Below, in pieces: positions 1-64,000 of a stretch of 64,000 nt of DNA. The stretch comes from SAR86 cluster bacterium. GTDB lineage: Bacteria > Pseudomonadota > Gammaproteobacteria > Magnimaribacterales > AG-339-G14. Within the stretch, counting starts at the first letter, position 1, and each line of letters starts with the position of its first letter. The stretch covers positions 127,194 to 191,193 of the forward strand of contig JAOIHS010000001.1 of assembly GCA_028135785.1 (NCBI GenBank), in the 5' to 3' direction. A model generated the notes under the pieces. The model did not search any database. It had not been told where the DNA came from and was given only the letters and a program-made list of their open reading frames with translations. A program made the position numbers and the translations under genes.

Positions 1-781
1 TTAGAAGAAATACTCCTAGAGCATAAATATCATGAGTTATATCATAGGGATAAAAAGGTTTCGAATCTAAAGGAACTCCATCTTTATCAACATGTTTTTT
101 TATATCTATTCCATCAGGATTATTAGAACCTATTTCATGCAAGGCTAATATATGAAAGAAAACAACTGCGATAATCATTATTGGTAAGAGCACTACATGA
201 AAAGCAAATAATCTAGATAGAGTGATTCCAGAAATTAAATAATCACCTCTTATCCAAGTTGCTAAATCTTCTCCTACCATTGGGATAGAACCGAGCAGAG
301 AAATGATAACTTGAGCAGCCCAAAAAGACATTTGTCCCCAAGGAAGAACATATCCTGTAAATCCTTCTGCACAGAGCAAAACATAAGTAAACCATCCTGC
401 TACCCAAATTAACTCTCTTGGTTTTTGATATGAGCCGTACATCATTCCTCTAAACATATGTAGATAAATTAATGCAAAAAAAGCTGATGCTCCAGCAGCA
501 TGTAGATACCTTAATAGCCATCCATATTCCACATCTCTCATGATATATTCAACTGACGAAAAAGCCTCTTCAGCTGTATTTGTATAATTCATCATCAACC
601 ATAAACCAGTAAGAATTTGCATGGCTAAGACAATAATCATCAGAAATCCAAACAGGTACCAAAAATTTAGGTTAGTTGGGGCTGGATATTTAGATAAGTG
701 TCTTTCTAGTAGATCCGTAACTGGGAATCTACTATCTACCCACCCCATAATACCTATTGATTTTTTTTCATTCGCAGCCAT
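1..781 (-). CDS. petB: cytochrome b of the bc1 complex (3' end outside window)
   Basis: Translating the minus strand from the ATG at 781 gives about 260 residues with no stop before base 1, so the C-terminal part is cut off by the window. This is the di-heme b subunit of ubiquinol:cytochrome c reductase in the inner membrane. Visible marks are the heme histidines at about H94, H108, H195 and H210 in transmembrane helices, and the Qo-site region with [10 protein letters not shown] near residues 143-152. The ATG overlaps the petA stop by one base (TAATG), so the two are translationally coupled. The Rieske gene just upstream and rpsI/rplM beyond it give the usual gammaproteobacterial rplM-rpsI-petAB order; petC (cytochrome c1) would be expected next, beyond base 1. 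Confidence 0.95.
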
Positions 782-1377
782 TAAGCAACTCCATCAGATC
801 CGATGATTAAAATATTATCTTTAGCAAAATAATGAGGAGGAACTTCCATATTTGTGGGAGCCGGAACTCCTGCATAAACTCTTCCTAAGAGATCAAATTT
901 AGATCCATGACATGGACAGAAAAATCCTCCTTGCCAATCTGGATCGAAATCGGTTGAACCAGCATTAGGATAGTATTTAGGTGAACAGCCTAGATGAGTG
1001 CAAACACCAGTGATTATCGCTAATCCCTCTTTTCTGGATCTAATTTCATTTTTTGCATACTCAGGTTGAGCTGGAGACTCCATTTCTGGATCAGCTAATC
1101 TATCTAAATTTTGAGAAATTAACTTTACCGCACTTGATTCCAACTTCACAACAAAAACTGGTTTACCTCTCCACTCCACAATCATCATTTCACCTGGATT
1201 GATTGAGGAAATATCAACTTGAACCGGGGCTCCTGCTGCTTCAGCTCTTGCGCTAGGTTTAAAAGCACTTAAGAAAGGTATGGCAACAAAAAAAGCGCCT
1301 ATTGCACCTAAAAATCCAGTGAAATTTGTTAGAAATTTTCTTCTACCGGGATTAGGAGGAGAGGAAGGCTGAACCAT
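781..1377 (-). CDS. petA: ubiquinol-cytochrome c reductase, Rieske iron-sulfur subunit
   Basis: A 198-residue Rieske protein that passes electrons from ubiquinol to cytochrome c1 at the periplasmic face. The N-terminus carries a twin-arginine motif (GRRKFL, residues 11-16) followed by one hydrophobic anchor helix to about residue 38, as in Tat-exported, membrane-anchored Rieske proteins. The [2Fe-2S] cluster boxes are CTHLGC at 126-131 (ligands C126 and H128) and CPCHGS at 154-159 (ligands C154 and H157); C131 and C156 would form the stabilising disulfide. It lies 6 bases after rpsI and overlaps petB by one base, so the ribosomal and bc1 genes probably share a transcript. Confidence 0.97.
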
Positions 1378-1383
1378 AAATTA

Positions 1384-1776
1384 TTATCTTTTACTAAATT
1401 GTTTTGATTTTCTCGCTTTAACTAAACCAACTTTCTTTCTTTCGACTTTTCTTGAATCTCTGGTCAAATAACCTGCTGTTTTAAGTGAAGGTCTATTTTC
1501 TGAATCATATTTTTCTAGAGCTCTAGATATTCCGTGTCTAATGGCTCCTGCTTGTCCGAAAGAACCTCCACCTGAAACTTTAATGTTGACGTCAAATTTA
1601 TTTTCCATTTCTAATAGAACAAAGGGTTGATTTACCAGAATCTTAGCAACTTCTCTTCCGAAGTAGTCTTCTAAAGGTAGATCATTTACTAATATGTTAC
1701 CTTTACCTTTGGATAAATATACTCTTGCAGTAGATGTTTTTCTTCTTCCAGTTGCGTATGTGTAATCTATTGACAT
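1384..1776 (-). CDS. rpsI: 30S ribosomal protein S9
   Basis: 130 residues, the normal length for S9. It has the conserved [16 protein letters not shown] segment in the middle and the basic C-terminal tail ending KQFSKR, which in this family reaches the P-site tRNA anticodon loop. It sits 2 bases after rplM, the near-universal L13-S9 pair, and 6 bases before petA. Confidence 0.98.
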
Positions 1777-1778
1777 AT

Positions 1779-2207
1779 TTATGATTCCAATTTGAGTGGG
1801 TTTTGGCCTTGATGAGGATGATCGTCACCTTTATAAACTTTTAATTTATTGATTATATCATTAGCTAGCTTATTTTTAGGCAGCATTCCCTTGATAGAAT
1901 TAATGATAATTTCTTCAGGAGCATTCTGAATTAAATCAGAAAAGATAGTTGATTTAAGTCCTCCTGGATATCCTGAATGCTTGTAGTATGTTTTTTGAGT
2001 TTCTTTATTGCCTGTTACTTTAATTTTTTCAGCATTAATAATGACAACATAATCACCCAAGTTTGAATGAGGGGTATATTGAGGCTTGTTTTTTCCCATT
2101 AAAATTGTAGAAACTTTAGCAGAAAGTCTTCCTAAAGTTTGACCTGAAGCATCTACTAAATGCCATTTTTCCTCTATATCGCTTATTTTATAACTCTTAG
2201 TTCTCAT
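1779..2207 (-). CDS. rplM: 50S ribosomal protein L13
   Basis: 142 residues, the same length as the Escherichia coli protein, starting with the typical N-terminus (MRTKSY) and containing the [16 protein letters not shown] and MLPKNKL segments of the family. First gene of the rplM-rpsI-petA-petB run; a purine-rich stretch (AAGGAA, minus strand, about 2226-2221) precedes the ATG at rather long spacing. A candidate promoter lies directly upstream in the divergent gap shared with the protease gene. Confidence 0.98.
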
Positions 2208-2238
2208 ATTTTTTTAATTAGTTCCTTTGAAGGCGTGA

Positions 2239-2268
2239 ATATTAACCTAGTGAGGTTATAATTTCCAA
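2239..2268 (-). promoter_or_regulatory. candidate sigma-70 promoter for rplM-rpsI-petAB
   Basis: On the minus strand a TTGGAA hexamer (2268-2263) is followed after 18 bases by TAATAT (2244-2239), which would start the transcript near 2232, about 25 bases before the rplM ATG. The opposite strand carries a TATAAT at 2257-2262 that could serve the divergent protease gene, and the 14-base imperfect palindrome at 2244-2257 (AACCT/AGGTT arms) lies between the two. Pattern match only. Confidence 0.45.
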
Positions 2269-2273
2269 TTCAT

Positions 2274-3023
2274 ATGAATAAAAATTTAATTAAGACTACT
2301 TCATTCTGGATAACTTTAGGAATTCTTTCAGGAGTTTTGTTTTTAAACCTAAGTTTTAGTAAAAGCTTGCCTGATATTTTAGAATCAACCTCTCCTTCTG
2401 TAGTAAATATTTGGAGTATTAAAAAATGGAAAGCTTGGCAAGAAAAATCAAGTATTCTTGGGATGAAAAGATGGAGACAAGTTATTAAAACAGGTTTTGT
2501 ACCAAATGGTTCGGGAGTTATAGTCTCTAAAGACGGAATGATAATTACTAACTTTCATGTAATTAATGATGCCTTCAAAAATAATCAAAAATTAGTTGTA
2601 GAGTTTAGTAATGGTAATACTTCAGAAGCTTTGATTATTGGTTTTGATCTGGATGCCGATGTTGCTGTAATAAAAATTATTAGTGACGAAATATTTTTTC
2701 CAATAAAAATAAGAAAAAATATTGATAATTTAAGAGTTGGAGAGACAGTTATTGCGGTTGGAAATCCACAAGGCTTAGGTCAATCTTTTAGTATTGGAAT
2801 TGTAAGTGCGATAAACAGACAATTTAAAAATAAAAATGGTTCTTTTATCCAAACAGATGCGTCTATTAATCCAGGTAATTCTGGAGGCGCACTAATTGAT
2901 AAAAAAGGAAGGCTTGTCGGTATTACTAATTTTATAGAGAGCACATCAGGTGGGAGTCAAGGACTAAATTTTGCTATACCTATAGATGTAGTAATGGAAA
3001 GCTTTGAATTAATATCTAATTAG
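2274..3023 (+). CDS. DegS/HtrA-type serine protease lacking a PDZ domain
   Basis: 249 residues. An N-terminal hydrophobic anchor (about 11-28) is followed by a trypsin-like protease domain with the full triad: H95 in TNFHV, D129 in DADVAVIKI and S203 in GNSGGAL. DegS/AlgW proteases are normally about 350 residues because a PDZ domain follows; here the protein stops right after the protease fold (LNFAIPIDVV near 231-240), so the regulatory PDZ is absent. Position next to hisD and rplM matches algW/degS in Pseudomonas, which favours an inner-membrane, periplasm-facing sigma-E-type stress protease. Without PDZ it cannot sense porin C-termini in the known way. Its 3' end overlaps the convergent hisD by 8 bases. 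Confidence 0.88.
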   Translation: MNKNLIKTTSFWITLGILSGVLFLNLSFSKSLPDILESTSPSVVNIWSIKKWKAWQEKSSILGMKRWRQVIKTGFVPNGSGVIVSKDGMIITNFHVINDAFKNNQKLVVEFSNGNTSEALIIGFDLDADVAVIKIISDEIFFPIKIRKNIDNLRVGETVIAVGNPQGLGQSFSIGIVSAINRQFKNKNGSFIQTDASINPGNSGGALIDKKGRLVGITNFIESTSGGSQGLNFAIPIDVVMESFELISN

Positions 3024-4335
3024 AATTACTTTTCTTTAATCTTAATTCTAATGCTTTCGCGTGAGCAGAGAGCCCTTCTAGATTTGCTATATCAATAGAA
3101 TTAGAGATTACTTTCTGAAGTTCTTCGGAATCAAAATTTTCAGAAATCTTTGTAAAAGAAGAAGTTGTAAAAAAATCTCTTATACTAACTTGAGAACTAA
3201 ATCTGCTAGCTCCGCTTGTGGGAATTACGTGACTAGGTCCTGCGCAATAATCTCCTAAAACAGCTGTATTAGATGCTCCAACAAAAATTGCTCCAGCAGA
3301 AAAATTTTCTAGAACTATTTCGCTTGCGTTATCTAGAATAATTTGAAGATGCTCAGGATGAATCAAATTACATACTTCTTTTGCTTGACTTAAATCTCTA
3401 GCTTCTATGAGATAAGAGTATTTTTTAAAAGATTCTAAAACTATTTCTGATCTATCAATATTTTCTAGCTGAGCCTTCAAGGCATCTAAAACATTATTCT
3501 TAACATCAGGACCAATAGAGACTAAAAAACAGGCTGAATTTACTCCATGTTCAGCTTGAGCTAAAAGATCTGCAGCAACAAATTCTGGATTAGCTGATTG
3601 ATCAGCGATAATCATAACTTCTGATGGACCTGTAAGAGAATCTATACCAACTAAGCCATAAACCTGTCTTTTAGCCTCAGCAACGTATTGATTGCCAGGA
3701 CCAAATATCTTATCTACCTTTTTTATTGATTCGGTACCAAAAGCCATTGCTCCAATTGATTGAGCCCCTCCGATACTAATTGCTTCTGAAACACCGCCTA
3801 TATGAGCTGTAGCAAGCATTAATTTTGTTAACTCAGCATTACATGGTGGGAAAGCTAAAATTATTTCTTTTACGCCCGCTAAACTTGCCAGAACAGCCGT
3901 CATCAAAATCGAAGAAGGATAAATTGCTGTTCCCCCAGGAGCATATAAGCCTACTCTTTTTATAGGTCTAACAATTTGCCCAAATGAGCTAAATGCTTCA
4001 TCTTCATAACTCCAGCTTTCTAAAGGGATTTTTGAATGAAAATTTAAAATACGTTCTTTTAGAAATTCTAAATTTACTATTATTTCTTTATCTAAGGAAT
4101 CATAAGCATCTTTGAAATTATCTTTACTGAAAGTTAAGTCATCTATTGAATTACAGTCATAATTATCAAACTTTTTAGAAAAAGAAATTAAAGCATCATC
4201 TTTTCTTAGTTTAATTTCTTTCAGAATCAAACTTACAGAATTTCTCACTTCCTCAAGAGAAATTAAAGTACTTGTTTGATCAAAATTTTTTACAAAATCT
4301 TCAAAAGAATTATCTTTAAAAAAAAGATTTTTCAT
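3016..4335 (-). CDS. hisD: histidinol dehydrogenase
   Basis: 439 residues, normal for the family. It oxidises histidinol to histidine in two NAD-dependent steps with a zinc ion. Family segments are visible: GLYAPGGTAIYPSS, the GPGNQYVAEAKR stretch, TGPSEVMIIAD, the AQAEHG zinc-site region, and GPSHVIPTSG. It overlaps hisG by 4 bases (ATGA), so the two are coupled, as in the Pseudomonas murA-hisG-hisD-hisC order; hisC is absent here and the protease gene follows instead. Confidence 0.97.
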   Translation of the reverse strand: MKNLFFKDNSFEDFVKNFDQTSTLISLEEVRNSVSLILKEIKLRKDDALISFSKKFDNYDCNSIDDLTFSKDNFKDAYDSLDKEIIVNLEFLKERILNFHSKIPLESWSYEDEAFSSFGQIVRPIKRVGLYAPGGTAIYPSSILMTAVLASLAGVKEIILAFPPCNAELTKLMLATAHIGGVSEAISIGGAQSIGAMAFGTESIKKVDKIFGPGNQYVAEAKRQVYGLVGIDSLTGPSEVMIIADQSANPEFVAADLLAQAEHGVNSACFLVSIGPDVKNNVLDALKAQLENIDRSEIVLESFKKYSYLIEARDLSQAKEVCNLIHPEHLQIILDNASEIVLENFSAGAIFVGASNTAVLGDYCAGPSHVIPTSGASRFSSQVSIRDFFTTSSFTKISENFDSEELQKVISNSIDIANLEGLSAHAKALELRLKKSNSN

Positions 4336-4940
4336 AATTCTGTTTCTAAATGGCTTACCAAATTGCTAATAATTTTATTCTGAGATTTAAAAGAAGATTT
4401 ATTAACAATCAATCGAGAACTTATCTGGGAAATTTCTTCTAATTCTTTTAAACCGTTTTCTTCCAAAGTTTTACCTGTTTGAACTAAATCAACTATGCAA
4501 TCAGACAAACCTAAAATAGGAGCAATTTCAATAGCTCCTTTTAGAATTAATAAATCTATGTCTCTTGATAAGTCTGAAAAATAATCTTTTGCAAAAGAGG
4601 GATATTTTGAAGCAACTTTTAATTTTTTATCTTTGGGAAGATCAGTTGTAAGCGATGCTAAAGACATTCTACAAAGACCTAGTTTTAAATCGAGAACTTC
4701 ATAGTAATTATCATCTAAATTTGTCTCATAAAGAATATCCTTGCCTACTATTCCAATATCTGCGGCTCCATAATTAACGAATTTAGGAATATCCCATGTT
4801 CTTAAAATAGCAACTTTAAAATTTTCATTTGAAGTATCAATAATCAGCTTTCTTGAATCTGAATCAAACTCTATTCCAACTTTCAAAAAAAGTTTTTTTA
4901 TTTCAGGCAATAATCTTCCTTTAGGTAATGCGATTAACAT
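4332..4940 (-). CDS. hisG: ATP phosphoribosyltransferase, short (HisG-S) form
   Basis: 202 residues with the HisG fold segments MLIALPKGRLLPEI at the start and the PRPP-binding region near IVDLVQTGKTLEENGL. It catalyses the first step of histidine synthesis (ATP + PRPP). The length marks the short form, which lacks the C-terminal ACT-like regulatory domain of the 300-residue enzyme and in known cases needs the HisZ partner for activity and feedback control. No hisZ is visible in this window. Three bases separate it from murA upstream. Confidence 0.95.
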   Translation of the reverse strand: MLIALPKGRLLPEIKKLFLKVGIEFDSDSRKLIIDTSNENFKVAILRTWDIPKFVNYGAADIGIVGKDILYETNLDDNYYEVLDLKLGLCRMSLASLTTDLPKDKKLKVASKYPSFAKDYFSDLSRDIDLLILKGAIEIAPILGLSDCIVDLVQTGKTLEENGLKELEEISQISSRLIVNKSSFKSQNKIISNLVSHLETEL

Positions 4941-4943
4941 TTT

Positions 4944-6206
<1,263 letters not shown>

Positions 6207-6220
6207 TTATCTAAGAAGAG

Positions 6221-6814
6221 CTACTCTTCTAACTCCCAATTATCAATAGCAAAATTGATGTCATTATTATTTTCTAAAAGCAATTTATTGAATTGTTTTC
6301 TAAAAATTGAAACCAAATCAATTCCATCGATAATTATTCCTATCACCTTCCAGTCTTTGTTTATTTTTTTCATCTTGTAAATAAAATCAAATTGTTTTCC
6401 TGCTACATCGGCCTTTAATTTGACAATAGCCAAGTCTAATCGTTCGTTGGGATGAATATAAGAATCCACTGTTACATTTGTTTTGTCTATTTCAGTAAGC
6501 GCAGAAGAATAAGAATCAAACAAAGTGTTTTTAAAATTAATAGAAAATTTGGTTCTTTGTTCTTCAGAGGCTAGCGTATAGATTTTTTTCCCAAGCACTC
6601 TTTTTGAAATTTCTTCAGGGGAAATTAGATTACTCATAATATCTTCGAGGCCTAGAAGAAATTTTTGTTTATCTGTTTTTAAAATAATTTTTGAATCTTC
6701 AATATACGAAAAAATTTTTTCATGCTCGCCATTTACAAAATTATCCACCCCCATTTTTCCAAATAAAAAAGAGGGTAGTATAATAAAAGATAAAATGAGT
6801 AATGCTTGGCGCAT
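6221..6814 (-). CDS. mlaC: MlaC-like periplasmic phospholipid-binding protein
   Basis: 197 residues with an N-terminal signal peptide (hydrophobic 3-18). The body fits the MlaC/Ttg2D family: the VLGKKIYTLASEEQRTKF segment, then FDSYSSALTEI, and the late KINKDWKVIGIIIDGIDLV strand-turn characteristic of these lipid carriers. MlaC shuttles phospholipids between the outer-membrane MlaA complex and the inner-membrane MlaFEDB ABC transporter. Here mlaF, mlaE, mlaD, mlaB and ibaG, which normally lie between kdsD and murA, are all absent, leaving mlaC alone next to murA (14 bases). The function is inferred from fold and location. Confidence 0.85.
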   Translation of the reverse strand: MRQALLILSFIILPSFLFGKMGVDNFVNGEHEKIFSYIEDSKIILKTDKQKFLLGLEDIMSNLISPEEISKRVLGKKIYTLASEEQRTKFSINFKNTLFDSYSSALTEIDKTNVTVDSYIHPNERLDLAIVKLKADVAGKQFDFIYKMKKINKDWKVIGIIIDGIDLVSIFRKQFNKLLLENNNDINFAIDNWELEE

Positions 6815-6831
6815 AGAAAAAATATATAAAT

Positions 6832-6859
6832 TTGTGTCAATTGTACATAAGTCTACTAT
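6832..6859 (+). promoter_or_regulatory. candidate promoter for kdsD-lptC-lptB
   Basis: TTGTGT (6832-6837) and TACTAT (6854-6859) are 16 bases apart, upstream of the ATG at 6880; an alternative -10, TATAAG at 6857-6862, gives a 19-base spacer. This is the divergent gap between mlaC and kdsD. Weak to moderate match and no further support. Confidence 0.35.
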
Positions 6860-6879
6860 AAGATCATTGATTGTTAGTT

Positions 6880-7863
6880 ATGAATAAAAATATTGAAAGG
6901 CCAAATTTTTTTGCTTCAGCAAGAAATACATTTAAAGAGGAGATAAATTCGCTATCAAGCTTATCTAAAACGCTAGATAAAAATAAATTTAATGAAATTT
7001 GTAACGAGATAATTAAATGTAAGGGTAATTTAGTTTTAATGGGTATTGGTAAATCAGGAAATATTGCAGCTAAAGTATCTTCTACCTTATCAAGTACTGG
7101 TTCTCCCTCATTTTATTTGAGTGCAGCTGAAGCAAGTCATGGAGATCTAGGCAGTTTAAAAAAGAGAGACTTACTAGTGGTTTTATCTTTTTCTGGAGAA
7201 ACTGAAGAAGTTTTAAAAATATTTAATTCTTGCAAAAATAAAGTAAACAAAATTATATCTATCACTGGAAATAAAAACTCTACTATTGCGAGAGAGGCCG
7301 ATCATCATCTTCTTGTGGATATAAAAAAAGAAGCTTGCCCTCTTAATCTAGCGCCGACAACGAGCTCTACAGCTATGTTGTTAGTTGGGGATGCTATTGC
7401 AATTGCTCTTCTAGAAGCTAAAAAATTTACGAAAGAAGACTTTGCTCTTAATCATCCTGGTGGAAAGCTTGGAAAAAGCCTTTTAAAAGTAAAAGACTTA
7501 ATGATCAAAAAAAGCTCCTCACCAATAGTCCATGAAAAATCAAAACTTAAAGAAGTTATATATGAAATATCTATGAAAGGATTAGGACTGACTTTAATAG
7601 AGAACAATAAAAATAAGGTTTGTGGCATTTTTACGGATGGAGATCTAAGAAGAGCTTTAAATTTAGACTTAGATATAAAAAAAGTAGAAATAAAAGAAAT
7701 CATGACGAAAAAATATTGTTTCATTGATCAAGACTCTTCAGTCAAAAACGCAGTTCTTAAAATGGAGAAAAATAAAATTTATGCTCTTGTAGTGAAGAAT
7801 AATAAAAAAGAAATTACAGGCATACTGAGAATGCATGACGTTATAGAAGCTAAAATTATTTAA
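6880..7863 (+). CDS. kdsD: D-arabinose 5-phosphate isomerase
   Basis: 327 residues from the ATG at 6880; an in-frame TTG at 6871 would add three residues and is less likely. It converts ribulose 5-phosphate to arabinose 5-phosphate for the lipopolysaccharide sugar KDO. A SIS domain (about 40-170) shows GIGKSGNIAAKV, the SAAEASHGDLG active-site stretch and the SFSGETEEVL loop, and two CBS domains follow (about 205-325). Neighbours lptC and lptB agree with the usual kdsD-kdsC-lptC-lptA-lptB cluster, but kdsC is missing. The stop overlaps the lptC start by one base. Confidence 0.96.
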   Translation: MNKNIERPNFFASARNTFKEEINSLSSLSKTLDKNKFNEICNEIIKCKGNLVLMGIGKSGNIAAKVSSTLSSTGSPSFYLSAAEASHGDLGSLKKRDLLVVLSFSGETEEVLKIFNSCKNKVNKIISITGNKNSTIAREADHHLLVDIKKEACPLNLAPTTSSTAMLLVGDAIAIALLEAKKFTKEDFALNHPGGKLGKSLLKVKDLMIKKSSSPIVHEKSKLKEVIYEISMKGLGLTLIENNKNKVCGIFTDGDLRRALNLDLDIKKVEIKEIMTKKYCFIDQDSSVKNAVLKMEKNKIYALVVKNNKKEITGILRMHDVIEAKII

Positions 7864-8408
7864 TGTCTAAACAAATTTCTATTTATTTAATTTTACTTTT
7901 AACTTTAGCTGCAATTTCATTTTTTTTAACTTCTAATATTATTGATCAAGAAGTTTCATCGCAAGATAATTTAGATTTAGAAATATTCCAAGCTAAAGAC
8001 ATCAATTTAAATCTAAATTTTTTTGAGTCTAACCTCAAAATGAATTTAAAAAGCTCTATGTTGAATGGCTTAGCTAACTCTAGTACTTTAAAAGTTTATA
8101 AGCCTAAAATCTATATTACTGATTCTGAAATAAATGTTGAAATTTATTCTGATAGTGCAGAACTTAACTACAAGAGCAATGAATTTATAATTCCGGATAG
8201 CTTGAGTTTTAAAGGCGAGTATCAAGAAAGAGAATTTTATGGAAATGCAGATAAATTGATAATAGATTTTTCTAAAAATACTTTTTATCTTTCAGAAAAT
8301 TTTATTGTGACATTCGATGGAAGAGAATATTCTGGAAAAAATATCTTTTTAGATTTAAACAAAAAAACCTTAATTAATAGTGAAAAAATAAATATAAAAG
8401 ATCTATAA
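7863..8408 (+). CDS. lptC: LPS export protein LptC-like
   Basis: 181 residues with one N-terminal membrane anchor (about 7-25) and a beta-strand-rich periplasmic part, as expected for LptC, which hands lipopolysaccharide from LptB2FG to the LptA bridge. Identification rests on length, topology and position between kdsD and lptB; sequence conservation in this family is low. The late segment (FIVTFDGREYSGKNIFLDL) resembles the repeated strand pattern shared by LptA and LptC. No separate lptA gene follows; lptB starts immediately after the stop. Confidence 0.82.
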   Translation: MSKQISIYLILLLTLAAISFFLTSNIIDQEVSSQDNLDLEIFQAKDINLNLNFFESNLKMNLKSSMLNGLANSSTLKVYKPKIYITDSEINVEIYSDSAELNYKSNEFIIPDSLSFKGEYQEREFYGNADKLIIDFSKNTFYLSENFIVTFDGREYSGKNIFLDLNKKTLINSEKINIKDL

Positions 8409-9119
8409 ATGAATTTAAAAACGATAAATTTAAAAAAGAAGTATGGCCAAAAAACCATATTAAAAGGGATCAATGCAAATATAAACATGAATTCTATAAC
8501 AGGTTTGCTTGGGCCTAATGGTGCTGGCAAAACTACTTTTTTTTATATTTTAGCTGGCCTTTTAAATCCATCAAATGGAGATATTTTTATTGATGATGAG
8601 TTAATCACTCATAAAACAATAAGAGAAAGATCCCGATCAGGTTTAGTTTATCTTCCGCAGGAACCTTCAATCTTTAGAGAGTTATCAGTTTATCAGAATA
8701 TAAAATCTGCTTTAGAAATGCAAAATCTTGAAAAAAGTAATTTAAAAATAAAGATTGATGAAATATTAAAAGAATTTGATATTACTCATTTAGCAAAACA
8801 GAAAGGCAAGTCACTTTCTGGAGGGCAAAGAAGAAGAGTTGAAATTGCTAGATCCATTGCATTAAATCCAAAATTTATTATGCTCGATGAGCCCTTTGCG
8901 GGAATAGATCCAATAGCAATTCAAGACTTAAAAATTCTAATTAATAAATTATCTATTCAAGGTCTTGGAATCCTAATTAGCGATCACAATGTAAAAGCTA
9001 CCATGGATATATGCGAAGAAATATTTATTATTAACGAAGGAAGAATTATTTCTAGTGGGAGCCCAGACGAAGTATCAAAAAATGATGTTGTTAAAAAAGT
9101 TTACCTTGGTGATTCTTAA
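8409..9119 (+). CDS. lptB: LPS export ABC transporter ATPase
   Basis: 236 residues, close to E. coli LptB (241). Walker A GPNGAGKT at 35-42, the signature LSGGQ at 136-140 and Walker B ending D160-E161 are all intact. It powers LPS extraction from the inner membrane with LptF and LptG, which are encoded at 50265-52453. The start directly abuts the lptC stop. rpoN, the usual next gene, is absent; the convergent mreD follows after 21 bases. Confidence 0.97.
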   Translation: MNLKTINLKKKYGQKTILKGINANINMNSITGLLGPNGAGKTTFFYILAGLLNPSNGDIFIDDELITHKTIRERSRSGLVYLPQEPSIFRELSVYQNIKSALEMQNLEKSNLKIKIDEILKEFDITHLAKQKGKSLSGGQRRRVEIARSIALNPKFIMLDEPFAGIDPIAIQDLKILINKLSIQGLGILISDHNVKATMDICEEIFIINEGRIISSGSPDEVSKNDVVKKVYLGDS

Positions 9120-9140
9120 TAGAATTTAATAATTTTCATA

Positions 9141-9647
9141 TCATTTACCATAAGTAAATTTTATTCTAAGAAATCTAAGCAAACCAAAAATGACTGGCCA
9201 TACTAAAGCCGAAACAATAGTCACAACAAATAATTCATAAAGAATATTAATATTTAGTTCTGAAAAAAAAATTAATAAAGTAATTTGATACAGCAAAACT
9301 AAGAAAGCAACAAATATTGATTGTTGAATTGTATACAGAGCCCTAAGACGATGAAAATATCTCTGCGTTACAAATGATACTAATAAAAATAAAAAAACAT
9401 GACTTCCTAAATATATTTCTTGAGCTATGTCTAGAGTAAAACCTGCCAGTAAAGCCCATAAAAGTCCAACGCTTCTTGGAAGAGCCATATTCCAATATAT
9501 AAGAACCATGAGGCTAATCGGAAGAGAAACATAAAAGCTTAAGATATTAGAAATAAAAATTTCAAGAAAAGATGCCAAAACCATAGATGATCCAATAAAA
9601 AAATATATTGAGATAAAGTTATTTTTTTTATCGAGATATTCTGTCAT
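9141..9647 (-). CDS. mreD: rod shape-determining membrane protein MreD
   Basis: 168 residues, almost entirely hydrophobic with about five transmembrane segments, matching MreD, an inner-membrane partner of the elongasome. The WALLAGFTLDIAQEIYLGSHVFLFLL stretch (around residues 63-88) is typical of the family. It overlaps mreC by 4 bases and closes the mreBCD operon. Confidence 0.92.
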   Translation of the reverse strand: MTEYLDKKNNFISIYFFIGSSMVLASFLEIFISNILSFYVSLPISLMVLIYWNMALPRSVGLLWALLAGFTLDIAQEIYLGSHVFLFLLVSFVTQRYFHRLRALYTIQQSIFVAFLVLLYQITLLIFFSELNINILYELFVVTIVSALVWPVIFGLLRFLRIKFTYGK

Positions 9648-10492
9648 GGTGACACAAACAAAATTTTTGTTCCCTTATCAAAATTATTTGAAGAATAAAC
9701 AACAACATCCAGATTAGATAGTTCTTCTGAAGCATTTATTTCCTTAACTGACCCAATGAGATATCCCTTGGGAAATTTTTCTCCCAAACCCGAAGTAAAT
9801 ATCTTGTCACCTATTTGAATATTCGAATTATTTTTTAAATTCTTTATAAAAAATTTATTTTCCTTTCCATCGCCCTCAAGAATTATATTAGTTTCTGTTC
9901 TATCAATTATGGCTGGAATATTATTTCCTTTTGCATAAATTGGAATAACTTTTACAGTATTTGGAAATACTGCCTCGACTTGGCCAACTAATCCATCAGT
10001 ATTTATAGCAACCATTTCTTTTGAAAAATTATTAGTATCGACTAAAATATTCAGTGACTCTTGAGGAAAATAAGTTTTGTTTAATACCTTACCGATTAAG
10101 AATTTTGAGATATTTATATTTTCAGAAAACCCTAAAAGGAGAAGCAGCTCTCTATTTTCTTGCTTTAATTGATTTTGCTTCATAATTTTAAAATTTAAAA
10201 TATCAATTTCTTGATTTTTATCATTTATATCCTTTATTAGCTTATTCTGAGAAGTAAAAAATAAAGAAATTTGATCAGAAAAAGATTCTATGTTTAGAAA
10301 TACTTCATTAATGGGCTTAAAAAGATTCAAAGCCATTGACTTAATTTCCTTACCAATCTCAAAATTAATATCTGCAAATAAGATAAAAAAAGTTAGTATC
10401 AGTGAGGGGAGAAGTTTTGAAGCTCTCATGGAGCCTGTAGTAAAAATAGCGTTTCTAGAGATTGATGTCTGTTTGTGTTCTTTTTGGAACAT
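9644..10492 (-). CDS. mreC: rod shape-determining protein MreC
   Basis: 282 residues: a short cytoplasmic start, one transmembrane helix (about 28-46), a coiled-coil stretch (about 65-112) and a beta-rich periplasmic domain with the GDKIFTSGLGEKFPKGYLIG segment seen in MreC. It scaffolds the cell-wall elongation complex in the periplasm. Somewhat shorter than E. coli MreC (367) because a C-terminal extension is lacking. It lies 6 bases after mreB. Confidence 0.95.
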   Translation of the reverse strand: MFQKEHKQTSISRNAIFTTGSMRASKLLPSLILTFFILFADINFEIGKEIKSMALNLFKPINEVFLNIESFSDQISLFFTSQNKLIKDINDKNQEIDILNFKIMKQNQLKQENRELLLLLGFSENINISKFLIGKVLNKTYFPQESLNILVDTNNFSKEMVAINTDGLVGQVEAVFPNTVKVIPIYAKGNNIPAIIDRTETNIILEGDGKENKFFIKNLKNNSNIQIGDKIFTSGLGEKFPKGYLIGSVKEINASEELSNLDVVVYSSNNFDKGTKILFVSP

Positions 10493-10498
10493 TTTTAT

Positions 10499-11545
10499 TT
10501 ACTCAGTAGACAGAAGATCAACATCATATTTATCTAAAATATCCAGAGCAATTCCCCCTCCTTTGGCAACACAGGTTAAAGGATCTTCTGCTACATATAC
10601 TGGGATTCCGGTTTGGTCTGAAATCATAGCATCTAAGTCTCTTAAGAGAGCTCCGCCTCCTGTAAGGACAATGCCTCTCTCTGAGATATCTGCACTTAAC
10701 TCTGGAGGAGATTGTTCCAGTGCATTTCTAATAGATTGCAAAATAGCAGACAAAGGTCCCGATATAGCTTCATAAACTTCTGCGCTATTCAAATTTAAAG
10801 TATTAGGAACTCCTTCTGCTAAATTTCTTCCTCTAACTTCCATAGATAGCTCTTCACTTTCCGCTGAAGCACACCCTATTTGCTCTTTAATTCTTTCAGC
10901 TGTTGATTCTCCCACTAAAACTCCGTACTTTCTTCTCAGATAAGAGACAATTGATTCGTTAAATCTATCTCCTCCTGTTTTTAAAGAGCTGGAAAAGACT
11001 ACTCCGTTCAATGCAAGAATAGCAATCTCTGTAGTGCCACCTCCAATATCAACAACCATCGATCCGGATGCGTCTTCGACAGGTAAGCCTGCTCCTATTG
11101 CGGCTGCCATTGGCTCTTCAATTAGTCTAACTTCTCTAGCGCCGGCTTGAAGCGCAGATTCTCTTATCGCTCTTCTTTCTACTTGAGTTGATTGACATGG
11201 AACACATATTAAAATTCTAGGACTTGGCTTGAAGAAATTCTCTCCATGCACTAATTGAATGAAATGTTGAAGCATTTTTTCAGTGACTTGAAAATCTGCA
11301 ATGACTCCATCTTTTAGAGGTCGAATAGCTTCTATGTTGCCAGGAACTCTTCCTAACATTCTCTTTGCTTCAGAGCCAACAGCGACGACTGTTCTATTTC
11401 CATCAGTCTTTTTGATTGCAACTACAGAAGGTTCATCTAAAACAATTCCTTTGCCCTTTACAAATACCAAAGTATTTGCAGTTCCTAAATCAATCGAAAG
11501 ATCAGTAGAATAAAATCCTTTTAAGTATTTAAATATAGAAGTCAT
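10499..11545 (-). CDS. mreB: rod shape-determining actin-like protein MreB
   Basis: 348 residues, the usual MreB length. Actin-family nucleotide-binding motifs are present: phosphate 1 ([10 protein letters not shown], near residue 20), phosphate 2 ([11 protein letters not shown]) and the adenosine motif ([15 protein letters not shown]). It polymerises under the inner membrane and guides lateral wall growth; it implies a rod-shaped cell. First gene of mreBCD, divergent from gatC as in Pseudomonas. Confidence 0.98.
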
Positions 11546-11554
11546 GAATAAATA

Positions 11555-11582
11555 ATATTAGTATCAAGTTTTTATAGGTCAA
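11555..11582 (-). promoter_or_regulatory. candidate sigma-70 promoter for mreBCD
   Basis: On the minus strand TTGACC (11582-11577) is followed after 16 bases by TAATAT (11560-11555). The predicted start is only a few bases upstream of the mreB ATG at 11545, so the leader would be very short. No Shine-Dalgarno sequence is obvious in it. Confidence 0.5.
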
Positions 11583-11587
11583 GAGTT

Positions 11588-11598
11588 GTTATAATAAC
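11588..11598 (+). promoter_or_regulatory. -10 element in a short palindrome upstream of gatCAB
   Basis: TATAAT at 11590-11595 lies 22 bases before the gatC ATG, inside the perfect 11-base palindrome GTTATAATAAC (11588-11598). No good -35 hexamer lies at the right distance (GTTTTT at 17 bases). It could be a weak promoter for gatCAB. Confidence 0.35.
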
Positions 11599-11616
11599 CT
11601 TTTTTTACTCATACAA

Positions 11617-11913
11617 ATGAAAATTTCCGAAGAAACTTTAAACAATATTTCAACTTTATCTAAGATTAAGATTGATGACGACATGAAACCTAAATTGATT
11701 GAAGATTTAGAAGAAATTCTCTCTATGGTTCATAAGATGAATAAAATTGATACCGATAAAATAGCTCCAATGAGTCACCCTATAGATGATGCTCAAAATT
11801 TAAGAGAAGATATATCGGATAAGACCATAGATCGAGATGCATTTCAAAAATATGCTCCTAAGACTGATAATGGTTTTTATCTAACTCCGAAAGTAATTGA
11901 ACAAAATGACTGA
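11617..11913 (+). CDS. gatC: Asp/Glu-tRNA amidotransferase subunit C
   Basis: 98 residues, normal for GatC, the small subunit that wraps around GatA and bridges it to GatB. The IDKIAPMSHPIDDAQNLREDI segment (from about residue 45) and the late GFYLTPKVIE end are typical. Its 3' end overlaps gatA by 8 bases. Confidence 0.95.
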   Translation: MKISEETLNNISTLSKIKIDDDMKPKLIEDLEEILSMVHKMNKIDTDKIAPMSHPIDDAQNLREDISDKTIDRDAFQKYAPKTDNGFYLTPKVIEQND

Positions 11914-13348
11914 TTTAACTTCTTTAACTCTTCTTGAGCAAAGAGATGGATTAAAAAATAAAAAGTTTTCGTCTGAGGAGCTTACTTCTGAATATTTAAA
12001 AAGAATTGATAAAAAAAACAAAGATATTAACTGTTTTATTTCTATCGATGATTCAGCTATTGAAAAAGCAAAAAAATGTGATGAAAAAATCTCTAATAAC
12101 AGTGGAAGTGTTTTAGAAGGCATTCCTATTGCTCATAAAGATATCTTTTGTATTAAAGATCAGAGAACCACATGTGGATCAAAAATGCTTGATAAATTTA
12201 TTTCTCCTTATTCATCTACGGTTTATGAAAAGCTTTCGAATGCAGGCGTAATTACTCTTGGCAAAACAAATATGGATGAATTCGCTATGGGCTCTTCCAA
12301 TGAAACTAGTTTCTATGGAAGCGTAAAAAATCCAATTGATTTGGAAAGGGTGCCAGGCGGCTCCTCTGGAGGTTCTGCTGCAGCTGTTTCAGCTAATCTT
12401 TGCTCTTTTTCAACTGGGACTGACACTGGAGGCTCAATTAGACAGCCTGCAGCATTTTGCGGTGTTACGGGAATCAAGCCAACGTATGGCAGAGTTTCTA
12501 GATGGGGAATGATTGCCTTCGCATCAAGTTTGGATCAAGGAGGTGTATTTGCAAAAACCGCATTAGATGCGTCTTTAGCTCTAGAAAATATTTCAGGATT
12601 TGACCCTAAGGATTCGACTTCGATAAATAAGAAAGTTCCTTCTTTGCTAAGCGAAGCAAGTTCAAATGATATGGATCATATTGTTGGCATTCCCAAATCA
12701 ATAATAAATAATATTAAAGATGTAAAGGTAAAAAATAACTTCGAAGAATCTATAAAGATTCTAAAAAAATTAGGAATTAAAACAAAAGAAATAGAACTTC
12801 CAAATCTAGAATATGCTCTACCTGTTTATTATGTTATTGCTCCAGCTGAATGCTCAGCTAATCTTTCTAGGTACGATGGAGTTAGATTTGGATATAGGTG
12901 TGAAGAGCCCAAAAATTTAGATGATCTTTATTCTAGATCTAGAGCCGAAGGTTTTGGCGACGAAGTAAAAAAGAGAATCTTGATAGGAACATTTTGTCTA
13001 TCTGCGGGTTACTACGATGCCTACTATATAAAAGCTCAAAAAATAAGAAATTTAATAAAAGAAAGTTTTTTAAATGCTTTTAAAGAAGTATCTTCAATTG
13101 CAATGCCAACATGTGCGAATGTATCTTTTAAATTAAATTCAATACAGTCTCCAGTTGAAATGTATGAACAAGATATTTATACAATTCCTGCAAACTTAGC
13201 AGGGTTACCTGCTATGTCAGTTCCTTCAGGAAAAATAAATAATCTTCCCCTTGGTATACAATTTATAGGAAATTATTTAAAAGAAGGCGTTATTTTAAAT
13301 TTAGCCAATAAATTTCAGGAACAAACAGACTTTCATAAACAAGTATGA
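11906..13348 (+). CDS. gatA: Asp/Glu-tRNA amidotransferase subunit A
   Basis: 480 residues from the ATG at 11906, which overlaps the end of gatC; an in-frame TTG at 11897 would add three residues and is less likely. It is an amidase-signature enzyme that releases ammonia from glutamine. The catalytic Ser-cisSer-Lys triad is K78 (AHKDI), S153 (GGSSGGS) and S177 (GTDTGGSIRQ), at almost the same positions as in characterised GatA. With GatB and GatC it makes Gln-tRNA and/or Asn-tRNA by transamidation, so this bacterium probably lacks glutaminyl- and/or asparaginyl-tRNA synthetase; that part is inference. Confidence 0.97.
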   Translation: MTDLTSLTLLEQRDGLKNKKFSSEELTSEYLKRIDKKNKDINCFISIDDSAIEKAKKCDEKISNNSGSVLEGIPIAHKDIFCIKDQRTTCGSKMLDKFISPYSSTVYEKLSNAGVITLGKTNMDEFAMGSSNETSFYGSVKNPIDLERVPGGSSGGSAAAVSANLCSFSTGTDTGGSIRQPAAFCGVTGIKPTYGRVSRWGMIAFASSLDQGGVFAKTALDASLALENISGFDPKDSTSINKKVPSLLSEASSNDMDHIVGIPKSIINNIKDVKVKNNFEESIKILKKLGIKTKEIELPNLEYALPVYYVIAPAECSANLSRYDGVRFGYRCEEPKNLDDLYSRSRAEGFGDEVKKRILIGTFCLSAGYYDAYYIKAQKIRNLIKESFLNAFKEVSSIAMPTCANVSFKLNSIQSPVEMYEQDIYTIPANLAGLPAMSVPSGKINNLPLGIQFIGNYLKEGVILNLANKFQEQTDFHKQV

Positions 13349-14793
13349 GTGAAGTAGATAACTCAGGTTGGGAATCAGTTATAGGGTTGGAGATCCACGT
13401 GCAACTTGCAACGGAATCAAAAATTTTTTCCAATGCTCCAACAGCTTTTGGACGACCTCAAAATACCCAAGCTTCTTTAGTGGACATAGGCTTGCCAGGA
13501 GTTCTTCCAGTACTTAATAAAAAAACAATAGAAATGGCAATTAAATTTGGATGCGCTATAGACGCAGATATCTCTTCAAGAGCAATTTTCGCTAGAAAAA
13601 ATTATTTCTATCCAGACCTGCCTAAAGGCTATCAAATAAGCCAACTTGATGATCCGATAGTGGGGTCAGGTAAAATTGAGATTGAGATAAATGATCAAAA
13701 AAAATTAATAGGAATTACTCGAGCTCATTTGGAAGAAGACGCAGGAAAATCCTTACATGATAAGTATGATAATTTTTCTGCTATAGATCTAAATAGGGCC
13801 GGAACCCCATTACTAGAAATAGTTTCTGAACCGGATTTAAGGTCTGCAAAGGAGTCGGTTGCCTATTTAAAAAAGGTTCATTCTTTGATTACTTTTTTAG
13901 AAATATCTGATGGAGATATGTCTCAAGGATCTATGAGATGCGATGCAAATGTCTCTATTAGAAAATTTGGAGAAAGCAAATATGGAAATAGAACAGAAAT
14001 AAAAAATATTAATTCTTTTAAATTTGTTGAAAAAGCAATTAATCATGAGATACAAAGACAAATTGATGTTGTTGAAGATGGAGGAAGAATAGAACAAGAA
14101 ACTCGCTTATATAACTCGAGTAAAAATGAAACTAGACCAATGCGCTCGAAGGAACACGCAAATGATTATAGATATTTTCCTGAACCAGATTTAATACCTT
14201 TAAATATTTCTAAAGAGCAAATATTAGAAATAAGAAACAACCTTCCTGAGCTTCCAGAAGAAAAAAAGCTTAGGTTTGTAAATGAATATAAAATATCTGA
14301 ATATGAATCTAAAAATCTTAATTCCTCTAAAGAGCTAAGTATATTCTTTGAAAATATTGCCAAAGAAGTTTCTTATCCAAAAAATGCTGCTAAGTGGGTT
14401 CTTGGAGATTTGACCGCTATGCTTAATAGATATAATACCGAAATAAAAAATTCTAAAATATCTTATAGGGATATGATTAATTTATTGAATAAAATTGACG
14501 ACGAATCTCTATCTGGTCCAGGCGCAAAAAAAGTTATTGAATTACTTTGGGAGTCAGATAAATCTGTCGATGAAATTATTATTTCTGAGGGTCTTGATCA
14601 AGTCCAGGATGAAGGAGATATAGAAAAATTAATCGATACAATTATCGAAGAAAATCCCAAACAATACGAACAATTTAATAATGGTAAAGATAAACTTTTT
14701 GGTTTTTTTGTGGGTCAAGTTATGAAGGCATCAAAGGGAAGCGCAAATCCAAAAAAAGTAAACGAAGTTTTAAAGAAAAAACTTAGCCAGTAA
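13345..14793 (+). CDS. gatB: Asp/Glu-tRNA amidotransferase subunit B
   Basis: 482 residues. It activates Glu-tRNA(Gln) or Asp-tRNA(Asn) by phosphorylation and amidates it with ammonia from GatA. Family segments are WESVIGLEIHVQL near the start, the YFYPDLPKGYQISQ stretch, HLEEDAGKS and RCDANVSIR, with the helical YqeY-like tRNA-binding tail from about residue 330. It overlaps gatA by 4 bases (ATGA). The 3' end overlaps the convergent MaoC gene by 11 bases, with no room for a separate terminator. Confidence 0.98.
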   Translation: MSEVDNSGWESVIGLEIHVQLATESKIFSNAPTAFGRPQNTQASLVDIGLPGVLPVLNKKTIEMAIKFGCAIDADISSRAIFARKNYFYPDLPKGYQISQLDDPIVGSGKIEIEINDQKKLIGITRAHLEEDAGKSLHDKYDNFSAIDLNRAGTPLLEIVSEPDLRSAKESVAYLKKVHSLITFLEISDGDMSQGSMRCDANVSIRKFGESKYGNRTEIKNINSFKFVEKAINHEIQRQIDVVEDGGRIEQETRLYNSSKNETRPMRSKEHANDYRYFPEPDLIPLNISKEQILEIRNNLPELPEEKKLRFVNEYKISEYESKNLNSSKELSIFFENIAKEVSYPKNAAKWVLGDLTAMLNRYNTEIKNSKISYRDMINLLNKIDDESLSGPGAKKVIELLWESDKSVDEIIISEGLDQVQDEGDIEKLIDTIIEENPKQYEQFNNGKDKLFGFFVGQVMKASKGSANPKKVNEVLKKKLSQ

Positions 14794-15238
14794 TATACAT
14801 AGTCAAAGATTCTGCTACGTAAGCAGGTTTTTCTTGACCTTCTATTTCCATACTAACTTCATTTTTAACAAGATATCGTCCGTCGCCTTTATCATCAACA
14901 GATACAAGTTTAGCTTTAGTTCTAACCCTAGAACCTACATTTACAGGTGTTAGAAATCTAACCTTATCCAAGCCATAATTAAAAGCCATTGTCATATTAT
15001 CTGGCGCTACTTGAGGCGCAGGTAAGCCTGCCATAAGAGATAAGGATAAAAAACCATGAGCTATTGTTGAGCCAAAAAGAGGTGTCGCTTTTTCAGAATC
15101 GACGTGAATAAATTGTTGGTCTAAAGTTGCGTCCGCAAATTGATTAATTCTATCCTGATCTATTACTAACCATTCTGATTCACCGAGGTCTTGACCAATG
15201 TAATCTTTCAAAGTTTCTGCAGGTACTAATCCAGCCAT
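14783..15238 (-). CDS. MaoC-family (R)-specific enoyl-CoA hydratase
   Basis: 151 residues forming a single hot-dog domain. The hydratase motif is visible: D(x)..QFIHVD near residues 38-46 with the following STIAHGFLSLSL segment (about 56-67), which carry the catalytic Asp/His region in MaoC-like hydratases. These enzymes add water to trans-2-enoyl-CoA in fatty-acid breakdown or related CoA pathways in the cytoplasm. It lies 16 bases after an acyl-CoA ligase gene, and a GGAG-type ribosome site precedes the ATG, so the pair probably works on the same acyl chain. The true substrate is not readable from sequence. Confidence 0.87.
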   Translation of the reverse strand: MAGLVPAETLKDYIGQDLGESEWLVIDQDRINQFADATLDQQFIHVDSEKATPLFGSTIAHGFLSLSLMAGLPAPQVAPDNMTMAFNYGLDKVRFLTPVNVGSRVRTKAKLVSVDDKGDGRYLVKNEVSMEIEGQEKPAYVAESLTMYITG

Positions 15239-15254
15239 ATTTATCTCCTTTTAT

Positions 15255-16874
15255 TTATTTCATTAAATGATTTTTATACTCTTCTCTCAAGCCAGTTTTA
15301 AGAAGCTTTCCTGTTGCTCCATGAGGGAGCTCATCAACGAAAATGATATCGTCGGGTAACCACCATTTAGCTACTTTATCAGAAAGGTATTCTATAATAG
15401 ACCCTTTGTCGCAATCTTCTTGATTATTTTTAACAACAAACATAATTGGTCTTTCGTCCCATTTAGGATGAAGGACTCCAACCACGCAAGCCTCGGAAAC
15501 ACCTGGATGCCCTACCGCTGAATTCTCAAGATCTATTGAACTAATCCATTCTCCTCCGGTTTTTATGACATCTTTACTTCTATCTACTATCCTCATGTAG
15601 CCATCAATTGATATAGTCGATACGTCGCCAGTATCAAACCAACCATTTTCTAGCGCTGTCTCATCACTTTTAAAGTATCTTTCAATTATTCCTGCTCCTT
15701 TAACCATTAATCTGCCAAACGATTCCCCGTCATTTGGTAAAGTTTTACCTTCATCATCAACGATCTTTATTTGACAACCATAGATTGCTTTACCTTGACT
15801 GGTTTGAATATCATAACGCTCTTCCAGATCCATGCCTTGCATATCTGAATTATAGGCATTAAGCGTTCCCAGAGGACTCATCTCAGTCATTCCCCATCCA
15901 TGCAAGAGAAATGCGTCATGTTTTTCTTGAAATTCTTTAATCATTGCTCTTGGAGCAGCTGAACCACCAACTAATACTGAATTAACCGTATCTAATGAGA
16001 TATTATTTTCCCTAGTGTAATTAAGGAGATCTAACCAGACAGTTGGAACTCCCATTAAATTTGTCACTTTTTCCGATTGAACTAGCTTGGTTATAGCCTC
16101 GCCACTGGTATGAGGCCCAGGCAATACTAATTTTGCTCCAAACATAGCTACTGCATATGGAATACCCCAAGCATTAACATGGAACATCGGAACAACTGGA
16201 AGGATTACAGTTGTAGAAGAGACATTCATGGCATTTGCTGCACACGCATACCAAGCATGAAGAATTGTAGATCTGTGAGAATACAAAACTCCTTTAGGAT
16301 TTCCAGTGGTCCCGGATGTGTAACACAGTGAAGAGGCAGTATTTTCATCAAGCTCAGGCCATTGAAATTCATCGGATTCGTTATCTATTAATTCCTCATA
16401 ACACATCAGATTTTTTAACTTTGAATCAGAGGGCATGCTTTCTTTGTCACACAAAATTATAAAGCCTTCAACATTTTGAATATTGTCTGAAACGCTTTCA
16501 ATAAGCGGTAAAAATGGTAGGTCTATAAATAAAAACTTATCTTCTGCATGATTAACGATATATTCAACTTGCTCTGGGAATAATCTAGGGTTAAGAGTGT
16601 GCAAAATAGAACCAGTACCAGAAATGCCAAAATACAATTCATAATGTCTGTATCCATTTAGCGCCATAGTACCTAAAATATCTCCTTCCTTTATACCAAG
16701 CTTCTTTAGAGCATTTGCTAGTTTCTTAGCTCTCTTTGATGATTCAAGAATGGAATATCTATGAATACTTCCCTCAATCGTATGGCTTACTATTTCCGTA
16801 TTTGGATTTGTTTGAATAGCATGTTCAAGGATTCCTGAAATCAATAACTGATCTTGCATCATATTTCCAAGCAT
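15255..16874 (-). CDS. AMP-forming acyl-CoA ligase (AlkK/DmdB-like)
   Basis: 539 residues of the ANL adenylate-forming superfamily. Core motifs: [19 protein letters not shown] (phosphate loop, near 180), GWGMTE (near 327), GWFDTGD (near 410) and the C-terminal [12 protein letters not shown] with the catalytic lysine (near 525). It joins a carboxylic acid to CoA via an acyl-AMP. The ATG at 16874 is preceded by GGAG at 5 bases. The N-terminal MLGNMM..LLIS pattern and the length fit the medium-chain (AlkK) group, which also contains the methylmercaptopropionate-CoA ligases (DmdB) of marine bacteria; I cannot tell which acid it uses. A MaoC hydratase follows in the same transcript. Confidence 0.88.
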
Positions 16875-16916
16875 ATTTTCTCCACTTAACTTGACTTAAA
16901 TTTTTCTGAGAGACAA

Positions 16917-16945
16917 AGGATATCGTTGCTTTATAAAAGCTTCAA
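16917..16945 (-). promoter_or_regulatory. candidate promoter for the acyl-CoA ligase/MaoC pair
   Basis: On the minus strand TTGAAG (16945-16940) and TATCCT (16922-16917) are separated by 17 bases, 43 bases before the ligase ATG. The -35 overlaps the stop of the preceding MoeB-like gene. The spacer holds a 5-bp inverted repeat (GCTTT/AAAGC). Confidence 0.4.
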
Positions 16946-17694
16946 CTTTTTTTTGTATTCGAGCAAATTTTACACAAAGGATTTTTTAAAACTTTGGTTT
17001 TTTTAAATTTATTTTCTTGAGAGTCTATTTGTAATAAAAATTCTTCTTTGCTTGATAATCCCAAGATGCTTTTGATTATTTCTATAGACAAGTAAGAGCC
17101 TATCACTCCAGCTAATGGAGAAAGAATGCTAGTTTCTCGGCAAGAAAGGTCTTCGCCATCTACACTTTCAAAGAAACATTCATAACAAGCTGATTTTTCT
17201 GATGAGAGATTAAAATTTAAAATCTGCCCTTTCCAACCTATGCAGGAACCTGCAATTAGATTTTTTTTATTTACAGAACAATACTTATTAATTAATTTTC
17301 TAGTTTCGAAATTATCACTACAGTCCACTATAAAATCTGAATCCTGAAGAAGCTTATCTATATTTTTAGAACTGATTCTTTCATCATGGTTAATATATTT
17401 AATATTTTGATTTAATGTATTTAATCTTTTTTTTGCAACTGAAGATTTTTTTTTGCCTATATCGTCTAATGAATAAATTATCTGTCTCTGTAAATTAGAT
17501 AACTCTATTAAATCATCATCTATTAAAGAAAGACTTCCTATTCCGCTTGCTGCTAAATAAATCGAGCAAGGAGAGCCCAAACCACCCAATCCGATAATTG
17601 CAACTTTTGAATTTAGTAACATAATTTGGCCTTCCATATCTATTTCTGGAAGCATAATATGTCTGCTATAAAGGATAAGTTCTTCTTTATTCAT
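16942..17694 (-). CDS. moeB: MoeB/ThiF-type E1-like adenylyltransferase
   Basis: 250 residues, the size of MoeB and ThiF. It has the Rossmann ATP motif GLGGLGS (near 35), the LSNLQRQIIY segment with the conserved Arg, and CxxC zinc pairs (CYEC near 177 and CKIC near 243). These enzymes adenylate the C-terminal Gly-Gly of a sulfur carrier: MoaD for molybdopterin or ThiS for thiamin. The position directly after prfA-prmC is where gammaproteobacteria carry moeB, so MoeB is preferred; no moaD or thiS is in the window to settle it. The start overlaps the prmC stop by one base. Confidence 0.85.
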   Translation of the reverse strand: MNKEELILYSRHIMLPEIDMEGQIMLLNSKVAIIGLGGLGSPCSIYLAASGIGSLSLIDDDLIELSNLQRQIIYSLDDIGKKKSSVAKKRLNTLNQNIKYINHDERISSKNIDKLLQDSDFIVDCSDNFETRKLINKYCSVNKKNLIAGSCIGWKGQILNFNLSSEKSACYECFFESVDGEDLSCRETSILSPLAGVIGSYLSIEIIKSILGLSSKEEFLLQIDSQENKFKKTKVLKNPLCKICSNTKKS

Positions 17695-18506
17695 TATTTT
17701 TCTAAAATAGAAAATCTAATATCTTTGTTTAAATCTTCTTTGTAATTAACTGATTTAAAATTTGTCTCATTAGCTATTTTTTTTATTAAATTATATTGAT
17801 CAGGTGAATGCTCAAGAAATAACTTTCCTTTTTTATTAAGAAATTGGTAACTTTTTTTTATTATTATCTCTATATCTGCAAAGCCAGAATTTTCTGAAAA
17901 TAAAGCTATTTCAGGCTCATACCAAATTCCATCTGCATTTTTCTTAATATCTTTCTTATCGACATATGGAGGATTAGAAATAATAAAATCTACACTGGGA
18001 AATAGCCATTCTTCTCTCCAATCATGATTAATAAAAATGATATTTTTTGATTTATTTATTTCTGCATTTTCTCTGGCTATTAATATAGCTTCTATAGAAA
18101 AATCAGTAGCATAAATAGACAAATTATTAATCTCATTTGCGATAGAAATAGCTATACATCCAGAGCCAGTTCCAAGTTCTATAAGTTTTTTTTCTTCAAG
18201 ATCTTCTTTTAGCAATTCTTCTATTAGCGCCTCTGTTTCTGGTCTTGGAATTAGCACATTTTTATTTACCTTGAACTCGCCTTTCCAGAATTCTTTTATT
18301 CCAGTTATATAAGCCAAAGGAAAACCCTTTGATCTTTTTTGAGCAAATTGCCAAAACCTAAATTCATCTATTTCGAGAAGGCTACTTTTCATTGCGGAGA
18401 ATATCTTTGCTCTAGATTTACCGGTCACATGAGAGAGAATTAATTCGGCGTCAAAATTATCAATTATTTTTGATGCCTTTTTTAAAACATCTTGATAGGT
18501 CGTCAT
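17694..18506 (-). CDS. prmC: peptide chain release factor N5-glutamine methyltransferase
   Basis: 270 residues (E. coli 277). An N-terminal helical substrate-binding domain is followed by a Rossmann methyltransferase with the SAM loop [12 protein letters not shown] (about 110-121) and the catalytic NPPY motif in [11 protein letters not shown]. It methylates the glutamine of the GGQ motif of release factors; its substrate RF1 is encoded immediately upstream, with the genes overlapping by 4 bases. Confidence 0.96.
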
Positions 18507-19594
18507 ACGAGAGTTTTTTCAAGCTGAGTTAATAGCCTTGATTGATTCTCTTCAATCAGGCTTTGAACCATTTCATCCATATCTCCATCAAGGAAAGCCT
18601 CTAAACTGTGAATTGAAAATTCTATCCTATGATCAGTAATCCTATTTTGAGGAAAATTATAGGTTCTAATTTTTTCCGATCTATCGCCAGAACCAACCAT
18701 ATTCTTTCGCTCAACATCCATTTTTTCTGTTTGTTCGTTAGATGCTTGTTCCAATAATTTGGATTGGAGTAAGGTCATAGCTTTAGCCTTATTTTTATGC
18801 TGTGATCTTCCATCCTGACATTCAACAACTAGGCCTGATGGAATATGTGTCAACCTGACTGCAGAATCTGTTTTATTGACGTGCTGACCACCTGCTCCAG
18901 AAGCTCTAAAAGTATCCACTCTTATTTCAGATTTATCTATTTCTATTTGATCAAGCTCTTCTACTTCTGGCAGAATTGCCACAGAACAGGCTGAAGTATG
19001 AACGCGTCCTTGTGACTCTGTATCTGGAACTCTTTGCACTCTATGAACTCCTGACTCAAACTTTAGATATTTATAAACTTCGTTACCGGATATTTTAGCC
19101 ACTATTTCTTTAAACCCTCCTTTATCGCTTTCTCGAACATTTATGACTTCTATTTGCCATTTTTTTCTTTCAGTTAATCTAGTAAACATTCTGAATAGAT
19201 TGCCTGCAAACAAGCCCGCCTCATCTCCCCCTGTTCCAGCTCTTATTTCGAGAAAAACATCTTTTTGATCATCTTCATTTTCGGGAATGAGTAATTGTTT
19301 AATTTCTAATTCATTTTTTCTCACCTTATCAACGAGAATATTTAACTCTTCTTGGGCTAATGCTTTAATTTCTGCATCTGGATCTTCAAGTAAAAGTTTT
19401 GTAGATTCTGTATTTTCTGAGTTTTGCCTATACTCTTCATATTTTTCTACAATTTTTTTTAAGCCTGCATACTCTTTAGAATACGAGACGTAAGTTTGAT
19501 GATCGTTAACCACTTCAGATGAAGACAACTCTTTCTCAAGAAAATTGAATCTTTCTTTTATGACTTCTAATCTTGTTAAAATAGCTTCAAGCAT
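18503..19594 (-). CDS. prfA: peptide chain release factor 1
   Basis: 363 residues from the ATG at 19594 (E. coli 360). It ends translation at UAA and UAG. The stop-codon-reading P-x-T tripeptide is PDT at 190-192 and the peptidyl-hydrolysis GGQ is at 235-237, both at the expected positions. An open frame continues 42 codons upstream to 19720, into the divergent lolB, but that stretch is hydrophobic and unlike RF1, so the shorter start is chosen. The usual upstream partner hemA is absent; lolB lies divergently 49 bases away. Confidence 0.97.
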
Positions 19595-19643
19595 AATTTT
19601 TTGTTTATTATAAAGGTATAAAGACATTAAAATTTTTAAAAAA

Positions 19644-20129
19644 ATGATATTTAAAAACTTATTTTTAATCTTCCTTCTAAGTATTATTTCTAGCTGTTCA
19701 TCTATTCCTTTAAATAGCACGGATAATCAAAAGAGAATTCTTGGTAAATTTTCTTTCTTTTCTTCAACTGATTATTTATCAGGCAAGCTCATGCTATCCA
19801 AGGACGAAAATATTAGTCAATTAAAATTATCTATCTCAGGCGTACCCAGATCTTTTTTAATTACTGAGTATAAGAATGCTGATTCCTTTAATTATAAATA
19901 TAATTTTAATGAATCTTTGGATGTATCTCCTGTCAAAAGCTTAATTGAGAATATTTCTATTTCTAAACTTATTTTTTGGTTATTGATTAAGTGCGATTTA
20001 GAGGATTGCAAGCCCTTCCTTAATGGGAATATAAGTATTAAAAAAAAGGAATTTTTTAAAAATGGAAAAATTAAAAAAGTTGTTGGAAAATCTGATAATT
20101 ATCAATTTGCCTTAATTTTAAAATCGTGA
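19644..20129 (+). CDS. lolB: outer-membrane lipoprotein receptor LolB-like
   Basis: 161 residues with a lipoprotein signal peptide: hydrophobic 5-16 and lipobox ISSC with the acylated C18. LolB receives lipoproteins from LolA and inserts them in the outer membrane. The mature part is short for LolB (E. coli 207) and has diverged, but the [24 protein letters not shown] strands fit the fold, and the position upstream of ispE, divergent from prfA, is the classic lolB site. The 3' end overlaps ispE by 4 bases. Confidence 0.8.
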
Positions 20130-20938
20130 ATTTTAGTTCGCCAGCAAAAATTAATTTAGGCTTGGATGTTTTGAGGAAAAGATCAGATGGTTATCATGAT
20201 ATCGAGACAGTATTTCAATTTTTAGATTGGGGCGATACTTTAGAATTTTCAATAGAAACTAATGAAACTGAAATAATTTGTCCACAAATAGATGCAAGTC
20301 AAAATCTAGTTTTAAAAGCAGTAAATTTATTAAAAGAAATTACTGGTACTAAAAAAAATGTGCAGATAAGAATACATAAAAATATACCAATTGGATCTGG
20401 CTTAGGCGGAGGTAGCTCAAATGCTGCTACAGCAATGAAAGTTTTGAATGAATTATGGGGGCTTAAATTAACCAAAAATGAATTAAAAAAAATATCTGTT
20501 TCGATAGGTGCTGACTTGCCAATATTTATTGAAGGTCTAGCTTCTAAGGCTGAAGGAGTTGGTGATATTTTGACCGAAACAAATCCAGAAGAAAAAATAT
20601 TATTAATCATTCTACCAAGGTGCAAAATATCGACAAAAGAAGCTTTTAATAAAATATCATTGAATAATAAAAAAAATATACAAAATGATAGTTTCTTTAA
20701 TTTTTTTGAGAATTGGGCAAGAGGTAATTACAGAGAAATAGAGGATTGTTTTTCTTGGATTGAAAAATATTCTCAAGCTAATCTATCTGGAACTGGATCT
20801 TCAATTTATGCAAAATTTAATTCTTTTGAAGAGGCAAGCAAAATAATAGATAATGCTCCCGAAAGTATGAATTGCTTTTTAACTAAGAGCTTAAATAGAT
20901 CACCTTTACTAGATGAGCTCTACAAAATTGGGGTGTAG
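20126..20938 (+). CDS. ispE: 4-diphosphocytidyl-2-C-methyl-D-erythritol kinase
   Basis: 270 residues of the GHMP kinase family, acting in the non-mevalonate isoprenoid pathway. The N-terminal PAKINLGLDVL..RSDGYHDIETVFQ segment and the ATP loop PIGSGLGGGSSNAA (near 88-101) are diagnostic. Translation starts at GTG (20126), inside the lolB stop (GTGA overlap). The last codons and the stop (20936-20938) lie within the 5' acceptor strand and base 10 of tRNA-Gln, a true CDS/tRNA overlap of 10 bases. Confidence 0.97.
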   Translation: MNFSSPAKINLGLDVLRKRSDGYHDIETVFQFLDWGDTLEFSIETNETEIICPQIDASQNLVLKAVNLLKEITGTKKNVQIRIHKNIPIGSGLGGGSSNAATAMKVLNELWGLKLTKNELKKISVSIGADLPIFIEGLASKAEGVGDILTETNPEEKILLIILPRCKISTKEAFNKISLNNKKNIQNDSFFNFFENWARGNYREIEDCFSWIEKYSQANLSGTGSSIYAKFNSFEEASKIIDNAPESMNCFLTKSLNRSPLLDELYKIGV

Positions 20939-21003
20939 CCAAGCGGTAAGGCAGCGGCTTTTGATGCCGCCATGCGATGGTTCGAATCCATCCACCCCAG
21001 CCA
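20929..21003 (+). tRNA. tRNA-Gln (anticodon TTG)
   Basis: A 75-base cloverleaf: acceptor TGGGGTG pairs with CACCCCA, anticodon stem GCGGC/GCCGC encloses loop TTTTGAT with anticodon TTG, and the T arm has GGTTCGAATCC. The discriminator G and CCA (21001-21003) are encoded. The U1-A72 pair is typical of bacterial tRNA-Gln. It is embedded in the lolB-ispE-prs transcript, with ispE ending inside it and the prs ribosome site touching its 3' end. Confidence 0.97.
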
Positions 21004-21013
21004 GGTGTATAAT

Positions 21014-21967
21014 ATGAGTATGAAAAATAATTTAGTTCTTTTTTCCGGTAACTCTAATGTTGAATTAGCTAAAAAAGTTGCAAAGCAATTGAATATAAAT
21101 TTAGGTGATGCTCTGGTAGATAAATTTAGTGATCACGAAATTAATATCAGGATAGATGAGCATGTTCGAGGAAAAGATGTTTTTATTCTTCAATCAACTT
21201 GTTATCCAACAAACGACAATCTTATGGAGCTTATAATTATGATAGATGCTCTTAGGAGATCATCTGCATCAAGAATAACGGCAGTTATCCCTTATTTTGG
21301 CTACTCTCGACAAGATAGAAGAGTCAGATCAGAAAGAGTCCCTATCAGCGCTAAATTGGTTGCGGATATGTTAGAAAGTTCAGGCATAGATAGGATACTA
21401 ACTATCGAACTTCATTCAGATCAAATTCAAGGTTTTTTTAATGTACCTGTCGATAATGTTTATGGAACAAAAGTAATTTACGATCACATCGTCAAATCAA
21501 AATACGAAAATCAGATTGTTGTTTCTCCTGACGTAGGAGGAGTAGTAAGAGCAAGAGCTCTAGCTAAGCTATTAGATGATGCGGATTTAGCAATAATAGA
21601 TAAGAGAAGAGAAAAAGCTAATTCTTCGCAAGTCATGAACGTTATAGGTGATGTAAAGGATAAAACTTGTATTTTGGTCGATGACATTATTGATACCGCA
21701 GGAACAATTTGCAATGCTGCAGAGGCCTTAAAAGAGTCCGGAGCGCAGAAAGTAATTTCTTATGCTTCGCACGCTGTTTTATCAGGGCCCGCAATTAAAA
21801 GAATTAATGATTCTAAGCTAGACGAATTAATTGTTACTGATACAATCCCTCTCGCAGAAAGTGCTTCTCAGCTTGATAAGATTAAAATCATATCCATGGA
21901 TAAAACACTGGCAGAAGCAATTAATAGAGTTAATAAGGAAGAATCAATTAGTGCTATGTTCCTTTAA
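21014..21967 (+). CDS. prs: ribose-phosphate pyrophosphokinase
   Basis: 317 residues from the ATG at 21014 (E. coli 315). It makes PRPP, the precursor used by HisG here and by nucleotide synthesis. Family marks: [12 protein letters not shown], the [13 protein letters not shown] loop and the PRPP-binding [13 protein letters not shown]. The start is supported by AGGTG at 21003-21007 with 6-base spacing; a second in-frame ATG at 21020 is also possible, and the frame running back into the tRNA is ignored. The ribosome site begins at the last base of tRNA-Gln. Confidence 0.96.
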
Positions 21968-21976
21968 GGAGTTTTT

Positions 21977-22672
21977 ATGTCAACACAAACAGAATTAGAA
22001 ATTACATTAAGAGAAGAAACTAACTCTAACGATGCTAAGGCTATACGAAAGGAAGGAGGAGTTCCGGGAATTCTTTATGGATCTGAAGAAGATCCGATAA
22101 AAATTAAACTACTTAGCAAAGATTTAAGAAAAGCCTTAGAACAACCAAGTATTTTTTCACAAGTAATTAATTTAAAAGGGAGTGATAATACCTTTAAAGT
22201 CCTTTTAAAAGATATTCAGTTAAATCCTGCAAGTGATCAACCAATTCATGTAGATTTTCAAAGGGTTTCTAAGAAGTCAAAAATTACACTAAATGTGCCA
22301 ATCAAATATATAAATGAAGATATTTGTGTTGGAGTTAAAAATGAAGGTGGAATGATTTCAAAAAATAAAAATGATATCGAATTAACCTGCTTAGCCGATG
22401 ATCTTCCAGAATTTATTCAAATTGATTGTGAGAATATTTCGTTAAATGCATCTATCATGCAATCTGACTTAATTCTTCCAGAAGGAGTAGAACTTTCTAT
22501 TAATTCATCAAGTGGCCAAGATCAACCTATGGTTTCTTGTTCAGCCACAAGAGCGGCTTTAGATATTGAAGAAGAAATCGGTGAAGGTGAAGAAGGCGAA
22601 GGCATCGAAGGCGAAGATAATTCTGAAGGCTCTTCTGAATCTGGTGACGAAACCTCTAAAGACGAGGGTTAG
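21977..22672 (+). CDS. rplY: 50S ribosomal protein L25 (CTC form)
   Basis: 231 residues: an L25 5S-rRNA-binding domain (1-95) and the second beta domain of the long CTC/TL5 form (to about 195), then a tail of about 35 residues almost wholly Glu, Asp, Gly and Ser. A strong AAGGAG (21966-21971) precedes the ATG, one of the best ribosome sites in the window. It follows prs by 9 bases, as in most gammaproteobacteria. Confidence 0.96.
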   Translation: MSTQTELEITLREETNSNDAKAIRKEGGVPGILYGSEEDPIKIKLLSKDLRKALEQPSIFSQVINLKGSDNTFKVLLKDIQLNPASDQPIHVDFQRVSKKSKITLNVPIKYINEDICVGVKNEGGMISKNKNDIELTCLADDLPEFIQIDCENISLNASIMQSDLILPEGVELSINSSSGQDQPMVSCSATRAALDIEEEIGEGEEGEGIEGEDNSEGSSESGDETSKDEG

Positions 22673-22687
22673 TAATCATCTTCAGCT

Positions 22688-23263
22688 ATGAATAAATTCC
22701 TTATAGCTGGACTAGGAAATCCAGGTTCAAGGTATTCCAAAACTCGACATAATGCAGGAACAGATTTTGTAGAGTTATTAAATAAAATAAAAGATATATC
22801 CCCAAGAGAAGTAAAGTCTTTAAAGGGTCATTTATCTTCAATAGAAATATCTGGAGTGGAAGTAAATATTTTAATTCCGAGTGTTTTCATGAACCATAGC
22901 GGTCATTCTTTAAAACCAACAATAAAAAAATTAAATATTCCTCTAGAGAAAGTTCTTATAATCCATGACGATTTAGATTTGCCTTCGGGCGCCTGTAAAT
23001 TAAAGGATGGTGGTGGCGATGGTGGTCATAATGGATTGAAAAGCATCGTTGAAAGTCTTGGCGGTAAAAATAACTTTAAAAGAATGAGGCTTGGCATAGG
23101 TCATCCAGGAAATTCTAAATTAGTTAATAAGTATGTCATCCAAAAAGGCTCTCCTGATGAGAGAAAAGAAAGAAAGGATGCAATTAAACAAGGATTAAAT
23201 ATAATCGATTTAATAATAAATGATCAATGGGATATAGCTCTTAATAAGCTTCACACAAAATAA
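22688..23263 (+). CDS. pth: peptidyl-tRNA hydrolase
   Basis: 191 residues (E. coli 194). It recycles peptidyl-tRNA dropped by ribosomes. The active site is complete: N11 and catalytic H21 in GLGNPG..TRHNAG, the MNHSG segment, and HDDLDLPSG with the partner Asp. The following GGGDGGHNGLKSI loop is also conserved. It overlaps the ychF start by one base (TAATG), the standard pth-ychF pair. Confidence 0.98.
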   Translation: MNKFLIAGLGNPGSRYSKTRHNAGTDFVELLNKIKDISPREVKSLKGHLSSIEISGVEVNILIPSVFMNHSGHSLKPTIKKLNIPLEKVLIIHDDLDLPSGACKLKDGGGDGGHNGLKSIVESLGGKNNFKRMRLGIGHPGNSKLVNKYVIQKGSPDERKERKDAIKQGLNIIDLIINDQWDIALNKLHTK

Positions 23264-24348
23264 TGTCAGTAAAATGTGGAATTGTTGGACTTCCTAATGT
23301 TGGAAAGTCGACTCTATTTAATGCCCTCACCTCAGCGGGAATACAGGCTGAAAATTTTCCATTTTGCACTATTGATCCTAATATAGGGATTGTAAATGTT
23401 CCAGATTCAAGACTTCAAGACTTAGAAAATATAGTAAAATCTCAAAAAGTAGTACCAGCAATTGTTGAGTTCGTAGATATTGCTGGTTTAGTATCTGGCG
23501 CATCTAAAGGCGAAGGTTTAGGAAATAAGTTTTTAGGTCACATAAGAGAAACTCAAGCAATAGCTCATGTGGTTAGATGTTTTGAAGATGAGAACATAAC
23601 ACATGTCCATGAAAAAATAGATCCAGTAGCCGATATTGAAATCATTGAAACAGAATTAATCTTATCTGATTTAGAAACTTTAGAAAAAGCAAAAGAAAAC
23701 TTAAATAAAAAAATTAAAGGCGGAGATAAATATATTTCTGAAAAGATAGAAGTTATTACTATATTAATTTCAGAGTTAGAAAAAGGAATAAATGCTCGAA
23801 GCGTAGCTTTAAATAAATCTAAACTAGATTTAATAAAAGAATTTAATTTAATATCTTTGAAGCCAGTTATATATGTTGCTAACGTCAGCGAAAATCAAAA
23901 AGATGGAGCGGCTTTAGATGTAGTCCGAGAGAAAGCTCAAAGTGATAATTCTGAGGTGATAATCATGTGCAATCAGCTTGAAGCAGAAATAAGTGAACTA
24001 GGCGAAGATAAAGATGAATTTCTTAAAGAAGTCGGACTAGAAGAACCTGGTTTAAATAGACTCATAAAAGTTGCGTATCACACGTTAGGCCTAAGAACTT
24101 ATTTCACTGCAGGAGAAAAAGAAGTTAGGTCTTGGGTCATAAGAGATGGCTTTACTGCCCCTCAAGCAGCAGGAGTTATTCATACGGACTTTGAAAAAGG
24201 CTTTATTAGAGCCGAAACTGTAAGTTTCGATGACTATATTAACTACGATGGAGAACAAGGATCTAAAGCAGCAGGAAAATGGAGATCTGAAGGTTCTGAG
24301 TATATTGTTAATGATGGGGATGTAATTCTTTTTAGATTCAACGTTTAA
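23263..24348 (+). CDS. ychF: ribosome-binding ATPase YchF (Obg family)
   Basis: 361 residues (E. coli 363). G1 loop GLPNVGKST (8-16) and switch II DIAGLV are present, followed by a helical insertion and a C-terminal TGS domain (TYFTAGEKEVRSWVI onwards). YchF binds ribosomes and prefers ATP over GTP because of its altered G4 motif (here NVSE instead of NKxD). Last protein gene of the lolB-to-ychF run. Confidence 0.97.
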   Translation: MSVKCGIVGLPNVGKSTLFNALTSAGIQAENFPFCTIDPNIGIVNVPDSRLQDLENIVKSQKVVPAIVEFVDIAGLVSGASKGEGLGNKFLGHIRETQAIAHVVRCFEDENITHVHEKIDPVADIEIIETELILSDLETLEKAKENLNKKIKGGDKYISEKIEVITILISELEKGINARSVALNKSKLDLIKEFNLISLKPVIYVANVSENQKDGAALDVVREKAQSDNSEVIIMCNQLEAEISELGEDKDEFLKEVGLEEPGLNRLIKVAYHTLGLRTYFTAGEKEVRSWVIRDGFTAPQAAGVIHTDFEKGFIRAETVSFDDYINYDGEQGSKAAGKWRSEGSEYIVNDGDVILFRFNV

Positions 24349-24352
24349 GAGC

Positions 24353-24381
24353 TTGACATTCTTTAGCTTGATAACGAGAAT
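24353..24381 (+). promoter_or_regulatory. candidate promoter for tRNA-Met
   Basis: A perfect TTGACA (24353-24358) begins 4 bases after the ychF stop and is followed after 17 bases by GAGAAT (24376-24381). The predicted start lies 2-4 bases before the mature tRNA 5' end at 24391. Confidence 0.6.
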
Positions 24382-24390
24382 CCAACCTTT

Positions 24391-24467
24391 GGCTATGTAG
24401 CTCAGCTGGTTAGAGCGCAGCATTCATAATGCTGAGGTCCTGTGTTCAAGTCACAGCATAGCCACCA
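24391..24467 (+). tRNA. elongator tRNA-Met (anticodon CAT)
   Basis: A 77-base cloverleaf: acceptor GGCTATG/CATAGCC, D arm AGCTCAGCTGGTTAGAGC, anticodon stem CAGCA/TGCTG with loop TTCATAA, and encoded CCA at 24465-24467. The full 1-72 pair (G-C) excludes the initiator. The CAT anticodon could in principle belong to tRNA-Ile2 (lysidine-modified by TilS, encoded at 61747-62724), but the sequence is close to elongator tRNA-Met of E. coli. Confidence 0.93.
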
Positions 24468-24479
24468 AGAATTAATTCA

Positions 24480-24869
24480 TTATTTTTCAGATGAGCATTT
24501 GTCTATTTGAAGGATTTGCATTTCCTCTAAAACAGATAAAGTATCTCTAAATTCATTAACAGTCGGATCAACAGAACTTGATTTAAATCCAAAGAAGTTT
24601 GTTCCTCTTCGAGGATTATTAGTTTGTATTCCTATAGAAGTTGATGCAGTTGATCGATTAGCGTTTTCAGTTAATCTATCGGCGATATCTTTTAAAATAC
24701 CTTGAACACGAACTATTTGAAGATTTAGTTCAGTGCAATTTAAAGAACTCGTATCGAATTCAAGATGCTTAGCTTTATAGTCAGAATTTTCCTCATATAT
24801 GCCTATTGGAAGCGCACACCCTACAATAATCAAAGATAATAATAGAACAAAAAAGTTGTTTATTTTCAT
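24480..24869 (-). CDS. small lipoprotein of unknown function
   Basis: 129 residues that I do not recognise. A lipoprotein signal peptide is clear: hydrophobic 6-16, lipobox IVGC with acyl-accepting C18, and no Asp at +2. The mature part has about 110 residues, two more cysteines (near positions 44 and 125) that could form a disulfide, a probable helix in the LNLQIVRVQGILKDIADRL stretch, and a Ser/Thr/Asn-rich middle. A GGGGGGA run lies 5 bases before the ATG. It sits alone between tRNA-Met and the end of pnp, with its own candidate promoter. Confidence 0.75.
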   Translation of the reverse strand: MKINNFFVLLLSLIIVGCALPIGIYEENSDYKAKHLEFDTSSLNCTELNLQIVRVQGILKDIADRLTENANRSTASTSIGIQTNNPRRGTNFFGFKSSSVDPTVNEFRDTLSVLEEMQILQIDKCSSEK

Positions 24870-24923
24870 GATATCCCCCCAGATTTTTCATGTTTTATTT
24901 TTACACATCCTTGTAGTGAATTT

Positions 24924-24952
24924 AGTATGCAGATTAAAGTAACTTTTTACAA
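24924..24952 (-). promoter_or_regulatory. candidate promoter for the 24480-24869 lipoprotein
   Basis: Minus-strand TTGTAA (24952-24947), 17 bases, CATACT (24929-24924). It lies in the gap after the pnp stop. An AT-rich inverted repeat with 8-base arms (24935-24942 and 24959-24966, 16-base loop) overlaps it and could weakly terminate pnp transcripts, though no U-tract follows. Confidence 0.35.
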
Positions 24953-24970
24953 AATAAATTACTTTAAAAT

Positions 24971-27064
24971 TTATTCGCTAGGCCCTTCTACAGCCTTCAT
25001 ACTTAGCTTAACTTTTCCTCTATCGTCTATGCCGATTACTTTGATATCGACTTCTTCTCCTTCTACAAGGTAATCAGATACGTTTTTAACTCTTTCCTGA
25101 GCTATCTCAGATACATGAACTAATCCTTCTTTTCCGTTATCAAAGGATACAAATGCTCCAAAGTCTACTATTTTAAGGACGGTACCTGTGCAAATTAAGC
25201 CAACTTCGGGTTCAGCGGTCATAGATTCAATAATTGCTAATGCCTCTTCCCTATCTTCTCTACTTCGCCCATAAATACTAATCTGACCTCTGTCATTAAT
25301 GTCAATATTAGTCGAAGTTTGTTCAGTTATTTTCTTAATTGTGGCTCCACCTTTTCCAATAACTTCACCAATTTTATTTTTTGGAATTGAAGTTTTCAAA
25401 GCTTGAGGGGCCAACTCAGAAAGTTCCGGTCTTGATTCACTTAAAACTTTAGCCATTTCTCCAAGTATATGAGTTCTGGCTATGTTCGCTTTTCCTAGTG
25501 CATCTTCGAGAATTTGTTCATTGATTCCAGCTATCTTAATATCCATTTGAAGAGCTGTAATACCATCGGATGTTCCAGCGACTTTAAAGTCCATATCACC
25601 AAGATGATCTTCATCACCAAGAATATCTGTTATTACACAATGCTGATCATTGTCCTTAACTAGACCCATAGCAATTCCCGCAACCGGTTTTTTTAGAGGT
25701 ATCCCAGCATCCATCATAGCCAGACTTGAAGCACAAACTGTAGCCATTGAGCTAGAGCCGTTAGACTCTGTTATCTCAGATACTACTCTAATTGCATATT
25801 CAAAGTCTTCTGGGCTGGGTATAACAGCTTCTAGAGCTCTTCTAGCTAACTTTCCATGACCAATTTCTCTTCTTTTGGGATTTCCCATCATTCCAGCTTC
25901 GCCTACAGAGTATGGAGGGAAATTATAATGAAGCATAAAAGGATCCTTAGAGTCTCCTTGTAAAGAGTCTATTAACTGAGAGAGTTTTAAAGAATCTACA
26001 GTAGCAACTGCTATTGATTGAGTTTCTCCTCTTGTAAATAAAGATGATCCATGTGCCTGTTTGAGCATTCCTGTTTCTACTGAAATAGGACGAACCGTAT
26101 CTAAATCTCTTCCATCTATTCTTGGCTCGCCATTGAGAAGTCTGGTTCTAACAATTTTAGATTCAAGAGCTTTGAAGTGGTTTGAAGCTTCTTTTAAAAC
26201 ATCTTCATTTTCACTATCAATTTCTGAAACTAAAATTTCCTTCGCAGCTGCAACAGCATCTTGTCTACTAGTTTTTTCAGCAATCTGATAAGCATCTTTC
26301 AACAAGTCAGAAGTTTTTTCTTCAACCAGAACCTTCAAAGCTTGATCCTCTTCAGGGAGAGAAACTTCAATAGGAACAATAGTTGCTTGTGAAACCATTT
26401 CTTCTATAAGCTCTAAACTTGGTTTCATTTCCTGTTGAGCAAATAGTATTGCTCCTAACATTTGATCTTCTGTCAACTCAGAAGCTTCTGATTCAACCAT
26501 AAATACAGCATCTTCTGATCCAGCGATCACCATATCTAGTTGAGATTCTTTTAATGATTCAATACCAGGATTTAAAATATAATTTCCGTCTATGTATCCA
26601 ACTCTAGCTGCAGATAATGGCCCAGAGAATGGAAGACCAGACAGTTGCAATGCAGCTGATACACCTATTAAAGAAATAATATCTGCCGTATCGTCTTTAT
26701 CAATAGACATTACCGTACATACTACTTGCACTTCTTGAGTATATCCTTTGGGAAATAATGGTCTTATAGGTCTATCTATCAACCTTGAAGTTAGTACTTC
26801 AGTTTCTGAAGGTCTGCCTTCTCTTCTAAAAAAACTTCCAGGTATTTTTCCTGCTGCATAAAATTTCTCTATGTAGTTAACAGTTAAAGGAAAAAAACTT
26901 TGTCCGGGTTTTTGTGCTCCAGCAACAACTGTAACCAGAACTTGTGTATCTCCGGATGATGCCATAACTGAGGCAGTTGCTTGTCTTGCTACTTTTCCAG
27001 TCTCAAGAGTGACTTCTTTTCCTGCAATAGTTTTTGTACAGGTGATGATCTTTGATGTATCCAT
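24971..27064 (-). CDS. pnp: polyribonucleotide nucleotidyltransferase (PNPase)
   Basis: 697 residues (E. coli 711). It degrades RNA 3' to 5' using phosphate, usually in the degradosome. Two RNase PH domains (about 10-230 and 310-545) are followed by a KH domain (IGEVIGKGGATIKKI, near 566) and an S1 domain (EVGLICTGTVLKIVDFGAFV, near 620 onwards). The FFRREGRPSETEVLTSRLIDRP stretch is conserved. Last gene of the rimP-to-pnp operon, 41 bases after rpsO, with a small hairpin in that gap. Confidence 0.98.
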   Translation of the reverse strand: MDTSKIITCTKTIAGKEVTLETGKVARQATASVMASSGDTQVLVTVVAGAQKPGQSFFPLTVNYIEKFYAAGKIPGSFFRREGRPSETEVLTSRLIDRPIRPLFPKGYTQEVQVVCTVMSIDKDDTADIISLIGVSAALQLSGLPFSGPLSAARVGYIDGNYILNPGIESLKESQLDMVIAGSEDAVFMVESEASELTEDQMLGAILFAQQEMKPSLELIEEMVSQATIVPIEVSLPEEDQALKVLVEEKTSDLLKDAYQIAEKTSRQDAVAAAKEILVSEIDSENEDVLKEASNHFKALESKIVRTRLLNGEPRIDGRDLDTVRPISVETGMLKQAHGSSLFTRGETQSIAVATVDSLKLSQLIDSLQGDSKDPFMLHYNFPPYSVGEAGMMGNPKRREIGHGKLARRALEAVIPSPEDFEYAIRVVSEITESNGSSSMATVCASSLAMMDAGIPLKKPVAGIAMGLVKDNDQHCVITDILGDEDHLGDMDFKVAGTSDGITALQMDIKIAGINEQILEDALGKANIARTHILGEMAKVLSESRPELSELAPQALKTSIPKNKIGEVIGKGGATIKKITEQTSTNIDINDRGQISIYGRSREDREEALAIIESMTAEPEVGLICTGTVLKIVDFGAFVSFDNGKEGLVHVSEIAQERVKNVSDYLVEGEEVDIKVIGIDDRGKVKLSMKAVEGPSE

Positions 27065-27088
27065 AATATTTATTTGTAATTGGGTTAA

Positions 27089-27104
27089 TTAGATAGAAAT
27101 CTAA
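27089..27104 (-). promoter_or_regulatory. hairpin in the rpsO-pnp gap
   Basis: Perfect 6-bp stem TTAGAT/ATCTAA with a 4-base loop, at the rpsO end of the pnp leader. In E. coli the same gap holds an rpsO terminator and an RNase III-cut stem through which PNPase regulates its own mRNA. This one is far smaller, so equivalence is only a suggestion. Confidence 0.35.
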
Positions 27105-27105
27105 A

Positions 27106-27375
27106 CTATTTTCTTAAATTTAGCTCTTTAAGTATTGCACTGTATTTCTTAAGATCATTTTTCTTAAGGTAATCAAGAAGTTTTCTTCTTTTATTAACCA
27201 TTCGAATAAGACCTTGTCGAGAGTGATGATCTTTTTTATGCTCATCAAAATGATTTTGAAGAGCTAAAATATTTGCAGTGAGCACGGCTATCTGGACCTC
27301 GGGAGATCCTGTGTCCGTTTCTGATCTAGCATGTTTGCTGATCACTTCTCTTTTTTTATCAGTTCCTAAACTCAA
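27106..27375 (-). CDS. rpsO: 30S ribosomal protein S15
   Basis: 89 residues, identical in length to E. coli S15. Family segments: GSPEVQIAVLTANI, HFDEHKKDHHSRQGLIRMVNKRRKLLDYL and the late KYSAILKELNLR. It binds 16S rRNA early in 30S assembly. It lies between truB and pnp, the universal gammaproteobacterial order. Confidence 0.98.
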   Translation of the reverse strand: MSLGTDKKREVISKHARSETDTGSPEVQIAVLTANILALQNHFDEHKKDHHSRQGLIRMVNKRRKLLDYLKKNDLKKYSAILKELNLRK

Positions 27376-27395
27376 GAACTTCCTCCATTCTAGTT

Positions 27396-28262
27396 TTAAT
27401 CAATAGTTAATAATCTTTTTGGCTTTAGATAGCCCTCACAGTTTTCAACAATTCCTTTAAAAATTTTATTTTCATCAAACAATCTAAGGAATCTATCTTC
27501 ACTGGTCAATTTCATTTCAACTTTTTGACCTTTAGTTATTTTATCTATAATTTCAGGTGCGCATTGTATCTTATTAAGGCAGTTAAGGGCATCCCCCGGA
27601 GGAATAATTTTTTTGGAGATATTATCTTGGTCAATTAAGTCTAAATCTTGAGCCTCTTCTATTTTGAAATTTGCTGATTCTATTCTCCTTAAATTACCTA
27701 AAGTCCCTAAAGTTCCTAGCTTCTTGGCGATATCTTGAGCTAAAACCCTTATGTAAGTTCCTTTTCCGCAATTTATAATTATTTTAAGGGTTTTATCTTC
27801 AAGAGAAATATATTTAATTGAATTAATTGTTATTTTTCTTGGCTTAATATCTAAAGAAATTCCTTTCCTGGCATATTTATATAAAGACTTTCCTTTGTAC
27901 TTTAGAGAAGAATACATGGGTGGAATTTGGCAAATATCACCTACGAAGCTGTTCAAAACATTAATTATTTCATTTTTTTTAGGAGTAAATAAACTTGAAT
28001 TAATGATTTCTCCTTCCATATCACCAGTTGAAGTCTGATTCCCGAATAAAATTTCTGCCTCATAAGTTTTGGAATGTGCAGCAAGATAATCTGTAAATCT
28101 TGTCATTTGACCTAAACAAACAATCAATATTCCAGTTGCTAAAGGATCCAAAGTACCGGCATGTCCAATTTTTTCTTTGCCAATAATTTTTTTTAGTTTT
28201 CTTATATGCTCCCCTGAGGAAACTCTATAAGGTTTGTCTATAATTAATACACCGGATAACAT
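27396..28262 (-). CDS. truB: tRNA pseudouridine-55 synthase
   Basis: 288 residues (E. coli 314). It makes pseudouridine 55 in the tRNA T loop. The catalytic aspartate is D39 in KIGHAGTLDPLATG; the KTYEAEILFG and CGKGTYIRVLAQDI segments also match. The C-terminal PUA region is short. It starts 2 bases after rbfA. Confidence 0.97.
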   Translation of the reverse strand: MLSGVLIIDKPYRVSSGEHIRKLKKIIGKEKIGHAGTLDPLATGILIVCLGQMTRFTDYLAAHSKTYEAEILFGNQTSTGDMEGEIINSSLFTPKKNEIINVLNSFVGDICQIPPMYSSLKYKGKSLYKYARKGISLDIKPRKITINSIKYISLEDKTLKIIINCGKGTYIRVLAQDIAKKLGTLGTLGNLRRIESANFKIEEAQDLDLIDQDNISKKIIPPGDALNCLNKIQCAPEIIDKITKGQKVEMKLTSEDRFLRLFDENKIFKGIVENCEGYLKPKRLLTID

Positions 28263-28264
28263 CT

Positions 28265-28570
28265 TTAAGATTCGTCATAAAAGAAAGAAATATTTGGTAC
28301 TTTTTTTAAACTTAATGATTTACCAAGCATTGATCTTATAAAACCCTTAGATTTCTTTAAGCCTTTATTTATTTGCTTCATATCTTCTTGAGTAGATTGA
28401 GTAGTAAAAAATATTTTTGCATTTGATAAATCATCTGAAACAACAACATTCGTAATGGTAATATTTTTTAATCTAGGATCGTTAACTTTAAAAAGAAAAA
28501 TTGAAGCAGTTTCCTTTCTTATAGAATCAGCGACTCTTTGAGATCTTTTGTAAGGAAGAGAACTAAACAA
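28265..28570 (-). CDS. rbfA: ribosome-binding factor A
   Basis: 101 residues, a minimal RbfA (E. coli 133) that keeps the KH-like fold: the N-terminal RVADSIRKETASIF helix, DPRLKNITITNVVVSDDLSNAKIFF strands and the RSMLGKSLSLKKVPNISFFYDES end. It helps mature the 30S subunit, especially in the cold. The flexible C-terminal tail is missing. Two bases separate it from infB upstream. Confidence 0.95.
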   Translation of the reverse strand: MFSSLPYKRSQRVADSIRKETASIFLFKVNDPRLKNITITNVVVSDDLSNAKIFFTTQSTQEDMKQINKGLKKSKGFIRSMLGKSLSLKKVPNISFFYDES

Positions 28571-28571
28571 A

Positions 28572-30890
28572 CTATAATTTTCTTTTAATTTCGTCTCTTT
28601 GGAAAACTTCTATTACATCGCCTTCCTTGATATCAGTATAATTAGTTATTCCAATACCGCACTCAGTTCCACTTTTAACTTCTTTAGCTTCATCCTTGAA
28701 TCTCCTTAATGAATCGAGCATGCCTTCATGTACAACTGTATTGTCACGAATCACTCGAACATTCTTATTTGGATAAATTGTTCCATCTTCGACTATTGAA
28801 CCGGCTATTGATCCAAATTTTGGCGATCTAAAAATATCTTTTACTTTAGCTTTTCCTAAAATAGTTTCTTTAATATCCGGATCTAATGATCCTTCAATTA
28901 ATAATTTTACAGCGTCAATGAGATCATAGATTATTCCAAAATATTGAATTGTAATGCCTTCTTTTTCTGCTAAAGCGATAGCTGACTTATCTGCTCTCAC
29001 ATTAAAACCATATATGAATGCTTCAGAAGCAATTGCTAGATTAACGTCATTGGTAGAAATAGGTCCAACTGTATCCATAACAACTTTTATGGCCACATCA
29101 TCAACTTTCATATTTCCGACTGCACCATTCAAGGCTTCTAAGGAGCCATTCGTATCAGACTTTAAAATAAGATTTATAGTGGGTTTGACCCCTTCTCCTG
29201 CGCTAGCAAACATACTCTCAAGATTCATTACTCCCTTTTGAGCCAACCTTTTATCTCTCATCTTGTTAGCTCTATTTTCTGAAAGTACCTTTGCAGCCTT
29301 TTCATCCTTGACCACGATAAATTCGTCGCCAGCATCTGGAGGTGACTCAAGTCCTGATATAAAAACTGGAGAAGCTGGTGGGGCATTCTCTATAACTTCT
29401 TCTTTATAATTTTTAATGCTTCTAATTTTTCTTGATTGGTCCCCAACGAGAACTAAATCACCTGATTTTAAAGTACCTCTTTGAACCAGCAAAGTTGCTA
29501 CGGCGCCCTCTCCTCTTCTTACTCCTGATTCAAGAACTATTCCTGTTGCAGGACCGGTATGGTTAGTTTTTAACTCCATTAATTCAGAAACTAATTGAAT
29601 GCTTTCTAATAAATCTTCCATTCCATCTCCGGTCTTAGCCGATATGGGGATCATTTGTGTGTCCCCTCCCCAATCTTCAGGAACTAAACCTAAAGCAGAT
29701 AAATCTCCTTTAACTTTTTCTATATCTGCCTCAGGAAGATCTATTTTATTAAGAGCAACAATTATCTGGACTCCAGCTTCTTTAGCATGATTGAAGGCCT
29801 CTTCAGTTTGAGGTTTAACGCTGTCATCTGCTGCAACTACAAGCACTACAATATCAGTTGAATTTGCACCTCTTGCCCTCATTTGAGAGAAGGCTGCATG
29901 ACCTGGTGTATCTATAAAAGTAATTAAGGAATCATTGTGATTGACTTGATAAGCTCCAATTCCTTGAGTAATTCCGCCCTCTTCTGAGTCAGCAACTGAG
30001 GATTTTCTTATGAAATCCAGGATGGAGGTTTTTCCATGATCAACATGCCCTAAAACAGAAACAATAGGGTTGCGAGGTTCTTCTTTGCCTTCATAAACAA
30101 TATTGTCTATTAAATTTTCTTCTTCATTCTCAGTAATGGGAACACCAATATGTCCGAGTTCTTCTATAACAACCAAAGCAGTCTCTTGATCAATTAATTG
30201 ATTTATAGTCACCATTACCCCATTTGCCATCAATGATTTTATTAGTTCTCCAGATTTAATTGATAGCTGACTAGCGAGATCTGCAACAGAAATTGTTTCT
30301 GGAATTGTTACTTCCTTTTGAATAAATTCCGTTGGTCTTTCAAATTCTTGAACATTTGATAATTTTGTTTCTAAGAATCTTTCTCCTTCAAGCTCTCTTT
30401 TATTCTTTTTTGAATCAGCTTTAGATCTGAATAACGGTTTGGATGGAATGAAAGTTTTTTTAGCTTTTATATCGGCTGGAGACGGTTTCTTAATTCTTTT
30501 GACAACTTGATTTTGTTTTTCGTCAGATTTGGACTTTTTCTCTTCTTCTACCTTTTTTTCTGCATCTTTTCTCTTTGCTTCAGCAGCATCAAAATCTATT
30601 GATCCAGAAAAATCAGAATTAGATGGCTTTTTAGTAGTTTCTTCTGATTGGTTTAATCTAGTTATTGAAACTCCTTTTCTTGAAGAAGATGTGCTGACAG
30701 ATCCCTTTTTAAGAGAAATTGTTTTTTTAGAAGTTTTTTTTGCCGATTTAAGAAAGGTAAGAAGAATTTTCTTATCTTCATTACTCACTTCATCAGTTTC
30801 TAATTTATGGGAAAGCCCTGCTGCAGTAATTTGCAAAAGAAGGCTTTTTGGATCATATCCAATTACTTTTGATAGTTGACTTACATTCAC
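28572..30890 (-). CDS. infB: translation initiation factor IF-2
   Basis: 772 residues, shorter than the 890 of E. coli mainly in the N-terminal linker, which here is a charged Lys/Glu/Ser-rich stretch (about 50-190). GTPase motifs: G1 GHVDHGKTS (near 280), G3 DTPGHAAF, G4 NKID, followed by the IF2 domains that grip fMet-tRNA. It lies 22 bases after nusA in the classic nusA-infB pair. Confidence 0.98.
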   Translation of the reverse strand: MNVSQLSKVIGYDPKSLLLQITAAGLSHKLETDEVSNEDKKILLTFLKSAKKTSKKTISLKKGSVSTSSSRKGVSITRLNQSEETTKKPSNSDFSGSIDFDAAEAKRKDAEKKVEEEKKSKSDEKQNQVVKRIKKPSPADIKAKKTFIPSKPLFRSKADSKKNKRELEGERFLETKLSNVQEFERPTEFIQKEVTIPETISVADLASQLSIKSGELIKSLMANGVMVTINQLIDQETALVVIEELGHIGVPITENEEENLIDNIVYEGKEEPRNPIVSVLGHVDHGKTSILDFIRKSSVADSEEGGITQGIGAYQVNHNDSLITFIDTPGHAAFSQMRARGANSTDIVVLVVAADDSVKPQTEEAFNHAKEAGVQIIVALNKIDLPEADIEKVKGDLSALGLVPEDWGGDTQMIPISAKTGDGMEDLLESIQLVSELMELKTNHTGPATGIVLESGVRRGEGAVATLLVQRGTLKSGDLVLVGDQSRKIRSIKNYKEEVIENAPPASPVFISGLESPPDAGDEFIVVKDEKAAKVLSENRANKMRDKRLAQKGVMNLESMFASAGEGVKPTINLILKSDTNGSLEALNGAVGNMKVDDVAIKVVMDTVGPISTNDVNLAIASEAFIYGFNVRADKSAIALAEKEGITIQYFGIIYDLIDAVKLLIEGSLDPDIKETILGKAKVKDIFRSPKFGSIAGSIVEDGTIYPNKNVRVIRDNTVVHEGMLDSLRRFKDEAKEVKSGTECGIGITNYTDIKEGDVIEVFQRDEIKRKL

Positions 30891-30912
30891 CGTTTTCTCT
30901 ATTTAATTATAA

Positions 30913-32382
30913 TTAAAACCAATCCGCTCTGGCTTCCATAATTATTTTTCCTGCTTCATCTTCATCTAAACTCAAAATTGGAGCAAGCTCATCGGAAGCT
31001 AAATCAGCCAAGTCTTCTTTATTACTAATTCCAGCAGTTTTTAGTAATTCTATATTTTCTTTGGAAAGCGATTTGACAGTTTCTAAACCGATATCAGGTT
31101 TAGCTTCTTCAACTTCTTCTTCCATTTCTACTAATGCAATTTCAAGAAGTGCCTCTTCAGCTCTCTCAATTAATGCCTCGCTAATTTCAGAGTCTATATC
31201 TTCAATTTTTTCTAAATCAACCACTTCTGCTTGGGATATTTTTTGAACAGATTCAAAATTATTTTCAATTAACTTAAGAGCTAGCTCATTATCAACTCCC
31301 ATATATTTTATCAAAGCATTTTCAGGAGAATCTTTGACATCTAAATTATCATTTTCTCCGCTTATTTGAATTTCCCATCCAACTAATTCTGAAGATAGCC
31401 TGATATTTTGACCGTTTCTTCCTATAGCAAGTGCAAGATTTTCATCTTTAACGATAACTTCCATAGTCCCGGTATCATCATCCATTACTATTGAAGTCAC
31501 TTCTGCAGGTGAAAGGGTATTGATTAGTAATTTTGCTGGATCATCATCCCAAACTACTATATCTATTCTTTCATTACCAAGTTCATTTGAAACAGCTTGA
31601 ACTCTTGAGCCTCTCATTCCGACACAAGCACCAACTGGATCAATTCGGGTGTCATTGGTTTTAACAGCTATTTTTGTTCTTGTTCCTGCGTCTCTAGCTA
31701 CTGATCTAATTTGAATCACTTCTTCTGCTATTTCTGGAACTTCTAGTTTAAATAGTTCGACTACCATTTCTTTAGAGCTTCTACTCAATATTAATTGAGA
31801 CCCTCTATTTTCTCTAATACTTTCTTCTAAAATTCCTTTAATTCTATCTCCGACTCTATAAATCTCTCCTTGAACCAAATCTCTTCGAGACAAAGAAGCC
31901 TCTGCATTTTCTCCTAAATCTACTATGATTAATTCACGAGTGACCTTTTTTACAGTTCCGTTTATTAAAGTGCCCAGATAAGCTCTAAATTTTTTAATTA
32001 CCTCTAATCTCTCTGCATCTCTAACTCTTTGGACGATTACTTGCTTAGCTGCTTGAGCTGCGATTCTTCCGAATTCAGGATTATCAATCGATTCTCTTTC
32101 AAAATCTCCAATTTTATAACCTTGTTCCTCTGCATGATCACTATCGATAAGTATGTGAAAATTAGGATCTTCATAATTTTCAAAATCTACTACTTCCCAA
32201 GTTCTAAATGATTCATATTCTCCAGTTTCGTGATTAATATCGACTTTAATAGCAACCTCATCAGTAAATTTTTTCTTTGCAGCACTAGCTAAAGCTAATT
32301 CAATAGCCTCGAAGATTGTTTCTTTAGGAAGATCTTTCTCGTTAGAAACCGACTCCGCTATTAATAAAATTTCTTCATTCAT
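30913..32382 (-). CDS. nusA: transcription termination/antitermination factor NusA
   Basis: 489 residues (E. coli 495). Order: N-terminal RNA-polymerase-binding domain (1-130), S1 domain (GTLINGTVKKVTRELIIVDLG region), KH1 and KH2 (RVQAVSNELGNERIDIVVW and IGRNGQNIRLSSELVGW), then two acidic helix-hairpin-helix repeats that end with the family's common DW-F finish. It controls pausing, termination and rRNA antitermination. It lies 3 bases after rimP. Confidence 0.98.
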   Translation of the reverse strand: MNEEILLIAESVSNEKDLPKETIFEAIELALASAAKKKFTDEVAIKVDINHETGEYESFRTWEVVDFENYEDPNFHILIDSDHAEEQGYKIGDFERESIDNPEFGRIAAQAAKQVIVQRVRDAERLEVIKKFRAYLGTLINGTVKKVTRELIIVDLGENAEASLSRRDLVQGEIYRVGDRIKGILEESIRENRGSQLILSRSSKEMVVELFKLEVPEIAEEVIQIRSVARDAGTRTKIAVKTNDTRIDPVGACVGMRGSRVQAVSNELGNERIDIVVWDDDPAKLLINTLSPAEVTSIVMDDDTGTMEVIVKDENLALAIGRNGQNIRLSSELVGWEIQISGENDNLDVKDSPENALIKYMGVDNELALKLIENNFESVQKISQAEVVDLEKIEDIDSEISEALIERAEEALLEIALVEMEEEVEEAKPDIGLETVKSLSKENIELLKTAGISNKEDLADLASDELAPILSLDEDEAGKIIMEARADWF

Positions 32383-32385
32383 GAT

Positions 32386-32841
32386 TTATACCTTGTAGAT
32401 TAATTTAGAAGTTTGATAACTGCTTGTTTTAATTTTTATAATACCTTCATTTTTATTTTCAATTTCAATATATTCTGCTGAAATAGAAAGCAATTTACCC
32501 GTAACTTTTTGTTTTTGAGAATTAATCTCGAACCTAATTTGAATAGTCTCTTCTAGATAATCTTTTAATTGATTTAAATCAAAAAAAGTTCTGTCTATTC
32601 CTGGTGAAGAAATTTCAAGACTATAGTCAAAATTGAGAGTTTCTGAATTTTCTAAAACCTCTCTTGCTTGGACATTAACTTTTGTACAGTCATCCAAAGA
32701 TATTGATGAGTCTTCGTTATCAATGAATATTCTTATGTGCTTTGAACTATGGTTGCCAGAAACCTCTATTCCCCATAGAAAATAGCCAAGATTTTCAATA
32801 TCTCGATTCAAGGTTGTTTTTAACTCATCAATCAAACTCAT
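32386..32841 (-). CDS. rimP: ribosome maturation factor RimP
   Basis: 151 residues (E. coli 150). It is required for 30S maturation. The segment FDYSLEISSPGIDRTFF (near 79-95) is the family's hallmark, followed by the small SH3-like barrel. First protein gene of the operon running to pnp; only 39 bases, filled by a hairpin, separate it from initiator tRNA, the metY-rimP arrangement of E. coli. Confidence 0.96.
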   Translation of the reverse strand: MSLIDELKTTLNRDIENLGYFLWGIEVSGNHSSKHIRIFIDNEDSSISLDDCTKVNVQAREVLENSETLNFDYSLEISSPGIDRTFFDLNQLKDYLEETIQIRFEINSQKQKVTGKLLSISAEYIEIENKNEGIIKIKTSSYQTSKLIYKV

Positions 32842-32858
32842 ACCTATATCATAATAAA

Positions 32859-32877
32859 TAGGCCCATATAGGGCCTA
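32859..32877 (-). terminator. hairpin between initiator tRNA and rimP
   Basis: Perfect 7-bp stem TAGGCCC/GGGCCTA with a 5-base loop, followed on the minus strand by TTTATTAT. It starts 3 bases after the tRNA 3' end. It may be a partial terminator or tRNA 3' processing signal between the tRNA and the rimP-nusA-infB operon. In E. coli, terminators after metY are read through with NusA-dependent control, so a similar role is plausible but not shown. Confidence 0.55.
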
Positions 32878-32880
32878 AAT

Positions 32881-32957
<77 letters not shown>

Positions 32958-32970
32958 ATTAAGTTTGTGG

Positions 32971-32999
32971 AGTATATGTAGAAGGTCTATCGAGGTCAA
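32971..32999 (-). promoter_or_regulatory. sigma-70 promoter for tRNA-fMet and the rimP-pnp operon
   Basis: Minus strand: TTGACC (32999-32994), 17-base spacer, TATACT (32976-32971), with the start predicted a few bases upstream of the tRNA. This is the best promoter match in the window, and the 132-base gap between the two tRNA genes is the largest gene-free stretch in this region. Nothing else stands out in the gap. Confidence 0.7.
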
Positions 33000-33089
33000 G
33001 CAAGAGAAATAGAGCTTTTTAAAAGATTTCTTATCTAAAATTTAAAGATACCTTTCCAATAAAAGTAAAAAGGATCATTTTTAAAAAAA

Positions 33090-33176
33090 TGGTACCGAAG
33101 AGAGGATTTGAACCTCCACGAGCATAAGCTCACTACCCCCTCAAGGTAGCGTGTCTACCAGTTCCACCACTTCGGC
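33090..33176 (-). tRNA. tRNA-Leu (anticodon GAG)
   Basis: An 87-base class II tRNA: acceptor GCCGAAG/CTTCGGT with a G-U pair at 1-72, anticodon stem CTACC/GGTAG with anticodon GAG, a variable arm of the leucine type, and encoded CCA (33092-33090). It matches leuU of E. coli in sequence and in its place after secG; only 7 bases separate it from the secG stop, so it probably shares that transcript. Confidence 0.96.
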
Positions 33177-33183
33177 AATTTTT

Positions 33184-33498
33184 TTAATCTGGTAAATTTT
33201 CTATATCTTTAGGAAACTCTTTGAGATCTATTATTTCTTCTGTAAGCACTTCAATTTCGGCTTCAAATGAATATTTCTGATAAACAGAAATTGCAACAGT
33301 ATTGATAAAGAATAAAAAAACTAAAAGCCAAGTAAGTTTTGTTAATAAGTTGGCTGAGTCAGCTGGGCCTAAAAGAGCATTATTGCCTCCTCCACCAAAG
33401 GCTGAACCAATATCTGCACCTTTCCCATTCTGAAGAAGAATTATTAAAACTAAACTTACCGCTATAATTATTTGAAGTACAACTAGTATATTTAACAT
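33184..33498 (-). CDS. secG: preprotein translocase subunit SecG
   Basis: 104 residues from the ATG at 33498; an in-frame ATG at 33540 would add 14 non-hydrophobic residues overlapping tpiA and is rejected. Two transmembrane helices (about 3-22 and 55-73) flank the conserved GKGADIGSAFGGG loop. It stabilises the SecYEG channel. Position between tpiA/glmM and tRNA-Leu matches the family's usual locus. The acidic C-terminal tail is lineage-specific. Confidence 0.96.
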   Translation of the reverse strand: MLNILVVLQIIIAVSLVLIILLQNGKGADIGSAFGGGGNNALLGPADSANLLTKLTWLLVFLFFINTVAISVYQKYSFEAEIEVLTEEIIDLKEFPKDIENLPD

Positions 33499-33502
33499 AT
33501 TT

Positions 33503-34234
33503 CTAAAATTTTGCGGCGATTCTAGCAAATTCTTCGCCATCTAGCGAAGAATTTCCCACCAGACAACCAGATATAGAATTTATTGATAAAATCTCTTCTA
33601 TATTATTAATAGATACACTTCCTCCATATAAAATTGGTATGTCTTTTGAATCAATATCAAGTAAAAATTTTAAAATAATTTTAAAAGCATTATTTATGCT
33701 ATCTATACTTGCAGATTTTCCTGTTCCAATTGCCCAAATAGGTTCGTAAGCAATGATGTCTGGAATCAAGCCGTTTTTAAAAAAAGATTTAAGTTGATTT
33801 ATTAAAAAAAGCTCTCTTTCGTTTTTTTCTAATATCTCTAGACTTTCTCCTATACACAAGACTATTGGAGAGATTTCTGCTTCTTTTAAACGAATTCCTT
33901 TTTGATGAACTATTTCATTTGAATCTCCACTTTCTCTTACTTCGGAGTGTCCGACGATACAACCAGCAGTCTTAAGTTTCTTAAGTATTTTTGAAGAGAT
34001 TTGACCAGTATGAGATCCATCGATATTTTGAGATACATCTTGCGCCATCCAAAAAGGCTTATTTAGAAATTCACTTTCAATTGGCATTGCTTCAATAAAC
34101 TTACTCATATCAAATAAATTTGAAGAAACTCTAATCTTTAAAGAGGAAAGAGGTATCTCAATTGATAAAAATTCTTTAAGCCAGGACTCTAAATCGACAT
34201 CATGCATTTTCCAATTAGCAATTAAATATTTCAT
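33503..34234 (-). CDS. tpiA: triosephosphate isomerase
   Basis: 243 residues (E. coli 255). It interconverts dihydroxyacetone phosphate and glyceraldehyde 3-phosphate. The N-terminal ANWKMH lysine, the electrophile His in VGHSEVR and the base Glu in AYEPIWAIGTGKSA are all in place, and YGGSV and LVGNSSLD complete the phosphate site. Between glmM and secG as in Pseudomonas. Confidence 0.97.
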   Translation of the reverse strand: MKYLIANWKMHDVDLESWLKEFLSIEIPLSSLKIRVSSNLFDMSKFIEAMPIESEFLNKPFWMAQDVSQNIDGSHTGQISSKILKKLKTAGCIVGHSEVRESGDSNEIVHQKGIRLKEAEISPIVLCIGESLEILEKNERELFLINQLKSFFKNGLIPDIIAYEPIWAIGTGKSASIDSINNAFKIILKFLLDIDSKDIPILYGGSVSINNIEEILSINSISGCLVGNSSLDGEEFARIAAKF

Positions 34235-35596
34235 TTAGGCTATCTGTTGGGCGGCTTTTGTTAATTGATCAGAGATATCTTTGGTATGATTTTCGTCGGT
34301 ACTTTCCACCATTATTCTTATAGCTGATTCAGTTCCTGATTTTCTAATATTAATCCTGCCATCCTTTAATTTTATTTTTTCTAAGAAATTTTCATATAAA
34401 GATATAAATTTATTGTTACTTAAAATTTTATCTGGATCAGAAGTCTTTATTTTAGTTAAAATTTGGGGATATTTTTTAAATGGCTTTAAAAGTTGCTGCA
34501 ATGATTTATTAGAATATAAAACTGCTTCTAAAAATTTTATGGATGAAACTATTGCATCTCCAGTATTAGCAATATCTAAACACATTATATGACCAGATTG
34601 CTCACCTCCTAATTCCCATTCAAGTTCTTCTAATTTTTGAAGGACGTACCTATCACCAACATCAGCTCTAATTAAATCAATTCCAAATTCTTTTAGAGCA
34701 ATTTCTAACCCTTTATTTGTCATGATAGTACCAACTACTCCTTTTGATCCTAATGTGATTTGATTTTCAAACTTATCTCTAGCTAAAATAAATAAAATTT
34801 CATCGCCATCTAATTTTTCAGAATTTTCATCGACGAAAATCAATCTATCTCCATCTCCGTCTAACGCTAATCCAAAATCTGCAGCATGTTTTTTTACTTC
34901 ATTTTTTAATAATTCTATATTAGTTGATCCACAATCTTTATTGATGTTCATACCATCAGGTTTATCTGCAATTACAATAAGTTCAGCTCCTAATTCCCTA
35001 AATACTTTTGGAGCCACATCGTATGCTGCACCGTTGGCAACATCCAAAACAATTTTTAGGCTTGAAAAATTGATATCTCTTTTTAAAGAACTCTTACAAA
35101 ACTCAATATATCTTCCATTTGCATCACTAATTCTTTCGGCCTTTCCTAGATATTTTGCATCCACTACAATCATGTCTTCAGATAACTTTTGTTCTATTTT
35201 TTGCTCTAAAGAGTCGGGTATTTTTTTTCCATCATCTCCAAAAAATTTTATTCCGTTATCTTCATAAGAGTTGTGAGAGGCACTGATTACAACGCCTGCT
35301 TGCTTTTTAAAAGAGTTAGCTAAATAAGAAATTGCTGGAGTGGGCATAGGTCCAACAAGTTTAACATTCACTCCAGCAGCAATAATTCCTGCTTGAAGAG
35401 CTGTTTCTAGCATATAGCCAGATATTCTAGTATCTTTACCAATTATCAAAGTATTGATTCCTTCTTCCTTAAAAACCGAACCAGCAGCCCATCCAAGCTT
35501 AAGAACAAATTCTGGGTTAGTCTCTTTAGAAATTGAACCTCGAATTCCATCTGTTCCAAAGTACTTTCTTTTATTGATTTTTAAAAGACTAGCCAA
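34235..35596 (-). CDS. glmM: phosphoglucosamine mutase
   Basis: 453 residues (E. coli 445). It converts glucosamine 6-phosphate to glucosamine 1-phosphate for UDP-GlcNAc, the substrate of MurA encoded in this window. The phosphoserine is S107 in VISASHN, metal loop ALDGDGDRL, sugar loop GGEQSGH and phosphate loop RKSGTESAIRIM. It overlaps folP by 8 bases. Confidence 0.98.
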   Translation of the reverse strand: MASLLKINKRKYFGTDGIRGSISKETNPEFVLKLGWAAGSVFKEEGINTLIIGKDTRISGYMLETALQAGIIAAGVNVKLVGPMPTPAISYLANSFKKQAGVVISASHNSYEDNGIKFFGDDGKKIPDSLEQKIEQKLSEDMIVVDAKYLGKAERISDANGRYIEFCKSSLKRDINFSSLKIVLDVANGAAYDVAPKVFRELGAELIVIADKPDGMNINKDCGSTNIELLKNEVKKHAADFGLALDGDGDRLIFVDENSEKLDGDEILFILARDKFENQITLGSKGVVGTIMTNKGLEIALKEFGIDLIRADVGDRYVLQKLEELEWELGGEQSGHIMCLDIANTGDAIVSSIKFLEAVLYSNKSLQQLLKPFKKYPQILTKIKTSDPDKILSNNKFISLYENFLEKIKLKDGRINIRKSGTESAIRIMVESTDENHTKDISDQLTKAAQQIA

Positions 35597-36386
35597 AGAT
35601 CTCTCCCATTTTTTTCATCGTTTCTGAAACATTATGAACACGAATAATACTTGCTCCATTCATAGCAGAAATTATAGCAGCACTAATACTCACATCATCT
35701 AAATCATTATTTGATGTCAATTTTTTTAAAAATCCTTTTCTTGATATTCCAACTATAGACTTATTAGAAAATTTTGAATAATCAAAACTACTTAAAATTT
35801 TTATATTTTCTTTTGCACTTTTGCCATATCCAAATCCAGGGTCTAAAATAATTTTTTCTGACTCTATTCCAAAATTTATTAGGGATTCAATTTGCTTCTC
35901 AAAATAAAGTGAAATTTCTTCGCAAATATCTAATTTCGAAGAGTTTTCTTTTTTATGCATAATACAAATAGGTAATTTAGAATTTTTGACCTCTTCTTTA
36001 GATTCATTATCTTTTAAAGAGTTCACGTCATTGATTAGGCCTACTCCATTTTTTATGGCTTCCTTCAACACTTTTGGCTTTGAAGAGTCAATTGAAAATA
36101 CGGTATTAAAATCTTTAATAATTTCTAGAACAGGAATTATTCTATCTAGTTCCTCTTCTTCAGAGATTGGAATATAGCCGGGTCTTGTTGATTCAGCACC
36201 AATATCTATAAATGAAACGCCGCATTTTTCCATAAGTTCAATTTCTTGAATAACTTTAGAGAGAATAATTTTAGACTTTTCTTTAGAGAAAAATTTACCG
36301 CCATCCGAAAAGGAATCTGGAGTTATATTGATAATCCCCATAACTCTGGGAATATCAAAATTAAGCTCTTTTTTACCAAAGAGCAT
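35589..36386 (-). CDS. folP: dihydropteroate synthase
   Basis: 265 residues (E. coli 282). It condenses p-aminobenzoate with the pterin diphosphate in folate synthesis, and is the sulfonamide target. Signatures: VMGIINITPDSFSDGG, FIDIGAESTRPG and LDPGFGYGKS. It lies 5 bases after ftsH, in the conserved ftsH-folP-glmM order. Confidence 0.98.
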   Translation of the reverse strand: MLFGKKELNFDIPRVMGIINITPDSFSDGGKFFSKEKSKIILSKVIQEIELMEKCGVSFIDIGAESTRPGYIPISEEEELDRIIPVLEIIKDFNTVFSIDSSKPKVLKEAIKNGVGLINDVNSLKDNESKEEVKNSKLPICIMHKKENSSKLDICEEISLYFEKQIESLINFGIESEKIILDPGFGYGKSAKENIKILSSFDYSKFSNKSIVGISRKGFLKKLTSNNDLDDVSISAAIISAMNGASIIRVHNVSETMKKMGEIFG

Positions 36387-36391
36387 AATTG

Positions 36392-38302
36392 TTATGTCTG
36401 GTTTGCTGGGTCTGTTAAAGGAGGATCGGTTTTATCTTTATTTTTTTTAGTTCCAGAATCATCATCTTCATTTGATCTAGGAGTCGCTCCTGCCATAATA
36501 TCCTCGATCTGATTACTATTTAAAGTTTCCAGTTCAACTAGTGCCTTTGCCATTTTATGAAGCTTATCTAAATTGTCAGTCAGAATTTTAGTAGCTTTTG
36601 CATAGCAATCATCAATTATCTTTCTAGCTTCAGAATCTATTAATTCGGATGTTTGATCAGAAAATGTGGTAGAAGAATTTCCTGCAGATCTTCCTAAGAA
36701 AGGTTCATCTCCTTGTTCTTCAGAATATTTTATTGGGCCAAGCTTTTCAGAGTAACCCCATTTAGTAATCATATTTCTTGCTAACTCAGAGGCTCGTTCT
36801 ATATCGTTGGAAGCACCTGTTGTGACTCCCTCTTTACCATAAATTAATTCTTCAGCAATTCTTCCTCCATAGAGACCACAAATCCTATCCAATAGCGCTT
36901 GCTTGCTTAAACTATATTTATCTTCTTCAGGCAAAAACACTGTTACTCCAAGAGCTCTTCCTCTAGGAATAATAGATACTTTATAAACTGGATCGTGATC
37001 TTTTAATTCTTTTCCAATAATTGTATGACCTGCTTCATGATATGCGGTTTGAGTTTTATCTTCTTCACTCATAACCATAGATCTTCTTTCCGCCCCCATC
37101 ATTACTTTATCTTTAGCTAGCTCTAATTCAGACATAGATACTTTTTTCTTTCCAGACCTAGCAGCAAATAAAGCTGCCTCATTAATTAAATTAGCTAAAT
37201 CGGCTCCTGAAAATCCTGGAGTACCTCTTGCTATAAAAGAAGTTTCTACATCATCGGCAACTGGAACTTTTTGGATATGAACTTTAAGAATTTGTTCTCT
37301 ACCTTTGATGTCAGGTAATGGAACAACAACTTGTCTATCAAAACGTCCAGGTCTTAAAAGAGCTGGATCTAATACGTCAGGTCTATTCGTAGCAGCTATA
37401 ATAATTACTCCTTCATTAGATTCAAACCCATCCATTTCTACTAATAGTTGATTTAAAGTCTGCTCTCTTTCATCATGACCGCCACCCAAACCAGCACCTC
37501 TATGTCTTCCGACAGCATCAATCTCATCAATGAATACAATACATGGAGATTGTTTCTTAGCTTGTTCAAACATGTCTCTTACTCTTGATGCTCCTACTCC
37601 GACAAACATTTCAACAAAATCTGATCCTGAAATAGTAAAGAAAGGAACTTTAGCTTCTCCAGCTATCGCTCTAGCTAAAAGAGTTTTTCCAGTTCCTGGA
37701 GAACCCACCATCAAGATACCTCTTGGAATTTTTCCACCTAATTTTTGAAATTTTGTAGGATCTCTTAAAAAGTCAACTAGCTCTTGAACTTCTTCTTTAG
37801 CTTCTTCAACTCCTGCAACATCCTTAAAAGTAGTCTTCACTTTTCCGCCTTCGAGCATCTTAGCTTTACTTTTACCAAAACTCATAGGGCCACCTTTTCC
37901 TCCGGGTCCACCTTGCATTTGTCTCATAAAAAAGAAGAAAATTGCTAAAATTATAAGAATTGGAAAACTTGCAACTAATAATTGAGACCAAATGCTATCT
38001 GACTCTGGCTGCTCTCCCAGTACTTCTACTTGATGAGCAAAGAGATCATTCATTAGTCGATCATCTTGAATATATAAAGGTCTGGTAGTGGTGAAGGTTG
38101 AACCATCACCTAGAGTTCCATCTATTGTGAAACCGTCTCCTTTAAATGAAACGCTGCTTATTTGATCTTTGTTAACTAAAGATACAAATTCTGAATATGT
38201 CATAGACTGTTTCGGAGCAGCTTGATAAGCATTTTGAACAGCAAAGAAGGTCATTCCAACGATGGCCATCCATAAAAGAGCATTTTTCATAAGTTGTGAC
38301 AT
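36392..38302 (-). CDS. ftsH: ATP-dependent zinc metalloprotease FtsH
   Basis: 636 residues (E. coli 644). Two transmembrane helices (about 7-24 and 107-126) bracket a periplasmic domain, then the AAA ATPase with Walker A GSPGTGKT (200-207) and Walker B VFIDEID (256-262), and the zinc protease with HEAGH at 422-426. It degrades membrane and regulatory proteins; in E. coli it controls LpxC and thus LPS levels. It follows rlmE by 12 bases. Confidence 0.99.
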
Positions 38303-38314
38303 ATTAATCCTATT

Positions 38315-38899
38315 TTAATTATTTTTATCTGTACCTAAAATATAACATTCATTCGATTTAATCCTAGAAGCATCTGGTTTAATTCTCTTTACAGAATTAA
38401 ATCTTTTAGAAAACTCTTTATTTAAAAATAAAAAAGATTCCCCTTCAAAGCATTTTGCTAGAAATTTACCCCCTTTTACAAGGAATTTGTCTACTATGCT
38501 TAGCTCGATTTCTAATAACTCGATCATATTCATAGTATCGCTAAAGGCTATACCACTTATATTGGGGGCAATATCAGAGATTACAATATCTTTTGGGCCT
38601 TTAATTAAATCCATATTTAAAGACCTCAAGTCTTCTTTGATAAAATTTATACCCTTAATCATATCCATATTTAGTATATCAATACCTGTTATAGATCCAG
38701 AAAATCCTATGTTTTCGAAGGCTACCTGACACCAACCTCCGGGGGCGCATCCGAGATCTAGAATATTGTCATTTTTAGAAAATAATTTTTCTGATTTATT
38801 TATTTGAAGTAACTTAAAAGCAGCTCTAGACCTATAGCCTTTTTTCTTTGCAAGAGAATTATACTTTTCGCCTGAATAATATGATGAATCTTTTGCCAC
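38315..38899 (-). CDS. rlmE: 23S rRNA 2'-O-methyltransferase RlmE
   Basis: 194 residues (E. coli 209). It methylates U2552 of 23S rRNA. SAM loop DLGCAPGGWCQV (near 47-58) and the KDKE tetrad residues (Y-SRAAFKL Lys, VISDIAPN Asp, GKFLAKCFEG Lys) are present. It overlaps greA by one base and precedes ftsH, the standard ftsJ-ftsH pair. Confidence 0.97.
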   Translation of the reverse strand: MAKDSSYYSGEKYNSLAKKKGYRSRAAFKLLQINKSEKLFSKNDNILDLGCAPGGWCQVAFENIGFSGSITGIDILNMDMIKGINFIKEDLRSLNMDLIKGPKDIVISDIAPNISGIAFSDTMNMIELLEIELSIVDKFLVKGGKFLAKCFEGESFLFLNKEFSKRFNSVKRIKPDASRIKSNECYILGTDKNN

Positions 38900-39384
38900 T
38901 ATTTATGGAGCACAGATAAAATTTCATATTCTTGAATACCCGAAGGGCTTTCAAATTTAATTACATCGCCTTCTTCTTTTCCAATTAAAGCCCTAGCTAG
39001 AGGAGAAGAATATGAAATTTTTCCAGTCTGAACATCGGCTTCGTCCTCACCGACAACTCGGTAAGAGACTTTTATGTCATCTGAAAGATTAACCATAGAT
39101 ATTGTTGTACCAAAAATTATTTTTCCTGAACTAGGAATAGATAAGACATCTATCACTTGAGCTCTACTAAGTTTCGATTCAATTTCTCTTATTCTTGCTT
39201 CTGCCAAGCCTTGTTGTTCTTTAGCAGCATGATATTCTGCATTTTCTTTTAAATCTCCAAATTCTCTGGCAGTAGCTATCTCTTTAGAAATCTTAGGTCT
39301 TTGGGTAGTTAAATGATCGAGCTCCTCACGCAGCAGGATTTCTCCCTTTACGGTCATTGGCTCCCTATCTTCAATTCCACTCAT
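38899..39384 (-). CDS. greA: transcription elongation factor GreA
   Basis: 161 residues from the ATG at 39384, which overlaps the carB stop (ATGA); a longer in-frame start at 39417 exists but is less likely. N-terminal coiled coil with the acidic tip ([18 protein letters not shown]), then the FKBP-like domain ending in [16 protein letters not shown]. It rescues backtracked RNA polymerase by transcript cleavage. Downstream of carB as in Pseudomonas. Confidence 0.96.
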
Positions 39385-42300
39385 GAATGTATATCTTGAA
39401 GTTTTTGCACTGACCAATCAAGCTCATTCGTTATTACTTTGCAAATTGCAACCGCGCCTTGAATGGTAGTAGTGCAACAAATCTTTTGATCTAAAGCGGT
39501 TCTTCGAATAGAAGCTGAGTCTTTGATTGATTCCCTACCCTCTGTTGTATTAATCACAAGACTGATTTCATTATTTTTCATTAAATCTATTATGTGAGGC
39601 CTTCCTTCAACGACCTTATTAATTTGTTTTGCTTCATATCCAAGTTTATTTAACGTTCTTACTGTTCCTTTAGTTGCAACGAGTGCAAAATCTTTAGAAG
39701 TTAAATCTTTAGCAATTTCCTCTAGAAACTGTTTGTCAGTATCTCTTACACTTATAAAGGCAGCTCCACTTTTAGGGATTTGAACTCCTGCTGCTATTTC
39801 TGCTTTCTCAAAAGCCTCAATAAAAGTTTTTCCTATCCCCATTACTTCTCCAGTGGATCTCATTTCTGGACCTAAAATAGGATCAACATTTTGAAATCTA
39901 TCAAAAGGCATTACGGCTTCTTTTACACTAAAGAAATCTAATTCTGGAACAGAATCTATTCCTTGATCTTTCAGAGATATTCCTGCCATTACTCTTGCTG
40001 CAATTGCAGCTAGAGGCATACCTAAAGCTTTTGAAACAAATGGAATTGTTCTTGATGCCCTTGGATTAACTTCGAGTAAATATATTTTTTCATTTACATA
40101 TGCCAATTGGACATTAACTAGTCCTATTATTTCCATATTTTCTATAACTTTAGTAACTTCTTTTTTTATATTTTCTAAAGCTTCGTTAGAAATATTGTAT
40201 GGAGGAATTGAGCAAGCTGAATCTCCTGAATGAACTCCAGCCTGTTCTATATGCTGCAAGATTCCGCATATGAGAATATCTTGTCCGTCACTGATAGCTT
40301 CTACATCGAATTCAATTGCCACATCTAAAAATTTATCCAAAAGAACTGGATTTGAATCATTTACTTGAAATGCTTCCGTTAGATATATTATTAAGTCTTC
40401 TGTTCCATAAACAATTTCCATTGCTCTTCCACCTAAAACATAAGACGGCCTTACAACGATCGGGTAACCAATTTTATTTCCTATTTCAATAGCTTGCTCT
40501 TTGTTGGAAGCCATTCCATTTGGAGGTTGGGTTAGGTTATTATTTTCGACAAACTCTAAAAACCTTGCTCGGTCTTCTGAAAGGTCAATTTGATCTGGAG
40601 ACGTTCCAAAAATAGGAACCTTAAACCTTTCTAAATCGTTAGCTAATTTGAGAGGAGTTTGTCCTCCGTATTGAATTATCAATCCATCTGGTTTTTCAAC
40701 CTCGATAATCTCCATGACGTCTTCTAAAGTTATTGGTTCAAAATACAGACGATCTGATGTGTCGTAATCTGTTGAGACAGTTTCTGGATTGCAATTGACC
40801 ATTATTGTTTCAAATCCATTTTCTCTTAATGCTTGAGCAGCATGTACACAACAATAGTCAAATTCAATACCTTGTCCAATTCTATTTGGACCACCGCCAA
40901 GAACCATTACTTTTTTTCTTTCTGTCGGGTTTGCTTCACATTCATCCTGATAGGTTGAATACATATAAGCAGTTGTTGTTCTAAATTCTGCAGCACAAGT
41001 ATCAACTCTTTTAAAAACAGGATTAATATTTAATTCTTTTCTTGAAGATCTTATTTTATCTTCCGAAAAAGATAATATTGAAGATATTCTTTTATCAGAA
41101 AAACCCATTTTTTTTGCCTCCAAAAACATTTCTTTATTGGATAGAAAACCTTCTTTTTGAATTTCTTTCTCAAAATCAATAATATTTTTTAATTCCATTA
41201 AAAACCAAGGATCTATTCCGCTCATTTGATGGATATCATCTATAGAGTATTCTTGTCTGAGAGCTTCGCCTAAGTAATAAATTCTTTCTGGAGTTGGCGT
41301 TATTATTCCAGCTCTTAATTCTGATTTTTTTAATGGTTTTTCAAAGGGATCTAATCCACTTTTATCTATCTCTAAACCTCTGATAGCTTTTTGAAAAGAT
41401 TCTTTAAAAGTTGAGCCGATTGCCATAACTTCTCCAACAGATTTCATTTGTGAAGTTAAAGTATGAGTGGCTCCAGAAAATTTTTCGAAATTAAATCTAG
41501 GGATTTTCGTTACTACATAATCGATAGTAGGCTCAAAAGATGCGGGGATACCATCTTCACTTATATCATTTTCTAATTCATCTAAAGTGAAACCTACTGC
41601 AAGCTTAGCTGCTATTTTTGCGATTGGAAAACCTGTAGCTTTTGAGGCTAAAGCTGAGGATCTAGAAACTCTAGGATTCATTTCTATTACAACCATATCT
41701 CCATTTTTAGGGTTTATAGCAAATTGCACATTGGAGCCTCCCGTTTCGACTCCAATTTCTCTCAAAATTGCCATAGAGGCATCACGCATGTGTTGAAATT
41801 CTTTATCTGTAAGAGTTTGTGCAGGAGCAACTGTTATTGAGTCGCCAGTATGAACGCCCATGGGGTCAAAATTTTCAATACTACAAATAATTATGCAATT
41901 ATCTGCCTTATCTCTAACAACTTCCATTTCATATTCTTTCCAACCTGTTAAATACTGATCTATATATAGCTCTGTAGTAGGAGAAAGGTCCAAGCCTCTT
42001 TCACATATATATTCAAATTCATCAATATTATAAGCAATACCGCTCCCTGTTCCGCCCATAGTAAAATTTGGTCTGATAATGCATGGAAAACCAACCTCGG
42101 AAAGTATTCTGTTTGCTTCTTCAAGATTGTGAGCTAGTCCGGCTTTAGGAGTCTTTAAACCAATTTTCTCTATGGCTTGGGCAAATTTTTCCCTATCTTC
42201 AGCTTTATCAATAGCTTCTTTAGTGGCGCCTATAAGCTCAATATTAAATTCTTTCAAAACTCCGTGCTTGTCTAAATCTAACGCCGCATTTAAACCAGTT

Positions 42301-42578
42301 TGACCTCCCATAGTAGGTAAAATTGCATCTGGTTTTTCTATAGCAATTATCTTTTTTAATGACTCCCAATTAATAGGTTCGATATATGTAGCATCAGCTA
42401 ATTCTGGATCGGTCATTATTGTTGCTGGATTTGAATTTACTAAAATGACTCTAAACCCCTCTTCTCTTAAAGCCTTGCATGCCTGAACTCCAGAATAATC
42501 AAATTCACATGCTTGTCCTATAACAATAGGACCTGCTCCAATAATTAGTATAGATTTTAAATCTGTTCTTTTAGGCAT
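39381..42578 (-). CDS. carB: carbamoyl-phosphate synthase large subunit
   Basis: 1065 residues (E. coli 1073). Two homologous ATP-grasp halves (about 1-400 and 550-930) make carboxyphosphate and then carbamoyl phosphate, followed by the MGS-like allosteric domain (from about 935). Start [22 protein letters not shown] and its second-half echo [17 protein letters not shown] are diagnostic. It supplies pyrimidine and arginine synthesis. It abuts carA without a gap. Confidence 0.99.
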
Positions 42579-43700
42579 CTATTTTTTATCTTTAAAAGTT
42601 TTGATATTGGCAATAAATTTATTAAATAAGCTTTGTATGTCTTTAGGTCCTGGACTTGCCTCTGGATGTCCTTGAAATCCAAATACATTTCCATTTTTTA
42701 ATGAAATGCCTTGAATAGATTTATCAAATAAAGATCTATGAGTTACTTCGACATCATCAATTAAACTTTTTTCACTGATTGTAAATCCATGATTTTGACT
42801 CGTTATAAAAACAGATTTATTTACTAAATTTTGGACTGGGTGATTTGCTCCATGATGACCAAACTTCATTTTTTCTGTTTTTAAATCTAAAGCTAAGCCA
42901 AGCAATTGATGACCGAGACAGATACCAAAAATAGGGAAGCCTTGCTCTATTAATTCCTTAATTGAAGATATGGCATAGCTACATGGCTCAGGATCTCCTG
43001 GTCCATTTGAAAGAAAAATTCCATCAGGACTTTCTTTAATAATTTCTGAAGCGGGAGTTTCAGCTGGGACGACCTTTACTTCGCAACCTCTATCGACTAA
43101 TAATCTTAATATATTGTGCTTAACTCCAAAATCATAAGCGATTACTTTGTAGACTGGCTTTAACGGAATTGTTTGATAAGAAGGTTTATCCCAAGTATAA
43201 GTTTTTTTTGTACTGACTACTTTAGCTAAGTCTTTTCCTTTTAAATCATCGAAACTATTCAATAAAGACTGCGCTTCTTTTTCAGAAAATTTTCCTGGAA
43301 TTATTGCAGCAATTTGAGAACCTTTTTCACGGAGAATTCTAGTAAGTTTTCTAGTATCTATATTAGCAATACCTGGTATTTCTTTTTCATCAAGGAAGCT
43401 CGATAAATCACTTTCGTTTCTCCAACTACTTTCTATTTTAGAGAGCTCTTTGATTACTACTCCCGAACAGCCTCCATAACTAGATTCTAGATCTTCATTA
43501 TTCACGCCTGTATTACCAATTTGCGGATATGTAAAACATACTATCTGGTCGGTGTAAGAAAGATCTGTAATAATTTCCTGATACCCAGTCATTGAGGTAT
43601 TAAAAATAAGTTCGCCAACTTTTGAAATATCGGAACCGAAACTGATTCCTTGAAATAGCTCTCCTGATTTCAATATTAAGGTAGCTGGTTTAAAGTCCAT
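42579..43700 (-). CDS. carA: carbamoyl-phosphate synthase small subunit
   Basis: 373 residues (E. coli 382). The N-terminal domain is specific to CarA; the C-terminal glutaminase domain holds the catalytic Cys in FGICLGHQLLG and the His-Glu pair in GFQGHPEASPGP. It feeds ammonia through a tunnel to CarB. First gene of a tightly packed run reaching secG and tRNA-Leu. An AGG sequence lies 5 bases before the ATG. A terminator-like hairpin sits in its leader (43729-43768). Confidence 0.99.
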   Translation of the reverse strand: MDFKPATLILKSGELFQGISFGSDISKVGELIFNTSMTGYQEIITDLSYTDQIVCFTYPQIGNTGVNNEDLESSYGGCSGVVIKELSKIESSWRNESDLSSFLDEKEIPGIANIDTRKLTRILREKGSQIAAIIPGKFSEKEAQSLLNSFDDLKGKDLAKVVSTKKTYTWDKPSYQTIPLKPVYKVIAYDFGVKHNILRLLVDRGCEVKVVPAETPASEIIKESPDGIFLSNGPGDPEPCSYAISSIKELIEQGFPIFGICLGHQLLGLALDLKTEKMKFGHHGANHPVQNLVNKSVFITSQNHGFTISEKSLIDDVEVTHRSLFDKSIQGISLKNGNVFGFQGHPEASPGPKDIQSLFNKFIANIKTFKDKK

Positions 43701-43728
43701 TCTTACCTAATAGCGATAATAAATTTTT

Positions 43729-43768
43729 AAAAAAAATCGCGACATAGTGAAAACTAAGTATCGCGATT
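43729..43768 (-). terminator. candidate transcription attenuator in the carA leader
   Basis: On the minus strand, AATCGCGA (43768-43761) and TCGCGATT (43742-43735) form a perfect 8-bp stem; an inner TAGT/ACTA stem with a TTTC loop can stack inside it. The right arm runs directly into a U-tract (A-run 43729-43736 on the plus strand). This is the form of an intrinsic terminator, but it lies between the candidate promoter and the carA ATG, so it would act as an attenuator. The GCGATA of the left arm (43764-43759) can also pair with TATCGC (43718-43713) near the ribosome site, a possible alternative structure. Confidence 0.6.
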
Positions 43769-43773
43769 ATTTG

Positions 43774-43796
43774 TTCTAATGCCGTTTGCATTAGAA
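43774..43796 (-). promoter_or_regulatory. hairpin at the 5' end of the carA leader
   Basis: Perfect 9-bp inverted repeat TTCTAATGC/GCATTAGAA with a 5-base loop. If the promoter at 43801-43829 is right, the transcript begins at about this hairpin, just upstream of the attenuator. It could protect the 5' end, act as a protein operator, or form part of the attenuation switch. Confidence 0.5.
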
Positions 43797-43800
43797 AATG

Positions 43801-43829
43801 ACTATAATGAATTTATCTTAGTTAGTCTA
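43801..43829 (-). promoter_or_regulatory. candidate promoter for the carA-secG run
   Basis: Minus strand TAGACT (43829-43824), 17 bases, TATAGT (43806-43801). Predicted start near 43794, giving a leader of about 95 bases. On the plus strand the same bases give a TATAAT (43803-43808) that could serve map, without a good -35. Confidence 0.4.
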
Positions 43830-43846
43830 TGTAATATATAAATAAA

Positions 43847-44611
43847 TTGATAAAAACTGCAAAACAAATAGAAAAAATGAAGATTGCTGGAAAGTTAGCA
43901 GCAAAAACTTTAGAGATGATTGAAGATCACGTCAAAGCTGGCGTGTCTACCGGCGCTCTTGATGATATCTGTCATGACTTCATAGTTAATGAAATTGACT
44001 GCATTCCAGCTTGTTTAGATTACAAAGGTTACCCAAAAACTATTTGTACATCTATAAATCAAGTTATTTGTCACGGCATTCCAGATGAAAAACAAATTTT
44101 AAAAGATGGAGATATTCTAAATATTGATATCACTGTTATCAAAGACGGCTTCCATGGTGATACAAGCAAAATGTTTTTTGTTGGAAATAAAAAGCCCCAC
44201 GCAGAAAGGTTAGTAAAAATTACACAAGAATGTCTCTACAAAAGCATAGAATTAGTCAAACCTGGAGTAAGGCTTGGAGATTTAGGAAATATAATTCAAA
44301 AACATGCAGAACTTAATCATTATTCTGTAGTGAGAGATTACTGTGGTCATGGATTAGGTCTTAATTTTCATGAAGAACCTCAAATTCTTCACTACGGACA
44401 ACCTAATACTGGAATGTCTTTGAAAGAAGGCATGTGTTTTACAATTGAACCAATGATTAATATAGGTACTCACAAAACAAAGTTATCAAAAAAAGATGGC
44501 TGGACGGTTGAAACAGTCGACGGTAGATTATCTGCTCAATGGGAACACACAATATTAGTTACAAGTGACGGAGCTGAGGTACTTACAAAAAGAGAAGAAG
44601 AAAGCTTTTAA
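43847..44611 (+). CDS. map: methionine aminopeptidase, type I
   Basis: 254 residues (E. coli 264), from a TTG start at 43847. No in-frame ATG lies between this codon and the upstream stop at 43832-43834, and the IKTAKQIEKMKIAGKLAA start aligns well with E. coli Map, so TTG is the best choice. The five metal ligands sit in NIDITV, GFHGDTSK, GHGLGLNFHEEP, TIEPMIN and QWEHTI. It removes initiator methionine. dapC follows after 3 bases; glnD, usually between them, is absent. Confidence 0.97.
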   Translation: MIKTAKQIEKMKIAGKLAAKTLEMIEDHVKAGVSTGALDDICHDFIVNEIDCIPACLDYKGYPKTICTSINQVICHGIPDEKQILKDGDILNIDITVIKDGFHGDTSKMFFVGNKKPHAERLVKITQECLYKSIELVKPGVRLGDLGNIIQKHAELNHYSVVRDYCGHGLGLNFHEEPQILHYGQPNTGMSLKEGMCFTIEPMINIGTHKTKLSKKDGWTVETVDGRLSAQWEHTILVTSDGAEVLTKREEESF

Positions 44612-44614
44612 TAA

Positions 44615-45784
44615 ATGAATAATCTAATTTCTAAAATAGAATCTTATCCATTTGAAAGATTACGAAATCTAATTAACCCTAAAGGACTTGCTGAAGAAAT
44701 AAATCTATCTATAGGAGAACCAAAACACCCTGCTAATCCTGATACTCTAGATATCGTTTCACAAAATAAAAATCTTTTTAGTCATTATCCACCAATGTCT
44801 ATGATTCCTGAATTAAGAGAAAGTTATAAAGCTTATTTAGATAATAATTTTGATTTATCAAATGTTAAAAATGAAGAGATTTTTTTGGTTGGCGGCACAA
44901 GGGAAGGAACATTCTCTGCCATCCAGACAATGGTGAATAAAGAAATAGTCAATGCTAAGCCATACGTCTTTATGCCTAATCCGTTCTATCAAATCTACGG
45001 AGGCGCGACTTTATTTGCAGGAGCTGAGGCTAAGTTTATGGATTGCAATGAAGAAAATAATTTTAAAATTAATTTGAAATCTATAGACAAAAAAGAATGG
45101 GAGAAATGCCAGCTACTAGTTTTGTGCTCCCCTTCTAATCCCACCGGAAAAGTTATGACTAGGCATGATTTAAGATATGTCATAGAACTGAGCAATAAAT
45201 ATAATTTTAAAATCTTAAGTGATGAATGTTACCTAGATATATATTTTAAAGAAAAGCCATCATCTATTCTTGAAGTAGCATTTGAAGTTAATGGTAATTT
45301 TAAAAATGTTGTAGCTCTTCATAGCCTTTCAAAACGCTCAAATCTACCTGGATTTAGATCTGGTTGTGCAACTGGAGATGCAGAAATAATTTCTGCTTAT
45401 TCAAAATATAGAATGTTTCATGGTGTTAGTGTTCCGCTACCTATTCAAAAAGCAAGCGCGTTTGCTTGGCAAGATGATGTGATAGTTGAAAAAAATAGAA
45501 TCGCTTACAAGGAAAAGTTTAAATTAGCTGAAACTATTTTAGAAAGAGATTCTCTTACTCCTGAAGGAGCATTCTATCTTTGGCTAAAAGTAAATAATTC
45601 AGAAGTATTTACAAAAAAACTTTACGATCTAGAAAAGGTTATTGTCTTGCCTGGTAAATATTTAGGCGCAGAAAAAAATGGAATAAATCCAGCTGAACAA
45701 TATTTAAGAATTGCGCTCGTGCATAATATAGAATCTACGAAGAAAGCATTAACAAGTATAAAAAAGGTTTTGGATAATGAGTAA
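44615..45784 (+). CDS. dapC: succinyldiaminopimelate transaminase
   Basis: 389 residues, a fold-type I PLP aminotransferase with NLSIGEPKH near the start, the [11 protein letters not shown] segment and the PLP lysine in [14 protein letters not shown] (near 240). The protein starts like proteobacterial DapC, and it overlaps dapD by 8 bases, which fixes the role: it makes N-succinyl-L,L-diaminopimelate precursor in the lysine/peptidoglycan pathway. Confidence 0.93.
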
Positions 45785-46664
45785 TTGGACAGGTTTAGGC
45801 TTAGGTAAAAAGAATAGTGATGGTAACTGGATTGAAATGTTTTTTGCTGAAGAAAATATTTCGTCAGATGATCTTGATTCTTCTGATAAAGCATATGAAA
45901 TTGTTTCTGTAAGTGATGACTCAGCTCCTGCTTCAGTTCCTGAAGCTTATTTAAAACTTCATCTACTCTCTTATCGATTAGTAAAACCTAACGAAACTAA
46001 TTTAGATGGTATCTATGGCATTTTACAAAATGTGGTATGGACTTCTGAAGGTCCTTTTTCTATTAAAGATTTTAAAAAAGCTCAACTAGAAGCAAGAAAA
46101 GCAAACCAACATATCCTAGTGCATAGCATTGATAAATTTCCGCGTATGACTGATTACGTAACTTTACCCGATGTCAGAATTGCCGATGCTAACCGTGTGA
46201 GATTAGGAGCTTATTTGGGATCAGGAACTACGATCATGCATGAAGGCTTTGTAAATTTTAATGCTGGTTCTTTGGGCGAAGCAATGATCGAGGGCAGAAT
46301 CTCTCAAGGAGTCGTCATTGGGGATAAAACCGATATTGGCGGTGGAGCTTCTACTATGGGGACATTATCTGGTGGTAACGATGTCATAATTTCTCTTGGA
46401 AAAAATTGTCTACTTGGAGCTAACTCAGGTTTGGGTATTCCCTTGGGAGATCGATGTACTGTAGAGGCTGGACTTTATTTGACAGCTTCTTCCAAAGTAG
46501 AAGTTATTGATGATGAGGGCGAGATTTCTAAAACTTTAAAAGCTTCTGAGCTTGCTTCTAAATCTGATCTTTTATTTATCAGAAATTCTTTAACTGGCTC
46601 TATCCAGTGTCGCCCGAATAAAAAAATCATAGAACTGAACGAAGAACTGCATTCCAACGATTAA
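45777..46664 (+). CDS. dapD: tetrahydrodipicolinate N-succinyltransferase
   Basis: 295 residues. The second half is a left-handed beta-helix of hexapeptide repeats ([31 protein letters not shown]-type turns), with the conserved [22 protein letters not shown]. Length and the long N-terminal part fit the Pseudomonas-type DapD rather than the 274-residue E. coli form. It catalyses the succinyl-CoA step just before DapC. Confidence 0.94.
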
Positions 46665-46683
46665 CTTAATCGTATAATCATCA

Positions 46684-47289
46684 ATGAAGGAAGCTTCTAA
46701 TCCAATTCCTGCGGGTCGACTGCAAAGAGCAGCTTTAAATCAAAAGACTTACATCTCTAAATTTCGGCAAGTACTTGCCAGACATGGCCTTAGCATGGCT
46801 TCGATAGCGATTATTTGTCTTTTGTTACCATCTATACAATCTGCCCTATTGTCTTCACTGGATAATTTATTTAGAAATCCTTTGAAATATCTTCTTTGGA
46901 GTTTGGCAGTTGCAACTATTATCTTTGGATTTCTTGAATATACAAAAAGAGAATTTGATCTGCGTCAATTAATCTGGATTGGATATCTCTTTATGATTTC
47001 TGCAGTTGAAGAAATTGCATTCAGACTTTCTCTGCCTCTTTTAATTACTTCGGATATTACCGGTATCAGTTTCTTTTGGCTTGGCGTGTTTATAAGCAAT
47101 CTTCTTTTTGCAACCATTCACTATTTCACTTTACGCTGGAAACTCAATGCTTGTATTTTTACTTTTCTTGGCGGCATGGGCTTTAGCAGAATGTTAGATG
47201 CAACTGGAGATTTAACTGCGGTTATTCTTTTGCATTGGGCGATAACATTTGTGAATACTCCCTCTGCTCCAAAAAGTACCGCTAACTAA
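46684..47289 (+). CDS. CPBP-family intramembrane metalloprotease
   Basis: 201 residues with several transmembrane helices (about 38-52, 68-84, 95-108, 128-148, 155-170, 175-190). CPBP motifs are present: EExxxR at E109-E110-R114, FxxxH ending at H146 and a third His at H184. The family (also called Abi or CaaX protease-like) includes prenyl-protein proteases, bacteriocin self-immunity proteins and maturation proteases; substrate here is unknown. It follows dapD by 19 bases and may be read from the same transcript. Confidence 0.85.
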   Translation: MKEASNPIPAGRLQRAALNQKTYISKFRQVLARHGLSMASIAIICLLLPSIQSALLSSLDNLFRNPLKYLLWSLAVATIIFGFLEYTKREFDLRQLIWIGYLFMISAVEEIAFRLSLPLLITSDITGISFFWLGVFISNLLFATIHYFTLRWKLNACIFTFLGGMGFSRMLDATGDLTAVILLHWAITFVNTPSAPKSTAN

Positions 47290-47349
47290 AATCTCTAAAA
47301 AATAATTAAAGAATTAACAAATTGTTCTATATGGTTTTAGAATAGGTAG

Positions 47350-47751
47350 ATGGATAGCAAGAAAATAGGAAAAAATGTTGCAAAAGGCGTTTTAGGAGCG
47401 GCTACTGCTGTTGGAGTTGCATCTGCGGCTGGATTAGACATGAAAGGTGTAATCCGCAGAATATCGCTCGTAATAATTGTTCTAGGCTTGTTTTTGGGAG
47501 TTTTGTTACAGATTATTGCTCAAAATGATTACCCTACCGCGTTCCGGGATTTAACCGTTTTAGGCATTTTTCTTGCAGTTGTCTGGCTTTTGATTGCTAA
47601 TTTCTCCGTTTGGTTTTTTGGATGGCTTTTCGGAGGATTGAAAATAACAGAAGAATCAACAACAGATGAGCTTGAAAAAAGAGTTGAAGAACTTGAACTT
47701 AAGAAAAAGATTAAAGATCTTGAAAAAGAGTTGGATACAAATAAAGACTAA
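47350..47751 (+). CDS. membrane protein of unknown function with coiled-coil tail
   Basis: 133 residues that I do not recognise. A basic N-terminus and a Gly/Ala-rich stretch (about 11-28), then two transmembrane helices (about 36-54 and 67-92), then a charged Glu/Lys heptad stretch (about 103-131) that should form a coiled coil, probably in the cytoplasm. It lies 60 bases after the CPBP gene in the same direction. The coiled coil suggests oligomerisation or a partner protein; nothing more can be said. Confidence 0.75.
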   Translation: MDSKKIGKNVAKGVLGAATAVGVASAAGLDMKGVIRRISLVIIVLGLFLGVLLQIIAQNDYPTAFRDLTVLGIFLAVVWLLIANFSVWFFGWLFGGLKITEESTTDELEKRVEELELKKKIKDLEKELDTNKD

Positions 47752-47801
47752 CTAACCACCATATCCACATGATTTGACTAAGTCTGAAAGAGTTCTCTCT
47801 T

Positions 47802-49289
47802 CTAGGATGAACTAGCTTTGCCTTTGATAAAGAAAGAAAGAACTATTAAGACTGCTGCCAATATCAAATAATAATAGATCAGTTCAGAAAATATTGGAGT
47901 CATGCTGCTCAAACCAGATTCGGTTGCCTCCCCGCCCAACAATCCAGCAAGGACTCCGCCAAGAGAGGATGCTAAAAACCATAAGCCCATCATTTGGCCA
48001 AGATATTTTTTAGGCGAATATCTGGAAAAAGCAGATAAACCTACTGGGGATAAAGCCAATTCGCCAAAGGTGTGTAATAGATAAGTTAAGAGCAACCACT
48101 GGACTCCTACAGGTGCGTCAACCATTGCGTATTGCACAGCATAAAGCATCACGATAAAGCCTAAGCCCATGAAAATTAAACCAATGCCAAATTTTACTGG
48201 TGTATTGGGGTTTAAATTCCTTTTGCCCAAAAATACCCAAAGATAGGCAAAGAAAGGAGCAAACATCACCACAAAAAGTGGGTTTAAAAATTGTGTCCAA
48301 CTGACAGGAGCTTGAAAAGAGCCAAAAGTAAGATTCACATAGTCTCTAGTAAAAATCGATAAGGAACCTGCAGATTGATCAAATCCAGACCAAAAAGCTG
48401 CAGCACCTACAAATAAAAGCAGAAGCATCAATACGTTTTTCTTTTCAAAGCTCGTTAGCCCTGCAAAGAAAAACAAGTAATAAAAATAAAGGAATGAAAT
48501 GATGACAAGAAAGTCACGAAATTGTTCGGCAAAGAATACTGGATCTATACTCCAAAGCCCAAAGACTCCTGAGATTACCACTGCAGAAAAAAATAAAACC
48601 GTAATGATGGTCCAACGTCTTAAGGTGCTTCTTCGTCCTTCATCCATATCATTGGGATTTAAGCCTGCATCTCCGAGTTGGTTTCTAAAATAAACAAATT
48701 GAATGACGCCGAAAAACATTCCGATACCTGCTGCACCAAAACCCCAGTGCCATCCTACTCGCTCACCTAAATAACCACATATAGCAAAACCAAGCATACT
48801 TCCTATATTTATAGACATATAAAAAATCGTAAATCCTGAGTCTCTTCGGTCGTCTTGATCCGAATAAAGCTGGCCAACTATAGAAGAAATATTAGGTTTT
48901 AACAATCCTGTGCCAATAGCAACAATTGCTAAACCAAGAATGAAGGTCTCTTCGAGAGGAATTGCTAGAGTGAAGTGCCCCAACATAATAATTAATGCGC
49001 CGTAAAGGACAGCTTTTTGATAACCCAATAAATTATCTGCAAGCCATCCTCCAGGCAATGCTAAGAAATACACCATGCCTGCATAGATGCCATAGACAGC
49101 ATTGGCCTCGATATTAGACCATCCAAGCCCTTGATTATCAGTAACTCCAATAGTCATATACAAAACTAATAAGCCCCTTATGCCGTAATAGGACATTCGC
49201 TCCCAAAGCTCTGTAAAAAACAAAGTTCTAAGCCCTAATGGGTGACCAAAGAAAGTAGCATGAGAAAAATTGGATTCCTTTTCGGGCAT
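47802..49289 (-). CDS. POT-family proton-dependent oligopeptide transporter
   Basis: 495 residues with 12-14 hydrophobic segments. The POT/PTR2 signature ExxERxxYYG appears as ELWERMSYYG (near 27-36), followed by the GGWLADNLLGYQKAVLYG loop and the FTIFYMSINIGSMLGFAICGYLGE segment. These major-facilitator carriers take up di- and tripeptides with protons. A single gene with its own transcript; it fits a peptide-feeding marine lifestyle. Confidence 0.93.
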   Translation of the reverse strand: MPEKESNFSHATFFGHPLGLRTLFFTELWERMSYYGIRGLLVLYMTIGVTDNQGLGWSNIEANAVYGIYAGMVYFLALPGGWLADNLLGYQKAVLYGALIIMLGHFTLAIPLEETFILGLAIVAIGTGLLKPNISSIVGQLYSDQDDRRDSGFTIFYMSINIGSMLGFAICGYLGERVGWHWGFGAAGIGMFFGVIQFVYFRNQLGDAGLNPNDMDEGRRSTLRRWTIITVLFFSAVVISGVFGLWSIDPVFFAEQFRDFLVIISFLYFYYLFFFAGLTSFEKKNVLMLLLLFVGAAAFWSGFDQSAGSLSIFTRDYVNLTFGSFQAPVSWTQFLNPLFVVMFAPFFAYLWVFLGKRNLNPNTPVKFGIGLIFMGLGFIVMLYAVQYAMVDAPVGVQWLLLTYLLHTFGELALSPVGLSAFSRYSPKKYLGQMMGLWFLASSLGGVLAGLLGGEATESGLSSMTPIFSELIYYYLILAAVLIVLSFFIKGKASSS

Positions 49290-49343
49290 AGTTACCTTTT
49301 CTTAATTTATCTAAAAAGTAAATTTAACATTAAATGAATAGTT

Positions 49344-49766
49344 CTATAAAAAGTTTAAAAAACTTAATAGGTAACACCCACTTACTGCAGTGGTTAAACT
49401 AAGTCTCAATTTTTGATAATCTAAATCTAGAAACATGTCGCTATTATTTTTTTCAAATAAATAAAATAACGGGAAAAAAATAAAATTTAGAATTAAAGTC
49501 AATAATAAATGTCTTTGAACTAAAAAAATTATTACAAAGCCAACTAAGGAAAAGAGAACTCCCAGAAAAAGGACTTTTTTATTCAAAAATTCATTAGGCC
49601 AACCCCAAATCATGCCTCCTAGAAAGGATAAAATTACTCCTCCGTAAATAGCTAGCAAAGATAAAGAAAATTCAGCTATATGTTCCCCTAAAATCCAAGG
49701 CAAAGTTGTAAATAATCCAAAAGGGATGAATCCAAGAGATCCTAAAATAATTTTTGTTCTGATCAT
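49344..49766 (-). CDS. DUF3429-type membrane protein
   Basis: 140 residues with about four transmembrane helices. The LGFIPFGLF start and AIYGGVILSFLGGMIWGW segment (near 39-56) match the DUF3429 family of proteobacterial inner-membrane proteins of unknown function. It stands between the peptide transporter and the divergent RDD gene with no informative neighbour. Confidence 0.78.
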   Translation of the reverse strand: MIRTKIILGSLGFIPFGLFTTLPWILGEHIAEFSLSLLAIYGGVILSFLGGMIWGWPNEFLNKKVLFLGVLFSLVGFVIIFLVQRHLLLTLILNFIFFPLFYLFEKNNSDMFLDLDYQKLRLSLTTAVSGCYLLSFLNFL

Positions 49767-49839
49767 ATATTCTATTATTTATTTTATTGATTAAAGTAGC
49801 TATACAATTTTCTTTTTGATTCAATAAGAATTTAATTAC

Positions 49840-50271
49840 ATGAATAATCCAAGCGCCAAGACTCCTGCAGGTATTTTTAGAAGGCTTCTAGCTGTATTTT
49901 ACGATAGCATCTTAATTGTTGGAATATATATGAGTTTTGTAATATTGATTACATACCTAAACGGTAAGGCATTAGAAAGTGACATAGAAAAAATATTTCT
50001 TCAATTATCTTTCGTGATTATTGCCATAGGTTTCTTTTGTTATTTTTGGAAAGTAAATAACGGCCAAACTCTAGGTATGCAAGTTTGGAAGATAAGATTA
50101 ATCTCAGAAGATGAAGCTAATATCAAGACTAAAACAATGATTCTTAGATCTTTTTATTCCATATTTTTTACGATTCTTTTATTTTCTAATTTTGTGTATA
50201 TGTTTTTTAATAAAGAAAAAAAGACCTTGGGAGATAAACTGTCTAAAACTGAAATTGTTAGAAGCTATTGA
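49840..50271 (+). CDS. RDD-family membrane protein
   Basis: 143 residues with the RDD pattern: AGIFRRLLAVFYDSIL at 11-26 (Arg, Asp in the first helix), a GQTLGMQVWKIRLI segment between helices 2 and 3 (near 70-83), and a third helix. RDD proteins are small inner-membrane proteins, some linked to ion antiport, mostly unknown. In Pseudomonas-like genomes an RDD gene is found near lptFG, as here. Its end overlaps the convergent lptG by 7 bases. Confidence 0.87.
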   Translation: MNNPSAKTPAGIFRRLLAVFYDSILIVGIYMSFVILITYLNGKALESDIEKIFLQLSFVIIAIGFFCYFWKVNNGQTLGMQVWKIRLISEDEANIKTKTMILRSFYSIFFTILLFSNFVYMFFNKEKKTLGDKLSKTEIVRSY

Positions 50272-51290
50272 TCTTTTATTATCCGATATCCAACAGCTAG
50301 AACAATTAAAGAAGGAAGAACAATAGCTAGGCTAGGAGAAAAGCCGTTAATGATTGCTACATTTCCAAGCACTTTTAAAAAAAGGTTAAATCCATAGGCA
50401 ATTAGAACTCCAAATAGAAGTCTTTCTAAGTTTTTATTTAAACCAAACAGCTTATTTGAAACTGCCAATGCAAAAATTATTATTGCTATCGCTGATATTG
50501 GTTCGAAAATTTTCTTCCAAAACTCATACGAAATCATATTTTTTTCTCGAGTTGGGCCTGCTTCGTTTAGTATTTTGTAAACTTTAGATAGAGCCATTTC
50601 CTTTCTTCTTAGCCTTTCGTCAAATCCATATTCAGGACCATCTTTCCAATTAAAATTATTTATTTTTTTCTTAGTTAAAATATTTTCTGAATCTAATAAA
50701 TTCCACCCGTCTCTTGAAATGTCACTTCTTGAAGAGGATATGATATTTATTATTTTTTTATCTTCATTTAATTCAAATAAAGTTATGTCCTTCACAAGAT
50801 CGCTTTCTGTCTTGAATTTAACAAAATTATTTTTCTTATAAAGCCACTTCTGCTCTTCAGAATTATCTAAATTTCCATACTTTAAATAAGCCGCCTCTTT
50901 TTCTAACTTTGGAGTGACGAATTCTAATAAGAATAATGTCATTAATAAAAAGATAAATATTGGTTTAAGGATGTCTAGAATTATTGAAAAAAGAGATTTA
51001 CCCAAAACTCTGGCTGCAGTCAATTCGCCTGAATCACTTAATAGGCCAAATGTTAAAATAGCTGAAATAACACAACACAGAGGAAATATTTCACAGAATC
51101 TGCTTAGAGCAATAAGACCTAAGTAATTTAATGCTAAATAGAAGGAATAGTTATTATTTAAGTCTTCTAATTCCGAAATTAACTGTAATAAAGAATCTAA
51201 GGCAAAAATGATCAAAAAAACTACTCCAAGCATCTTTAAAGACTGCATAAAAAAAGAAAAACCTAAGGTACCGCCTAAGAGATAATTCAT
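50265..51290 (-). CDS. lptG: LPS export permease LptG
   Basis: 341 residues (E. coli 360). YjgP/YjgQ fold: three N-terminal transmembrane helices, a periplasmic beta-jellyroll (about 115-255) and three more helices (from about 265). With LptF and two copies of LptB it extracts LPS from the inner membrane. It overlaps lptF by 4 bases; LptF-LptG assignment follows gene order and length. Confidence 0.93.
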   Translation of the reverse strand: MNYLLGGTLGFSFFMQSLKMLGVVFLIIFALDSLLQLISELEDLNNNYSFYLALNYLGLIALSRFCEIFPLCCVISAILTFGLLSDSGELTAARVLGKSLFSIILDILKPIFIFLLMTLFLLEFVTPKLEKEAAYLKYGNLDNSEEQKWLYKKNNFVKFKTESDLVKDITLFELNEDKKIINIISSSRSDISRDGWNLLDSENILTKKKINNFNWKDGPEYGFDERLRRKEMALSKVYKILNEAGPTREKNMISYEFWKKIFEPISAIAIIIFALAVSNKLFGLNKNLERLLFGVLIAYGFNLFLKVLGNVAIINGFSPSLAIVLPSLIVLAVGYRIIKDQ

Positions 51291-52453
51291 TTAGCAGTTC
51301 CAAGATAGATAAAATTGATCAATACATATACCAAGATCATTAAGATAAAAAGCTGCATTATCCAATTTTTAGAAAACTTGTTAGCAATTACCGAGCCCAA
51401 ATCAATAGAAGTTCTTTCTAAGCTGTAGAAAAGAAAGGCCGTGCTCAAATAAATTGAATGTATGAGCAAAAAGACTTGAAGAGGTGTAAAAATTGCGTCT
51501 GAAACAAGTGCTTTTTGACCAATTACCAACCCATAATAGGATAAAAAAATTACTAATCCGATTAAGATTAATGCGAACCTTCCGTTATTAGCCATTCTTA
51601 AACTAAGAGGAACTGCTAATAAAACTGAAATAATCAGCATCAGTGCCATTGAAAGTCTTTTTAATATTTCACCTGCTAACAGCGAATCCTTCTCATTTGT
51701 AATTAATGAGTTAAGAGTCATTAATTCTAATTTTTTCTCAATAGGTTTGATTTTTTTTGGAAAGAGAAAAGAAAGCTCTTTAAATTCTAAATCCATATAC
51801 CCTTGATCAGAAGGGACAAGCATGTTTCCATTTTCAAAAATTAATTGATTCATATTCTCCTCTGAAGATTTCCCTAGCACCTCAGAGGCACTTAAAACCA
51901 AATCCGCATCCACAGAATTAAAATTGGCAAATACACCTTGAAAACCTCTATCAGATGCTTTTTCTGCATAAAAAATTCCATCCAAATCAGGGATTTTATT
52001 AATTTTTCCTTCTCCCATTAATTTAAAAGTATCAGAAAATTTTTGAGTGTCTGACAAAAAAGATAAATTTGAATTAGATAATGGCATTAAATAAAAAGAA
52101 TTAAACGCTACAAAAATACTTAAAAATAATGCTGGAATGCTGCTTATAAAAATAAGTCCTTTCGAGCCTAATCCGACTTGATAAGCGAATGAGATCTCAT
52201 TTGTTTTGTTAAGGTTGTATATAGATATCAAAACGCCCAAAAATACTGAAATAGGAACTGCTACCTCTAATATTGATGGCAAGCTAAATAAGAGAACTAA
52301 AAGTAAAAGTTCTGGGTACAATTCTCCTCGAGAAGCTTTTTCTAAAAACTGAATCGATTCGTTTAAAAAAAGTATTCCAAATAAGATTAAAAAAGTAACA
52401 AATATCGTTTTAGATACTTGCTTTAGAATATATAGAACTATAATTTTTGGCAT
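51287..52453 (-). CDS. lptF: LPS export permease LptF
   Basis: 388 residues (E. coli 366). Same fold as LptG: helices near 13-32, 50-75 and 98-118, a periplasmic domain, and C-terminal helices from about 265. The first-helix region (YILKQVSKTIFVTFLILFGILF) is typical. It is divergent from pepA, exactly as lptF and pepA lie in E. coli and Pseudomonas. Confidence 0.94.
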   Translation of the reverse strand: MPKIIVLYILKQVSKTIFVTFLILFGILFLNESIQFLEKASRGELYPELLLLVLLFSLPSILEVAVPISVFLGVLISIYNLNKTNEISFAYQVGLGSKGLIFISSIPALFLSIFVAFNSFYLMPLSNSNLSFLSDTQKFSDTFKLMGEGKINKIPDLDGIFYAEKASDRGFQGVFANFNSVDADLVLSASEVLGKSSEENMNQLIFENGNMLVPSDQGYMDLEFKELSFLFPKKIKPIEKKLELMTLNSLITNEKDSLLAGEILKRLSMALMLIISVLLAVPLSLRMANNGRFALILIGLVIFLSYYGLVIGQKALVSDAIFTPLQVFLLIHSIYLSTAFLFYSLERTSIDLGSVIANKFSKNWIMQLFILMILVYVLINFIYLGTAK

Positions 52454-52515
52454 AATAAGTTTCTATATGAATGTTAACTCAAAATAACCTATAAGAAATT
52501 GACAAGGAGTAAAAG

Positions 52516-54024
52516 ATGAAAAAATTAATTAACGTATCTTTATCGAAAATAAAGATGGCTGAGCTTTCTACTTTAAAAACAGAAGCTTTAATTATCGGAA
52601 ATTATGAAAGTAAAAAATTAGATGGTGTTACAAAATTTATTGACACAAAATCTAAGGGTGTTTTAAAAAAATTAATTTCACGAAATGAGCTCTCTGGATC
52701 ATTAGGTAATTCTGTTTATTTGCCTAGTTTGAATGGAATATCAGCTGAAAAAGTATATTTAAAAGGTTGTGGAAAATTAAACAAAGAGTTAACTGAGTCA
52801 GAGTTTTTAACACTTGCTCTATCTATGGCAAATTCCGCCTTAAACTCTAAAGCAAAAAATATTCACATATTTATGCCCTTTGTTAAAGTCCAAAGTAAAT
52901 CAGAAGAATGGAATTTTAAAATTCTTGCAAGAACTATTGAATCTAGTTCATATAAGTACTTTTTTAAAGGCAAAAAAAATCAACCAAAAAATAATTTAAA
53001 TAAAGTTTCAATTATTTCTACTCACATTGGCAATAATATCTCTACTTTAAAAAATTCTATAAAAATAGGGCAAGTAACTGCGGTAGGAATAAATACCTCT
53101 AAAGAGTTGGGCAACACTCCAGCAAATATTTGTACTCCCTCATACCTAGCTTCACAAGCAAAAGCTCTTTCTAGAACTTTTCCTCATATAAAAACAAAAG
53201 TCTTGGGAGAAAAAGAAATGAAAAAAATTGGTATGGATTGCCTGCTTTCAGTTGGTCAAGGGAGCGCTCAGGAATCAAAATTTATCATCATGCAATATTT
53301 AGGAGGGCCGAAAAATAAAAAGCCAAATGTTATTGTTGGAAAAGGAATAACTTTTGACACCGGAGGTATTAGTATTAAACCTAGCCCTGCTATGGATGAA
53401 ATGAAATATGATATGTGTGGTTCGGCCAGTGTAATGGGTACTATGAGAGCAATAGCAGAACTTAAACCCAAATCAAATATTATTGGAGTGATTGCTTCTG
53501 CAGAAAATATGCCAAGTAGTACAGCAACTAAACCTGGTGATGTGGTTAAGACTTTATCAGGACAGACTGTAGAAATTCTTAATACTGATGCTGAGGGTAG
53601 ACTTGTGCTTTGCGATGCTTTGACTTATGTGGAGAGATTTAATCCAGCTAGCGTTATTGACATAGCTACTTTAACTGGTGCTTGTGTCGTCGCGTTGGGT
53701 CATGAAGCAACTGGACTGCTTTCAAATAATCAACCTCTTGCAGATAAAATTCTCGAATGTGGTGAATCTAGTTGTGATAGAGCGTGGCAACTGCCTTTAT
53801 GGGATGTTTATCAGAAAGATTTAAATAGTAAATATGCTGATATTGCAAATATTGGAGGAAGAGCGGGAACAATTACTGCTGCTTGTTTTCTTTCCAGATT
53901 TACGGAAAATTATAAATGGGCTCATTTAGACATTGCTGGAACTGCTTACGGTGGCAAGCTTGGTAAAACTTCAAGCGGAAGGCCCGTATCTCTCTTAACT
54001 GAATATTTATTAAGTCAAAAATAA
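52516..54024 (+). CDS. pepA: leucyl aminopeptidase (cytosol, M17)
   Basis: 502 residues (E. coli 503). Metal and active-site segments: VGKGITFDTGGISIKP, YDMCGSASVMGT, and the signature NTDAEGRLVLCDAL. It removes N-terminal residues from peptides, which suits the peptide transporter nearby; E. coli PepA also binds DNA at the carAB control region and in Xer recombination. A good AAGGAG site precedes the ATG (52504-52509). Confidence 0.98.
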   Translation: MKKLINVSLSKIKMAELSTLKTEALIIGNYESKKLDGVTKFIDTKSKGVLKKLISRNELSGSLGNSVYLPSLNGISAEKVYLKGCGKLNKELTESEFLTLALSMANSALNSKAKNIHIFMPFVKVQSKSEEWNFKILARTIESSSYKYFFKGKKNQPKNNLNKVSIISTHIGNNISTLKNSIKIGQVTAVGINTSKELGNTPANICTPSYLASQAKALSRTFPHIKTKVLGEKEMKKIGMDCLLSVGQGSAQESKFIIMQYLGGPKNKKPNVIVGKGITFDTGGISIKPSPAMDEMKYDMCGSASVMGTMRAIAELKPKSNIIGVIASAENMPSSTATKPGDVVKTLSGQTVEILNTDAEGRLVLCDALTYVERFNPASVIDIATLTGACVVALGHEATGLLSNNQPLADKILECGESSCDRAWQLPLWDVYQKDLNSKYADIANIGGRAGTITAACFLSRFTENYKWAHLDIAGTAYGGKLGKTSSGRPVSLLTEYLLSQK

Positions 54025-54027
54025 ATA

Positions 54028-54471
54028 ATGGATAAAATTGACTTTCTTTCAGCAGGTGAGTCTGAAGATAGTGCGATAAGATTTACATGTGGGTTTTTAA
54101 GTAAAGTATTTTTAGATAATTTAAAATTAGATATTTTTAAATCAATAAATTTAAGATGCCTAGATGCAAACCAGGCTAACAAATTAGATAAGTTATTATG
54201 GGAGCAACCTAAAGAACTTTTTATTCCGCATAAACTATCTAATGATAAAGATGGTCAAGAGACTGATATTGAAATTTCATATCCGGGAGTAAAGATTAAT
54301 AAAAACTTTGATTTATTAATTAATTTAAATCCTCAACTTCCATCTAACTATCTTGATTTCTCAGAAGCTTATCAAATAGTCGTGAAAGATAATTCTGATT
54401 TGCAAGAAAGAGCAAGATTAAGTTACAAAAAATGTCTAGAAGATGGAATTAAACCAAATTTTATAGATTAA
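54028..54471 (+). CDS. holC: DNA polymerase III chi subunit
   Basis: 147 residues (E. coli 147). HolC segments are visible: the CFLS/KVF first helix region, the LDKLLWEQPKELFIPHKL stretch with the FIPH motif, and LLINLNPQLP. Chi links the clamp loader to SSB through psi (HolD). The pepA-holC-valS order is conserved in gammaproteobacteria. It lies 3 bases after pepA and 3 before valS. Confidence 0.93.
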   Translation: MDKIDFLSAGESEDSAIRFTCGFLSKVFLDNLKLDIFKSINLRCLDANQANKLDKLLWEQPKELFIPHKLSNDKDGQETDIEISYPGVKINKNFDLLINLNPQLPSNYLDFSEAYQIVVKDNSDLQERARLSYKKCLEDGIKPNFID

Positions 54472-54474
54472 AAG

Positions 54475-57213
54475 ATGAAAAGTGTTTTTGAACCAAAAAT
54501 TGTTGAAAAGAAATGGTACGCCTTTTGGGAGTCAAATGATCTTTTTGCTCCTGATGAAGACTCAACAAAAGAGCCCTTCTGCATAATGATTCCCCCTCCA
54601 AATGTAACAGGAAGCTTGCATATGGGTCATGGCTTTCAAAATACACTAATGGACACTTTGGCTAGATATAAAAGACTGAAAGGTTTTGAAGTTTTATGGC
54701 AGGTTGGAACAGATCACGCCGGAATAGCTACTCAAATAGTAGTTGAAAGAAACCTTGAAAAAAAGGGTATTACTAAAGAGTTCTTGGGAAGAGAAAAATT
54801 TGAAAAAGAGATATGGAAATGGAAGGAAGAATCTGGATCAACCATTACAAAGCAACTCAGAAGACTTGGAGCATCGTTAGACTGGAAGAATGAAAAATTT
54901 ACAATGGACGATGATTTTAGCGATGCGGTAAGCGAGGTCTTTTGCTCGCTTTATGAAGAAGGGCTCATTTATCAAGGCTATAGGCTCGTTAATTGGGATT
55001 ACAGTCTGCAAACAGCTCTTTCAGATCTAGAGGTAATATCATCTGAAGAATCAGGAAAGCTTTGGGAGATTTCATATCCAACTGATATTGGAGATCTTAC
55101 TATCGCAACAACTAGACCAGAGACTATGCTGGGTGATGTAGCTTTAGCAGTTAATCCAAATGACAAAAGATATAAAAAATATATTGGCAAAGAAGCAACA
55201 ATACCTCTGGCTCTAAGGAAAATTCCAATTATAGGAGATGATTATGTTGATATGGAATTTGGAACAGGATGTTTAAAGATCACTCCTGGCCATGATTTTA
55301 ATGATTTCGAGATTGGTAAAAGAAATAATTTACCTGTAATTAATATTTTAAATAAGGATGGCACTTTAAATGAGAATTCTCCTAAAAAGTATCAAGGCAT
55401 TTTAGTCACCTCTGCAAGAAAAGAAATTCTTAAAGATTTAGAGAAGTTAGGAAATTTAATCAATGAAAAAGATCATAAAATAAACATTCCAAAAAGTGAA
55501 AGAACTGGCACCGTTTTAGAACCTTTTTTGACAAAGCAGTGGTATTTAAAATCAGAAGAAATGGCCAAAAAAGCTAAAGATATTGTGAAGAAAAAGGAAG
55601 TTTCTCTAATTCCGCAAAATTGGGAAAATACATATTTTTCCTGGATGAATGAAATTAGAGATTGGTGTATTTCGAGACAACTTTGGTGGGGACACAGAAT
55701 TCCTGCTTGGTATGATGAAGATAAAAATGTATATGTTGGCAAATCAGAAGGAGAAGTTAGAAAAAATTATAATCTAGATAAGTCCATTTTATTAATACAA
55801 GATGAGGATGTTTTAGACACGTGGTTTTCTTCGCAACTTTGGACTTTTGTAACTTTGGGTTGGCCGAAAAAAACTAAAAGATTAAAAAAATTCCACCCAA
55901 CTTCGGTATTGATAACAGGATTCGATATCATATTTTTTTGGGTCGCTAGGATGATTATGATAACTCAAAAGTTTTTAGAAGAAGTTCCTTTTAAAGAAGT
56001 TTATATTCATGGTCTTGTTAGAGACGGAGAAGGTCAAAAAATGTCCAAATCAAAAGGAAATATTTTAGATCCAATAGATATCATAGATGGGATAAAACTT
56101 GATCGATTGATAGAGAAAAGAACATCTGGGTTATTGAATCCAAAACAAGAACAAAAAATTATCAAAAATACTAAAAAAGAATTTCCAGATGGAATTAAAT
56201 CTTATGGCACTGACGCAATGAGATTTACGTTCTGTTCTTTAGCTTCTGGAAGTAGAGATATAAATTTTGATATTAAAAGAGTAGAAGGATATAGAAATTT
56301 TTCTAATAAAATTTGGAATGCTTCAAGATTTATAATGCTTCAATGTGAGGATTTTAAAAATGATAAAAATCTTTCTACTGATGAAATAGATTTATGGATT
56401 CAATCTGAATTTAATAAAACTTCTATAAAATTTTCTGAACATATAGAAAACTATAGATTTGATCTTGCATCTCAGGAATTGTATGAATTTATTTGGGATA
56501 AATTTTGTGACTGGTATTTAGAGCTTTGCAAAATAAGATTGCAGGATGACTCTAGATCAAAAAAACAAAAAAATTCTATAAAATCGTCTTTAATAGATTT
56601 GCTAACTAAAATCTTAATAGTTACTCATCCTATAATGCCGTTTATAACCGAAGAGATATGGCAAAATTTTCAAAAATTTCATGGATCAAAATTAAAAAGT
56701 ATTTCTTTAGAAAAATTTCCAGATTTAGATCCTAAAATTGAAGATTTTAATCAAGTGGTAACTCTTCAATCAGCAATTATAGGGATAAGAAACGTAAGAG
56801 CAGAAATGCAAATTCCTCCTAAAGTAAAAATAAAGATACTGGTTGATAAAAATAATAATCTAAATAAATTAATTGAAGAATATAAAATTTTCTTTGATGT
56901 TTTGGCGGGAATTGAAGAAATAGGATTTTTTAAAAATTCTCCTCCTCCATCAGCAATTGTATTAGTAGATAAAGAAAAACTTTATATCCCCCTAGAAGGA
57001 CTTATAGACCCTAAAGATGAGATAGAAAGAAATACTAAAAATCTGGCTAAGTTTAGTAAAATTTTAAAAGGCTTGGATCTCCAACTAAAAAACCAAAACT
57101 TTATAAAAAATGCTCCTGATGATCTGATCATTGAAAGAAAAGAGCAATTAAAAGAAATGGACGGAAAGGTAAAAAAACTAAAAGATCACCTTAAAATTTT
57201 AGAACAACTATAA
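54475..57213 (+). CDS. valS: valyl-tRNA synthetase
   Basis: 912 residues (E. coli 951). Class I synthetase: HIGH-type motif HMGH in PPNVTGSLHMGHGFQ (near 47-50), the editing domain with TTRPETMLGD, KMSKS in GEGQKMSKSKGN (near 522), an anticodon-binding helical domain, and the C-terminal coiled-coil arm (about 850-912). Slightly short, otherwise complete. Confidence 0.99.
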   Translation: MKSVFEPKIVEKKWYAFWESNDLFAPDEDSTKEPFCIMIPPPNVTGSLHMGHGFQNTLMDTLARYKRLKGFEVLWQVGTDHAGIATQIVVERNLEKKGITKEFLGREKFEKEIWKWKEESGSTITKQLRRLGASLDWKNEKFTMDDDFSDAVSEVFCSLYEEGLIYQGYRLVNWDYSLQTALSDLEVISSEESGKLWEISYPTDIGDLTIATTRPETMLGDVALAVNPNDKRYKKYIGKEATIPLALRKIPIIGDDYVDMEFGTGCLKITPGHDFNDFEIGKRNNLPVINILNKDGTLNENSPKKYQGILVTSARKEILKDLEKLGNLINEKDHKINIPKSERTGTVLEPFLTKQWYLKSEEMAKKAKDIVKKKEVSLIPQNWENTYFSWMNEIRDWCISRQLWWGHRIPAWYDEDKNVYVGKSEGEVRKNYNLDKSILLIQDEDVLDTWFSSQLWTFVTLGWPKKTKRLKKFHPTSVLITGFDIIFFWVARMIMITQKFLEEVPFKEVYIHGLVRDGEGQKMSKSKGNILDPIDIIDGIKLDRLIEKRTSGLLNPKQEQKIIKNTKKEFPDGIKSYGTDAMRFTFCSLASGSRDINFDIKRVEGYRNFSNKIWNASRFIMLQCEDFKNDKNLSTDEIDLWIQSEFNKTSIKFSEHIENYRFDLASQELYEFIWDKFCDWYLELCKIRLQDDSRSKKQKNSIKSSLIDLLTKILIVTHPIMPFITEEIWQNFQKFHGSKLKSISLEKFPDLDPKIEDFNQVVTLQSAIIGIRNVRAEMQIPPKVKIKILVDKNNNLNKLIEEYKIFFDVLAGIEEIGFFKNSPPPSAIVLVDKEKLYIPLEGLIDPKDEIERNTKNLAKFSKILKGLDLQLKNQNFIKNAPDDLIIERKEQLKEMDGKVKKLKDHLKILEQL

Positions 57214-57221
57214 TCATAATT

Positions 57222-57617
57222 ATGTGGTTAAGAGGAGCAACTTCTGCCCTGATCGTGAGCTTTGCTTTTGCATTAGGATACAGATTTTATTTTACAAAAA
57301 GCTTATCAAATCTATTCAATTCAGATTTAGGCTATTTATTCATATTTATGTTTTTTTCTACATATATAGCAAGTATGTTGATTGTTTATGGAAGGCAGAT
57401 TAAGTACAGAATAAAAAGAGAGAAAGGAACTATAAAATGGTTTGATCCCAGCAAGGGATATGGTTTTTTAGAAAGGGATAAGGGCGGCGACCTATTTATT
57501 CATTTTGCATCTGTTGCTGAAGATGACAGAAAATTTTTGAAAGAAAATACTAGAGTGAGTTATGTTGTTACGGACGGAACTAAAGGACCTCAAGCAAATC
57601 AAATAAGAATTATCTAA
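57222..57617 (+). CDS. membrane-anchored cold-shock-domain protein
   Basis: 131 residues. Two transmembrane helices (about 5-20 and 37-57) are followed by a basic linker and a complete cold-shock domain (69-131): GTIKWFDPSKGYGFLE with RNP1-like KGYGFL (78-83) and RNP2-like DLFIHF (90-95). The domain would bind single-stranded RNA or DNA at the cytoplasmic membrane face. I know no assigned function for this TM-first architecture. It follows valS by 8 bases and its end overlaps the convergent acetyltransferase by 4 bases. Confidence 0.87.
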   Translation: MWLRGATSALIVSFAFALGYRFYFTKSLSNLFNSDLGYLFIFMFFSTYIASMLIVYGRQIKYRIKREKGTIKWFDPSKGYGFLERDKGGDLFIHFASVAEDDRKFLKENTRVSYVVTDGTKGPQANQIRII

Positions 57618-58099
57618 TCCTTAATCATATAAAAATGTTCAAGGCCGTCTTCTTCTATAGCGTTATTATAAGAATTAAATCCAAACCCTTCGTAAAATGA
57701 TTTAGTTTCTTCTAGGCTCGATAAATTAAGCTGCTCTTTAGGGTAAATCTTTGCAGATTCATTAATTATGAATTCCATTAGAAGTTTAGATATACCCTGC
57801 CCTCTACTAGTTTCTTCAACACAAAATCTTTCTACAGTAAGTCCACGATTCTCAGAGTCAGAGATGACCAGTCTAGAATAAGCAATTAATCGATCATTTT
57901 GAAATGCAATAAAGTGGAGACTATTGTGATCAACATTAGTCATGCGCTCTGACTTTTCTAAACACTTTTTAGCAAAGATTTTAGATCTGATTTTTAATAT
58001 CGAAGTTATCTCGTCTTCAGATAACTCGCGAATAGGTTTGCAGCTCCAATGAATTATATTGGTCTCAAAATTTAGAGAGATATTTTCGTCATTTAGCAT
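57614..58099 (-). CDS. GNAT-family N-acetyltransferase
   Basis: 161 residues with the GNAT fold: the LRV-like VERFCVEETSRGQGISKLLMEFI segment (near 98-120) gives the acetyl-CoA pyrophosphate loop (RGQGIS), and the SFYEGFGFNSYN end is the usual C-terminal helix-strand. The shape is like ElaA-type acetyltransferases. The substrate is unknown. It is a single gene between converging and co-directional neighbours. Confidence 0.82.
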   Translation of the reverse strand: MLNDENISLNFETNIIHWSCKPIRELSEDEITSILKIRSKIFAKKCLEKSERMTNVDHNSLHFIAFQNDRLIAYSRLVISDSENRGLTVERFCVEETSRGQGISKLLMEFIINESAKIYPKEQLNLSSLEETKSFYEGFGFNSYNNAIEEDGLEHFYMIKD

Positions 58100-58174
58100 G
58101 TCTAATTATTAATTTTTGAGAATCCTACAGAAAAATTAAGAATTATTCAGTAAAAATCTATTTTGAAATTAAAA

Positions 58175-59215
58175 TTAAGGACAAGGATTTGGACAAGCTG
58201 CATGAATTTTATCTAATTCATCCAAATCTTCAGCAGATAACTTTACTTCTGAGCTGCCTACAGCTAGTTTTAATTGTTCCATAGTCGTTGCTCCTATGAT
58301 GTTAGACGTGACAAACTCTCTTGAGTTCACAAACGCATTAGCCAAAACAGATGGATCCATTTCTATTTTTTTTGCGTATTCTACATAAGCTTTAATTGAG
58401 CTTTCAGCAGCGTGAGTTTCATATCTGTCGCCTCTACCGAATAATTCAGTTCTGGAGCCTTTTGGCATTGCTCCGTCTAAATACTTACCTGAAAGATAGC
58501 CTTGAGCGAGAGGCGAATAAGCTAGAAGTCCTACTGATGACCTATGGGCAAATTCTGACATACCGTATTCGTATGTCCTATTCAAAAGATTGTAAGCATT
58601 TTGAACAGATTGAACTCTTGGCAGATCTAGTTGTTCAGATTTATTTATAAATTCAGATAATCCCCAAGGAGATTCATTAGACAAGCCCACATGTCTAATT
58701 TTTCCAGCTTTAACTAAATCGGATAAAACATCTAATGTTTCAGAAATATCAATACTTTCCATATCATAATGTTTGTACAAACCTTTGCCGCCGCCAAACA
58801 TGTTGATGGGTCTATCAGGCCAGTGTAGTTGATATAGATCAATATAATCAGTTTGTAAGCGTCTTAAACTTCCTTCTACGGCCGTTTCCATATTTTTCCT
58901 ATCAAGTCTAGTTTCTCCGCCTCTAAACCATTTCATTCCACTTCTGCCAGCCACTTTAGTCGCCAAGATAATCTTGTCTCGGTTATTATTTTTTTTGAAC
59001 CAGGTTCCTATAATTTCTTCAGTTTTTCCTTGGGTTTCGGCCTTAGGAGGAATTGCATAAAGCTCAGCAGTATCAAAAAAGTTTATACCTTGTTCAACAG
59101 CATAATCCATTTGTTCGTGACCCTCTTGCTCAGTATTTTGCTCTCCCCAGGTCATAGTTCCCAAACAAATCAAACTGACATCTAAGTCTGTGTTACCTAA
59201 TTTTCTAAATTCCAT
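58175..59215 (-). CDS. aldo/keto reductase, Tas-like
   Basis: 346 residues, the size and shape of E. coli Tas (346). AKR active-site residues are readable: the Asp and Tyr in FFDTAELYAIPP (near 46-57), Lys in ILATKV and His in YQLHWPDRP. The C-terminal NADPH-binding segment (NIIGATTMEQL) is present. It reduces carbonyl substrates with NADPH; the natural one is unknown. AGAGAA precedes the ATG. Confidence 0.92.
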   Translation of the reverse strand: MEFRKLGNTDLDVSLICLGTMTWGEQNTEQEGHEQMDYAVEQGINFFDTAELYAIPPKAETQGKTEEIIGTWFKKNNNRDKIILATKVAGRSGMKWFRGGETRLDRKNMETAVEGSLRRLQTDYIDLYQLHWPDRPINMFGGGKGLYKHYDMESIDISETLDVLSDLVKAGKIRHVGLSNESPWGLSEFINKSEQLDLPRVQSVQNAYNLLNRTYEYGMSEFAHRSSVGLLAYSPLAQGYLSGKYLDGAMPKGSRTELFGRGDRYETHAAESSIKAYVEYAKKIEMDPSVLANAFVNSREFVTSNIIGATTMEQLKLAVGSSEVKLSAEDLDELDKIHAACPNPCP

Positions 59216-59237
59216 TTTGTTCTCTCTTTTTTAATTT

Positions 59238-59771
59238 TTAAATTGTGAATAATTTTTTTATAATATAGGTCATTTGTCTAAAAAGGCTAAGAAATTTTGA
59301 AATTTCCATATGTTTTGTATAAATAAACCCATCCTCTCTTCCCAACTCAGTTTTATAGTAATTCTTTCTAACACCCACATATCTATAATTCATGGCTTTA
59401 TAAAATGATATAGCGATCTTATTGGACTCTCTTACTTCTAGAAAAATATCTTTTATTCCTTTACCGAGACATTCACTTTCTGCTTTTTTTAATAAAAATT
59501 TACCTATACCTAGACCTCTATATTCAGGATTTATAGAAATATTTAATAAATGGGATTCAGTAAAATTTATTGAGGAAATACAAAAAGCAATAGTATTATT
59601 ATTTTTAGTAACTACGAGATTTAAATAATTACCCTTAAGACAATCTAAAAAACTAGCTGTGCTCCAAGGAGTTGGATTAGATAGGTTTTCTATTTTAAAG
59701 ACCTCATCTAGATCACTGGAAGTCATTTTTCTAATATTAAAATCTTTTATTCCAAGCCTCTCTCTTGTCAT
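59238..59771 (-). CDS. rimI: ribosomal protein S18-alanine N-acetyltransferase RimI-like
   Basis: 177 residues, longer than E. coli RimI (148) through a short C-terminal extension. It aligns well: PTPWSTASF near 33, the acetyl-CoA loop YRGLGIGKFLL (near 84-94), and FYKAMNYRYVGVRKNYY..GREDGFIYTKHM, which matches the RimI end. The ATG at 59771 overlaps the preceding holD-like gene by 35 bases; an internal ATG at 59726 (residue 16) is a possible alternative. The pairing with holD is the classic gammaproteobacterial holD-rimI order. Confidence 0.87.
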   Translation of the reverse strand: MTRERLGIKDFNIRKMTSSDLDEVFKIENLSNPTPWSTASFLDCLKGNYLNLVVTKNNNTIAFCISSINFTESHLLNISINPEYRGLGIGKFLLKKAESECLGKGIKDIFLEVRESNKIAISFYKAMNYRYVGVRKNYYKTELGREDGFIYTKHMEISKFLSLFRQMTYIIKKLFTI

Positions 59772-60030
59772 TTGGACTAGCCATAAATTTATTTAAATCT
59801 CCTTCTTTGATAATATTTTTTTCTACAAAAAAATTATAAATTTTTAGTGAATCTTTTTCTTCAAAGTTGAGTCTAAAACTCTTTGAAAGAGAAAAAAGGA
59901 AGATAATCTGATCATTATTAAATTTAGTGGCTTCATTTTCTTTTACTTTATTTTTTTCAAATATAAAATGCTCGCTTAATTGCCAACTTTTGAGTCCAAT
60001 TTCTTTTGCAATGTATTCATCCAAGTTCAT
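59737..60030 (-). CDS. holD: probable DNA polymerase III psi subunit
   Basis: 97 residues with low similarity to anything obvious, but three features point to HolD (psi): an N-terminal Y-x4-IGLKSWQLSE stretch that resembles the chi-contact start of HolD (LGITQWSLR in E. coli), a hydrophobic central strand (QIIFLFSL), and an ending (SPNDKREAWNKRF) like the NPxAR..LWxQI finish. It sits directly upstream of rimI, where holD lies in E. coli, and chi (holC) is encoded in the same window. It is shorter than E. coli HolD (137). Confidence 0.6.
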   Translation of the reverse strand: MNLDEYIAKEIGLKSWQLSEHFIFEKNKVKENEATKFNNDQIIFLFSLSKSFRLNFEEKDSLKIYNFFVEKNIIKEGDLNKFMASPNDKREAWNKRF

Positions 60031-60075
60031 AATGTTAAGCCTAATATGATATTTTAAATAAAACCAGAGAAAAAA

Positions 60076-61755
60076 TTGAAAGAAAATATTAATAATCCAG
60101 TTTCTAAATACTCAGCTTTTAAAGCTGTAAATCTAAAAGATAGAACTTGGCCAAACAATCAAATTACCAAGCCTCCTATATGGTGCAGCGTAGATCTGCG
60201 TGATGGAAATCAATCTCTGATAGAACCTATGGGAAGAGAAAGAAAGCTTAGATTTTTTTCAATGTTAGTAGAATTAGGATTCAAAGAAATAGAAGTAGGT
60301 TTCCCCTCTGCATCTGAAACAGAATTTAATTTTGTTAGAGAACTGATCGAAAAGAATTTAATTCCTGAAGATGTAAAAATTCAAGTTTTAACTCAAGCCA
60401 GAGATCACTTGATTAAAAGAACTTTTGAATCTGTCAAAGGAGCTAAAAATGTCATCCTACATTTATATAATTCGACATCAACTGTTCAAAGAGAAGTTGT
60501 TTTTAAGCAAGATAAAAAAGGTATAAAAAAAATTGCAACTGATGGCGCTATGTTGGTTAAAGATCTAGCTGATGCAAACATAGAAACTAATTGGCAATTT
60601 GAATATAGTCCAGAAAGTTTTACAGGAACAGAACTCGAATATGCGGTTGAGGTTTGTAATGCTGTCAATGAAGTTTGGCAACCTTCTGAAGATAAGAAAA
60701 CAATTATGAATCTTCCTGCAACTGTTGAACTTTCAACTCCTAATATTTATGCAGATCAAGTTGAGTGGATGTGCAGAAATCTTGAAAACAGAGAAAATGT
60801 TATTGTAAGCCTTCATCCTCACAATGACAGAGGAACTGGAATAGGTGCTGCAGAATTAGGATTGATGGCTGGAGCAGATAGAATTGAAGGAACTTTATTT
60901 GGAAATGGAGAGAGAACAGGGAATGTAGATATTGTTTCATTAGCCTTGAACCAATTTACTCAAGGAATTGAGCCAGGTCTTGATTTCTCAGATATTAATA
61001 AAGTAGTGAGAGAGGTTGAATATTGCAACCAACTTCCTGTTCATCCTAGGCATCCTTATGCGGGAGACTTAGTATTCACTGCGTTCTCTGGCTCTCATCA
61101 AGATGCTATAAAAAAAGGTTTTGATGCCATGAGAGAGTCTAATGATCCAAAATGGAGAGTGCCTTACCTTCCTATAGATCCTGAAGATGTTGGGAGAAGT
61201 TATGAGGCTGTTATTAGAATCAACAGTCAATCTGGAAAAGGTGGAGTTGCGTATATTATAGAAAAAGATCATGGATTATCTCTTCCAAGAAGATTGCAAA
61301 TAGATTTCTCAAAAGTTATTCAAAAAATTGCAGATCAAACAGGTAAAGAACTTGAAGCAGATTTGATATGGAAAACTTTTGACGAAAGCTATATTAATTT
61401 AAATGGAGTCTTTGAATATATAGGTCATGAAATAACTTCTAAAAATAATTCAGAAGGTACTCAAATAGATGTAATTTCCTTAACTATTAAAAAAAATGGC
61501 AACAAAGTAATTTTATCAGGTGAAGGAAACGGGCCAATAGATTCATTTATAAATGCGTTGTCTCATAACTTAAAAATAAATATTAAAGTCTCTAATTATC
61601 ATCAACACGCGATATCTTCAGGTTCAGATGCATCTGCTGCGGCATATATAGAGCTTTTAGTTGAAAAAGAGTCTGTATGGGGGGCTGGAATAGACCCAAA
61701 TACAGTAATTGCTTCTTTTAGAGCGATAGTCAGCGGCTTGAATAAATTAAGATAA
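60076..61755 (+). CDS. leuA: 2-isopropylmalate synthase (long, LeuA type 2)
   Basis: 559 residues, the longer LeuA subclass found in actinobacteria and many proteobacteria. The catalytic barrel starts with SVDLRDGNQSL (metal and base residues R42-D43 region) and contains SLHPHNDRGTG and LFGNGERTGN; the C-terminal 130 residues form the leucine-feedback domain. First step of leucine synthesis. Translation most likely starts at TTG (60076), since no in-frame ATG follows the upstream stop at 60055. The last 9 bases overlap the convergent tilS. Confidence 0.96.
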   Translation: MKENINNPVSKYSAFKAVNLKDRTWPNNQITKPPIWCSVDLRDGNQSLIEPMGRERKLRFFSMLVELGFKEIEVGFPSASETEFNFVRELIEKNLIPEDVKIQVLTQARDHLIKRTFESVKGAKNVILHLYNSTSTVQREVVFKQDKKGIKKIATDGAMLVKDLADANIETNWQFEYSPESFTGTELEYAVEVCNAVNEVWQPSEDKKTIMNLPATVELSTPNIYADQVEWMCRNLENRENVIVSLHPHNDRGTGIGAAELGLMAGADRIEGTLFGNGERTGNVDIVSLALNQFTQGIEPGLDFSDINKVVREVEYCNQLPVHPRHPYAGDLVFTAFSGSHQDAIKKGFDAMRESNDPKWRVPYLPIDPEDVGRSYEAVIRINSQSGKGGVAYIIEKDHGLSLPRRLQIDFSKVIQKIADQTGKELEADLIWKTFDESYINLNGVFEYIGHEITSKNNSEGTQIDVISLTIKKNGNKVILSGEGNGPIDSFINALSHNLKINIKVSNYHQHAISSGSDASAAAYIELLVEKESVWGAGIDPNTVIASFRAIVSGLNKLR

Positions 61756-62724
61756 TGGGCTTGCCACTAAGTATCCTTTTTTTATTCTTAAACACACAGA
61801 TCCTTTTTTATTTTTTGTACCCCAAATAAGCTTAGGTTCTGCGGCTTTAGAGGCATGCAGAAACTTCTCTATTATTTCATTCAAGACTTTAGAGTTAGGG
61901 GGATTTAAATTTAATAAATTTATCCAATAAATTATGATATTTTTTTGCCTTTCTGAAGAAAAATCCTTTAGTTTTTTTATATCAATTTGATTTACATCTT
62001 CATTAGTTAAATAATTTATATCTTCTTTAACTTGATCTGACAGTATTTCATATGAGTTATTAGCATTAGTAATAAATTTATTTATATTTTTTCTATACGA
62101 GGGCCATCTTTCTTCAATCGAAGGTAAAACCAAATTTCTAATGTAGTTTCTATCAAAAGCAATATCTTTATTTGACTCATCCTCTAAATAAACTAAAGAT
62201 TTTTTTTCTGCAATTATCTTTAATTCGCTTTTTGTAAAATTTAGAAAAGGCCTTGCCAAATCACCATTTCCTATGTTTCTTTTTATAGGAATAGATCTAG
62301 CTCCTTTTAAACCGGTTCCTCTAAGCAATCTTAAAAATAAAGTTTCGATATTGTCATCTTCATGGTGTCCAGTAAATAATCTTCCTCCCTTTTTTAAACA
62401 TTCATTAAAAACTTCATATCTTTTTTTTCTGAACTGGTCTTCTAAGCTAGCCCCTTTAATTTGAGAAAAGTCAATATCAAATACCAGAAGCTCAATCCCA
62501 TTTAAAGAGCAGAAATTTTGACAATGCTCTTCCCATTTTTTTGAATTCTTAGAATAATTATGATTTATATGAATTGCCTTTAAAGTCTTTAATTGACTTT
62601 TTTTTAGAGCCTCTTGAACCTCTAACAATAAAATACTTGAGTCTAGTCCACCACTATAGGCAACAAAATAACTATTAATTTCATCTTCAATAAAAGACTG
62701 AACTGCTTTTGATACGGAGGACAA
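61747..62724 (-). CDS. tilS: tRNA(Ile)-lysidine synthetase
   Basis: 325 residues. PP-loop SGGLDSS at 24-30 (AMP activation), then the GHHEDDNIETLFLRLLRGTGLKG segment typical of TilS. It converts C34 of tRNA-Ile(CAU) to lysidine. The E. coli enzyme has 432 residues; here the C-terminal tRNA-binding domains are largely missing, as in the short TilS forms known from some bacteria. It starts 3 bases after accA. Confidence 0.95.
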   Translation of the reverse strand: MSSVSKAVQSFIEDEINSYFVAYSGGLDSSILLLEVQEALKKSQLKTLKAIHINHNYSKNSKKWEEHCQNFCSLNGIELLVFDIDFSQIKGASLEDQFRKKRYEVFNECLKKGGRLFTGHHEDDNIETLFLRLLRGTGLKGARSIPIKRNIGNGDLARPFLNFTKSELKIIAEKKSLVYLEDESNKDIAFDRNYIRNLVLPSIEERWPSYRKNINKFITNANNSYEILSDQVKEDINYLTNEDVNQIDIKKLKDFSSERQKNIIIYWINLLNLNPPNSKVLNEIIEKFLHASKAAEPKLIWGTKNKKGSVCLRIKKGYLVASPLS

Positions 62725-62727
62725 TGC

Positions 62728-63675
62728 TTAAATTGATCCATAAGACATGATTTTTTCATATCTTTTTTTCAATAACTCAGAAATACTCATCTCCTGTAAA
62801 TTTCTTAATTTTTCATCAATTACATCACTTATAGATATTGAAATACTTCCCAAGTCTCTGTGAGCGCCACCAAGAGGCTCTAAAATAATTTCATCAATCA
62901 AGCCCAATTTCTTTAAATTTTTAGCATCTACTTTCATAGCCTCGGCAGCTTCTTTAGCTTTCGAACCATCTCTCCAGACAATAGAAGCGCAGGCTTCTGG
63001 TGATGCAACTGCATAAATTGAATGTTCAAGCATACAAACATGATCTCCTACTCCTATAGCCAAGGCTCCTCCCGATCCGCCTTCTCCAGTAATAATTACT
63101 ACGACAGGAGTTTTTAAATTAGATAGTAAGCTTAAATTTCTTGCTATGGCTTCACTCATTCCTCTTTCCTCGCTTTCTATCCCAGGATAGGCACCAGGAG
63201 TATCAATAAAAGAAATAAGAGGTAATTTAAAATTTTCTGCCATTTGCATGAGTCTTGCAGCTTTTCTATAGCCTTCAGGTTGAGCCATTCCAAAATTCCT
63301 AGAGATTTTATCTTCAGTAGATTTCCCCTTTTCTTGTCCTATAACCATTACAGATTTATTTTTAAATTTTGCCAATCCCCCTATTAATGCATTATCTTCT
63401 CCAAAGTTTCTATCTCCGTGCAATTCTTCAAATTCTGTGAAGATATTCTCTATATAATCTGAAAAATGAGGTCTGTGAGGGTGTCTTGCTACTTGAACTT
63501 TTTGCCAGATACTTAGATTTGAGTAAACATCGGAAGTTAGTTTTTCGATCTGCAAACTTAAGTCTGATATTTCTAATTCAATATTAGAGTTATTATCTTC
63601 AGAGCCTCTGAGCTTTTCTATTTTATTTTCCAGATCACTTATCGGTTTTTCAAATTCTAAATATGTGTATGCCAT
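62728..63675 (-). CDS. accA: acetyl-CoA carboxylase carboxyltransferase subunit alpha
   Basis: 315 residues (E. coli 319). Family segments: VQVARHPHRPHFSDYIENIF, GQEKGKSTEDKISRNFGM, FIDTPGAYPGIESEERG and the oxyanion-hole region GEGGSGGALAIGVGD. With AccD it transfers carboxyl from biotin to acetyl-CoA. It follows dnaE directly with no gap, the standard dnaE-accA order. Confidence 0.98.
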   Translation of the reverse strand: MAYTYLEFEKPISDLENKIEKLRGSEDNNSNIELEISDLSLQIEKLTSDVYSNLSIWQKVQVARHPHRPHFSDYIENIFTEFEELHGDRNFGEDNALIGGLAKFKNKSVMVIGQEKGKSTEDKISRNFGMAQPEGYRKAARLMQMAENFKLPLISFIDTPGAYPGIESEERGMSEAIARNLSLLSNLKTPVVVIITGEGGSGGALAIGVGDHVCMLEHSIYAVASPEACASIVWRDGSKAKEAAEAMKVDAKNLKKLGLIDEIILEPLGGAHRDLGSISISISDVIDEKLRNLQEMSISELLKKRYEKIMSYGSI

Positions 63676-64000
63676 TTATTGCCTTGTAAAATAATGTAAA
63701 TCTATATTATCAGTACCATAACTTTTTTTTAATTTTTTAATATTTTCATCGCTAAGGGAAATCTTAAAATCATCGACAATTTCCATTTCGGCATCGACAC
63801 CCTTTGAAGAATATTTTAGTTCTACAGGGCATCCTTCTGAAGAATCCTGAATAGAAAAAGATTTCAAATCTTTTAGAAAACTTTCAACTGTCGATGAGTT
63901 TTTATTGCTCAGTGAAAGTGAAATTTTTCTTATAAGCTTCATTCTTGCTTCTTCTAAAGTGAGAATTGAAACAACTTTCATTTTTTTTGGTGATCCTAAA
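63676..64000 (-). CDS. dnaE: DNA polymerase III alpha subunit, C-terminal end (5' part outside window)
   Basis: The open frame continues past base 64000, so only the last ~108 residues are visible. They match the C-terminal domain of DnaE: LTLEEARMKLIRKISLSLS, then EGCPVELKYSSKGVDAEM and a final DNIDLHYF, as in the tau-binding end of the E. coli protein. The in-frame ATG at 63981 is internal. Position before accA agrees. Confidence 0.92.
   Translation of the reverse strand, partial: LGSPKKMKVVSILTLEEARMKLIRKISLSLSNKNSSTVESFLKDLKSFSIQDSSEGCPVELKYSSKGVDAEMEIVDDFKISLSDENIKKLKKSYGTDNIDLHYFTRQ

Follow-up and report, generated by a model that had tools for sequence, protein, structure and literature searches.

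The window, the whole 64-kb stretch of SAR86 DNA that was analysed (64,000 nucleotides), carries on its reverse strand an mlaC gene (6221-6814) predicted to encode a periplasmic phospholipid carrier of 197 amino acid residues. Downstream of it and on the same strand lies murA (4944-6206; Pfam EPSP_synthase, E = 3.1e-110), and its other flank is the divergent kdsD (6871-7863, forward strand), which scores above the cut-off of TIGR00393 for the KpsF/GutQ subfamily. Two more forward-strand genes follow: an lptC-like gene (7863-8408), scoring 32.4 bits with the TIGR04409 LptC model (cut-off 38) and 21.3 bits with Pfam LptD_N (cut-off 20.4), and lptB (8409-9119; TIGR04406, above cut-off). In E. coli, mlaB and ibaG stand between mlaC and murA, and mlaF, mlaE and mlaD, together with yrbG, stand on the opposite side of mlaC. 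The corresponding gaps in the window are 14 bp (6207-6220) and 56 bp (6815-6870, between the starts of mlaC and kdsD), and no remnant is seen in the sequence of the latter. Thus, mlaF, mlaE, mlaD and mlaB are all missing from the window locus, where the gaps leave no space for a remnant.

The mlaC gene product

The reading frame starts with a signal-peptide-like segment, and its product matches the Pfam MlaC profile (PF05494) over positions 5-164 of 166, with an E value of 3.1e-25 and 89.3 bits against a cut-off of 26. The AF2 model of the protein (mean pLDDT 84.2) was compared with known structures, giving Z scores of 20.9 for P. putida Ttg2D (4fcz), 20.7 for its lipid-bound form (5uwb; rmsd 2.0 over 176 residues), 20.4 for P. 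aeruginosa Ttg2D (6hsy) and 17.6 for E. coli MlaC (5uwa). Judged by the profile and the modelled fold, the gene is a true mlaC. An earlier note, made from the window's letters, had placed an mlaC-like gene between kdsD and murA without the rest of the mla cluster; the profile search bears out the first part of this statement, and the loci of related genomes, described below, bear out the second.

The protein is Ttg2D-like in carrying W196 (Ttg2D numbering; E. coli column 197), a tryptophan that is invariant in all 54 SAR86 MlaC sequences. The other invariant residues in this set are Phe, Tyr, Gly, Gln and Phe in E. coli columns 93, 105, 170, 180 and 181, respectively. According to excerpts of PMC8035174, W196 marks a group of MlaC proteins for which binding of cardiolipin or of two diacyl lipids has been proposed, and its conservation suggests that the SAR86 proteins belong to a subclass that takes up as many as two diacyl lipids, or a single cardiolipin. 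The position of the G195 bend before W196 holds no glycine in the 12 SAR86 sequences shown; it is occupied by N, S, E, D, A, K or T instead. At four MlaC positions on the MlaD face, within a cleft common to MlaA and MlaD, mean entropy is 2.17 in SAR86 versus 1.43 in 31 comparison sequences, which come from another MlaC group and were chosen as best-scoring matches. The basic residue K84 that excerpts of PMC10719372 describe is out of register with the numbering used here, where Lys is found at 83.

Loss of mla genes and retention of the MlaA-MlaC pair in SAR86

Of 55 SAR86 loci read, 52 have mlaC flanked by the kdsD side and by the murA side and give no blastp match to E. coli MlaF, MlaE, MlaD or MlaB. 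Of the remaining three, two (L059 and L061) are truncated by contig ends and one (L068, genome G045) is without kdsD at this place. Since 52 of the 55 loci agree, the mlaC-only layout is no artefact of the window's assembly. Neither mlaF nor mlaB gave a match at any of the 55 loci; both belong to generic families, and their absence is judged at the locus only.

Comparison of layouts points to the origin of this arrangement. In Bermanella, yrbG is followed by mlaF-mlaE-mlaD-mlaC-(101-aa ORF)-ibaG-murA-hisG-hisD. In SAR86 family f3, yrbG is followed by mlaC-murA in all five loci, with hisG-hisD after murA in four of them; family f2 has mlaC-ibaG-murA, ibaG being kept in 11 of 12 loci; and in family f1 kdsD is followed by mlaC-murA-hisG-hisD. 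Taken together, these layouts indicate that mlaF, mlaE, mlaD and mlaB were lost from an ordinary operon in which mlaC was kept. In the MlaC tree, SAR86 groups with Bermanella, which has a full mlaFED-C, and with MMPL-linked sequences of family f51, in a grouping with long branches and bootstrap support that is not settled; the sequences of E. coli, of f135 and of a comparison set of 30 stand apart from SAR86. This placement fits descent from an ordinary mla operon.

Other changes are seen on the far side of kdsD. A single LptC/LptA-like gene between kdsD and lptB (7863-8408 in the window) replaces kdsC, lptC and lptA, with no separate lptA, and at f2 and f4 loci the gene in this place encodes only about 125-142 amino acid residues. 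Beside lptB, rpoN is full-length in 11 of 12 f2 loci and in all five f3 loci, and in genera g1 and g2 of family f1 it is reduced to a conserved ORF of 75-80 residues (L034 3504-3740, L035, L037, L038, L041 8574-8801, L042 8356-8592, L043, L044, L047 and L060). This ORF matches only residues from about 413 to 477, the C-terminal end, of E. coli RpoN, which is known as the RpoN box; it corresponds to a stand-alone sigma-54 DNA-binding piece. The window is without even this remnant, as lptB ends at 9119 and is followed by mreD (9141-9647, reverse strand).

The window's assembly has a size of 0.95 Mb and is 64.9% complete, and SAR86 assemblies are small in general (0.7-1.8 Mb). Counts for the order cover 203 genomes from four families and 22 genera, with 40 of high quality (completeness of 90% or more, contamination no higher than 5%). 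MlaC was identified in 176 and MlaA in 157 of the 203 genomes, and each of them in all 40 high-quality genomes; in the family of the window (40 genomes), the numbers are 36 and 35, respectively. The profile of the MlaE permease matched none of the 203 genomes, the 40 high-quality ones among them, and none of the 40 in the window's family. Similarly, the MCE domain profile had no match in the 40 family genomes or in 33 further genomes of the order, which include all 27 listed with a completeness of 90% or more; single-contig genomes are among these 73. With no MCE match, MlaD is absent from the genomes tested. All four profiles match in E. coli and Caulobacter, which served as controls, and the same MlaE search matches 244 of 275 genomes sampled from the class, some of them only about 1.0-1.4 Mb in size.

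These counts bear on two ways in which the earlier note had accounted for the missing genes. For the MlaE permease, they refute its suggestion that the ABC transporter is encoded elsewhere, and an MCE protein as the other partner of MlaC is refuted in the genomes tested. The wider possibility, that MlaFED is present in relocated form or has diverged too far to be seen, can appeal only to the incompleteness of many assemblies, including that of the window's own genome. Against it stand the lack of MlaE in the whole sample and of MCE in 73 genomes, together with the success of the same MlaE search in most of the class, and we have rejected it as extremely improbable and already largely refuted.

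Within family f1, the median dN/dS of mlaC is 0.09 (84 close pairs), next to 0.07 for kdsD (101 pairs), 0.04 for murA (64 pairs) and 0.16 for lptC (59 pairs). SAR86 mlaC is under purifying selection. The earlier note had also called mlaC an orphan. This is correct for the locus, where the gene stands without mlaF, mlaE, mlaD and mlaB, but not for the genome, in which a search for MlaA found a match elsewhere (G000:C2:15329-15895, E = 2.2e-67); MlaC thus belongs to a retained pair. An acidic-hydrophobic stretch lies at or near the C-terminal end of MlaA in 34 of 34 SAR86 rows (33 genomes). In E. coli, residues D243 and D244 of the MlaA tail (excerpts of PMC10719372) and L245, I248 and I241 (excerpts of PMC10245069) matter for MlaC binding. 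The SAR86 tail resembles this docking tail, and we infer that it docks MlaC in the same way. Among the MlaA rows, 14 of 15 from family f1 show a lipobox cysteine, as do none of 10 from f2 (one of which is a fused ORF), one doubtful case of six from f3 and none of three from f4 (loci L087-L106 and L062-L066); outside family f1, MlaA may be a non-lipidated outer-membrane protein.

The gene adjoining SAR86 mlaA was considered as a source of a partner and rejected, the neighbour being an Mrp/ApbC-type P-loop protein, so named from its sequence. At L090 (5510-6919, genome G079), an Mrp-like protein and MlaA form one ORF of 469 residues, which is either a fusion or the result of a lost stop.

Order-wide retention of MlaA and MlaC, the absence of MlaE and MCE matches, purifying selection on mlaC and the MlaA tail together argue that SAR86 holds a two-part MlaA-MlaC shuttle without MlaFEDB, the absence of MlaF and MlaB being that seen at the locus. 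A different role for the carrier has also been considered, namely that MlaC has left the Mla route and been recruited to another lipid, as was HpnM in hopanoid clusters, where this MlaC-like protein is encoded beside the RND protein HpnN. The window's MlaC does match the NCBIfam HpnM model (TIGR03481) weakly, with 40.3 bits; however, the cut-off of this family is far higher (160.1), and both the co-retention of MlaA and the descent from an mlaFEDCB locus point to a role in Mla. Such recruitment is therefore very unlikely.

MMPL-family genes in other lineages without MlaE

In the class sample (275 genomes, with a completeness of at least 85% asked for and the window's own genome included), 31 genomes are MlaE-negative. 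Both MlaA and MlaC were found in 22 of these, MlaC only in one (G448), MlaA only in two (G326 and G467) and neither in six, an association of MlaA with MlaC at p = 2e-4 in Fisher's test when kinship is ignored. Four of the 22 belong to SAR86, and the other 18 are spread over 13 families. No MCE domain was detected in 15 of these 18 genomes (12 families); the other three (G379, G449 and G470) encode multi-domain MCE proteins. Families f42 (three genomes), f51, f102 and f135 (two genomes each) lack MlaE throughout the sample. In families f6 and f148 the second genome carries MlaE, and some of the single-genome MlaE-negative cases may be assembly gaps. The mlaC and mlaA genes are adjacent in G225, G333, G438 and G449.

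We read the surroundings of mlaA in all 18 genomes outside SAR86, the contig of G470 being only 3 kb long. In G249 and G379, genes for large proteins of 836 and 819 residues, respectively, stand between mlaA and mlaC on one strand (the intergenic distances in G379 are 44 bp and 123 bp), forming an apparent mlaA-MMPL-mlaC operon. In G333 and G438, hisD-hisG-murA is followed by a gene for 819 or 818 residues, convergent with mlaC, and then by mlaA-yrbG-kdsD diverging from mlaC. Seen by family, the order is mlaA-mmpL-mlaC on one strand in f51, and in f135 the former mla locus holds mmpL, mlaC and mlaA next to one another. G290 has a gene for 840 residues followed by mlaA-yrbG, in a stretch without mlaC, and a second mlaA of G225 has a related large gene beside it (35% identity over 471 positions, the gene being cut by the end of the stretch). 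The five full-length proteins (L212 5546-8056, L219 8298-10757, L215 4302-6761, L221 4650-7106 and L213 5196-7718) share 36-60% mutual identity, and all five match Pfam MMPL (PF03176) with E values from 8.5e-25 to 2.8e-35, as members of the RND superfamily of transporters. When two of them were scanned with NCBIfam models, the HAE3 and HpnN models matched below cut-off, with 123.3 and 124.1 bits for HpnN (TIGR03480) against a cut-off of 751.85. Overall, MMPL genes at the mlaA/mlaC locus in five genomes and the related large gene at the second mlaA of G225 make six of 18 genomes, in four families, a tally taken in MlaE-negative genomes only.

MMPL genes were not seen in the stretches read from the other 12 genomes, in the 64-kb window or at any SAR86 locus read. 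Nor were they found in 60 stretches of 20 kb each (1.2 Mb) from three closed SAR86 genomes, covering 34% of G006, 37% of G190 and 25% of G176. Assuming one copy per SAR86 genome at an independent place, the chance of missing it in all three samples is about 0.3, so that this absence is weak evidence. Three weaker matches in G006 (E = 0.004-0.063) were discarded: one falls in an AcrB-type pump according to Pfam, one in a 604-aa ORF whose sequence looks like that of SecD, and one immediately behind that ORF. A search for MMPL in plasmids gave zero matches.

If RND proteins drove an Mla route, its outer-membrane, inner-membrane and periplasmic components would be expected to be encoded together in this manner, and the RND protein appears to be the best candidate for the inner-membrane partner in MMPL-linked lineages outside SAR86. 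A partner of this type does not figure in the earlier note.

A proposed lipid route and its relation to known systems

In our judgement, the best explanation overall, and a reasonably probable one, is that mlaF, mlaE, mlaD and mlaB were lost, that MlaA and MlaC still act as a lipid-transfer pair, and that an inner-membrane partner outside the MCE family has taken the place of MlaFEDB. In this proposal we infer that a partner exists, which lipid is carried and in which direction, and that MlaA and MlaC dock in SAR86. After loss of the four genes from an ancestral mlaFEDCB operon, with mlaC and the distant mlaA kept, outer-membrane MlaA would recruit MlaC through its acidic C-terminal tail and hand it phospholipid as in E. 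coli. Periplasmic MlaC would then carry the glycerophospholipid, and the non-MCE inner-membrane protein would take lipid from MlaC or give lipid to it. In other Gammaproteobacteria without MlaFED, the best candidate for this protein would be the RND transporter of the MMPL family whose gene adjoins mlaA or mlaC or stands between the two.

A passive arrangement would have no inner-membrane partner at all, with MlaC buffering lipid or exchanging it by collision, down a gradient and without an ATPase. It agrees with the small size of SAR86 assemblies, with the SAR86 loci read, where no new conserved partner gene adjoins mlaC or mlaA, and with the 12 of 18 comparable genomes in which the stretches read have no MMPL gene by mlaA. 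On the other hand, MMPL linkage in other lineages speaks for a partner, and, according to excerpts of PMC10719372, the whole MlaC pool of E. coli presumably carries lipid when MlaD is missing, and MlaA goes to the closed state. Because loss of MlaD is thought to have these consequences, some acceptor for the lipid of MlaC is expected, and we consider the passive arrangement unlikely. Lipids of SAR86 are probably handed to an inner-membrane partner other than the known motor.

AsmA-like proteins of the YhdP/TamB type, the second kind of partner that the earlier note had named, could also form the inner-membrane end, with MlaC and MlaA moving lipid outward or closing a cycle with them. The presence of such proteins is unspecific, since they accompany complete Mla systems too, and in the loci read their genes are not linked to mlaC or mlaA. 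In favor of their involvement, a YhdP-like protein is present in SAR86 genome G190 (PF13116, E = 5e-11; its 41.7 bits fall short of the cut-off, 46), and work on anterograde transport of phospholipids implicates AsmA-like proteins (excerpts of PMC10665443). On balance, this assignment is improbable, more so than the passive arrangement.

Returning to a replaced motor, we tentatively propose, as a possibility short of an even chance, that Gammaproteobacteria have a second, ABC-free Mla pathway, with an RND transporter of the MMPL family, presumably driven by protons, in place of MlaFEDB, so that MlaA, the RND protein and MlaC would make a complete route, and that SAR86 uses this or another MCE-free engine. 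There is a long-standing debate on the direction in which Mla transport runs and on what powers it. Retention of MlaA and MlaC throughout an order without MlaE or, where tested, MCE suggests a selected role of the outer half without the known motor, and such lineages are natural systems for finding both this role and the replacement partner. As few marine Gammaproteobacteria are as abundant as SAR86, the finding concerns a common cell envelope. In the open-licence PMC literature, taken without supplements, we found no report of MlaA and MlaC kept without MlaFEDB and no paper joining MlaA, MlaC and MMPL. In PMC10665443, Mla parts were mapped over 1083 genomes with stress on MlaDEF without MlaABC, and section 9 of that paper makes no mention of the reverse.

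The SAR86 pair shares with the Mla system of E. coli and Pseudomonas (Ttg2; OmpC-MlaA, MlaC and MlaFEDB) the MlaA and MlaC families, the position between kdsD and murA, the MlaC fold and the acidic MlaA tail. It differs in that the genomes tested gave no match to MlaE or MCE and the locus has no mlaF or mlaB, and in that, for three of the four SAR86 families, the majority of the MlaA proteins examined have no lipoprotein cysteine. The hopanoid pair HpnM/HpnN likewise joins an MlaC-like protein to an MMPL/RND protein, but SAR86 MlaC and the MMPL proteins of other lineages score far below the cut-offs of both families. The nearest solved structures are those of Ttg2D from P. aeruginosa and P. 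putida, which represent the two-lipid MlaC class in excerpts of PMC8035174 and have W196 in common with SAR86; in contrast, Ttg2D works within a full ttg2 ABC operon and has the helix-bending G195, which the SAR86 sequences shown do not. Finally, the minimal Mla of the Veillonella type, as described in excerpts of PMC10665443, is also a reduced system, consisting of MlaEFD only, without MlaA or MlaC. It is the mirror image of SAR86: in Veillonella the transporter stays and MlaA and MlaC are absent, whereas in SAR86 the transporter is absent and MlaA and MlaC stay.

Follow-up and report, generated by a model that had tools for sequence, protein, structure and literature searches.

A probable transcription attenuator read out by leader translation ahead of carA in SAR86 bacteria

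SAR86 bacteria are among the most abundant uncultured bacteria of the ocean and have streamlined genomes. The stretch of DNA analysed here (the window) comprises 64,000 nt of the SAR86 cluster bacterium assembly GCA_028135785.1 (JAOIHS010000001.1:127,194-191,193), and all coordinates given below are those of the window. A comparison of whole genomes likewise assigns the source to SAR86 (Gammaproteobacteria), the group of its closest named relatives. On its minus strand carA, carB, greA, rlmE, ftsH, folP, glmM, tpiA, secG and tRNA-Leu succeed one another with near-zero gaps, the gene order that a preliminary description of this DNA had already given. The other neighbour of the carA leader, map, is divergent from carA. 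The leader was compared with its counterparts in a set of 79 analysable leaders from three SAR86 families (f1, f2 and f3), collected with a pattern that already included the spacing between the -10 element and the leader ATG. Within the three families, every carA whose own upstream region is intact matched this pattern; the pattern-negative genomes belonged to family f4, carried carA behind a coding sequence read as pyrF (f3 genus g21 and G159) or had truncated contigs. The features of the locus are the following.

43824..43829, minus strand: -35 element TAGACT, of the form T[AG]GAC[ATG] and exactly 17 nt from the -10 element in 79/79 leaders
43801..43806, minus strand: conserved -10 element TATAGT, with the leader ATG following after exactly 9 nt in 79/79 leaders (a spacing included in the collecting pattern)
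43792..43796, minus strand: predicted window for the transcription start, TTCTA (pyrimidines followed by A), at positions 5-9 counted from the -10 element
43774..43796, minus strand: 5' hairpin TTCTAATGC-AAACG-GCATTAGAA, 9 bp, covering the leader AUG, its pairing kept across leaders
43690..43791, minus strand: leader ORF of 33 codons (MQTALEQIIAILSFHYVAIFFKNLLSLLGKNGL, then stop), crossing the terminator and stopping 11 nt inside carA
43729..43768, minus strand: intrinsic terminator, contained in the leader ORF, with the stem AATCGCGATA/TGTCGCGATT, the inner stem TAGT/ACTA and a run of eight T
42579..43700, minus strand: carA, at the head of the run proposed to be under control, ATG at 43700, matching CarA homologues
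39381..42578, minus strand: carB, starting immediately after the end of carA
32859..32877, minus strand: strong terminator-like GC hairpin TAGGCCCTATATGGGCCTA with a T-rich tail, from the terminator scan, after tRNA-Met and before rimP

The promoter and the 5' stem are present in all 79 leaders. Downstream of the -10 element, positions 8-12 (TAATG) are invariant and positions 6-7 are pyrimidines in every one of them, and because the distance from the -10 element to the AUG is constant, the leader AUG would lie at or very near the 5' end of the RNA. It sits within the stem of the 5' hairpin and has no Shine-Dalgarno sequence. The preliminary description had noted a 9-bp hairpin at the predicted 5' end, and it is indeed found at 43796-43774(-), all upstream of the carA ATG. 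In a gap-corrected count 91.5% of the cells of this helix are paired, compared with 34-46% in slid versions of the alignment. Most of the helix does not vary, and one pair alternates between C-G, U-A and U-G; the helix has weaker covariation support than the terminator, and it includes both the start codon and the promoter edge.

The terminator is formed by the arms AATCGCGA(TA)...(TG)TCGCGATT at 43768-43735(-), which run into eight T at 43736-43729. Taken alone it has a folding energy of -13.3 kcal/mol, whereas its shuffles average -3.7 (z -5.0, with 0/200 shuffles as good), and the fold of the whole leader beats 200/200 shuffles (z -6.1). A standard scan missed it because of a loop limit of 8 nt; with a widened loop range it becomes the strongest site in 43846-28400(-). 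The terminator helix is paired to 88.2% (gap-corrected count) against 33-52% when slid, and six of its pairs have changed on both sides, while the linker between the two hairpins is variable. On an alignment of 34 distinct leaders from f1 and f3 (A1), both helices together reach 89.8% paired compared with 36-45% in slid versions, and the covariation score exceeds that of 500/500 shuffles. As in an intrinsic attenuator, the terminator lies between the promoter and the first gene and closes no upstream gene, because map points the opposite way. The stem and U-tract seen earlier upstream of the carA ATG stand as described, the terminator is conserved in all f1 and f3 leaders, and the proposal of attenuation ahead of carA is strongly supported by the two-sided pair changes in f1 and f3, the divergent map and the precedent from Pseudomonas. 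The second state proposed alongside it, in which the left arm would pair with TATCGC, fared less well. In the window, GCGATA is indeed complementary over 6 nt to TATCGC near the carA ribosome site, but among the 48 leaders that have a T run only 2, which are close relatives, carry TATCGC 3' of the U-tract, and this antiterminator was rejected.

Attenuation was therefore the part of the earlier interpretation that held, and the proposed switch the part that did not; the leader ORF at 43791-43690(-) had gone unnoticed. This ORF has as its start codon the AUG within the 5' hairpin, at exactly 9 nt from the -10 element, and remains open to carA in 27 of 31 representatives, where dinucleotide shuffles lead one to expect 4.8. 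The representatives are less than 80% identical yet still related and are not independent trials, so that the computed open-frame probability of 6e-20 is overstated by their shared ancestry. Of the 79 leaders, 65 have the ORF frame open, none the +1 frame and seven, six of which belong to genus g3, the +2 frame. In 65/79 leaders there is an overlap of 1-17 nt between the leader stop and the carA start, and in three more the two lie within 2 nt of each other. A conserved leader peptide can be ruled out: nonsynonymous changes in the ORF outnumber synonymous ones, by far in f2, where the changes have no third-position bias; a mild third-position excess is seen within f1 genera. Selection seems to act on the act of translation and not on the peptide, and on this comparative basis translation of the leader ORF is the likely switch.

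The distribution of the element within SAR86 includes a set of natural variants. The full architecture is found in 35/35 analysable f1 leaders and 10/10 f3 leaders. The terminator lies inside an ORF that extends past it in genera g1, g2 and g4 and in f3, but not in genus g3 (eight leaders), where the terminator is kept but the leader ORF ends either within it or shortly upstream of it. In family f2 the 5' stem and the leader ORF have been retained, and an intrinsic terminator is missing; the terminator would therefore not be the sole purpose of the ORF. The f2 leaders, for example L185 (G139) and L176 (G116), show a TAATG/TAGTG overlap with carA. The f2 leaders look G-poor and pyrimidine-rich, a composition that could suit Rho-dependent control. 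In family f4 the promoter adjoins carA and the leader is absent. It is absent, too, in f3 genus g21 and in G159, where carA lies directly behind a coding sequence resembling pyrF; the pyrF-linked loci are L164-L169, L171, L172, L174 and L175 (G178, G177, G171, G172, G175, G169, G163, G176, G159, G167). Together the variants in g3, f2, f4 and f3 genus g21 argue that the ORF may serve more than terminator control, and with the terminator lost, the leader shortened or the whole leader gone in different lineages, they allow what terminator, hairpin and ORF each contribute to be told apart in reporters.

Leader switches in which translation decides the expression of the downstream gene are known in other bacteria. 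From the promoter, 5' stem, terminator, open frame and stop/start overlap established by comparison we infer a start site, termination, coupling and a signal, and we consider it probable that carAB, and perhaps the later genes as well, are under a transcription attenuator read out by translation of the leader ORF. Transcription would start at about 43794-43792, which places the leader ORF at, or a few bases from, the 5' end of the RNA. Without a ribosome close behind RNA polymerase the hairpin would form in the middle of the ORF, and transcription would stop after an RNA of about 65 nt. A ribosome that initiates at the leader AUG and keeps pace would cover the left arm of the terminator, so that the polymerase enters carA. 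The same ribosome, terminating at a stop codon that overlaps the carA start, could then re-initiate on carA; re-initiation across such short stop/start distances is a known idea (PMC4833913). The peptide would be irrelevant, translation itself being what counts. Control by the leader over the whole 10.6-kb run from carA to tRNA-Leu is plausible because no further strong terminator precedes the hairpin at 32877-32859(-), which is a possible end of the carA transcript, although internal promoters may also be present. The minus-strand scan gave two weaker terminator candidates, one within glmM and one within secG.

One elaboration would add a pyrC-like sensor to the attenuator, with the initiating nucleotide reading the pyrimidine pool. 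At high UTP/CTP, transcription would start at the pyrimidines before AAUG and the full 5' hairpin would hide the leader AUG; at low UTP/CTP it would start at the A and leave the AUG free, and leader translation would then decide termination in f1 and f3 or re-initiation on carA in f2. The fixed spacing and the YYYAAUG window of 79/79 leaders fit this scheme, as does the 5' stem, which needs those pyrimidines and whose pairing survives the change from C-G to U-A and U-G, and so does f2, whose leaders retain stem and ORF although the terminator is gone; at E. coli pyr genes, start-site effects that depend on UTP have been described (PMC6245113). However, transcription normally initiates only weakly at a pyrimidine, and the TAATG block may be conserved merely as promoter edge and start codon, which leaves such a start-site switch unlikely. 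If true, it would join a pyrC-type start-site switch and a pyrBI-type attenuator in one leader, a two-stage pyrimidine sensor. Similarly doubtful is the idea that the leader ORF simply feeds ribosomes to carA while the terminator acts as a constitutive, unregulated brake. The nearly universal stop/start overlap speaks for it, and f2 shows the coupling layout without a terminator, but in f1 and f3 the terminator has been kept by two-sided pair changes inside the ORF, and an ORF that serves coupling alone needs none.

The 5' dyad might instead act at the level of DNA, as an operator on which a repressor sits over the start site while the terminator is a minor modulator. The half-site TAATGC/GCATTA is indeed nearly invariant while the loop varies, yet several observations make a DNA operator quite improbable. 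The dyad, that is the 5' hairpin, occurs only once in the window's genome and roughly once per genome, at carA, across the family, with extra copies near background, and a repressor regulon was rejected on these grounds; its symmetry is broken in g2 by a change that still allows U-G pairing in RNA, and ArgR is absent. It is very improbable that the element is an independent small RNA gene, about 65 nt long, lying before carA by chance. Promoter, 5' stem and terminator would make a complete small RNA, and an RNA of this kind is made from the carA leader of P. syringae (PMC4997734), but the linker varies without an evident seed, the ORF frame is conserved into carA, and the element is lost where carA follows another coding sequence (f3 genus g21) or adjoins the promoter (f4).

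Judging from pyrBI and from Pseudomonas carA, the translation-read attenuator would most likely respond to the level of pyrimidine nucleotides. Arginine, which the preliminary description had named next to uracil, is disfavoured: ArgR control is unlikely because the ArgR domain occurs in 0/76 SAR86 genomes (control genomes were positive in 9/14 cases, and the window's own genome is only 65% complete), and the leader peptide of the window has no arginine codon. With no such codon and no conserved alternative pairing, the leader does not qualify as a codon attenuator of the trp/his type either. Between the leader AUG and the terminator no long U-rich pause tract was found, short U runs occurring in the terminator loop only, so that UTP-sensitive pausing is without clear sequence support. 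How biosynthesis is controlled in streamlined SAR86 genomes without regulators such as ArgR is of general interest, and the carA leader would be an example, spread through nearly the whole order, of control that resides in the leader.

A leader peptide was reportedly described for P. aeruginosa carA by Kwon et al. in 1994. Attenuation in the carA leader of pseudomonads has been reported and pyrimidine control proposed, and in P. syringae deletion of the stem-loop raised expression of a carA reporter (PMC4997734). The SAR86 leader resembles P. syringae P32 in having a terminator between promoter and carA, and its GCGA...TCGC-U stem resembles stems at Pseudomonadales carA loci; unlike the SAR86 leader, that of P. 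syringae reportedly has no start codon, and ArgR sites are found in pseudomonads (PMC4997734). The closest mechanistic parallel is offered by E. coli pyrBI, where a ribosome on the leader ORF containing the terminator prevents termination (PMC5021804, PMC4824070). Like pyrBI with its pyrL leader, the SAR86 locus holds an intrinsic terminator in a short leader ORF upstream of a pyrimidine-pathway operon, and it would require neither special codons nor a particular peptide sequence, the SAR86 peptide not being conserved. Unlike pyrBI, the SAR86 element is found at carA, its leader ORF opens with an AUG that is part of a 5' stem and follows the -10 element by 9 nt, its leader stop overlaps the gene start, it has no clear U-rich pause tract, and no sequence relation between the two is shown. 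The attenuated RNA rnTrpL of S. meliloti has the AUG of its leader ORF as its 5' end, as the predicted start site would imply for SAR86, but it is alphaproteobacterial, controls trp genes and has no sequence or gene relation to the SAR86 leader (PMC7298713). The carA RNA motif of Polynucleobacter is likewise a structured RNA directly upstream of carA; unlike the SAR86 element it is betaproteobacterial, consists of a single extended hairpin at the ribosome site and has been proposed to be a riboswitch, and no terminator inside an ORF has been described for it (PMC8632094).

Against the Rfam families, riboswitches included, neither the leader nor any of 14 wider carA loci reached the gathering score, and hits at E up to 10 were at chance level only. 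A covariance model of the leader (R1) had one match among 369 class-level genomes outside SAR86, in G248, and this was rejected as an ordinary terminator that does not precede carA; within SAR86 the model did not match the f2 genome G100, as expected of a leader without a terminator. No published description of the SAR86 carA leader was found, and no obvious conserved leader ORF was seen by eye at 25 carA loci of other Gammaproteobacteria. What is new is the SAR86 form, with its conserved leader ORF near the 5' end that overlaps carA; carA leader terminators as such are known, pseudomonads included. Leader terminators occur at 35 of 80 carA loci of Gammaproteobacteria, eight of the 35 from SAR86. 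In L035, L036, L042, L044, L050, L062, L089 and others, all from Gammaproteobacteria outside SAR86, a terminator of the GCGA/TCGC type lies about 50-120 nt before carA, and carA terminators of this type may go back to an old shared attenuator.
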